Shown: positions 1 through 36,491 of the stretch, one piece after another | Layout of the letters: the number at the start of each line of letters is the position of its first letter | Numbering within the stretch: the first letter of the stretch is position 1 | Virus record (IMG/VR): IMGVR_UViG_3300018421_000082 | Location: 1-36,491 of that record | From: a virus | DNA: 36,491 nucleotides | Strand: one strand, 5' to 3' | Position numbers and translations under genes: made by a program | The notes under the pieces: model-generated | Databases searched by the model: none | Told to the model about the DNA's origin: nothing | Seen by the model: the letters and a program-made list of their open reading frames with translations, nothing else

Positions 1-745
1 GGTCCTTAAGCCGTACATGCTTGTTGGGTTAAGTAACTTTAGGCATTATGGTAAGATACACTCTGGTAATTTAGTTGATGCGATTTTGTATAAGTCTCCA
101 GAGTATTGGTCTTCTGAAATATCGCGTGAGAATAATCTCTCGGTTTTAAAGGAGACCGTGTATGACCAAATTATTTCAACCAATACACCTTTAACTTCTG
201 AAAGTTCTGGTTTTTTCTCTACTAATTTACTTTGCCAGAATGCAGTTAGTGTTTCTCATAAAATAAGGAAGAGTTCACCTGATTTCAATCTCTCTGTTTA
301 TTTAAATGGTGTAATGATAGCTGACATTCCTGCGGGCTTTTCTTCCGCCGAGGTCGATTGGAATTTTGTTGAGGGTGTTAATAATATAAATATTCTTTAT
401 GATAAAAATGTAAGTGGATATTTTTCCTTCAGTTTAATGGCTGGGGTTAGTTTGGAAGAGTATGGTACAGTTTTCTTGGATTACTACAATTATGTTGATC
501 CAATTGAGTTTAGGAAAAGATCTTCTGATTCCGTAAAAATATTTACAGTTGATTCTTTATTTGGTAGAAGAGAGATCTTGTCCTCTACCAGCATAGGACA
601 GAGATCTCTGATAAGATATTATTCAAGCATGTCTGATGTTATTAGTGCAGTCAGATATAGGGTGGATTTAATTAGGTATTCAAATCCATTGAAGACGCCA
701 AGTGTTAATTCTGTAAAAGTTAAATTTAGACATTCGGATGGTTAA
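1..745 (+). CDS. Virion structural protein, probable tail/baseplate component (5' truncated)
   Basis: The reading frame is open to the first base of the window: codons before the first ATG (position 17) read V-L-K-P-Y. The gene therefore most likely starts upstream and only its last 240 or so residues are seen. The visible part is rich in Ser, Val, Tyr and Asn with alternating hydrophobic residues, as in beta-structured tail and fibre proteins. It has no membrane segment and no enzyme motif. It is followed after 5 nt by another unknown gene, and both lie upstream of a coiled-coil/beta protein and a holin, the usual end of a virion module. The structural role is inferred from position and composition. 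No family was recognised. Confidence 0.6.
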   Translation, partial: VLKPYMLVGLSNFRHYGKIHSGNLVDAILYKSPEYWSSEISRENNLSVLKETVYDQIISTNTPLTSESSGFFSTNLLCQNAVSVSHKIRKSSPDFNLSVYLNGVMIADIPAGFSSAEVDWNFVEGVNNINILYDKNVSGYFSFSLMAGVSLEEYGTVFLDYYNYVDPIEFRKRSSDSVKIFTVDSLFGRREILSSTSIGQRSLIRYYSSMSDVISAVRYRVDLIRYSNPLKTPSVNSVKVKFRHSDG

Positions 746-750
746 TTTAT

Positions 751-1155
751 ATGTTTAGAACTTATAAAAATAGAGCAAAATATGAGAGAATTCTTCAGCC
801 AGCATTTGCAAAGTTTAGAACTAAGTATAGATCTCATAGATCAAGTCAGCTTGAGAACGTAGAAACTAATCTTTTTAAGATAGATTTAGAGAGAATTTAT
901 AAAAGTTTGCAAGAAGTAGATTCTAAAATCCTAGAAGATTTAACGTATTTTGTTGGTGATGTTGAAGACGTCGATAGTTCGGTACTATTAAGTGAGGGTC
1001 TTTCCTACAATCTTGATGGTGTAGATTTTTATTTCGATGATACTGGAGTAAATTCTCAGGATGTAGAGATAAAAACTATCAACACTATGAGTTCTAAAAT
1101 GTCAAGAATTTTCGATAAGGTTCAAAGACTAGAGAGAGATAGTAATTATGGCTGA
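751..1155 (+). CDS. Small virion-associated protein, unknown function
   Basis: This 134-residue protein has a basic N-terminal third (FRTYKNRAKYERI), then a predicted helical and acidic remainder ending in a helix rich in charged residues. No signal peptide, membrane segment or catalytic motif is visible. Its stop overlaps the start of the next structural gene by 8 nt (ATG at 1148), so the two are probably translationally coupled. Position between two likely tail or baseplate genes suggests a structural or assembly role, but this is inference. Confidence 0.55.
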   Translation: MFRTYKNRAKYERILQPAFAKFRTKYRSHRSSQLENVETNLFKIDLERIYKSLQEVDSKILEDLTYFVGDVEDVDSSVLLSEGLSYNLDGVDFYFDDTGVNSQDVEIKTINTMSSKMSRIFDKVQRLERDSNYG

Positions 1156-2401
1156 TATAATTCATACTAAAAAGAGGGATTATAAATATAATGGTCCCGT
1201 AGACAGCTCTGACTATAACGCCAGGATTGAAGAGAACTATAAGGACCTTGTATATCTTTATAACAAAGCCGCTTTGATTGACGCTAAGTTGGCTAGTGCA
1301 TTCGAGAGGGTTCTTAAAGACCACATATTTTTAACTTCTGCGATTGAAGACTTAGATGACAGGATAGCTGCCTTAGAGGCGGCAGAGAAAAAGATTTCCA
1401 TACACTCTTTTAGCCAAGTAGATTATGCTTCGTTAGCTAGTTCTTCTTTTGCTGTTTCTGGAACTGAGCTTCTTTATTTTGATCCAGTCTATAATATAAT
1501 TACTCTTCCTAAAGTGGAAAGCGGTTCTTATTCTAAGCTAAAGTTTTCTGGTGCAGTAACGGGGCAGGTTGTCCCAGACTTTTTTAAGGCTAGAGTTGAT
1601 ACTACTTTTGCTGGTGTTGATGGGCCCGGGTCTGTTGTTGACTCTACTCCAATATATAATGCTCTTTTAGATAAGTCTGATAAGTTTTGGAGCAGAACAG
1701 TTATAGCTGATACACCGTCTGCTTCTGGTGCTCAGATGATGCTGTATTTGAAGGTTCCTTCCGAAGTTTCTGGTTCTCTGAAAACTAATATTTTAAAACT
1801 TAATCCTTATCCAGCTTTTGGTGTTGATATTGCTTCTATTGAGTACACTACAAAGCCTAATCCTGTTTTAGATTCCTCTGATGGATGGCTCCCTTTAAAT
1901 AGAACTGCGCTATATGATGGCGAATCCGATGCTGTCGGCAAGGTTCCACCCGGGGGTTGGGATGTTATTGGTTCCGATAAGGTCAGTAATTCAGGTCCAT
2001 TAGCTTTTGTCTTCCCTGATACTGATATAACTGCTTTAAGGGTGAAGATGAATCAGAGGAGCTATTTCACTGAGCAGGGTAAAGCTATCTATACTTATGG
2101 TTTATCTGATTTAGATGTCGGATTCAATAAGTATTTACCAACTGGTAGAACTATTATCAAGTTCACTCCAGCAGATGGTAGTGTAATTAACAATATTGTT
2201 AGTGTTAATCCAAAAATATATAATGTTCCAAGAAGTCTTATGTCTAGTGCATTTTCTTATAGAGTAATATATGAGAATGGAGGGGTTTATTCTTTGACTA
2301 ATCCTGGAGCTTCTAATAGTGTTTGGATAGAGGTTACTTTAAGTATGCTTGATGATAAGACTGCTCCGGTTTTGAGTGATCTTATAATTGAGTATAACTA
2401 A
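1148..2401 (+). CDS. Tail/baseplate structural protein with N-terminal coiled coil
   Basis: A 417-residue protein. Residues about 20-85 form a helical, heptad-like stretch (IEDLDDRIAALEAAEKK) followed by a long Ser/Thr/Val/Tyr-rich region typical of beta-sandwich tail appendage proteins. There is no enzyme motif. This coiled-coil-then-beta arrangement is common in phage baseplate or fibre proteins that trimerise through the helical part. The start overlaps the preceding gene and the stop precedes the only sizeable gap in this module (2402-2463). An alternative is a receptor-binding or adaptor protein. The exact tail role cannot be assigned. Confidence 0.6.
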   Translation: MADIIHTKKRDYKYNGPVDSSDYNARIEENYKDLVYLYNKAALIDAKLASAFERVLKDHIFLTSAIEDLDDRIAALEAAEKKISIHSFSQVDYASLASSSFAVSGTELLYFDPVYNIITLPKVESGSYSKLKFSGAVTGQVVPDFFKARVDTTFAGVDGPGSVVDSTPIYNALLDKSDKFWSRTVIADTPSASGAQMMLYLKVPSEVSGSLKTNILKLNPYPAFGVDIASIEYTTKPNPVLDSSDGWLPLNRTALYDGESDAVGKVPPGGWDVIGSDKVSNSGPLAFVFPDTDITALRVKMNQRSYFTEQGKAIYTYGLSDLDVGFNKYLPTGRTIIKFTPADGSVINNIVSVNPKIYNVPRSLMSSAFSYRVIYENGGVYSLTNPGASNSVWIEVTLSMLDDKTAPVLSDLIIEYN

Positions 2402-2421
2402 AGTGGGGAAAACAAGTTTTT

Positions 2422-2437
2422 AAATTACTATATATAT
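2422..2437 (+). promoter_or_regulatory. Candidate promoter element containing TTACTAT
   Basis: The 62-nt gap before the structural gene at 2464 contains AAATTACTATATATAT. Nearly the same string (AATTACTATAATA) precedes the gene at 26015, and shorter TTACTAT copies precede the genes at 34663 and 35088, each 29-39 nt from the start codon. A promoter role is inference from recurrence and position. No good -35 box was seen here. Confidence 0.35.
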
Positions 2438-2463
2438 CATACCGTTTTATAAGGAGATAAGAA

Positions 2464-3102
2464 ATGGCTACATTTTACGTAGGTCCTAGACCAGTCTTAA
2501 AGGGTCGTAGTACTGTTAATATGGTCAACCCATATACAACTATGACCGGCAAAGCAAAGGGTACCGGCACCTATTCTTTCTATCCACTGTACAGCACAGA
2601 CCATGTACTTGACGGTGCTCCCGATAATCATCATGTTCCTGGTACAGGCCGTCATCCTGGCAACCTGTTCCTGTCACAACTGTTTACGGGATCTGTTTTC
2701 TATGTTCATCCTCTCTCAGGCACATTCCCAGACGGTAGTGCCACGTATGAGGGTGCTAGATTTAGGCCATATGAGTACAAGGGTCTAGAGGGTTCTGTTG
2801 CTTTCCCAAGAGATTTTGGTCAAGCAAATCAGTACTTCTCTGAGTACAGCTATAACAATTATATCTTTGATGGTGTAGACTCAGCTAATGTCATGACCGG
2901 TGTCGGTCATGCTCAGAGAACCGAGGCTCAAGGGGCGCCAAGTTCATTTGGCTACTTTATCCCAGCTGCCTTTAGTGGTGTTCAAAGTGCTGTTGTCTTC
3001 ACCGCAGGATATGGTGAGGCTTATCCTACAGGTTATGACAATGAGTATGGGCAAAATAGAGTTCAAGAGTTCCAAGGGGTTCCTTCGGCCAAAGCTCTCT
3101 GA
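2464..3102 (+). CDS. Abundant virion structural protein (Gly/Tyr/Phe-rich)
   Basis: A 212-residue protein rich in Gly, Tyr, Phe, Pro and His, with no membrane segment, coiled coil or enzyme motif. It has the strongest ribosome-binding site of the module (AAGGAGAT, 2451-2458). Its codons favour C-ending forms (TTC, TAC, ACC, GTC) compared with the A/T-ending codons of neighbours, a usual sign of very high expression. Together with its own upstream gap and promoter-like motif, this suggests an abundant virion protein such as a head decoration or tail protein. Its family was not recognised. The last 62 nt overlap the next reading frame. Confidence 0.6.
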   Translation: MATFYVGPRPVLKGRSTVNMVNPYTTMTGKAKGTGTYSFYPLYSTDHVLDGAPDNHHVPGTGRHPGNLFLSQLFTGSVFYVHPLSGTFPDGSATYEGARFRPYEYKGLEGSVAFPRDFGQANQYFSEYSYNNYIFDGVDSANVMTGVGHAQRTEAQGAPSSFGYFIPAAFSGVQSAVVFTAGYGEAYPTGYDNEYGQNRVQEFQGVPSAKAL

Positions 3103-3352
3103 TATATTCTCTGGACCACTTGTTTTAGATTCCAAGGATCGAACAAGCGGAGTTTATGGATGGGTAGCATTGGTCTTGGGTATTATGGCATATGATATTT
3201 ATGCTATAAAGTCCAGTAAGATCGAAACTCTAACTAGGTCTTTCTGGAGACTAACCGAAAAACCGAGCACAGGGAGCATATTTATAGGAGCGTGGTTAGG
3301 CTTAACTTTTCATCTTCTTATAGAGAAGCTAATACGTAAACAATATAGTTAA
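3041..3352 (+). CDS. Small membrane protein with two hydrophobic segments
   Basis: Starting at ATG 3041 (or ATG 3047) this encodes about 103 residues with two hydrophobic segments, one around VYGWVALVLGIMAYDIYAI and one around SIFIGAWLGLTFHLLIEKL, separated by a charged loop and ending in a basic tail. It lies between a structural gene and a holin, so a role in lysis or virion-membrane interaction is plausible. The start is unusual: it lies 62 nt inside the preceding gene with only a weak upstream GGTGAGG, and no later ATG, GTG or TTG precedes the hydrophobic part. The open frame extends further upstream (another ATG at 2900), which is probably shadow sequence. Confidence 0.6.
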   Translation: MSMGKIEFKSSKGFLRPKLSDIFSGPLVLDSKDRTSGVYGWVALVLGIMAYDIYAIKSSKIETLTRSFWRLTEKPSTGSIFIGAWLGLTFHLLIEKLIRKQYS

Positions 3353-3364
3353 AGAGGTTAAATT

Positions 3365-3565
3365 ATGAATAAACTTTATAAAGACGTAATAGAAAGAGCA
3401 GCTTGGACAGCGGCTCAGGCTTTCTTGGCCATTTACACCGTTGGTGGTGTTGACGAGCTCAAGGCTGCCGCGACAGCTGGTGTTGCAGCTGCTATCAGCG
3501 TTCTCAAGGGTTTTGTTGCTACACGCGTCGGTGATCCCGGCAGTGCAGCTACCCTTAAAGGCTGA
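3365..3565 (+). CDS. Holin, phage r1t type
   Basis: A 66-residue protein with the pattern of the r1t holin family: KDVIERAAWTAAQAFLA at the N-terminus, a short hydrophobic helix, a Gly-rich turn, then a second helix VAAAISVLKGFVATRVG. Such proteins form inner-membrane lesions that release the endolysin at the end of infection. The ribosome-binding site is AGAGG before the ATG. Codons are markedly C/G-rich, implying strong late expression. It is the last gene of the virion transcription unit, closed by the terminator at 3629-3657. The endolysin is unusually far away, at 27431. The family call rests on motif recognition by eye. Confidence 0.75.
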   Translation: MNKLYKDVIERAAWTAAQAFLAIYTVGGVDELKAAATAGVAAAISVLKGFVATRVGDPGSAATLKG

Positions 3566-3590
3566 AGCTTAAGCTACACGTAATACCTTT

Positions 3591-3611
3591 CCCTGTGCTA
3601 TAATGCACGGG
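3591..3611 (+). promoter_or_regulatory. Extended -10 (TGCTATAAT) inside an inverted repeat
   Basis: TATAAT at 3599-3604 is preceded by TG at the extended -10 spacing. It forms the loop of an inverted repeat: CCC(T)GTGC at 3591-3598 pairs with GCACGGG at 3605-3611, with one bulged T. No convincing -35 is seen. It may be a promoter with operator symmetry or simply an RNA hairpin. A strong terminator starts 18 nt downstream. Confidence 0.4.
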
Positions 3612-3628
3612 TGAAAATCTATAGAGTG

Positions 3629-3657
3629 ACCCCGCCATTAGGCGGGGTTATTCTTTT
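3629..3657 (+). terminator. Rho-independent terminator after the holin gene
   Basis: ACCCCGCC (3629-3636) pairs perfectly with GGCGGGGT (3641-3648) around an ATTA loop, followed by the U-rich tract TATTCTTTT. It would end transcription of the virion/holin unit before the nucleotide-metabolism genes. Confidence 0.8.
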
Positions 3658-3711
3658 CATCAGCAAGTTTATAAGTTTTGGTAGTTTTATTTAAGATTAT
3701 AAGGGAAGTAA

Positions 3712-4428
3712 GTGTCGTCATTAGATATTGAGTCAGTAGTTGAAGAGAGTGTTCTTCCGATAGATGTCGCCAATAAGTATCTGAAATTGTATGTCGCTGA
3801 CATAGAGTGGGAAGAGCACATAGTTCGTTTATGGAATTTGTTTCTTAAAAAAGAAAGTAATGAGAATGTAGCAAAAGACCAGATGAAAAGAGCGATAGCT
3901 TGTGCTACTATACTTCCTCTGGCTGAAAAAGTTCCAATACCTGATCCTCCTCATAATCTTCTTTTTTGGTGTACTAGGTGGGAGCAATTTAATAGAGATG
4001 ATTGGTTTGATATATATAAAAGTGTTTTAAAAGAAGATTTAGAAATTTCTAAAAAAAGAAATATTATCATATCAGAAGGCGTTATAGATCCAATAGATGT
4101 TTTACCAATGACTCGTCAAGCATTTAATTGGCTATACGAAAATGTGAAAGAAGATAAAACTGTCAGAGAAGAATCTTTGGCAGGTGTAAAAGATAAAATC
4201 TCTAACCTTGTTAGAGCTTACGGCGGTGCTGTTATTTGTAATATTTTTATGAATCACAAGCATCATGTAAATGGTATTCCTAATTGGAGAAGTGGTTATT
4301 TTTTTGAGAGAGAAATACATAAGGTTTATACTGTCGACCAGATCTTAAAGATTAAAAAGGCAGAGCTAGCTAAAACAAACAATAAATACGTAATCAAAGT
4401 AAATAAATCGGGAGTAAAAAATGTCTAA
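3712..4428 (+). CDS. Conserved-looking protein of unknown function upstream of the RNR
   Basis: A 238-residue protein starting at GTG with AAGGGAAG just upstream. It is mostly helical, with Trp/Asp-rich patches (ADIEWEEHIVRLWNLFLKK; NLLFWCTRWEQFNRDDWFDI). A segment near residues 175-200 (CNIFMNHKHHVNGIPNW) is rich in His and Asn. There is no recognised motif, signal peptide or membrane helix. It overlaps the start of the class II ribonucleotide reductase by 8 nt, so the two are probably co-translated. A role connected with nucleotide metabolism or early takeover is possible but unproven. Confidence 0.6.
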   Translation: MSSLDIESVVEESVLPIDVANKYLKLYVADIEWEEHIVRLWNLFLKKESNENVAKDQMKRAIACATILPLAEKVPIPDPPHNLLFWCTRWEQFNRDDWFDIYKSVLKEDLEISKKRNIIISEGVIDPIDVLPMTRQAFNWLYENVKEDKTVREESLAGVKDKISNLVRAYGGAVICNIFMNHKHHVNGIPNWRSGYFFEREIHKVYTVDQILKIKKAELAKTNNKYVIKVNKSGVKNV

Positions 4429-6352
4429 TAATATTCTTAGTGAGGATTTTGTAAACAGCTACATTGGCAAAACAGCGCCTTGGGGTTTTAATGGTTTAGG
4501 TGAAATCGTTTATCGTCGTACATATTCAAGAGATGTTGAGGATCTGGGCAGAAAAGAGTACTGGCATGAGACCATTGCTCGCTGTATAGAAGGCGCACAG
4601 GCAATAGGTGCTAACTATACTAAGGAAGAGGCTGAAAGATTATTTGATTACATATTTAATTTAAAGGGTATATTTGCAGGTAGATCTCTTTGGCAGCTAG
4701 GGACTCCACTGGTTGAAAAGATGAGCGGCGTCTCACTTGTTAACTGCTGGATGACAACCATTTCAAAGGTTGAGGATTTTCAGTTCCTCATGGATCATTT
4801 AATGGTTGGTGGTGGAGTCGGATTCACTGTTGAAAGAGCAGTTGTTCACGACATGCCGAAGGTCAAGCAGGTTGATAGTATTCTACATGAGAAGACTAAC
4901 GACGCAGACTTTATAGTTCCAGATTCAAGACAGGGCTGGTCCTCTCTTTTGGGTAAAGTTCTGGAAAGCTACTTCCACACCGGTAAGTCATTTACCTATA
5001 GTACAATTTTGATTAGAGGTTATGGTGCGGCTCTAAAAACATTTGGCGGTACTGCGTCTGGTCCAGAGGTTTTAATCGAGGGTATGGCTGATATAGGTAA
5101 GATCCTTGATGCCCGTGTTGGTAAAAAGATTCGTTCCGTTGACGCCCTGGATATTTGTAATATCATCGGTAAGATCGTGGTTGCTGGCTCTGCACGCCGT
5201 TCAGCACAAATAGCAATTGGTGATCCAGATGACTTCTTGTATTTGCGCGCGAAGAACTGGTCAAAGGGAGATATCCCTGCATGGCGCGGTAACTCAAATA
5301 ACTCCATTTTTGCTGACTCTTACGACGAGATAATTGACGAATTTTGGAAAGGCTATGATGGATCTGGCGAGCCATATGGTTTAATTAACCGTGATCTTAT
5401 TCGCAAGTATGGTAGATTGGGTGAAAAAGTTAATGACAAGGGTGTTATAGGAACAAATCCTTGTGGCGAAATAGGTCTTGAGGATGGTGAGCCTTGCAAT
5501 TTAGCTGAGATCTTCTTGCCGAATATCGAAAGCAAAGAAGAGCTTATGGATTTGAGTAAGCTTCTTTATAAAACTCAAAAAGCTATCACCACTTTAGCTT
5601 ACCCGTACGCTAAGTCTCAAAGCGTTATTGCTAAAAACCGTAGACTTGGTCAGGGTGTAACTGGTTGGCTTCAGTCTACTGAGGAGCAGCTGTCTTGGGT
5701 TAGCGAATGCTACGAGGCATTAAGAGACTACGATAAAGAGTGGTCTTCTGAGCTAGGTATCAATCCTTCAATTAAGCTTACATCAGTTAAGCCATCTGGA
5801 ACTCTAAGCCTTCTTGCTGGTGTCACACCGGGAATTCATCCCGCGTACTCAGAGTATTATATTCGTCGTGTTCGCATGGGTAGTAGTGATCCATTGGTGA
5901 ACTACTGTAGAGAAAAAGGCTACGATGTTCAGTATGACATTGGTCTTGATGGAAAAGAGAATCACACTGTTTGTGTAGTATCATTTCCCTGTAAGACCCC
6001 TGAGCATGCGACTTTGGCTAAAGACTTAACTGCCGTTCAGCAGTTGGAGTGGGTTGTAAAAGCTCAGAGCGAATGGGCTGACAACAATGTCTCTGTTACA
6101 GTTTATTACCGTAAAGAAGAGCTACCTGAAATCCAGGAATGGATGAAGAAGAACTACAAGAACAGATTGAAGTCTGTTTCATTCTTGCTACACAGTGATC
6201 ACGGCTTTGCCTTAGCCCCCTACGAGGAGATTTCAGCTGAGCAATATGGTAAAATGGAGTCTAAGATAAGAGACATTACTTTTATTGATGATATAAACGA
6301 GTTCTCTCTTGACAACTTGGAGTGTGAAGGCGGAGCGTGTCCTATTAAGTGA
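4421..6352 (+). CDS. nrdJ: Class II (adenosylcobalamin-dependent) ribonucleoside-triphosphate reductase
   Basis: This enzyme reduces ribonucleotides to deoxyribonucleotides using a radical generated from adenosylcobalamin and needs no second subunit. The 643-residue product has the active-site pattern of the monomeric family. C109 (VNCWMT) and C359 (EPCN) would be the redox pair, and C348 in NPCGEI would be the thiyl radical site, with E350. The 11-residue spacing of C348 to C359 matches the Lactobacillus leichmannii enzyme. C-terminal Cys635 and Cys640 (CEGGAC) are the expected electron-relay pair. It is shorter than the L. leichmannii enzyme (about 740 residues). Its dependence on B12 implies the host makes or imports cobalamin. 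It sits in a dNTP-supply cluster with ThyX and dCMP deaminase. Confidence 0.93.
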   Translation: MSNNILSEDFVNSYIGKTAPWGFNGLGEIVYRRTYSRDVEDLGRKEYWHETIARCIEGAQAIGANYTKEEAERLFDYIFNLKGIFAGRSLWQLGTPLVEKMSGVSLVNCWMTTISKVEDFQFLMDHLMVGGGVGFTVERAVVHDMPKVKQVDSILHEKTNDADFIVPDSRQGWSSLLGKVLESYFHTGKSFTYSTILIRGYGAALKTFGGTASGPEVLIEGMADIGKILDARVGKKIRSVDALDICNIIGKIVVAGSARRSAQIAIGDPDDFLYLRAKNWSKGDIPAWRGNSNNSIFADSYDEIIDEFWKGYDGSGEPYGLINRDLIRKYGRLGEKVNDKGVIGTNPCGEIGLEDGEPCNLAEIFLPNIESKEELMDLSKLLYKTQKAITTLAYPYAKSQSVIAKNRRLGQGVTGWLQSTEEQLSWVSECYEALRDYDKEWSSELGINPSIKLTSVKPSGTLSLLAGVTPGIHPAYSEYYIRRVRMGSSDPLVNYCREKGYDVQYDIGLDGKENHTVCVVSFPCKTPEHATLAKDLTAVQQLEWVVKAQSEWADNNVSVTVYYRKEELPEIQEWMKKNYKNRLKSVSFLLHSDHGFALAPYEEISAEQYGKMESKIRDITFIDDINEFSLDNLECEGGACPIK

Positions 6353-6356
6353 GATT

Positions 6357-6692
6357 ATGGAATCCAACTCAGAAGATTTTGAGAAAAGATTTAGTGAGAT
6401 AATATCATCTGAAGATTTAAAAAAAATATCTGAATCTTTTAAGAAAGAAGAGACGTTTACCCTTCAGGAGCTCCTGCTGGTTCAGCAGTCGTTGCTGGAG
6501 GCTGTATCTAATGTTTCGGAGATTTTGTTTTTACATGTTAAAGATAAAGAAGATTTATTGTTTAGAGATGATAACATATATCACTCCTTATTGAGCTGCA
6601 TTTATAAGATATGTGAAGATTTTAATGAATGTATGATAGAATATAGGGATGAGTTATATGAAGGAGAAGATAGTGACGACTTTGATGAATGA
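6357..6692 (+). CDS. Small acidic helical protein, unknown function
   Basis: From ATG 6357, 4 nt after the RNR stop, the frame encodes 111 residues, strongly acidic and Glu/Leu-rich, predicted all-helical (LQELLLVQQSLLEAVSNVSEI), ending in EGEDSDDFDE. No family was recognised. The frame extends upstream into the RNR gene, but ATG 6357 is preferred because it avoids the overlap. The ribosome-binding site is weak (GTGAG), suggesting translational coupling to the RNR. The end overlaps the thyX start region. Confidence 0.5.
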   Translation: MESNSEDFEKRFSEIISSEDLKKISESFKKEETFTLQELLLVQQSLLEAVSNVSEILFLHVKDKEDLLFRDDNIYHSLLSCIYKICEDFNECMIEYRDELYEGEDSDDFDE

Positions 6693-7383
6693 AGATGTAA
6701 AGAGTATAGATGTTTTAGGTAATGGTTATGTCAGATTAGTTGATGTCATGGGTTCTGATCTGTCTGTTGTTAATGCGGCTAGAGCTTCTTTTGCTAAAGA
6801 ATCTGAAGAGATGTCTCAAAAAGATGCAAGACTTTTAGAGTTTCTCGTCAGAGAGAATCACATGTCTCCTTTCAGACATGCATTTGCTACCTTTGAATTT
6901 AAAGCTCCCATAATGGTTGCCAGACAGCATTGGAAGTATGTGGTTGGTTCTGATCATACTATGGATTCTTGGAATGAGTCATCTAGAAGATATATTACTA
7001 TGGATCCAGAGTTTTACATACCGACGAAAGACCAGTGGAGATTAGCGGCAGATGATAAAAAGCAGGGATCTGGTGGTCCTGTAGATCCTTTTACCGGTTC
7101 TTTTTTGACGGAGGAGCTGGAGCAGTATGTCAAAAAGGGTGAGGAGCTATACAACTCCGCGATGAGTAATGGCGTTGCCCCTGAGCAGGCAAGACTTTTC
7201 TTGGCCGCCTACGGAATGCACGTTGTTTATCGTTGGTCGTGTAGCTTGCAATCTATAGCCCTTTTCTTGAATCAGAGACTGCAGGAAGATTCCCAAAAAG
7301 AAATTCAAGAGTACGCACAGGCGGTAAAAGATCTTATAACACCCAAGTTTCCTGTGAGTCTCATGTTGCTATGTGAGCAGTGA
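6673..7383 (+). CDS. thyX: Flavin-dependent thymidylate synthase ThyX (variant motif)
   Basis: ThyX makes dTMP from dUMP using FAD, NADPH and methylene-tetrahydrofolate. The 236-residue protein shows the family core around residues 30-110: NAARASF, HMSPFRHAFATFEFKAPIM, then VARQHW followed by SWNESSRRY. The canonical RHR of the ThyX signature is replaced by KYV and about six extra residues precede WNESSRRY. GTG 6673 is chosen because AAGGAG (6661-6666) lies 6 nt upstream; ATG 6649, 6658 or 6685 are alternatives. It overlaps the preceding gene by 20 nt. Family identity is secure, but catalysis by the canonical route is not assured. Confidence 0.85.
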   Translation: MTTLMNEDVKSIDVLGNGYVRLVDVMGSDLSVVNAARASFAKESEEMSQKDARLLEFLVRENHMSPFRHAFATFEFKAPIMVARQHWKYVVGSDHTMDSWNESSRRYITMDPEFYIPTKDQWRLAADDKKQGSGGPVDPFTGSFLTEELEQYVKKGEELYNSAMSNGVAPEQARLFLAAYGMHVVYRWSCSLQSIALFLNQRLQEDSQKEIQEYAQAVKDLITPKFPVSLMLLCEQ

Positions 7384-7385
7384 TA

Positions 7386-7547
7386 ATGGATACTGTTATA
7401 AAAACAATTATATTTACACTCATGCTGAACTGGTGTATAGGAATGCAGTTTTTAAATCAGGTTGCACAAGATAAGACTACTAAGATTTTATCCGTTGCTA
7501 TATCTCTAGCTACCGGCGCTGCCGCAGCACTGTCTCTTCTGCTATAG
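7386..7547 (+). CDS. Tiny two-helix membrane protein
   Basis: ATG 7386 lies 2 nt after the thyX stop and opens a 53-residue frame. It has a hydrophobic N-terminal helix (VIKTIIFTLMLNWCIGMQF) and a hydrophobic C-terminal helix (ILSVAISLATGAAAALSLLL), linked by a short charged loop, so it is probably an integral membrane hairpin. The next gene starts 1 nt after its stop, so it fits the operon spacing. Function is unknown; a holin-like or superinfection-related role is conceivable but unsupported. Confidence 0.6.
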   Translation: MDTVIKTIIFTLMLNWCIGMQFLNQVAQDKTTKILSVAISLATGAAAALSLLL

Positions 7548-7548
7548 T

Positions 7549-8007
7549 ATGATTTCTAGAAAAGATGTTCAATACATGCAGCTGTGTCTTTCTGCTGCCG
7601 GAATATTTTCTACGTGTGGTAAAAAGAAATACTGTGCAGTTCTAGTAGATAATTTGGGCCACATAGTTGGTGTCGGATACAATGGTGGCCCCAAAGGAAG
7701 TGTTCATTGCGAAGATGGCGGATGCCCTAGGTATATGGAGAATAGTCCTAGTGGATCTGTGTATGATAATTGTATTGCTATACACGCAGAAGCTAATGCT
7801 TTCCTTCATTCGGACTACTCTTCTCGGGCTAAAAAACTTTATGTAAATGGACCCCCGTGCTTCGGTTGTGCTAAAATGATATGCAACTCAACCGTTGAAG
7901 AGGTGTATCATTTAAAGGATGACACATACTCTGACTGGAGTAAAGTGAAAGAGTTTTTGGAATCAAGTTCAGTTAAAGTTATAGAGGTGCCATATGCCCG
8001 CATCTAA
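7549..8007 (+). CDS. Deoxycytidylate (dCMP) deaminase family protein
   Basis: This would convert dCMP to dUMP, the substrate of the adjacent ThyX. The 152-residue protein has the zinc-dependent deaminase signature: H79-A-E81 (IAIHAEANA) and PPCFGC with C104 and C107. It also has an N-terminal block (CAVLVDNLGHIVGVGYNGGP) and an extra Cys/His patch (VHCEDGGCPR) typical of phage dCMP deaminases. The length fits the family. It lies in the same run as nrdJ and thyX. A general cytidine or tRNA-adenosine deaminase is less likely given the SVHCEDGGC insert. Confidence 0.87.
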   Translation: MISRKDVQYMQLCLSAAGIFSTCGKKKYCAVLVDNLGHIVGVGYNGGPKGSVHCEDGGCPRYMENSPSGSVYDNCIAIHAEANAFLHSDYSSRAKKLYVNGPPCFGCAKMICNSTVEEVYHLKDDTYSDWSKVKEFLESSSVKVIEVPYARI

Positions 8008-8200
8008 ACTCAATTATTTAGTGGTTTATGATAATCACAGTCAAGTGTATGGCTGTTCTTCTGCTAAGATAGCTCATGACAGCCCTCCTCCAGAGGGTCA
8101 GACAGAAGAAGATAAGAAGATATTTTTTATCACCTATCAGCCGGATACTAGTGAAGTTTCTTTACATAGGGTAGAAAAACAGGAAAAGGAAAATGAGTAA
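7994..8200 (+). CDS. Hypothetical protein (68 aa)
   Basis: A small protein with a beta-rich N-terminal half (LNYLVVYDNHSQVYG), a Pro-rich acidic middle and a charged Lys/Glu tail. AGAGGTG lies just before its ATG inside the end of the deaminase gene, and its end overlaps the next start (8193). It has no recognised family. Confidence 0.5.
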   Translation: MPASKLNYLVVYDNHSQVYGCSSAKIAHDSPPPEGQTEEDKKIFFITYQPDTSEVSLHRVEKQEKENE

Positions 8201-8414
8201 GTTAAAGAAAAAGCACAACAGCAAAATGCTCCCAGGAGATGCAGTTGTTGTTATGCCGTATAGTACGTTGATGTATTTGGCAGAGACTTGTGATATACTT
8301 GGGTCTGAACAAGCAGATGAATCAACGGCTCAAGCCTGGAGAGATATAGCTGATGACATTAGGATTCAATCAAATGAAACACATTATGTCGAACAAGAAG
8401 AAGAAGTCTGGTAA
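8193..8414 (+). CDS. Hypothetical protein (73 aa)
   Basis: The basic N-terminus (MSKLKKKHNSK) is followed by a compact helical region (PYSTLMYLAETCDIL...ESTAQAWRDIADDI) and an acidic C-terminus. AAAAGGAAAA precedes the ATG. It overlaps genes at both ends, consistent with a translationally coupled string of small early genes. Function is unknown. Confidence 0.5.
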   Translation: MSKLKKKHNSKMLPGDAVVVMPYSTLMYLAETCDILGSEQADESTAQAWRDIADDIRIQSNETHYVEQEEEVW

Positions 8415-8571
8415 TAGCTACACAACTTTTCAGCAGTACATGAATAGGTTTACGGAATTCTTTGATTCTGATGAAATATTAGAAGCACAAGTATTTTTTT
8501 CCTATATGATATTGGACGGCTTAGATCCAGAAGATGCTTTTGGCATGGCTGTTGATAGGAGATTTATATGA
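8386..8571 (+). CDS. Hypothetical small helical protein
   Basis: From ATG 8386 it has 61 residues: a basic start (SNKKKKSG) then a helical acidic region (FFDSDEILEAQVFFSYMILDGLDPEDAFGMAVDRRF). ATG 8353 in the same frame has GGAGAG 9 nt upstream and is an alternative start giving 72 residues. The stop overlaps the next start (ATGA at 8568). No family was recognised. Confidence 0.5.
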   Translation: MSNKKKKSGNSYTTFQQYMNRFTEFFDSDEILEAQVFFSYMILDGLDPEDAFGMAVDRRFI

Positions 8572-9359
8572 TAGACCTTTGTATAGTTAACTATAATACT
8601 AGAGACCTTCTGAAAAGATTTCTAGATTGTCTACACTCTGATTTAAATCAGGGCAATAGATGTTGGACGTTAAATATAGCGGATAATGGTTCTAGTGATA
8701 ACAGTCATGATTGGATCATGCAGAACGGTTTAACGTACGAGATATCTAGGTATTTTCAAAATCAAAATGTTGGCTACTCTTCTGCCTGCAATAATATGGC
8801 ACATCATTCTACTTCTGAAATAATAGGTTTATTAAATTCAGATGTTTGGATGTCATCTTCTGATGTTAAAAAGATACAAGACATATTTGATCAGAACGAA
8901 GATATACATATACTTGGACCAAAGCAAAGAGATGAAAATGGTTTCATAACTCATGCTGGAATAGTTGGTACGAATACTGCTCCTAAACATAGGGGTTGGA
9001 GAGAGCATGATCCTGGAGATGAACTCTATAGGGATAGAATTAACTGTGTGACAGTTTCTGGCTCAGCCTATTTTATTAGGCGCTCTGTGTGGGATGCGTT
9101 AACTAATGATCCAGAGTATCGTAAAATGTTCCCTAATGCAGTCGGTGCATTTTTGCCAACTCCTCACTATTATGAGGAGACGTGGTGTTCGTATTTTGCT
9201 AGACACAGAGGCTATAATTTAGTCTATGATGGTTCCGTTTCTATAGGTCACAGTTGGCATAAGTCTTCTGCTGTCGGCGGACACGCTGATCAACATTTTT
9301 CTACTAGCAGAGAGATTTTTAGAGATGCATGTGATATGATAGGTATAGAGAGAGATTGA
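8568..9359 (+). CDS. Glycosyltransferase family 2 (GT-A fold)
   Basis: A 263-residue protein with the GT2 N-terminal pattern: a short beta strand then NYNTRDLLKRFLDCL, the nucleotide-sugar binding block ADNGSSDNS, NVGYSSACNNM, and the metal-binding D-x-D equivalent in LLNSDVWM. A later FIRRSVWD and EETWCSYFARHRGY block resembles the acceptor region of rhamnosyl/galactosyl-type GT2 enzymes. It would transfer a sugar from an activated donor in the cytoplasm. The acceptor (virion protein, DNA base or surface glycan) is unknown. It overlaps both neighbours by 4 nt or less. Confidence 0.8.
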   Translation: MIDLCIVNYNTRDLLKRFLDCLHSDLNQGNRCWTLNIADNGSSDNSHDWIMQNGLTYEISRYFQNQNVGYSSACNNMAHHSTSEIIGLLNSDVWMSSSDVKKIQDIFDQNEDIHILGPKQRDENGFITHAGIVGTNTAPKHRGWREHDPGDELYRDRINCVTVSGSAYFIRRSVWDALTNDPEYRKMFPNAVGAFLPTPHYYEETWCSYFARHRGYNLVYDGSVSIGHSWHKSSAVGGHADQHFSTSREIFRDACDMIGIERD

Positions 9360-9361
9360 TC

Positions 9362-9766
9362 ATGCCAAAAAAAGTTTTTCTTTCAGGTGCAATTGAAGGT
9401 CACGAAGAGTATGGCCGTGAGTGGAGAAAGGTTGCTACTCACGAGCTACATCTAAGAGGCTATGATGTACTGGATCCTACTACGGTTTCAGATTCTTTTT
9501 ATGAGACTCCTGAAGAAATTGTTGAGAAGAACTTGTTTCTCCAGAAGAGAGCTGATATAATTCTCGTAGAGTACATGATCTCAGATCGTCAATATATAGG
9601 TACAGACTTTGAGATGGCGTGGGCAAAGTTTCACGGGCAACCAGTGATAGTTTTCGCTTCACCGCAAGCATCTTCTAGAGTGTACCTAAAATATATGGCA
9701 ACAAAACTTGCATCATCGATGCAAGATGCGATAGAGTATATCGCTGTTAACTACCCAACAAACTAA
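9362..9766 (+). CDS. Nucleoside 2-deoxyribosyltransferase-like protein
   Basis: A 134-residue protein with the fold pattern of this family: VFLSGAIEG at the N-terminus (substrate loop), DVLDP, RADIILVE and GTDFEMAWA, where E84 occupies the position of the family nucleophile and D65 is also conserved. Such enzymes move deoxyribose between bases, so it would fit the dNTP-supply genes nearby. ATG 9362 is preferred; an in-frame TTG at 9356 exists. Related folds hydrolyse nucleotides or sense NAD derivatives, so the exact substrate is uncertain. Confidence 0.65.
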   Translation: MPKKVFLSGAIEGHEEYGREWRKVATHELHLRGYDVLDPTTVSDSFYETPEEIVEKNLFLQKRADIILVEYMISDRQYIGTDFEMAWAKFHGQPVIVFASPQASSRVYLKYMATKLASSMQDAIEYIAVNYPTN

Positions 9767-9781
9767 CCCGAAAGGTTAATA

Positions 9782-9976
9782 ATGTCAGAGAATAAGTACA
9801 AGTACTTCACGGTTACTACAACTGCAATCGTTAAGGCTCCTAATAAGACATCCGCTGAGAAAATTGCCATGAGCAATCGTCGTACCGTTACTGGTGTTAA
9901 CGGTGAGCTCATCTATAAGGATGTTGAGACTGATCGGATTACTGCCGTTCAGGCTCGTCAGCAGCTGTCTAACTGA
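9782..9976 (+). CDS. Small, probably highly expressed protein of unknown function
   Basis: A 64-residue protein, rich in Thr, Lys and Ala, with beta strands likely at both ends (YFTVTTTAIVKA; ELIYKDVETDRI). GAAAGG precedes the start. Its codons favour C- and G-ending forms much more than its neighbours do, as in the structural and lysis genes, implying high expression. A perfect 11-bp G-rich hairpin follows the stop (9999-10026). No family was recognised. Confidence 0.55.
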   Translation: MSENKYKYFTVTTTAIVKAPNKTSAEKIAMSNRRTVTGVNGELIYKDVETDRITAVQARQQLSN

Positions 9977-9998
9977 TTAACTAATTTGTCGTATTGGA

Positions 9999-10026
9999 AG
10001 GGGGGAGGGTTAACGCCCTCCCCCCT
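9999..10026 (+). terminator. Perfect G/C-rich stem-loop, possible terminator
   Basis: AGGGGGGAGGG (9999-10009) pairs without mismatch with CCCTCCCCCCT (10016-10026) around the loop TTAACG. No run of U follows, so it may act as a factor-dependent terminator, an attenuator or an mRNA-stabilising end rather than a classic intrinsic terminator. The next gene starts 21 nt downstream. Confidence 0.5.
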
Positions 10027-10047
10027 ATGGCGTAGATGTGAGGTAAA

Positions 10048-10743
10048 ATGATCTATGCACAAATGATAGGAAGAAATGAATCTTCAAGATTTCTAGTCGA
10101 CGTACTGGAAAGATTATCTACTCAAGTAGATAAGATAATATTTACTGATGATTGTTCTGATGATGACACTCCAGAAATAGCTTCTCAGTATGCAGAAGTG
10201 TTTAGAACTCCGGAGCAATTATTTAACGTTCACGAAGGAAAACTAAGAGCATTTGCGTGGTCAAATCTCTCTAAGTTTGCTTCCGTAGGTGACTGGGTTA
10301 TCGCAATTGATTGCGATGAGAAGCTATTTCATACAGGAAATATGCCTATATCTGATGTATTAGATAATTCTCCTTTCGATGTGGTAAACGTTCGCTTTTA
10401 TCACATGTGGAACGAGCATCAGTATAGGGTGGATAAGCTTTGGGCTCCTACAAATAGCTCTCGTATATTTAGGTATATGGAGGATGGGGCATTCTTGAAT
10501 AGGGAGCTAGCATGTGGCTCTGAGCCTACCTATGTTAGAAATTGGATAGGCGCAAGAAACTTTTGGACTGACTCCAATCTTGTCATGCAGCATCTGGGAT
10601 ATATAAGAGACGAAGACAAGCAGTCTAAATACGAAAGATATTCGAATATAGATGGTGGTAAGTTCCACAACTTAGATCATATTAATTCAATTGTAGATGA
10701 AAACCCAGTTTTAATTAACTGGAGTTCATTAATCGAAAACTGA
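10048..10743 (+). CDS. Glycosyltransferase family 2-like protein
   Basis: A 231-residue protein with GT2 features: IGRNESSRFLVDVLERL at the N-terminus, the donor-binding TDDCSDDDT block and the catalytic-type AIDCDEKLF (D-x-D) near residue 92. The middle region (YHMWNEHQYRVDKLWAP) and late FRYMEDGAF resemble short single-domain glycosyltransferases that read NES/NEA at the N-terminus. AGGT lies upstream of the ATG. It forms a pair with the following gene. Donor and acceptor are unknown. Confidence 0.7.
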   Translation: MIYAQMIGRNESSRFLVDVLERLSTQVDKIIFTDDCSDDDTPEIASQYAEVFRTPEQLFNVHEGKLRAFAWSNLSKFASVGDWVIAIDCDEKLFHTGNMPISDVLDNSPFDVVNVRFYHMWNEHQYRVDKLWAPTNSSRIFRYMEDGAFLNRELACGSEPTYVRNWIGARNFWTDSNLVMQHLGYIRDEDKQSKYERYSNIDGGKFHNLDHINSIVDENPVLINWSSLIEN

Positions 10744-10754
10744 TAGGGGTAAAA

Positions 10755-11393
10755 ATGACTTTTTTAGATCCTAAGCACTCACTAATAAATTTAACTTATG
10801 CAATGAGCAATAAGCAAAAGTTTGCGTACATAAATGTACCCAAGGCTTCTATAGTTGCCTTGAGTAAGAATAGCGAAAACTCTTTTCCTAACTTCTTTGC
10901 CAAGAACGTTGTTACTTCGTTGAAGGCTAATGACAAGAACATCATGAAGGCTGTGTCCCATTCGCTTCAGTCAGACATAGAAGCTAATAGACACTATAAG
11001 ATAGGCCTACATAAGGGCGGTGAGTATTACTATTCAAATATTTTTGAATACTATTATCTAAATGATAGAGATGTTATATCTTCTATATCAGATTTTTATA
11101 TCAAGTACTCTAAGTCTGCTATCGTGACATTTCATGATAAGAAAATGGCTGCAAAACATTTTGGACACAATATTCACGTAATCAGCATCCCTTATTCTAA
11201 CTACTACAATAAGGTTGATGACGTTTATGCGCAGCTTGCGGAGCTTGATGGTGAGTTGGACTACTGTCTACTTGACTGTGGTGTTTTTGGTTTAGGATTG
11301 TTACCTAAGGTTTGGAAGAATCTTAATGTTTCAGTCATAGATCTTGGTAAGATGTTGACTTTAAGTAAGGGGCATAAGCAAAAAGTATCATGA
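10755..11393 (+). CDS. Hypothetical protein, possibly GT-D-like glycosyltransferase
   Basis: A 212-residue protein after AGGGGT at the usual spacing. The C-terminal third reads YCLLDCGVFGLGLLPKVW then VSVIDLGKML, which resembles the end of GT-D fold glycosyltransferases (a Gly-rich strand-loop followed by a strand ending I-D-x-G). The N-terminal part is helical and Lys/Asn-rich. The resemblance is weak and by eye only, so function is not asserted. Its position directly after a GT2-like gene supports sugar metabolism. It overlaps the next gene by 4 nt. Confidence 0.5.
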   Translation: MTFLDPKHSLINLTYAMSNKQKFAYINVPKASIVALSKNSENSFPNFFAKNVVTSLKANDKNIMKAVSHSLQSDIEANRHYKIGLHKGGEYYYSNIFEYYYLNDRDVISSISDFYIKYSKSAIVTFHDKKMAAKHFGHNIHVISIPYSNYYNKVDDVYAQLAELDGELDYCLLDCGVFGLGLLPKVWKNLNVSVIDLGKMLTLSKGHKQKVS

Positions 11394-12049
11394 ACAAGAA
11401 TCGGAAGACTTACAAAAAAGTTGATCCCGATGACTTAGACTTTTTGACGGACCTTCTTTTTGATAGCGACCTCTCAATATCTGCTATAGCCTCTGAGCTT
11501 GATGTAAGCGTAAAAGAGGTTAATAGTATGATCAACCATCTTGGTCTTTCTTGGTTAAAAGAATCAAGAAAAAAGATGTCAAGAGGTCAGACAGCTTTAA
11601 CTAACATTATGAAAAAGCTTCTTCCTGGAGAGGAAGTTGTTAATGAGTTTCATATTGGAAATAAGATGAAGCTTGATGTCTATTGTCCGAGATTTAAACT
11701 CGCTGCAGAGTATCATGGTCGTCAGCATTTCTACTTCACAAGTAGATTTTATGATTCTAAATATGATTTTGAGCAGGCTCAGAAAAGAGACGAAGAGAAA
11801 GTTCAGTATTGTAAGGATAATGGAATAGCTCTTGTTGTATTTAGGTATAACGATTCTCTGACTGAGCAGAGCGTTTATGATAGAATGTTAGATGCTATAA
11901 GAGATACTCCAATTGAGCCACGTATTCCTAAGAAAAAGTATTCTGTGGTTAATTCAGACTTCTATAAAGAAATGAAGAAGAAGAATTCAGAGTATCGAAA
12001 AGAAGCATATAGAAGAATGAAGGACTCTAAACTTGATGGCAATAGATGA
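11390..12049 (+). CDS. HTH plus PD-(D/E)XK/Vsr-like endonuclease
   Basis: A 219-residue protein in three parts. Residues about 14-55 form a helix-turn-helix (LSISAIASELDVSVKEVNSMI). Residues about 85-155 form a restriction-like nuclease core with D96 (LDVYCP), E107 (AAEYHGRQH) and a late FRYN strand. The remainder is a basic tail (RMKDSKLDGNR). The E-x4-QH variant is that of Vsr/DUF559-like nucleases rather than ExK. It probably cuts or resolves DNA structures during replication. Its end overlaps the helicase start, consistent with a replication role. Substrate is unknown. Confidence 0.65.
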   Translation: MNKNRKTYKKVDPDDLDFLTDLLFDSDLSISAIASELDVSVKEVNSMINHLGLSWLKESRKKMSRGQTALTNIMKKLLPGEEVVNEFHIGNKMKLDVYCPRFKLAAEYHGRQHFYFTSRFYDSKYDFEQAQKRDEEKVQYCKDNGIALVVFRYNDSLTEQSVYDRMLDAIRDTPIEPRIPKKKYSVVNSDFYKEMKKKNSEYRKEAYRRMKDSKLDGNR

Positions 12050-13490
12050 AGAGCTGGATGTTCAAGAGACAAACTTAGAGTATCAGGTATTCGCACTCTG
12101 CTTTAAGGAGCAGGGTGCAATATCTTTTTTCAACAAGAATCTACCTGATGATATTGTCGGAATTGTTCATGGGGAAAAAGGTATTCACGAGTTTTACTCT
12201 GCTCTAGTTTCTTATCATAGGTCTACTGGTTTAGACGTGGTGGATCCCAACGCATTTAAGCTGTGGCTTTCAGACGAGACCGATATTTACGCTGCCCTTG
12301 GAGGATCTGAGGGTGTCGGTGTAATGATGTCTTATATATCTGATTTAGAGACTGCAAGCAAAGAGTCTTTAGCTGAGCTTGTTAAGCATAAGGCAAGTAA
12401 GAAGAAGCAGTCTAATTATTTAGATGAGCTTCGTCTACTAATATCTAAAAAGGGTCTTCGTAGTGATGAGGATATAGCAAGAATTAGTTTCTTGACTTCT
12501 CAAATCAACGAGATTGAGTCCCTTGTAAAAAGAAATCCTTTTGAAGATATAACCACTGCTAATGATATCTCTAGTAGAGCAGTAAAACTTCTTGATATAC
12601 CAGACTTTGTTCCAACACAATTTAAGTCCTTGAATAGAGCCATGGGTTATACGGATGAGGGCGGCTTCTTTAAGGGGGCTGTGCATGCTGTCATAGCCCC
12701 CTCAGGTAAGGGTAAGAGCACTTTTGCTAAGTGTCTAGCTAATCACTGGCTGGATAATAATTATCGTGTTCTTTACGTTAATTTTGAAGAGGCTATAGGT
12801 CACTGGGAAAGAATATTAATGACTCAAATTTTAGGTCAGAATGTTTACTCGGAAGCAGATAAGTGGTCTGAGCAGCAGAAAAAAGAGAACATAAGAATTT
12901 TTCAGGAGAAGTTATCTCAATGGGGTGATCGTCTTATGGTTAGACATGATCCCGACACTCCTTATTTTGAGGATTTAGAGTCATGGCTTAGAGAGCTGGT
13001 TGGGTCAGATGCGCCAACTCCCGATGTGGTGATTATAGATACTATTCAGTCTATGTTCACGCGCGGCAAAGGTAAACCTCGTTGGGGTGAGTTTGAGGAG
13101 ATGATGGTTAAGCTTGAGAAGCTTGCTAGAGACATGAATTGTGTCTTAATAATTACTGCTCAAGAGAATTCAAATAGAATGAAAGAGAAAAGAGAGGTTG
13201 TTCAGCAGTCTGATACCGGTGGTTCGCTAGCCATTCAACAGAAGTGTGCCGTCACTATCTTCATAACAGAGAAGCGCTTAGCAACCGATGACGATACTGA
13301 AGATGAGAACATAATGCAGCTACAGATACCTAAGAATAGGATTACTGGCTCTTCTTTTACTTATGATCCTCCTTTGGTTCGTTATGTTGACAGTAAGAAA
13401 ATTTATGAAGATTATGAAGTTGTTGGAGATAGTTCTTATTCAGAGTCATCTGCTTTTAATGATCTTTTAAATGGAGAGGGATTTGACTAA
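12036..13490 (+). CDS. dnaB: Replicative DNA helicase, DnaB family
   Basis: A 484-residue RecA-fold helicase. An N-terminal helical domain (about 1-120) is followed by a linker and an ATPase core with Walker A APSGKGKST (221-229) and Walker B VVIID (331-335). The later TAQEN (sensor region) and the Q-rich SDTGGSLAIQQKCAVTIFI stretch are typical of DnaB. It would unwind the fork as a hexamer ahead of the phage polymerase. ATG 12036 is used; an in-frame TTG at 12033 is better spaced from AAGGA (12019-12023) and could be the start. The next gene follows by TAATG overlap. Confidence 0.85.
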   Translation: MAIDEELDVQETNLEYQVFALCFKEQGAISFFNKNLPDDIVGIVHGEKGIHEFYSALVSYHRSTGLDVVDPNAFKLWLSDETDIYAALGGSEGVGVMMSYISDLETASKESLAELVKHKASKKKQSNYLDELRLLISKKGLRSDEDIARISFLTSQINEIESLVKRNPFEDITTANDISSRAVKLLDIPDFVPTQFKSLNRAMGYTDEGGFFKGAVHAVIAPSGKGKSTFAKCLANHWLDNNYRVLYVNFEEAIGHWERILMTQILGQNVYSEADKWSEQQKKENIRIFQEKLSQWGDRLMVRHDPDTPYFEDLESWLRELVGSDAPTPDVVIIDTIQSMFTRGKGKPRWGEFEEMMVKLEKLARDMNCVLIITAQENSNRMKEKREVVQQSDTGGSLAIQQKCAVTIFITEKRLATDDDTEDENIMQLQIPKNRITGSSFTYDPPLVRYVDSKKIYEDYEVVGDSSYSESSAFNDLLNGEGFD

Positions 13491-14266
13491 TGTTATCTTT
13501 AACTACAGATGCCATAAAAGATTTTCAGACCTGTGAAAGATTGTATGACTATAGGTATGTAGAACAGCTTTCAGAGAAGTTGTACTCTAGAGATATTTAT
13601 ACAATTAGGTTTGAGCAAACAATTAAAAATATATTGTATTACTTTTGGTACAAGAAGCAAGCTGGTATTTCTCCGTCTTTTTCTTCAATATTGAATCGGT
13701 GGGAGAAGTTGTGGTTTCCTAAGAATATGGATTCTTATGATATAATAACAGAGCAACACGAAAGCGCTTACGGCAATGTTGCTAGTTTAACAACTAAAGC
13801 TTCGTCAGTGCTCCTGAATTTTCATGAGAAATATTCTGACTATGAAATGATACCGATAGCTATTAGCGAAGACTATGTTGCTGTAGTAAATAAAAATGTT
13901 AGAGTTGAAGATACCTTTGATTTAATTTACCATAAGAATGGAAAAAACTATGTTGTAAAGTTTTTGTTCAACTATAGAAATGCCAATAGGTTTATGTATC
14001 AGGTAGATTTTGCGACGATGTATATTGGTTTTAAAAATCGTCATCCTTCCAAAGCTGCAGATACCCATTTTGGTTACATAGATCTTTTGTCAGATAACCT
14101 AAAGTTCAACGAGTATGATATTAGCCAAGAAGATGTTGACTCTGTTGAGTATTGGGGTGACGTAATATTTGAAAAAGAAGTTTTTGTTCCTAGAAGAGGA
14201 ATGACTCCTTATTGTAAAAAGTGTCCGTTTGATGAGCCTTGCTCAAAGTGGAATGGTTGGAGATAG
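13490..14266 (+). CDS. Cas4/RecB-like Fe-S protein with degenerate nuclease site
   Basis: A 258-residue protein with the four-cysteine frame of Cas4/AddB-type nucleases: C15 near the N-terminus (FQTCERLYDYRY) and C242, C245, C251 at the end (YCKKCPFDEPCSKW), which would hold a 4Fe-4S cluster. The nuclease core is altered. D144 is present (DTFDLIY), but the D-x-K strand expected about ten residues later reads VVKFLFN, with no Asp-x-Lys, and the N-terminal active-site His is not seen. It may be a structural or DNA-binding subunit. A second, intact homologue lies at 20567. Confidence 0.65.
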   Translation: MLSLTTDAIKDFQTCERLYDYRYVEQLSEKLYSRDIYTIRFEQTIKNILYYFWYKKQAGISPSFSSILNRWEKLWFPKNMDSYDIITEQHESAYGNVASLTTKASSVLLNFHEKYSDYEMIPIAISEDYVAVVNKNVRVEDTFDLIYHKNGKNYVVKFLFNYRNANRFMYQVDFATMYIGFKNRHPSKAADTHFGYIDLLSDNLKFNEYDISQEDVDSVEYWGDVIFEKEVFVPRRGMTPYCKKCPFDEPCSKWNGWR

Positions 14267-14267
14267 T

Positions 14268-14954
14268 ATGGCTAAAAATATGTTAGATGAAATTATTGAA
14301 TCTGGTTCAGATAATTTTGAAGATCAAGAAAATGATGTTCTAAAAGATATCTTAGAGGAAATAAACTATATTGAGAATGATGAAGTAAAATCTTTTGTTA
14401 GATCTGTAATGCTGAAAGCAAAGTCTTTTTGGACTATTCCCTCTAGTTTTTCTGGCAAGTATCATCCGCCAGATGAGCATGGTGAGGGTGGAAATCTTTT
14501 GCACACAAAGCGTGTTGTAAGAGTGGCTAGATCTATATGTGATTCTTATACCGTTACTTCAGATGAGAGAGATATGGTTATGGCTGCATGTCTTCTCCAT
14601 GATGTAACCAAGGGAATTAGTTCCAGTGATGACGATATGTTTCACTATGATCCGATGCACCCATACACTGTTGAGGCTTTAGTTAAGAAAGCTATAGAGT
14701 ACGATAAAGAGTATTCGACAGATGGTTCTTCTACTACCCTGTTCTTGAATGAAGAGGCTGTTCATACTATACTTAGACTGGTTAGATGTCACTTGGGCCC
14801 TTGGTCTCCGGTGCCAGAAACTTACCCTATAACTTATCTAGATTATATTGTCCATCTTGCAGACAATGTTGCCAGTAAAATACATTCTTATATTGAAGAT
14901 AGTGAACTTATAAATGAAAAGTGGAGAAAAGACAAAGAGTCAAAGAATAGCTAA
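14268..14954 (+). CDS. HD-domain phosphohydrolase
   Basis: From ATG 14268 (GGAG 8 nt upstream) it encodes 228 residues with an HD metal-binding set: H79 (GNLLHTKRV), H111-D112 (LLHDVTKG), H175 (RCHLGPW) and D199 (HLADNVASK). This is the pattern of HD nucleotidases and YhaM-type hydrolases that cut nucleotides or nucleic acid 3' ends. The acidic helical N-terminus (1-50) carries no known motif. Its place between helicase, Cas4-like and primase genes suggests nucleic acid or nucleotide processing. Substrate cannot be told from sequence. In-frame upstream starts (14229) would overlap the previous gene more. Confidence 0.75.
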   Translation: MAKNMLDEIIESGSDNFEDQENDVLKDILEEINYIENDEVKSFVRSVMLKAKSFWTIPSSFSGKYHPPDEHGEGGNLLHTKRVVRVARSICDSYTVTSDERDMVMAACLLHDVTKGISSSDDDMFHYDPMHPYTVEALVKKAIEYDKEYSTDGSSTTLFLNEEAVHTILRLVRCHLGPWSPVPETYPITYLDYIVHLADNVASKIHSYIEDSELINEKWRKDKESKNS

Positions 14955-15090
14955 TAGATATCATCTAATTAGTATTCTTGATTGGATTATTAAAGAGTCC
15001 GTTTATCATAGGACTCATTCAGATAATTTTACAGAAGATCCAATTCATGTTAATATTGATGCGGAAGAAATTAAGGCTGTAATAAAATGA
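14914..15090 (+). CDS. Hypothetical small protein (58 aa)
   Basis: A short frame from ATG 14914 to TGA 15090 fills the gap between the HD gene (overlap 41 nt) and the primase, whose ATG overlaps this stop as ATGA. The product is helical at first (RIANRYHLISILDWIIKE), then acidic and polar. GATAGTGA is a weak upstream ribosome-binding sequence. Support is that it accounts for the otherwise uncoded 130 nt and has perfect coupling with the next gene. Function is unknown. Confidence 0.5.
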   Translation: MKSGEKTKSQRIANRYHLISILDWIIKESVYHRTHSDNFTEDPIHVNIDAEEIKAVIK

Positions 15091-23641: not shown

Positions 23642-23851
23642 ATGTTTATAGCTCATTATAAATCTGTGTCGTCTTCTGACGAGTTCTATTCGGAAAAAAG
23701 AGATGCGTTAGATTTTCCCACCCAGGTAGAGTACAATAGTGAAAGATATTCGTTGATAAGAACTATACAGGTTTTTACTTCGGCGCAAGAAAAAAGAGTA
23801 TTGGAGACAGCAAAAAACTATGGTATCAAGTGCGGAGTTAGAGTCGATTGA
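23642..23851 (+). CDS. Hypothetical protein (69 aa)
   Basis: It starts after AGGAG (23632-23636). The product is mixed, with a C-terminal helix-strand (SAQEKRVLETAKNYGIKCGVRVD). Its end overlaps the next gene by 32 nt. No family was recognised. Confidence 0.5.
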   Translation: MFIAHYKSVSSSDEFYSEKRDALDFPTQVEYNSERYSLIRTIQVFTSAQEKRVLETAKNYGIKCGVRVD

Positions 23852-24002
23852 TGATTGTATTTGTAGGCTATCTGAAGTTCAGACTTCAATAGAATATTAT
23901 CTTGTAAAGATGAATGAGGATGAAAGAAGTAATTATTCTATTTCCGAGATGCAAGACATGCTGTTAGACTTCCATTCCATTTTAACTAGGGATGCAAAGT
24001 GA
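23820..24002 (+). CDS. Hypothetical acidic protein (60 aa)
   Basis: An acidic two-helix protein (ESIDDCICRLSEVQTSIEYY; SISEMQDMLLDFHSIL). It lies between two genes with overlaps at both ends and leads by GTGA into the RNase H gene. It may be a small partner or anti-factor. Nothing specific is shown. Confidence 0.45.
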   Translation: MVSSAELESIDDCICRLSEVQTSIEYYLVKMNEDERSNYSISEMQDMLLDFHSILTRDAK

Positions 24003-24433
24003 ATATAGAGGTTTTCTGCGATGGCGCCTCAAGAGGCCAAGGGCAAAAGAAGTTCGGTGAAGCTTCTTGTGGTGTTGTCGTTTACAAGAATAGAAAAAAG
24101 ATAGCTCAGTTTGCTAGGGGCTTAGGTCCTAGAACAAATAATGAGGCTGAGTATGAAGCTGTTATAGCTGGGCTTTTGATTTGTTCGATGGCAGATTTGG
24201 TTGATCCAATTATCTACACAGACTCTGCGGTTGTTGCAAATCAGGTAAGTGGTAGATGGCGATGCAAAAACGCTGCCCTTATGCCACTTCTGATGACGGT
24301 TGAAGAGATTAAAGCCGAGTTTAATTTTAGAGTTGTTCAGGTTCCTAGAGCTTTTGTTTGGGAACCTGACGCTTTAGCTAATGAATTTTTAGATCAACTT
24401 CAAGACAGAAAGAAAAGCATTTCTAAGATATAG
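23999..24433 (+). CDS. rnhA: Ribonuclease HI
   Basis: A 144-residue enzyme that cuts RNA in RNA-DNA hybrids and so can remove primers. The four acidic residues of the catalytic centre are in place: D8 (FCDGASRG), E49 (TNNEAEYEAV), D75 (YTDSA) and D124 (EPDALAN). The start is GTG overlapping the previous stop. Its length fits type I RNase H. It fits beside the primase and polymerase in lagging-strand synthesis. Confidence 0.88.
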   Translation: MNIEVFCDGASRGQGQKKFGEASCGVVVYKNRKKIAQFARGLGPRTNNEAEYEAVIAGLLICSMADLVDPIIYTDSAVVANQVSGRWRCKNAALMPLLMTVEEIKAEFNFRVVQVPRAFVWEPDALANEFLDQLQDRKKSISKI

Positions 24434-24443
24434 GTGATATAAT

Positions 24444-25238
24444 ATGCGTGTGAAAAGAGATGGATTCAATCCTAATAAACCAATTATTCTAGGTTTGGCT
24501 GGCAAGGCTGCTACAGGTAAAACGTCTGTTGCTGAGGCTATATCTCCCAAGGCTAGAATTGATGCCATGGCAAATGCTATTGTCTGGGATCACATATTTT
24601 TTGCTCTTCCTTTGTATGAGCTGGCTTCAATTAAAAAGGGTGTTCGTGGTTCTCGTCAAGAGATACGTCAGATGTATGGTATACATGAAACCCTATATAA
24701 TATATTTGGGAACTCACCTATAGGCGACGTTCCTCCATATGATGATATGGCTTCTATGGTTAGAGATATCTACCATTTACCGATAGAGCCAGAGGGTATT
24801 AAACCCCGTTCGTTTTTGCAGAAGGCTGGAGATATTTGTCGAAGCCATGATGGCGAGTGTTTCTGCAAGTGGGCTATAAGAAAAGCTAATGATATGCACC
24901 TGTCTTATATTAGGGGTCTTCCTGAAGATGTTGAAGCTAAGCCTTTTTGTGTTATAGTTTCCGATGTTCGTTTTCTAAATGAAGCTCAGGCAATCCTTAA
25001 TCAAGAAAATGGTGTAGTTGTGTGCTATACTGCATCCGATGACGTTCGTAATGAGCGCATGTTTGCTAGAGATGGTCACTTTATGACTGAGGAGCAGATG
25101 AATCATATTTCTGAAAAACAGACAGATGAGATTTGCGATATTGCAGATCTTGTTATGAACACAGATGAGCTAACCATTAAAGAACAGGCTTCCTTTACTC
25201 TTGACTACATCACTAGCCTGGTTGGTGTTTATGCCTAA
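24444..25238 (+). CDS. Deoxynucleoside monophosphate kinase
   Basis: A 264-residue P-loop kinase that would phosphorylate dNMPs to dNDPs for replication. The phosphate-binding loop is GLAGKAATGKTS (17-28). IVSDVRFLNEAQAI, with a conserved D-x-R-F-x-N-E, is typical of T4 gp1-like dNMP kinases. The lid-like region (RNERMFARDGHFMTEEQ) is basic. It completes the dNTP supply set with nrdJ, thyX and dCMP deaminase. AGGTGAT lies upstream of the ATG. Confidence 0.8.
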   Translation: MRVKRDGFNPNKPIILGLAGKAATGKTSVAEAISPKARIDAMANAIVWDHIFFALPLYELASIKKGVRGSRQEIRQMYGIHETLYNIFGNSPIGDVPPYDDMASMVRDIYHLPIEPEGIKPRSFLQKAGDICRSHDGECFCKWAIRKANDMHLSYIRGLPEDVEAKPFCVIVSDVRFLNEAQAILNQENGVVVCYTASDDVRNERMFARDGHFMTEEQMNHISEKQTDEICDIADLVMNTDELTIKEQASFTLDYITSLVGVYA

Positions 25239-25551
25239 GATAACTCCAACAGCTGGCGAGCAATCAAATAATCCTTCTATTGAACAGGTGGTAGATATTT
25301 TGTCTAGTGAATTAACAGTTTCTAATAACCCGGTTTTTATTTGTGGTGTTAATAGAAAAATAAATATAGGTAACTTCGAAAACATTGATGTTTATGCAGG
25401 TATAACTTTACCTCTTAGCGGTGTTTCTCTAGAGGATAAAGAAGCTTTGCAGGCAGCTGTTGAAGAGGCTGCAGCTTATGGTTTCGGTTTGGTTTCTAAG
25501 GAAACTGGTGAAAGATATTTACTAATTAAAGAGTCACAACAAGGAAGTTGA
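25231..25551 (+). CDS. Hypothetical protein (106 aa)
   Basis: ATG 25231 is used because it overlaps the kinase stop in the usual way; ATG 25201 would add 10 residues. The product looks mixed alpha/beta (VFICGVNRKINIGNFENIDVY, EALQAAVEEAAAYGFGLV), without recognised motif. The spacing before the next gene (1 nt) supports it. Confidence 0.5.
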   Translation: MPKITPTAGEQSNNPSIEQVVDILSSELTVSNNPVFICGVNRKINIGNFENIDVYAGITLPLSGVSLEDKEALQAAVEEAAAYGFGLVSKETGERYLLIKESQQGS

Positions 25552-25552
25552 T

Positions 25553-25915
25553 ATGCTAAATATACTTAAAAAGTTTTTTAGAAACATAGTTCCAAAAGAA
25601 GATAAAAAGTTCACTGTATCTAATGTAGATTTAGGTAAAGATGAAAAGATTGTAGATTCTTGTATTGGACCTATAAGATCTAAAATAGGTGGACATGATC
25701 TCGATGATAATGTTGAGCCAAAAGAGCCTGTATTAGAGGCTTTAGATCCTGTGGTTCCCGAAAAGGCTAGTGAACCTGTTAAGAAGAAGCCTGGTAGACC
25801 AAAGGGCTCGGTAACTAAAAAGAACGCTAATGCCAAGTCGCCAGATGTTAAGCCTGTAGCGAAGAAGACTCCTTCTAAGAAGACTCCTGCAAAGAAGACG
25901 CCTTCTAAAAAATAA
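25553..25915 (+). CDS. AT-hook/histone H1-like basic protein
   Basis: A 120-residue protein starting 1 nt after the previous stop, with AAGGAAG before the ATG. The N-terminus has a short hydrophobic basic helix (LNILKKFFRNIVP). The C-terminal third holds an AT-hook core (KKKPGRPKGS) and lysine-rich KKTPSKK repeats like the tail of histone H1 and bacterial H1-like proteins. It should bind AT-rich DNA in the minor groove and may compact or protect the phage genome. It lies at the end of the unit, before the terminator. Confidence 0.7.
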   Translation: MLNILKKFFRNIVPKEDKKFTVSNVDLGKDEKIVDSCIGPIRSKIGGHDLDDNVEPKEPVLEALDPVVPEKASEPVKKKPGRPKGSVTKKNANAKSPDVKPVAKKTPSKKTPAKKTPSKK

Positions 25916-25942
25916 AGTTTTTCTGCATATTATGCGGCTTTT

Positions 25943-25970
25943 AGAGAGGCTAACCCCTCTCTTTTTGCTT
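25943..25970 (+). terminator. Rho-independent terminator after the AT-hook gene
   Basis: AGAGAGG (25943-25949) pairs perfectly with CCTCTCT (25956-25962) around CTAACC, followed by TTTTGCTTT. It separates the sigma-factor unit from the basic-protein cassette. Confidence 0.8.
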
Positions 25971-25974
25971 TTAT

Positions 25975-25990
25975 GTAATTACTATAATAA
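25975..25990 (+). promoter_or_regulatory. Candidate promoter with TTACTAT and TATAAT
   Basis: GTAATTACTATAATAA contains the recurring TTACTAT and a perfect TATAAT (25983-25988). It lies between a terminator and the first small-basic-protein gene at 26015. No good -35 box at 17 nt is present, so it may be read by the phage sigma-like factor. Inference. Confidence 0.4.
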
Positions 25991-26014
25991 TAATCCATTT
26001 GAAAGGATTTTGAT

Positions 26015-26167
26015 ATGGCCGATAAAAAAGGTTTCGGTATGAGAACTAGTACCGATAATAATCACTATAAGCTTTTAAAAGATTCTACTATGAATGTTCA
26101 GGATCTTCCTAGAAAAGGCGGAGAGTATTCTGGTCATTGGAAGAAGGCTCCTAAGAAGAAGAAGTAA
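26015..26167 (+). CDS. Small basic protein with Lys tail (50 aa)
   Basis: ATG 26015 after GAAAGG; the frame runs to TAA 26167. The 50-residue product has a Lys/Gly/His-rich composition and ends in HWKKAPKKKK. It is the first of a series of tiny lysine-tailed proteins, each likely DNA-binding or virion-associated. There is no recognised family. The AAGAAGAAG stretch coding the tail is also a purine-rich site just before the next start. Confidence 0.6.
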   Translation: MADKKGFGMRTSTDNNHYKLLKDSTMNVQDLPRKGGEYSGHWKKAPKKKK

Positions 26168-26169
26168 GT

Positions 26170-26298
26170 ATGGCTATTAAAAAGCTTATTTACATTAGTG
26201 GACCTCGTATGGGAACTAACAACCAGAAGTCTAATGGTCCTGTACTGCCCTACAAAACTAAGAAGAAAAAGAAAAAAAGGAAGCGAAATGGCAAGTAA
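26170..26298 (+). CDS. Small basic protein with Lys/Arg tail (42 aa)
   Basis: ATG 26170, 2 nt after the previous stop. The 42-residue product ends in a run of Lys and Arg (TKKKKKKRKRNGK). The AAAAAAAGGAAG that codes the tail is followed by the next ATG (26288) at ribosome-binding spacing, so the tail codons probably double as the next gene's ribosome-binding site. No family was recognised. Confidence 0.55.
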   Translation: MAIKKLIYISGPRMGTNNQKSNGPVLPYKTKKKKKKRKRNGK

Positions 26299-26575
26299 AA
26301 AGGATCCAAGGCTAGAAAGGGCGGGAGTTTCTGGGTACAATAAGCCCAAAAGAACACCTAATCATCCCACCAAGTCTCACGTTGTTGTTGCCAAAGAAGG
26401 CAGTAAGGTGAAGACTATTCGCTTCGGTCAACAGGGTGTCAAGGGTTCACCTAAAAAGAAGGGTGAGTCTTCTTCGTATGCAGCAAGACGGAGGTCTTTT
26501 AAGGCGCGTCATGCAAGTAATATTAAAAAGGGCAAGATGTCTGCCGCCTATTGGGCAGATCGTGTTAAGTGGTGA
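26288..26575 (+). CDS. Small basic phage protein (95 aa), widespread-looking family
   Basis: ATG 26288 is chosen because AAGGAAG lies just upstream; the frame is open further upstream. The product reads LERAGVSGYNKPKRTPNHPTKS, VKTIRFGQQGVKG, and ends RHASNIKKGKMSAAYWADRVKW. I recall very similar proteins in many environmental phages, but with no established function that I know of. It is strongly basic and could bind DNA or the capsid interior. It may be a virion protein. Confidence 0.65.
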   Translation: MASKKDPRLERAGVSGYNKPKRTPNHPTKSHVVVAKEGSKVKTIRFGQQGVKGSPKKKGESSSYAARRRSFKARHASNIKKGKMSAAYWADRVKW

Positions 26576-26580
26576 TTTAG

Positions 26581-26886
26581 ATGGAAGCCATTGTTGTTGC
26601 CGCCATTGCTGCCGTGGGTACTGTTTTGGCAGCTCTTGCTCAAAGTAATCGTAAGCAGATTAAAGAATCTCGTGTAGAAAATCGCGATGATCATAATAGG
26701 GTTGCCGGTCTTTTGAGTAACGTTAAAGATGAGCTTTTAAACCTTCATCATAAGATTGATCATGTGGATGAGCAGGTTGATAAAGTTGAGGGGCAGATGC
26801 ATGATCATATGATGTGGCATTATGAGAAGTCTGATCCAACACCTGCGAAAAAAACTAGAGCAAGAAAAGGCCCAAACGGTGCATAA
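26581..26886 (+). CDS. Membrane-anchored coiled-coil protein
   Basis: A 101-residue protein with an N-terminal membrane helix (EAIVVAAIAAVGTVLAALAQ), then basic and helical segments with heptad-like Leu/His/Val (LLNLHHKIDHVDEQVDKVEG) and a Lys/Arg tail. The one-helix-plus-coiled-coil layout is that of DUF2746-like phage membrane proteins. It lies just before the endolysin region and may assist lysis or spanin-like functions. No lipobox is seen. Confidence 0.6.
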   Translation: MEAIVVAAIAAVGTVLAALAQSNRKQIKESRVENRDDHNRVAGLLSNVKDELLNLHHKIDHVDEQVDKVEGQMHDHMMWHYEKSDPTPAKKTRARKGPNGA

Positions 26887-27049
26887 GCCGGGCTGTGGTT
26901 GTACGGCTTGTACGATGAGGAAGACATCAGATATGAAAAAGAAAGAAAAGTTTTCTATCATAACTGTTTATGATAAGGACCCAGATAATAAGAATAGCGC
27001 TTATTGGGGTATGGGCATAAATAAGAAGAGAAAAAAAGGAAAGAAATAA
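26879..27049 (+). CDS. Small basic protein with CxCxxC and Lys tail
   Basis: GTG 26879 overlaps the previous stop and has AAAAGG 8 nt upstream, giving 56 residues; ATG 26915 (44 residues) is an alternative. The N-terminus HKPGCGCTACT holds three close cysteines that might bind metal. The middle YDKDPDNKNSAYWGMG is followed by a KKRKKGKK tail. Function is unknown. Confidence 0.5.
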   Translation: MHKPGCGCTACTMRKTSDMKKKEKFSIITVYDKDPDNKNSAYWGMGINKKRKKGKK

Positions 27050-27050
27050 C

Positions 27051-27206
27051 ATGGCTAAAATGACAAGAAAATCTACCAAAAAAGCTGCACCAAAGAAAAA
27101 TGCAGCCAAGAAAGATGACATGGGTGGTTTAACTGCCGCACAAAAGAAGCTTCCTCCTGCACTCCGTGCAGCTATCATGAAAAGAAAAAAGAAAAACGGT
27201 AAGTAA
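27051..27206 (+). CDS. Small basic protein with Lys tail (51 aa)
   Basis: ATG 27051 follows AAAGGAAAG, which codes the tail of the preceding gene. The 51-residue product is rich in Lys and Ala, with KKAAPKKNAAKKDD and a LPPALRAAIMKRKKKNGK end. It may bind DNA or RNA by charge. TAATG couples it to the next gene. Confidence 0.6.
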   Translation: MAKMTRKSTKKAAPKKNAAKKDDMGGLTAAQKKLPPALRAAIMKRKKKNGK

Positions 27207-27415
27207 TGGCTACTAAGAAGAATGATAAAAAGTGGATTCAGGGAGCAATTAAAAGACCTGGAGCTTTTACCGCTAAAGCTAAGAGAAGAAACATGACGGT
27301 GGCTCAGTTTGCTCGAGCGGTAAAAAAGAATCCCACTAGGTATGATGCGACAACTAGGCGGCAAGCAAACCTTGCTGTTACGCTGCGTAAGATTTCTAAG
27401 AAAAAAAAGAAGTGA
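27206..27415 (+). CDS. Small basic protein (69 aa), family widespread in phages
   Basis: The product reads KKWIQGAIKRPGAFTAKAKR, then MTVAQFARAVKKN, TTRRQANLAVTLRKI and a KKKKK tail. I recall this WIQ-AIKxPGAFTxKAK pattern from many phage and large-virus proteins of unknown function. It is likely helical and DNA- or capsid-associated. It is preceded by a TAATG overlap and followed by the endolysin 15 nt later. Confidence 0.65.
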   Translation: MATKKNDKKWIQGAIKRPGAFTAKAKRRNMTVAQFARAVKKNPTRYDATTRRQANLAVTLRKISKKKKK

Positions 27416-27430
27416 TTAAGGAGTATAATT

Positions 27431-28414
27431 ATGGGTAGACCATATACAGGTTTTGATCAAATTTCCGGCGGTAAAAGAGCCGGATTTGAAACGTTTATTG
27501 ATCTTTTAGAGGCACATTTTGGCCTGTGGAACAATGGAACATATGGTGTCCGTAAGAAGAGGGGTAAGTCTTCTTACTCTGTTCATGCTACTGGTCGTGC
27601 CGGTGACTTAAGCTGGAGAGGTGCCCCTTATCGTGGCCCCGGTAACTACGATGCCGCAGTTCGCATGATGGACTTTTTAGCTACCCATGCTGATGAGCTT
27701 CATGTTGAAGCTATCTTCGATTATTATCCTGGTCCTTTTGGTCGCGGATGGAAGTGTGATCGTGGTGGCTGGCAAGTCTATTCTAAGAGAGCTTTCAGTG
27801 GTGCTCCTGGAGGAGACTGGGTCCATGTCGAGGTCAGCAATGCTAAGGCTGATGATCCCCAGTATTACATTGATACGATGAAGCGTCTTCTTGGCGATTC
27901 TCCCGTAGCAGTTAAGCCTTCTGCTGCTGCACCTCCTCCCCCTGCTCCTCCAAACAAGAAGCCTTGGCTTACTCGTGGTTCGAAGGGTGATGATGTTAAG
28001 GAGATGCAGGCTATTGTTGGTGCTGAGCCGGTAGATGGCGACTTTGGACGTAAGACCGAGGAGGCGGTTAAGGCCTGGCAGGCTAAGCACGATCAGCATG
28101 TTGATGGCATTTGGGGGCCCGGTTCGGCAAAACATGTTAAAGAAAACTGTGACCATGAGACTACGCCTCCAGCTGATAATGCTGATCCTGATACAGCAGC
28201 AGAGGAAGCTCCAAAGTATCCTGGGCATTCTGTTGCTCGTGGTCACGAACACGCTGATGAAGTTAAGCTTATTCAAGCTAAGGTTGGCGCTAAGCCCGAT
28301 GGTGATTTTGGTCCTGCTACCGAAAGAGCCGTTAAAGCGTGGCAGAAGGCTAATGGTAGATTGGCTGATGGTATTGTTGGCCCCAAGACATGGGAGGCAA
28401 TGTTCGGCTCATGA
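27431..28414 (+). CDS. Endolysin: M15-like peptidase with two peptidoglycan-binding domains
   Basis: A 327-residue lysis enzyme. Residues 1-155 form a zinc peptidase domain with SxHxxGxAxD (SVHATGRAGD, H52, D59) and GGDWVHVEV (H132), the layout of D,D-carboxypeptidase/M15-type enzymes. A Pro-rich linker (about 162-176) is followed by two peptidoglycan-binding repeats (about 180-238 and 265-327), each with a Gly-Asp-Phe-Gly turn (DGDFG) and an AVKAWQ helix. AAGGAG is upstream of the ATG, and codons are C/G-rich. It cuts host peptidoglycan after the holin acts. Cleavage specificity is not certain. Confidence 0.82.
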   Translation: MGRPYTGFDQISGGKRAGFETFIDLLEAHFGLWNNGTYGVRKKRGKSSYSVHATGRAGDLSWRGAPYRGPGNYDAAVRMMDFLATHADELHVEAIFDYYPGPFGRGWKCDRGGWQVYSKRAFSGAPGGDWVHVEVSNAKADDPQYYIDTMKRLLGDSPVAVKPSAAAPPPPAPPNKKPWLTRGSKGDDVKEMQAIVGAEPVDGDFGRKTEEAVKAWQAKHDQHVDGIWGPGSAKHVKENCDHETTPPADNADPDTAAEEAPKYPGHSVARGHEHADEVKLIQAKVGAKPDGDFGPATERAVKAWQKANGRLADGIVGPKTWEAMFGS

Positions 28415-28428
28415 AAGAGGAGAAGGAT

Positions 28429-28653
28429 ATGAAAGAGAAAACCATGTACGTCCTTGCTGTTGGAGTTATGCTGGCGATTCTCTTCGCCATTGTCGGTGAC
28501 TATCTGGTCGCCGCTATTGAGACTCAGACGACTGGCGAGGCCGTTGAGGTTTCGTCTGACGTGATGACGCTCGTGCAGACTGCTCTGGGCGGCGTCATTG
28601 GCATCATCGGTGGTTACTTCGGCGCTAAGGGCATGAAGAAAGACGATGATTGA
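28429..28653 (+). CDS. Holin-like two-helix membrane protein
   Basis: Starting at ATG 28429 (AGGAGAAGG upstream; ATG 28411 is an alternative overlapping the endolysin stop) it encodes 74 residues with two hydrophobic helices (MYVLAVGVMLAILFAIVGDY; VQTALGGVIGIIGGYFGAKG), a Thr/Glu-rich loop and a charged KKDDD tail, the usual holin charge layout. The overlap with the endolysin supports a lysis role. The r1t holin at 3365 is another candidate, so the phage may use two. Confidence 0.7.
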   Translation: MKEKTMYVLAVGVMLAILFAIVGDYLVAAIETQTTGEAVEVSSDVMTLVQTALGGVIGIIGGYFGAKGMKKDDD

Positions 28654-28853
28654 TGACTAGGCAAAATAAGCCTACTAACCCTAAGCTTTGGAGTCAGGCT
28701 AAGTCTATGGCTCGGTCAAAGTTTACTGTATACCCTTCTGCCTATGCGAATGCTTGGGCTGTAAGATGGTATAATAAGAGGGGGGGCGGTTGGAGAACTG
28801 TCAGTGCTACAAATCCAAGAGGCAAGAAAAAGTCCACTAGAAAGAAAAAGTAA
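28653..28853 (+). CDS. Small basic protein (66 aa), family widespread in phages
   Basis: ATG 28653 overlaps the stop of the holin-like gene (TGATG). The product reads NPKLWSQAKSMARSKFTVYP, SAYANAWAVRWYNKRGGGW and a TRKKK tail. I recall this YPSAYANAWAVRWY pattern from many environmental phages and some large viruses, without an established function that I know of. It is strongly basic. Overlap TAATG leads to the next gene. Confidence 0.65.
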   Translation: MTRQNKPTNPKLWSQAKSMARSKFTVYPSAYANAWAVRWYNKRGGGWRTVSATNPRGKKKSTRKKK

Positions 28854-29131
28854 TGGCTGGACCTAAGGGCGTTGGTTTAACTAAATGGTTTGATCAAAAA
28901 TGGGTTAATATTGGCGCACCTAAAAAGAATGGTAAGTGGCAAAAATGCGGTACCTCGGGTAAGGGTGGAGGCTATGCTAAGTGTGTCCCTGTGGCTAAGG
29001 CTAACTCTATGTCTAAGTCTCAAAGGCGTAGCGCAGTCCAAAGGAAAAGAGCTAGCGGTACTCCTACTAAAGGAAAAAAGGGGCAAAAGCCTAAGAACGT
29101 TTCTACTTATAAAAAGAAGAAGAAAAGATAA
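28853..29131 (+). CDS. Basic protein (92 aa), DUF5872-like
   Basis: A 92-residue basic protein: KWFDQKWVNIGAPKKNGKWQ, KCGTSGKGGGYAKCVPVAKA, then a Lys/Arg tail ending KKKKKR. It has two cysteines (KCG...AKC) and resembles what I recall as the DUF5872-type family in phages; the name is tentative. It is followed by another small gene. DNA binding or capsid association is plausible by charge alone. Confidence 0.65.
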   Translation: MAGPKGVGLTKWFDQKWVNIGAPKKNGKWQKCGTSGKGGGYAKCVPVAKANSMSKSQRRSAVQRKRASGTPTKGKKGQKPKNVSTYKKKKKR

Positions 29132-29143
29132 GATTCTTTTAAT

Positions 29144-29350
29144 ATGCAGCAAAATGACTTTGATGGATTCATGCCTGCTTTGCATGATGTCGAGTTGACC
29201 GAAAAGACTTCTATGATAACTACAGAGGGAGATCTTATAGACGGTCATATTATTAAGCTGTCTTTGGGTGATGACAGTCACGTCATTTGTTCTGCTACTG
29301 TAGATCAGCTTCAGAAATTATTTTTTCTCCTATTGAAGACACTTGGTTGA
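29144..29350 (+). CDS. Hypothetical protein (68 aa)
   Basis: A mixed alpha/beta protein (VELTEKTSMITTEGDLIDGH, IIKLSLGDDSHVICSATVDQ, LQKLFFLLLKTLG). The N-terminal half looks beta-rich and the C-terminus is a hydrophobic helix. It has no recognised family. Its end lies just before the tRNA promoter. Confidence 0.45.
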   Translation: MQQNDFDGFMPALHDVELTEKTSMITTEGDLIDGHIIKLSLGDDSHVICSATVDQLQKLFFLLLKTLG

Positions 29351-29363
29351 TTTGTGCTATACT
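29333..29363 (+). promoter_or_regulatory. Candidate promoter for the tRNA gene
   Basis: TTGAAG (29333-29338), 19-nt spacer and TGCTATACT (extended -10 with TATACT at 29358-29363), 15 nt before the tRNA gene. The same GTGCTATA string is seen at 3595. The long spacer is partly offset by the extended -10. Inference. Confidence 0.45.
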
Positions 29364-29378
29364 ATTGCCGTGTATATA

Positions 29379-29468
29379 GGAGAGGTGCCAGAGCGGCCGA
29401 ATGGGGCGCCCTGCTAAGGCGTTGATCATGCAAATGATCCGTGGGTTCAAATCCCACCCTCTCCGCCA
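29379..29468 (+). tRNA. tRNA-Ser (anticodon GCU)
   Basis: The acceptor stem pairs GGAGAGG (29379-29385) with CCTCTCC (29458-29464), followed by the discriminator G and an encoded CCA. The anticodon loop is CTGCTAA with anticodon GCT, reading the Ser codons AGC and AGU. A long variable arm (TTGATCATGCAAATGATCC) and the T-arm GTGGG-TTCAAAT-CCCAC are present. AGT codons are common in the phage genes. Confidence 0.9.
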
Positions 29469-29488
29469 ACAAAAGTTAGGTATTACAT

Positions 29489-30244
29489 ATGGCTAAAATA
29501 TTATACTACGATATAGAGACGGCACCTAATCTGAGTTATGTTTGGGGTCAGTACGAACAAAATGTTATTGATCATGAACGTGAATGGTATATGTTGTGTA
29601 TCTCTTATCGTTGGGAGCATGAGAATAAATCACATGTTTGCTCTCTAATTGATTTTCATGATGCGTATAAGAAAGATCCGGAAAATGACTATCATGTAGT
29701 TAAGAAGTTGTGGGATCTTATTGATGAAGCTGATATCATTATTGCTCACAATGGTGATCGTTTCGATATGCGTAAAGCTAATGCTAGATTTGTTTATCAT
29801 GGTTTTGGTCCAACGTCTCCCACTAAGCAGATAGATACCTTAAAGGTAGCCAGAAGATATTTCATGTTTAATTCTAATAAGCTTGATCATCTTGGTGAGC
29901 ATCTGGGTATTGGTAGAAAGGTTTCTACTGGCGGTTTTGAAACATGGGCCGGCTGCATGAGAGGTGACGATAAGTCATGGAAGATTATGATTAAGTACGC
30001 TAAGCAAGATGTTGATCTTCTTCGTGATGTTTACATGAAGCTTCGTCCTTGGATGACAAATCATCCTAATCTTAATGTTTATGATGGTGGATGTAATTGT
30101 CCTACTTGTGGTTCCTCTAGTTTGCAACGTCGTGGTCAAAGATATACTCAGGTTGCTACGTACCAGCAGTGGTATTGTAATGACTGCGGTGCTTGGTCTA
30201 GAACTCGTTTGATGGATGAAGTTGAGCGTCCAGGTATAGTGTAG
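29489..30244 (+). CDS. DnaQ-like DEDDy 3'-5' exonuclease with zinc ribbon
   Basis: A 251-residue exonuclease likely to proofread for the separate DnaE-type polymerase. Catalytic acids: D8 and E10 (YYDIET), D93 (AHNGDRFD) and D174 with Y170 (YAKQDVDLL), the Y-x3-D form of the DEDDy class. A C-terminal zinc ribbon (C204, C207, C230, C233: CNCPTCGSS...YCNDCGAWS) is an added feature. It follows the tRNA by 20 nt and may share its promoter. Confidence 0.85.
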   Translation: MAKILYYDIETAPNLSYVWGQYEQNVIDHEREWYMLCISYRWEHENKSHVCSLIDFHDAYKKDPENDYHVVKKLWDLIDEADIIIAHNGDRFDMRKANARFVYHGFGPTSPTKQIDTLKVARRYFMFNSNKLDHLGEHLGIGRKVSTGGFETWAGCMRGDDKSWKIMIKYAKQDVDLLRDVYMKLRPWMTNHPNLNVYDGGCNCPTCGSSSLQRRGQRYTQVATYQQWYCNDCGAWSRTRLMDEVERPGIV

Positions 30245-30251
30245 TCATATT

Positions 30252-31130
30252 ATGAAAGTACTAGTTTTTGGTGCTGGTGGAGTAGTGGGGCAACACATGA
30301 TGCATCAAGCACCGGAAGAAGTTGAGCCCATATATACAAGAACACTAGGCGATGATAGATATTGTAAATTCATTTATGGGGAAGATAGTATAAATGAATT
30401 TTTAGATTTTCATAGACCCAATTTAATTATAAATTTGGCTGGAGAAAATAGAGTTGATATTGTAGAGTCTAGTCCTGAAAGATTTTATGACATCAATGTT
30501 CTTATGCCATCTGAAATAGTTGAGTGGTGTAATCGTAATCAATCTTATTTAATACAGTGTAGTACTCAAGCAGTTTTTTCTGGAAATAATCCACCTTATA
30601 GCCCCTTAGATCCAGTTGATCCAATTAATAAATATGGTGAACAAAAATCTAAAGCAGAAGATATTGTATTAAAATATTCAAAATCACTCGTAGCTAGATT
30701 AACATTTGTTTTAGGGGCTAGGTACTTTGTTGATATAGGTAGAAGAAATCCTTTTGAAGATATTATGGAAAAAGATAATCAGCTTCAGGTGGATGATAGG
30801 TTTTTTTCCCCTTTATTTGCACACGATGCGGCGTCGTCTTTGTGGGATCTTAGTTTGAATTACTTAAATTGGTCCAAGAAAATAGTTCATTTAGGTCATC
30901 CAACTAGATGCACAAGATTTTCAATAGCATCTGATACAAAATATCATCTTCATGGCATTTTGGACGCTAAAATCATGGGTGTTTCACATGAGTATTTTTC
31001 TGGCTTAGCTCAAAGAGCATACGATACAACTTGGGCATATAACGATTGCATTTATAATGATAGATATGAAGAAAATTTATTAACAGCATTTACGATATGG
31101 AGTAGAATAAATGATAAAGATAGAAGATAG
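30252..31130 (+). CDS. NAD-dependent sugar epimerase/dehydratase or RmlD-like reductase (SDR)
   Basis: A 292-residue extended short-chain dehydrogenase. The Rossmann motif is VFGAGGVVGQHMM at the N-terminus. The mid region NLAGENRVDIVESS and STQAVFSGNNPPYSP, with the YxxxK pair YGEQK (S/Y/K catalytic set), matches RmlD-type dTDP-4-dehydrorhamnose reductases. The enzyme would make or modify an activated sugar for the nearby glycosyltransferases. Substrate is not determined. It starts the operon at 30252-34431. Confidence 0.75.
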   Translation: MKVLVFGAGGVVGQHMMHQAPEEVEPIYTRTLGDDRYCKFIYGEDSINEFLDFHRPNLIINLAGENRVDIVESSPERFYDINVLMPSEIVEWCNRNQSYLIQCSTQAVFSGNNPPYSPLDPVDPINKYGEQKSKAEDIVLKYSKSLVARLTFVLGARYFVDIGRRNPFEDIMEKDNQLQVDDRFFSPLFAHDAASSLWDLSLNYLNWSKKIVHLGHPTRCTRFSIASDTKYHLHGILDAKIMGVSHEYFSGLAQRAYDTTWAYNDCIYNDRYEENLLTAFTIWSRINDKDRR

Positions 31131-31842
31131 AGCAAAAGATATATCAGATTTTTTAGGCGTATCATATGAAAGTGCGTATGAAAGATTGAAAAAAGGTTTT
31201 CATTTTAATCACTCAGAAGTGGCAAAAGATTTTATTCAAAAAAATGTTGATGTTAACGATGGTTCTGCGCTTTTAAATTGGTATAAGACCTCTGATGCGT
31301 ACGTGTGGGAGCTTTCTGCTTATCACTTAGAGGAAGCGTTTAATTACTCTGGTATGTGTAATGGAATTGCTTCTGGTCTTACTGCAACTAATAGAACTGA
31401 GGCCTTAGTTTTGGGTGATGGTGTTGGCGATTTAAGTGTAGTCATGTATGATCAAGGTATAGACGTAACTTATCACGATTTAGAGGACAGCTTGACCGCT
31501 CTTTTTGCAAAAAAGGTTTTCAATTCTAGAGATATAAAGACAAGATTTACATCAAATTGGGAACCAAATCTTGGCTATAGAGAATATAATGCAGTTGTTG
31601 CCCTAGATTTTTTTGAGCATCTTATTAATGTTGAGGAGTGGGTTAATGCAGTTCATAAGTGTATGAAAAAGGAAGGTGCGTTTATAGCTCAAAATGCTTT
31701 TGCAATAGGGGACGCAGAACATGGTAATTCAATACCTATGCATCTTTCTGTCAATAATAGATTTGAAAATGATTGGGGTCCATTGTTGGAGTCTGTTGGT
31801 TTTTATTTGCACGATAATGGAACGTGGTGGATTAAAAAGTGA
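31111..31842 (+). CDS. SAM-dependent methyltransferase (class I)
   Basis: A 243-residue protein with a class I methyltransferase core at about 95-200: ALVLGDGVGDLSVVM (motif I) and YHDLED (ribose-binding acid), then VVALDFFEHL (motif IV-like). The N-terminal 90 residues are helical. It could methylate a sugar, a small molecule or a protein in the sugar operon. It overlaps the epimerase end by 20 nt and the next gene by GTGA. Target is unknown. Confidence 0.7.
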   Translation: MIKIEDRAKDISDFLGVSYESAYERLKKGFHFNHSEVAKDFIQKNVDVNDGSALLNWYKTSDAYVWELSAYHLEEAFNYSGMCNGIASGLTATNRTEALVLGDGVGDLSVVMYDQGIDVTYHDLEDSLTALFAKKVFNSRDIKTRFTSNWEPNLGYREYNAVVALDFFEHLINVEEWVNAVHKCMKKEGAFIAQNAFAIGDAEHGNSIPMHLSVNNRFENDWGPLLESVGFYLHDNGTWWIKK

Positions 31843-32699
31843 GAATAGATTTCGGTACTGCTAGCTATAATAACCCGGTAAAATTAGATAAGGCCATAAC
31901 TGCCTTTAGGCAAAAATCTAAGTCAGATTGGCGCCTGCTTGTTGTAGATAATAATTCTTCAGACGACGGTGTTCGTGAGGTGATAGAGCGTCATATATCT
32001 CAAGATAGTAGGATTGTAGCAGAATTTAATAAAGAGAATTTAAGATATGTAGGGGCAGTAAATAGAATATTGTCTTGGGCAGAAACTAATAATGTTGGAT
32101 ATATAGACAACGATGCTTATATAGAAACAGATGCATGGGATATCAAGCTTTCTTCTTACCTTGAGTCTAACCATGAGGTTGGGATGGCATTTCCTAACGG
32201 AGGTGCCTATCCAATTAAGAGACCTTCTTATTTGGAGATTTTGTGGGGTGTTGGTTTTTGTTGGATTCTTAATAGGCAGAGATTTTTAGAAATAGGTGGA
32301 TTTGACACTGAAATAGGCCATCAGGAAGAGGTGGACTTCCAGACTAGGCTGCATTTAGCAGGATATAGATGTGTTGCAGATCCGTCAGTTAGGGTTAGTC
32401 ATGATTCAACCGCATCTACCGATCCATCTGCCAGAGAAAGAATTAATAATGGAGTTATAAACTGGGTAAATAAATGGAATGAATATTTTGTTGGTCCTCA
32501 CGTAAACTATTATAGTCCTAATGTAACTAGATTTGAAGATTGGCATGCGATATACTTAGAGGAATGGTATCAGCAGCAGCCAGAGCTTCAGGGGATAAAT
32601 GATAATCCAGAGACTATTTTTATAAAAGGTTTAGGTAGAGAAGTGGATTTAATAAAGGTCCCTAGATGGCAAAATTTGTATAGAGGAAGAATAATATGA
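31839..32699 (+). CDS. Glycosyltransferase family 2
   Basis: A 286-residue GT2 enzyme starting at GTG: FGTASYNNPVKLDKAITAF, VVDNNSSDDGVREVIE (donor site), GYIDNDAYIE (D-x-D type) and FCWILNRQRFLEIGGFDTEI followed by GHQEEVDFQTRLHLAGYRC, which match GT2 acceptor-side motifs with the catalytic ED-like residues. The sugar and acceptor are unknown. It sits in the sugar operon and is coupled to neighbours by 4-nt overlaps. Confidence 0.8.
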   Translation: MRIDFGTASYNNPVKLDKAITAFRQKSKSDWRLLVVDNNSSDDGVREVIERHISQDSRIVAEFNKENLRYVGAVNRILSWAETNNVGYIDNDAYIETDAWDIKLSSYLESNHEVGMAFPNGGAYPIKRPSYLEILWGVGFCWILNRQRFLEIGGFDTEIGHQEEVDFQTRLHLAGYRCVADPSVRVSHDSTASTDPSARERINNGVINWVNKWNEYFVGPHVNYYSPNVTRFEDWHAIYLEEWYQQQPELQGINDNPETIFIKGLGREVDLIKVPRWQNLYRGRII

Positions 32700-33229
32700 G
32701 ATTAGAAACCATACCTAAAGGTGATGGAATAAAGGTCGTTATAGGAACTAGAACATATTTAGGTCCAGATTGGACACACGTTGATATAGATCCAACTCCA
32801 CTGTATGACCATGTTAATAGTAAATATGTTCCTGTTGATGTTGTATCGGACGCTAGAAAGATAAAACTACCTAACGATTATGCAGACATAGTATATACTT
32901 CTGAGTGCCTAGAGCATTTTCCTTGGAAGGAGTATAAATCTGTTTTAGCAGAATGGTGTAGGATATTGAAGCCAGGTGGAATGATACGTGTGGAGGTTCC
33001 AGACTTCCTTCTTGCTTGTCAGCAGATACTTTCTTGGGACTCGCTAGAGGGGGATCGCGCTATGCAGCAAATATTTTTTGCCGAGCAGCTAAACCAGTTT
33101 GATTTTCATTTTGTTGGTATAACACATAGGATGTTGGTAGATGATTTTGAGTCTATGAATTTTCATGTGATTGATGTTAAAAGAGGTAATGAATGGGGAT
33201 GGCTGAAAGTAGATGCTATTAAACAATGA
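32696..33229 (+). CDS. SAM-dependent methyltransferase
   Basis: A 177-residue class I methyltransferase: KVVIGTRTYLGPDWTHVDID, then DVVSDARKIKLPNDYADIVY (motif II/III with acidic residue), SECLEHFPW (motif IV) and GGMIRVEVPDFLLAC (motif VI region). It resembles short sugar- or O-methyltransferases of surface-polysaccharide clusters. It lies in the sugar operon with an ATGA overlap. Confidence 0.72.
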   Translation: MRLETIPKGDGIKVVIGTRTYLGPDWTHVDIDPTPLYDHVNSKYVPVDVVSDARKIKLPNDYADIVYTSECLEHFPWKEYKSVLAEWCRILKPGGMIRVEVPDFLLACQQILSWDSLEGDRAMQQIFFAEQLNQFDFHFVGITHRMLVDDFESMNFHVIDVKRGNEWGWLKVDAIKQ

Positions 33230-33677
33230 TTTTATATTACATGTTATAAGGGATGTTTTTGGGACTTTTAAGTCCCCAATTCTTTATGGATACGATCCAG
33301 ATCTATATGCACAGTTCTGGAGCCCTCAACATAGCATGGGTGTACATATGTACTATAGCCATGATGTTAACAGTCCAATGGAAAAGTCTGTTTTTTGGAA
33401 TATTCAAAATGAGTCTTTGAATCCTTTGTCTTTTGATTATAGTGATTTTTTTGTTTCTATAAATTATAATTTAAATATACCTTTTCACTTGTCTGAGTCT
33501 TTTGCTGGTCATGTTAGACATTTTCTTAAGACCGGAAGCAAATGTCTGATAGTTAATCCTGGTTCTTGGGCAGATTATTTTGATCAGATTATGACTCGCT
33601 GTTATGATATAGAGAGAGAAGTTAAAAGATTTTCTATGTTTAAAAATCAAAAGGTTTTTGTGTATGAAAATATATGA
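33213..33677 (+). CDS. Unknown protein in the sugar operon, possibly methyltransferase-like
   Basis: A 154-residue protein overlapping the preceding methyltransferase by 17 nt. A stretch KTGSKCLIVNPGSWADYFDQ resembles the late methyltransferase strand (LKPGGKLLIVNP), but no SAM-binding motif I is visible, so it may be a partial or diverged relative. It is rich in Tyr, Phe and Asp. Function is unknown. Confidence 0.5.
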   Translation: MLLNNDFILHVIRDVFGTFKSPILYGYDPDLYAQFWSPQHSMGVHMYYSHDVNSPMEKSVFWNIQNESLNPLSFDYSDFFVSINYNLNIPFHLSESFAGHVRHFLKTGSKCLIVNPGSWADYFDQIMTRCYDIEREVKRFSMFKNQKVFVYENI

Positions 33678-34431
33678 TTGTTTTACATTCTATAATGAAG
33701 AAGAGATGTTAAAGCTAAGATTAAATGAGCTTAATGATGTTGTTGATTACTTTTTTATTGTAGAAGCTGATAGAACTTTTACTGGCAAGGGTAAGGAATT
33801 CTATATTGATCAATATGATTGGATAAAAGATTTTGATCATAAAATAATTAGATCTTTTATTTCACTATATGATTATAGGAATGGCGACAGTGCTTGGGAG
33901 GCAGAGTTTGCGCAGAGAAATAGCATAAGTGAAGTAGCCAACTATGCTGATGGCATGGACGTATGTATTATTTCTGATGTAGATGAAATACCTAGGCCAG
34001 ATGTTTTAGCTTCTTCTAGAATATGTTTTGATTTAGAAACCCCTGTTCAGCTTGATGTTGATCAGTATTTTTGGGGTTTTAATTGGTTGACGCCAGCTCA
34101 CTGCAATAATGGCGGAAGACCTGTTGTTTGTAGGGTTGATGATTTAAAGCTGTATTCTCCTCAGGAAATGAGAGCAGATTCTCAAATGAAGAGAATACCT
34201 GACGCTGGGTGGCATTTTTCTTTCTTTATGGATCTTGATTATATAGTCAATAAAATTGAGTCGTTTGCCCATACCGAATATGATTCTGAGGAGTATAAGA
34301 ATTTAGAAAAAATTCGTTATAGAATCATGAATGGAATTGACCCGTTCGATAGGTTTCCGCTAAAATATAAGGAAATAGATAATACATACCCAAGATACGT
34401 TAAGGAGAAATACCTTGCCAAAGCCCAGTAA
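33664..34431 (+). CDS. Glycosyltransferase family 17-like protein
   Basis: From ATG 33664 it encodes 255 residues matching GT17: IYDCFTFYNEEEMLKLRLNE and VVDYFFIVEADRTFTGKGKE in the N-terminal part, then VCIISDVDEIPRP (D-x-D-E). GT17 enzymes of eukaryotes add bisecting N-acetylglucosamine to glycans; bacterial members act in surface glycan modification. A weak in-frame TTG at 33658 exists. Donor and acceptor are not known. It ends the sugar operon. Confidence 0.82.
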   Translation: MKIYDCFTFYNEEEMLKLRLNELNDVVDYFFIVEADRTFTGKGKEFYIDQYDWIKDFDHKIIRSFISLYDYRNGDSAWEAEFAQRNSISEVANYADGMDVCIISDVDEIPRPDVLASSRICFDLETPVQLDVDQYFWGFNWLTPAHCNNGGRPVVCRVDDLKLYSPQEMRADSQMKRIPDAGWHFSFFMDLDYIVNKIESFAHTEYDSEEYKNLEKIRYRIMNGIDPFDRFPLKYKEIDNTYPRYVKEKYLAKAQ

Positions 34432-34627
34432 AAATCAAAGAGTGGTTAATGATCCGGTTAAGAAAAAAGTTCTTCCGGGTAAAGCAGTTTTATATGTTGG
34501 TACTTATGGCGTAATTAAACACTGTCCAACTTGTGGCAAGGGAGTTAGCCGAGCAATTATGTGGGAAGAAAATGATACCATGTATTGTTCTAGAGTTTGT
34601 ATTCCAAAAAAAGCGGAAGTTGAATAA
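34415..34627 (+). CDS. Small zinc-binding protein (70 aa)
   Basis: A TTG start at 34415, chosen because AAGGAG (34402-34407) lies 7 nt upstream. The product has C-x2-C (KHCPTCGKG) and a later C-x3-C (YCSRVC), a zinc-finger-like set, with a basic N-terminus. It overlaps the GT17 gene end. Function is unknown. Confidence 0.55.
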   Translation: MPKPSKNQRVVNDPVKKKVLPGKAVLYVGTYGVIKHCPTCGKGVSRAIMWEENDTMYCSRVCIPKKAEVE

Positions 34628-34649
34628 TCTATTACTATTTAAGTATAGT
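34620..34649 (+). promoter_or_regulatory. Candidate promoter with TTACTAT and TATAGT
   Basis: TTGAAT (34620-34625), 18-nt spacer and TATAGT (34644-34649) precede the gene at 34663. ATTACTATTT (34631-34640) lies in the spacer. The elements fit a promoter, but this is unproven. Confidence 0.45.
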
Positions 34650-34662
34650 ATCTGGAGGTTTT

Positions 34663-35034
34663 ATGAGTACAAAAAATGGAGAATACTGGTTGGCTTCTTT
34701 TCTTTCTAATATAGAGGAAGAAGAGAAATGGAAACTTGCGCCAGCAGAAAAAGAATTTGCAGACTCCCTGCTTTCTATAGCAGCAAAGTACGGTAAGCTA
34801 GCCGATGGTGATGAGAACGGTATCTGGGTTGGTTATGAAGGTCCTGAGGAGAACGACGACGCAGCCATAGGCGTTAAGTGTTCTAACTGTTATCTTCATG
34901 AGTCTGAGGTTGTCTGTAAGATAGCTAAGGTCGCTATACACCCAGAAGGCAAATGCAGACTTGCTGTTATACCTCCTGGTATGGTCTCGATGAATGATGA
35001 TGACTCGAAAGATGACGATTCTTACGACGATTAA
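34663..35034 (+). CDS. Cys-containing protein (123 aa), possible Fe-S or zinc site
   Basis: A 123-residue acidic protein. Four cysteines occur as KCSNCYLHESEVVCKIA and EGKCRLAVIPP, i.e. C-x2-C-x9-C and a fourth Cys, a pattern resembling HiPIP-like or phage head-associated Cys domains. An acidic tail (DDDSKDDDSYDD) follows. GGAGG lies before the ATG. The resemblance is by eye. Function is unknown; a capsid-associated protein is possible. Confidence 0.55.
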   Translation: MSTKNGEYWLASFLSNIEEEEKWKLAPAEKEFADSLLSIAAKYGKLADGDENGIWVGYEGPEENDDAAIGVKCSNCYLHESEVVCKIAKVAIHPEGKCRLAVIPPGMVSMNDDDSKDDDSYDD

Positions 35035-35040
35035 TAATAT

Positions 35041-35070
35041 CTGACGTTACTATTCCTTCTGACATATAAA
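35041..35070 (+). promoter_or_regulatory. Weak promoter candidate (CTGACG / TATAAA)
   Basis: CTGACG (35041-35046), 18-nt spacer and TATAAA (35065-35070) precede the membrane gene at 35088, with TTACTAT at 35047-35053 in between. The -35 is one base from TTGACG and the match is moderate. Confidence 0.3.
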
Positions 35071-35087
35071 TATTCTTTGGAGGGAGT

Positions 35088-35324
35088 ATGAAAAATATTC
35101 TATTAAGGATACTGGCAGCTTTTGCTGCTTCTGGTTTAGGCGTTGTTGGTGCCGGTGCAATAGCTGGCATTGAGCTTTGGAAAGCTGTTTTGATGGCAGG
35201 CATTGGCGGTGTCGCCTATGTTGTTGAAGGGCTGGCTAGAGCCTATATGGACGACGGTGTTTTAACTAAAGAAGAGATTGACGCCGTGTTTAATAAGGTT
35301 GATAAGAAAGCTAAAGCTGACTAA
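35088..35324 (+). CDS. Membrane protein, holin-like
   Basis: A 78-residue protein with an N-terminal hydrophobic region (LLRILAAFAASGLGVVGAGA; AVLMAGIGGVAYVVEGLARA), two helices with small residues, and a polar C-terminus (MDDGVLTKEEIDAVFNKVDK) like that of actinophage holin-like proteins. GGAGG lies before the ATG. The stop overlaps the stop of the opposing minus-strand gene. Holin function is inference. Confidence 0.6.
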   Translation: MKNILLRILAAFAASGLGVVGAGAIAGIELWKAVLMAGIGGVAYVVEGLARAYMDDGVLTKEEIDAVFNKVDKKAKAD

Positions 35325-35542
35325 TCATCTTTACTTGTTATTATAACAGCAAGGTGTACCACCAGTGCTGCTATAGACATCCATAGACCCCATTTTAGTG
35401 TGTCTCCACTTAATGTGATGAGTACTAGGCCTGTTCCTGCTAGTGTCCAAGATAGGTCTCCCATTTCATTCCATATTGCTATAAGCTTGTCTTTTATTTT
35501 TGATAGGTATTTCATAGGGGTAAATTCCCATTTGTCAGCCAT
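35321..35542 (-). CDS. Small membrane protein, minus strand
   Basis: A 73-residue protein with two hydrophobic helices near its C-terminus (DLSWTLAGTGLVLITLSGDT; GLWMSIAALVVHLAVIIT) and an N-terminal basic part (MADKWEFTPMKYLSKIKDKL). AAAGAAAGGATGAG precedes the ATG on its strand. It faces the preceding gene with overlapping stops. It is co-oriented with the LPXTG gene and separated from it by 3 nt. It may be a membrane partner of that protein or a second holin-like protein. Function is unknown. Confidence 0.6.
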   Translation of the reverse strand: MADKWEFTPMKYLSKIKDKLIAIWNEMGDLSWTLAGTGLVLITLSGDTLKWGLWMSIAALVVHLAVIITSKDD

Positions 35543-35545
35543 GAC

Positions 35546-36491
35546 TCATCCTTTCTTTGAGGTAGACCAGAACACCATACCCATTCCAGCACCAAGGGTG
35601 AGTAGGGCCCATATTAATAATGACATTTCGCCACCGGTTACTGGTAGCATTGGTTGAGGGGCAGGAGCGACCTCGGTTGGTTCTTCAGCTTCAACTGGAG
35701 CAGGTTGCTCTATGGGCTGTGATTCCTGTTCTGGAACTTTGGCAGGCTCTGGCTGAATTTCAGTAAGCTTTACTGCTACCTGAGAGAACTCTTCAGGCCC
35801 CCAGCCCTCACTGTTTTGTGCCGACACGGCGAACGTGTACTCTACGCCTGGCTCAAGACCTGTAAGAACGCATGACAACTCGGTTGTTACGCACGTTCCT
35901 CCATCTGGTATGCTACGAACTCTGTATCCGGTAATTGGACCGTTTCCATCTTGCCATGGAACATCCCATTCTAATATTACCGAATCAGTACCAGCGGTTG
36001 CCCATGGCCATGGTGGAACTGGACCTGGAACCCGAGGAGCAGCAGGTTCTGCAGAAGCAGTAGGTGTAGGACTGGGGCTGGGCGATGGGGCTGGTGTGGG
36101 AGCTGGATCAGCATCCGGTGCAGGAGTGGCTTCAGCAATGGCGCCCATAGATACCGGCACCTGACGGGAAGTGCCATTCAACGAAATCGTCAACGTTTCA
36201 TCAGCCTGATTTTCGCCAGTCACAGAAATTGTGCAAGAACCACCAGCCGGGATCGTCGCTCCACAATCCTCCGAAATCGTGAAATCCGTGCCAGTGATTG
36301 AAATGCTGTCCACGGTGATGTCAGAACCACTGGTGTTCTCAATCACAATGTCATTCGTCTCACCAGCCGCATCAAACTCAATCGCGGTCAACGAGAACGA
36401 CGCCACATAACAGTTGGAGCCGCCAGTAAGCAGCCCGCTGTACGTGGAGAGGAAGATGTCGCCACTCTTCTCGTACAGGAACATCACATCA
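35546..36491 (-). CDS. LPXTG cell-wall-anchored protein with Ig-like and fibronectin III domains (5' truncated)
   Basis: The frame is open to the window edge on the minus strand (the codon before the GTG at 36487 reads Asp), so the true start is outside. Visible parts: an Ig-like beta domain (EFDAAGETNDIVIENTSGSD, CGATIPAGGSCTISVTG), a Pro-rich linker (APTPAPSPSPSPTPTA-like), a fibronectin type III domain (GYRVRSIPDGG...YTFAVSAQNSEGWG), a second Pro/Glu linker, and a complete C-terminal sorting signal: LPVTG (35633-35647), a hydrophobic helix and a KKG tail. Sortase would link it to peptidoglycan. Proteins with this signal are host-surface proteins, so acquisition is likely. No signal peptide is visible because the N-terminus is missing. 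Confidence 0.85.
   Translation of the reverse strand, partial: DVMFLYEKSGDIFLSTYSGLLTGGSNCYVASFSLTAIEFDAAGETNDIVIENTSGSDITVDSISITGTDFTISEDCGATIPAGGSCTISVTGENQADETLTISLNGTSRQVPVSMGAIAEATPAPDADPAPTPAPSPSPSPTPTASAEPAAPRVPGPVPPWPWATAGTDSVILEWDVPWQDGNGPITGYRVRSIPDGGTCVTTELSCVLTGLEPGVEYTFAVSAQNSEGWGPEEFSQVAVKLTEIQPEPAKVPEQESQPIEQPAPVEAEEPTEVAPAPQPMLPVTGGEMSLLIWALLTLGAGMGMVFWSTSKKG

Follow-up and report, generated by a model that had tools for sequence, protein, structure and literature searches.

A predicted LPXTG-tagged surface protein encoded beside lysis genes in probable actinobacteriophages

Gram-positive bacteria fix proteins onto their own cell wall by means of a C-terminal LPXTG sorting signal, and phage-coded substrates of sortase have so far been discussed as prophage virulence factors. 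One end of an IMG/VR virus record of 36,491 bases (IMGVR_UViG_3300018421_000082; the whole stretch was analysed and is referred to hereafter as the window) carries a gene with this signal. The open reading frame (314 aa; 35546-36490, minus strand, stop codon at 35546-35548) is 5'-incomplete and leaves the contig at its right edge, as the original prediction from the sequence had stated, and the window holds only the C-terminal part of the protein.

Two domains were recognised in this part, besides Pro-rich linkers. The predicted fibronectin type III domain is a strong match to Pfam PF00041 (E 2.6e-15, above the curated cut-off) at residues 166-233 (35792-35995, minus strand). A second domain, described beforehand only as beta-rich, was matched as an Ig-like domain of the ASH or choice-of-anchor-D type at residues ~41-98 (36197-36370, minus strand), but the match is weak; Pfam ASH (E 5.2e-3) and NCBIfam NF012200 (E 1.4e-5) both fall below their cut-offs, the latter with 25.6 bits against a curated 45 bits.

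The LPVTG motif can be read directly at exactly 35633-35647 (minus strand), where it had been placed, and is followed by a hydrophobic segment and a basic tail ending in KKG (35549-35632, minus strand; GEMSLLIWALLTLGAGMGMVFWSTSKKG), giving a protein that ends in ...PMLPVTGGEMSLLIWALLTLGAGMGMVFWSTSKKG. The LPXTG motif, hydrophobic segment and short basic tail expected of a sortase substrate are thus all present. Among shuffled C-terminal tails, 5 of 11,088 passed an equivalent test for a sorting signal, and the signature is not due to chance. The profile TIGR01167 (LPXTG_anchor) was dropped as a detector: it found no match in the window record, stayed below threshold in the sister contigs described below (13.6 bits against a cut-off of 15.9) and fired in 14 of 14 control genomes at E<=1. 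Because this profile gave nothing above threshold, our assignment of the anchor rests on the anatomy of the motif and on its conservation.

Homologues of the protein were found in four IMG/VR contigs, with ~76% identity over the reading frame in three (L002-L004) and 64-71% over the fragment present in the other (L005). Each of these contigs, too, breaks within the LPXTG gene. A fifth contig (L010), which has 111 nt in common with the start of L004 at 100% identity, provides the beginning of the gene. The original prediction had proposed a search for a signal peptide; the one sister with a readable start opens with MKKILSALAALAIPLSILPMTQNPVKA, which is signal peptide-like when read by eye, while the N-terminus of the window protein itself lies off the contig and exact matching of 30 bases turned up nothing that would extend the window at this 5' end. 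The sister protein assembled from L010 and L004 is 649 aa long. It has Asp-boxes at residues 83, 127, 171, 215 and 306, that is, at a 44-aa period with one repeat that lacks a clear box, and this regular spacing is the one expected of a putative Asp-box, sialidase-like beta-propeller, although Pfam BNR remained sub-threshold; the region corresponds to a part of the protein outside the window. The sister also carries the Ig-like and Fn3 domains and has kept LPVTG, with a membrane tail that has diverged. A structure of a sister fragment predicted with AlphaFold2 was discarded for its low model quality (pLDDT 44).

The first 125 codons of the alignment between window and sister contain 51 synonymous changes and 4 amino-acid changes; judged by this ratio, the coding sequence is under purifying selection. 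The LPVTGG of the motif is preserved in the 76%-identical homologues despite synonymous codon differences, and the tail beyond it cannot be aligned. A tblastn search of INPHARED with the LPXTG protein of either family (the second is described below) gave no match, and a scan of GTDB genomes with the window-family alignment returned pattern-matching stretches, none of which was confirmed. That six independent contigs (L002-L005, L010 and the right end of the window) all terminate within one LPVTG gene suggests a place where assemblies tend to break, through repeats or strain variation.

The surroundings of the gene are those of a phage. Directly downstream lies the small membrane gene that had been noted as its neighbour, which encodes 73 aa (35321-35542, minus strand). 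It is followed, on the plus strand, by genes for a holin-like membrane protein of 78 aa (35088-35324; phrog_443 holin, E 7.9e-4; phrog_26427, E 2.9e-23) and for a protein of 123 aa (34663-35034) whose homologue in another contig, L022, stands between the endolysin and LPXTG genes. Further members of the lysis set are an endolysin with peptidoglycan-binding domains (27431-28414, plus strand) and a holin-like membrane protein of 87 aa (28390-28653, plus strand), homologues of which directly follow the LPXTG gene in L022 and L178. At the DNA level the window is similar to the sister contigs over 686 bp of the endolysin gene (69%), over 227 bp (78%) and over 116 bp (74%). In L010 the major capsid gene (phrog_10, E 2.3e-68) is followed by a gene for a secreted T-rich protein and then by the sister LPXTG gene. 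The linkage to phages that the original prediction asked to see checked is therefore borne out by the 73-aa membrane gene, the holin-like genes and one sister contig with a major capsid gene.

Homologues of the 73-aa protein adjoin LPXTG genes in many phages. In five contigs (DSL-LC01, as L258 14388-17219, and L193, L227, L252 and L257) this two-helix membrane part forms the C-terminal end of a large secreted Thr-rich protein, and elsewhere the 73-aa and T-rich genes are separate neighbours. Because of these fusions the two probably act together. Of 79 loci that contain the 73-aa family, only a part also have an LPXTG gene; in L261-L263, which hold the closest relatives of the window's 73-aa gene, the secreted T-rich protein is present and an adjacent LPXTG gene is not. 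By reading only, the window also contains glycosyltransferase-like ORFs (8568-9359, 10048-10743, 31839-32699 and 33658-34431) and methyltransferase- and sugar-epimerase-like ORFs (30252-33229), which suggests that the phage may modify glycans.

From the 425 relatives found for the capsid protein of the sister, 80 were examined for sorting signals, and a second LPXTG family came to light. LPVTG proteins with a different ectodomain are encoded in L022 and L024-L026 and an LPETG relative in G022; the ectodomains of the two families are unrelated. In G022 the order is a T-rich secreted protein with a SUEL lectin domain, a 72-aa membrane protein (55% identity to the window's 73-aa protein), the LPETG protein, a VanY-type endolysin and small membrane proteins. 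The SUEL domain, of the D-galactoside/L-rhamnose-binding type, scores above its cut-off (E 5.7e-9; L117 3139-4881). Relatives of the second family occur in 102 IMG/VR viral contigs, and in the present group LPXTG proteins are not the rarity among phages that the original prediction took them to be. In the GTDB genome scan this family, likewise, yielded pattern-matching stretches and no confirmed member.

The second family was found with ectodomain patterns, which leaves its C-terminus under no selection from the search. The 80 loci kept represent 53 distinct proteins; apart from one that is cut, every one of them, 52 in all, ends in a sorting signal. Among 38 non-redundant members, column entropies across the motif were 0.18 (L), 0 (P), 3.27 (x), 0.35 (T) and 0 bits (G), while most positions on either side reach roughly 2 to 3.6 bits, with one conserved glycine of the membrane segment at 0.81. 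This is the pattern expected for a sortase site under selection. Most of the proteins have a signal-peptide-like start. The ectodomain is conserved at no less than 61% identity to the first row of its alignment; a Foldseek search of the PDB gave only matches to Ig-like parts or global misfits (TM-score 0.2), and its N-terminal alpha/beta domain had no matching solved structure there. Near the 53 distinct genes we found the 78-aa holin-like gene in 43, the endolysin in 41 and the 73-aa gene in 37, the counts being limited to these three neighbours as matches to G022_82 and to T-rich proteins may be inflated by low complexity.

To describe the carriers we tested 16 contigs: the window together with 15 others that have an LPXTG gene of one family or the other. 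WhiB, which is restricted to actinobacteria and their phages (PMC6802176, PMC10202952), is encoded in 12 of the 16, though none was seen in the window fragment. No contig had a tyrosine integrase and one (G002, which carries the sister gene) had a serine recombinase. A search of 50 phage records found no sortase, and use of the host's sortase, as originally proposed, is the natural reading of this absence. Taken together, the frequency of WhiB, the near absence of integrases and the lack of a sortase make the carriers look like mostly virulent actinobacteriophages that use the sortase of the host, and the window virus probably infects lake-dwelling actinobacteria. The phrog_10 capsid was matched in 7 of these 16 contigs, and a fragment without a match need not come from a phage that lacks this capsid. 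In contigs G052, G055, G058 and G063 the match to phrog_10 crosses one to four stop codons; the capsid gene there may be split or interrupted, or these may be frame ends.

What, then, might the protein do? The occurrence of a tagged gene beside lysis genes in dozens of related viruses suggests that the host surface is repainted during infection. We propose that an actinobacteriophage makes a secreted multi-domain protein consisting of a signal peptide, an Asp-box propeller, Ig-like and Fn3 domains, a Pro-rich stalk and the LPXTG signal. Judging by its gene neighbours, the protein would probably be synthesised late in infection, alongside the lysis genes. The host would export it, and the host sortase would cleave it at LPVTG and attach it to peptidoglycan by a covalent bond. 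In this position on the wall it may bind or mask surface glycans that act as the phage receptor, and the dying cell, and later its wall fragments, would no longer absorb incoming and newly released virions. A wall-anchored protein that masks glycan receptors and blocks adsorption to infected cells and debris is the most likely reading of the locus, with a probability of about 0.5. Its setting in a lysis cassette favours a late surface function. Asp-box repeats, together with weak profile matches, point to putative glycan binding, and the SUEL lectin domain of the neighbour protein in G022 would fit such a role. Against receptor masking, no LPXTG sorting signal was found in ~125.8 kb scanned of DSL-LC01, a complete genome from Dishui Lake with a predicted Actinomycetia host (PMC10611076) that shares the holin-like gene, and a convincing LPXTG gene is present in only 3 of 12 largely scanned relatives; LPXTG genes are thus not universal. 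Published exclusion proteins such as Llp, moreover, are described as being made early in infection (PMC9586334), unlike the late timing proposed here.

Receptor masking might belong to something wider, namely a surface-remodelling set that a large group of mostly virulent actinobacteriophages deploys together with lysis. The host sortase would fix interchangeable ectodomains covalently to the wall, the T-rich protein and the 73-aa membrane part would join them as a lectin-like partner held in the membrane, and the whole would give phages a general means of adsorption control in Gram-positive hosts. We offer this extension tentatively and hold it to be less likely than not.

Among the alternatives, the protein could be a wall-anchored adhesin by which infected cells aggregate or attach to surfaces, to other cells or to grazers, which would bring the progeny out close to new hosts or shield the infected cell until lysis. 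The combination of Fn3 and Ig-like domains, a T/P-rich stalk and Asp-boxes with a neighbouring SUEL-lectin protein is typical of adhesins, and the second-family ectodomain is well conserved, its N-terminal part being without a counterpart among solved structures. Placement in the lysis set, however, leaves little time for any benefit before the cell lyses, and we regard an adhesin as unlikely.

It is doubtful, too, that the protein acts with the 73-aa and T-rich proteins in controlling lysis or recruiting the lysin, for example by holding the endolysin at the wall and timing its release. Such a role would suit the tight linkage of the LPXTG gene to endolysin and holin-like genes in most loci and the fusion of the 73-aa part to the T-rich secreted protein. 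Many relatives with the same lysis genes nonetheless lack an LPXTG gene, the domains are of a binding type, and the ectodomains of the two LPXTG families are not related.

We consider it highly unlikely that the protein decorates the virion, its LPXTG end being a relic or a fastener from particle to wall. Only one gene separates the sister gene from the major capsid gene upstream of it and phrog_6977, annotated as a minor tail protein, matches the Fn3 region, but that match is confined to the Fn3 domain. The signal-peptide-like start of the sister and of most second-family proteins, together with a C-terminal hydrophobic segment, conflicts with assembly in the cytoplasm, and the LPXTG motif is strongly constrained and shows no decay.

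Whether the gene is the phage's own was raised by the original prediction, which named an origin in a different replicon, by chimeric assembly, as grounds for rejecting it. The GC3 of the window gene starts at 0.80 over its first 30 codons and has dropped to 0.27 by codon 120, compared to 0.31-0.39 in the other window genes. Such a profile could come from a piece of the host genome or of another replicon joined on at the contig end, and the gene does touch that end. On the other hand, the reading frame is open and collinear with the sister-phage homologues through the change in composition, the neighbours are shared phage genes, and homologues are found in viral contigs only, with none confirmed in the GTDB genome scan. 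We therefore hold a chimera to be very improbable; because of that collinearity, the foreign 5' composition more probably reflects recombination with a relative of higher GC, the LPXTG gene of L004 having a GC3 of 0.57. Neither of the refuting conditions named there, a different replicon and a missing signal peptide, is favoured by these results, the second as judged from the sister; the N-terminus of the window protein lies off the contig and the 5' end of its gene is compositionally foreign. Across 36010-36490 of the window both GC and GC3 are far higher than in the remaining contig and fall gradually, as in a mosaic gene or a contig-end artefact.

A lysogenic conversion factor like SasX, by which a temperate phage changes the surface of its lysogen, is scarcely credible because integrases are nearly absent and the gene is confirmed in no GTDB bacterial genome, where prophages would show, even though phage LPXTG proteins are known from that setting (PMC6066798), the single serine recombinase is on a contig with the sister gene and DSL-LC01 is predicted to be lysogenic (PMC10611076).

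If lytic actinobacteriophages use the host sortase, phages of the most abundant freshwater bacteria would have a way of controlling adsorption that lends itself to testing, and the invariance of the motif in virus-only proteins would be a marker for further genes of this kind. In a search confined to the open-access literature we came across no account of LPXTG proteins as a conserved trait of virulent phages.

Several known proteins bear comparison. A Big-1 protein fragment of an uncultured Caudovirales phage (A0A6J5NDS9, in BFVD) is 62% identical over the second-family ectodomain; it is shown as a Big-1 fragment only and is kin to that family, not to the window protein. Bacterial choice-of-anchor-D and Fn3 LPXTG proteins (NF012200, PF00041) have the same order of Ig-like domain, Fn3 domain, Pro-rich linker and C-terminal anchor, whereas the protein described here is phage-encoded and its NF012200 match is below the curated cut-off. 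The closest precedent is SasX/SesI, an LPXTG surface protein on a phiSPbeta-like staphylococcal prophage that is described as a colonisation and virulence factor (PMC6066798) and is likewise a surface-anchored protein with a phage-borne gene. SasX/SesI resides on a lysogenic prophage, whereas the present carriers mostly lack integrases and have the gene in a lysis set. In addition, their ectodomain differs in type, and the hosts here are probably aquatic actinobacteria. A SasX-type gene would be carried by a temperate phage or be integrated in hosts, of which the integrase tests on 16 contigs and the GTDB genome scan gave no sign beyond the one serine recombinase. In its proposed action the protein resembles the T5 Llp-type lipoproteins, phage proteins anchored in the envelope of the host that keep virions from adsorbing to infected cells and to the fragments left by lysis (PMC9586334). 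This is an analogy of working only; Llp has no sequence relation to the window protein and is small, early expressed and lipid-anchored in the Gram-negative periplasm. If lytic actinobacteriophages do use the host sortase in this way, their LPXTG proteins would be the Gram-positive equivalent of the exclusion lipoproteins known from coliphages.
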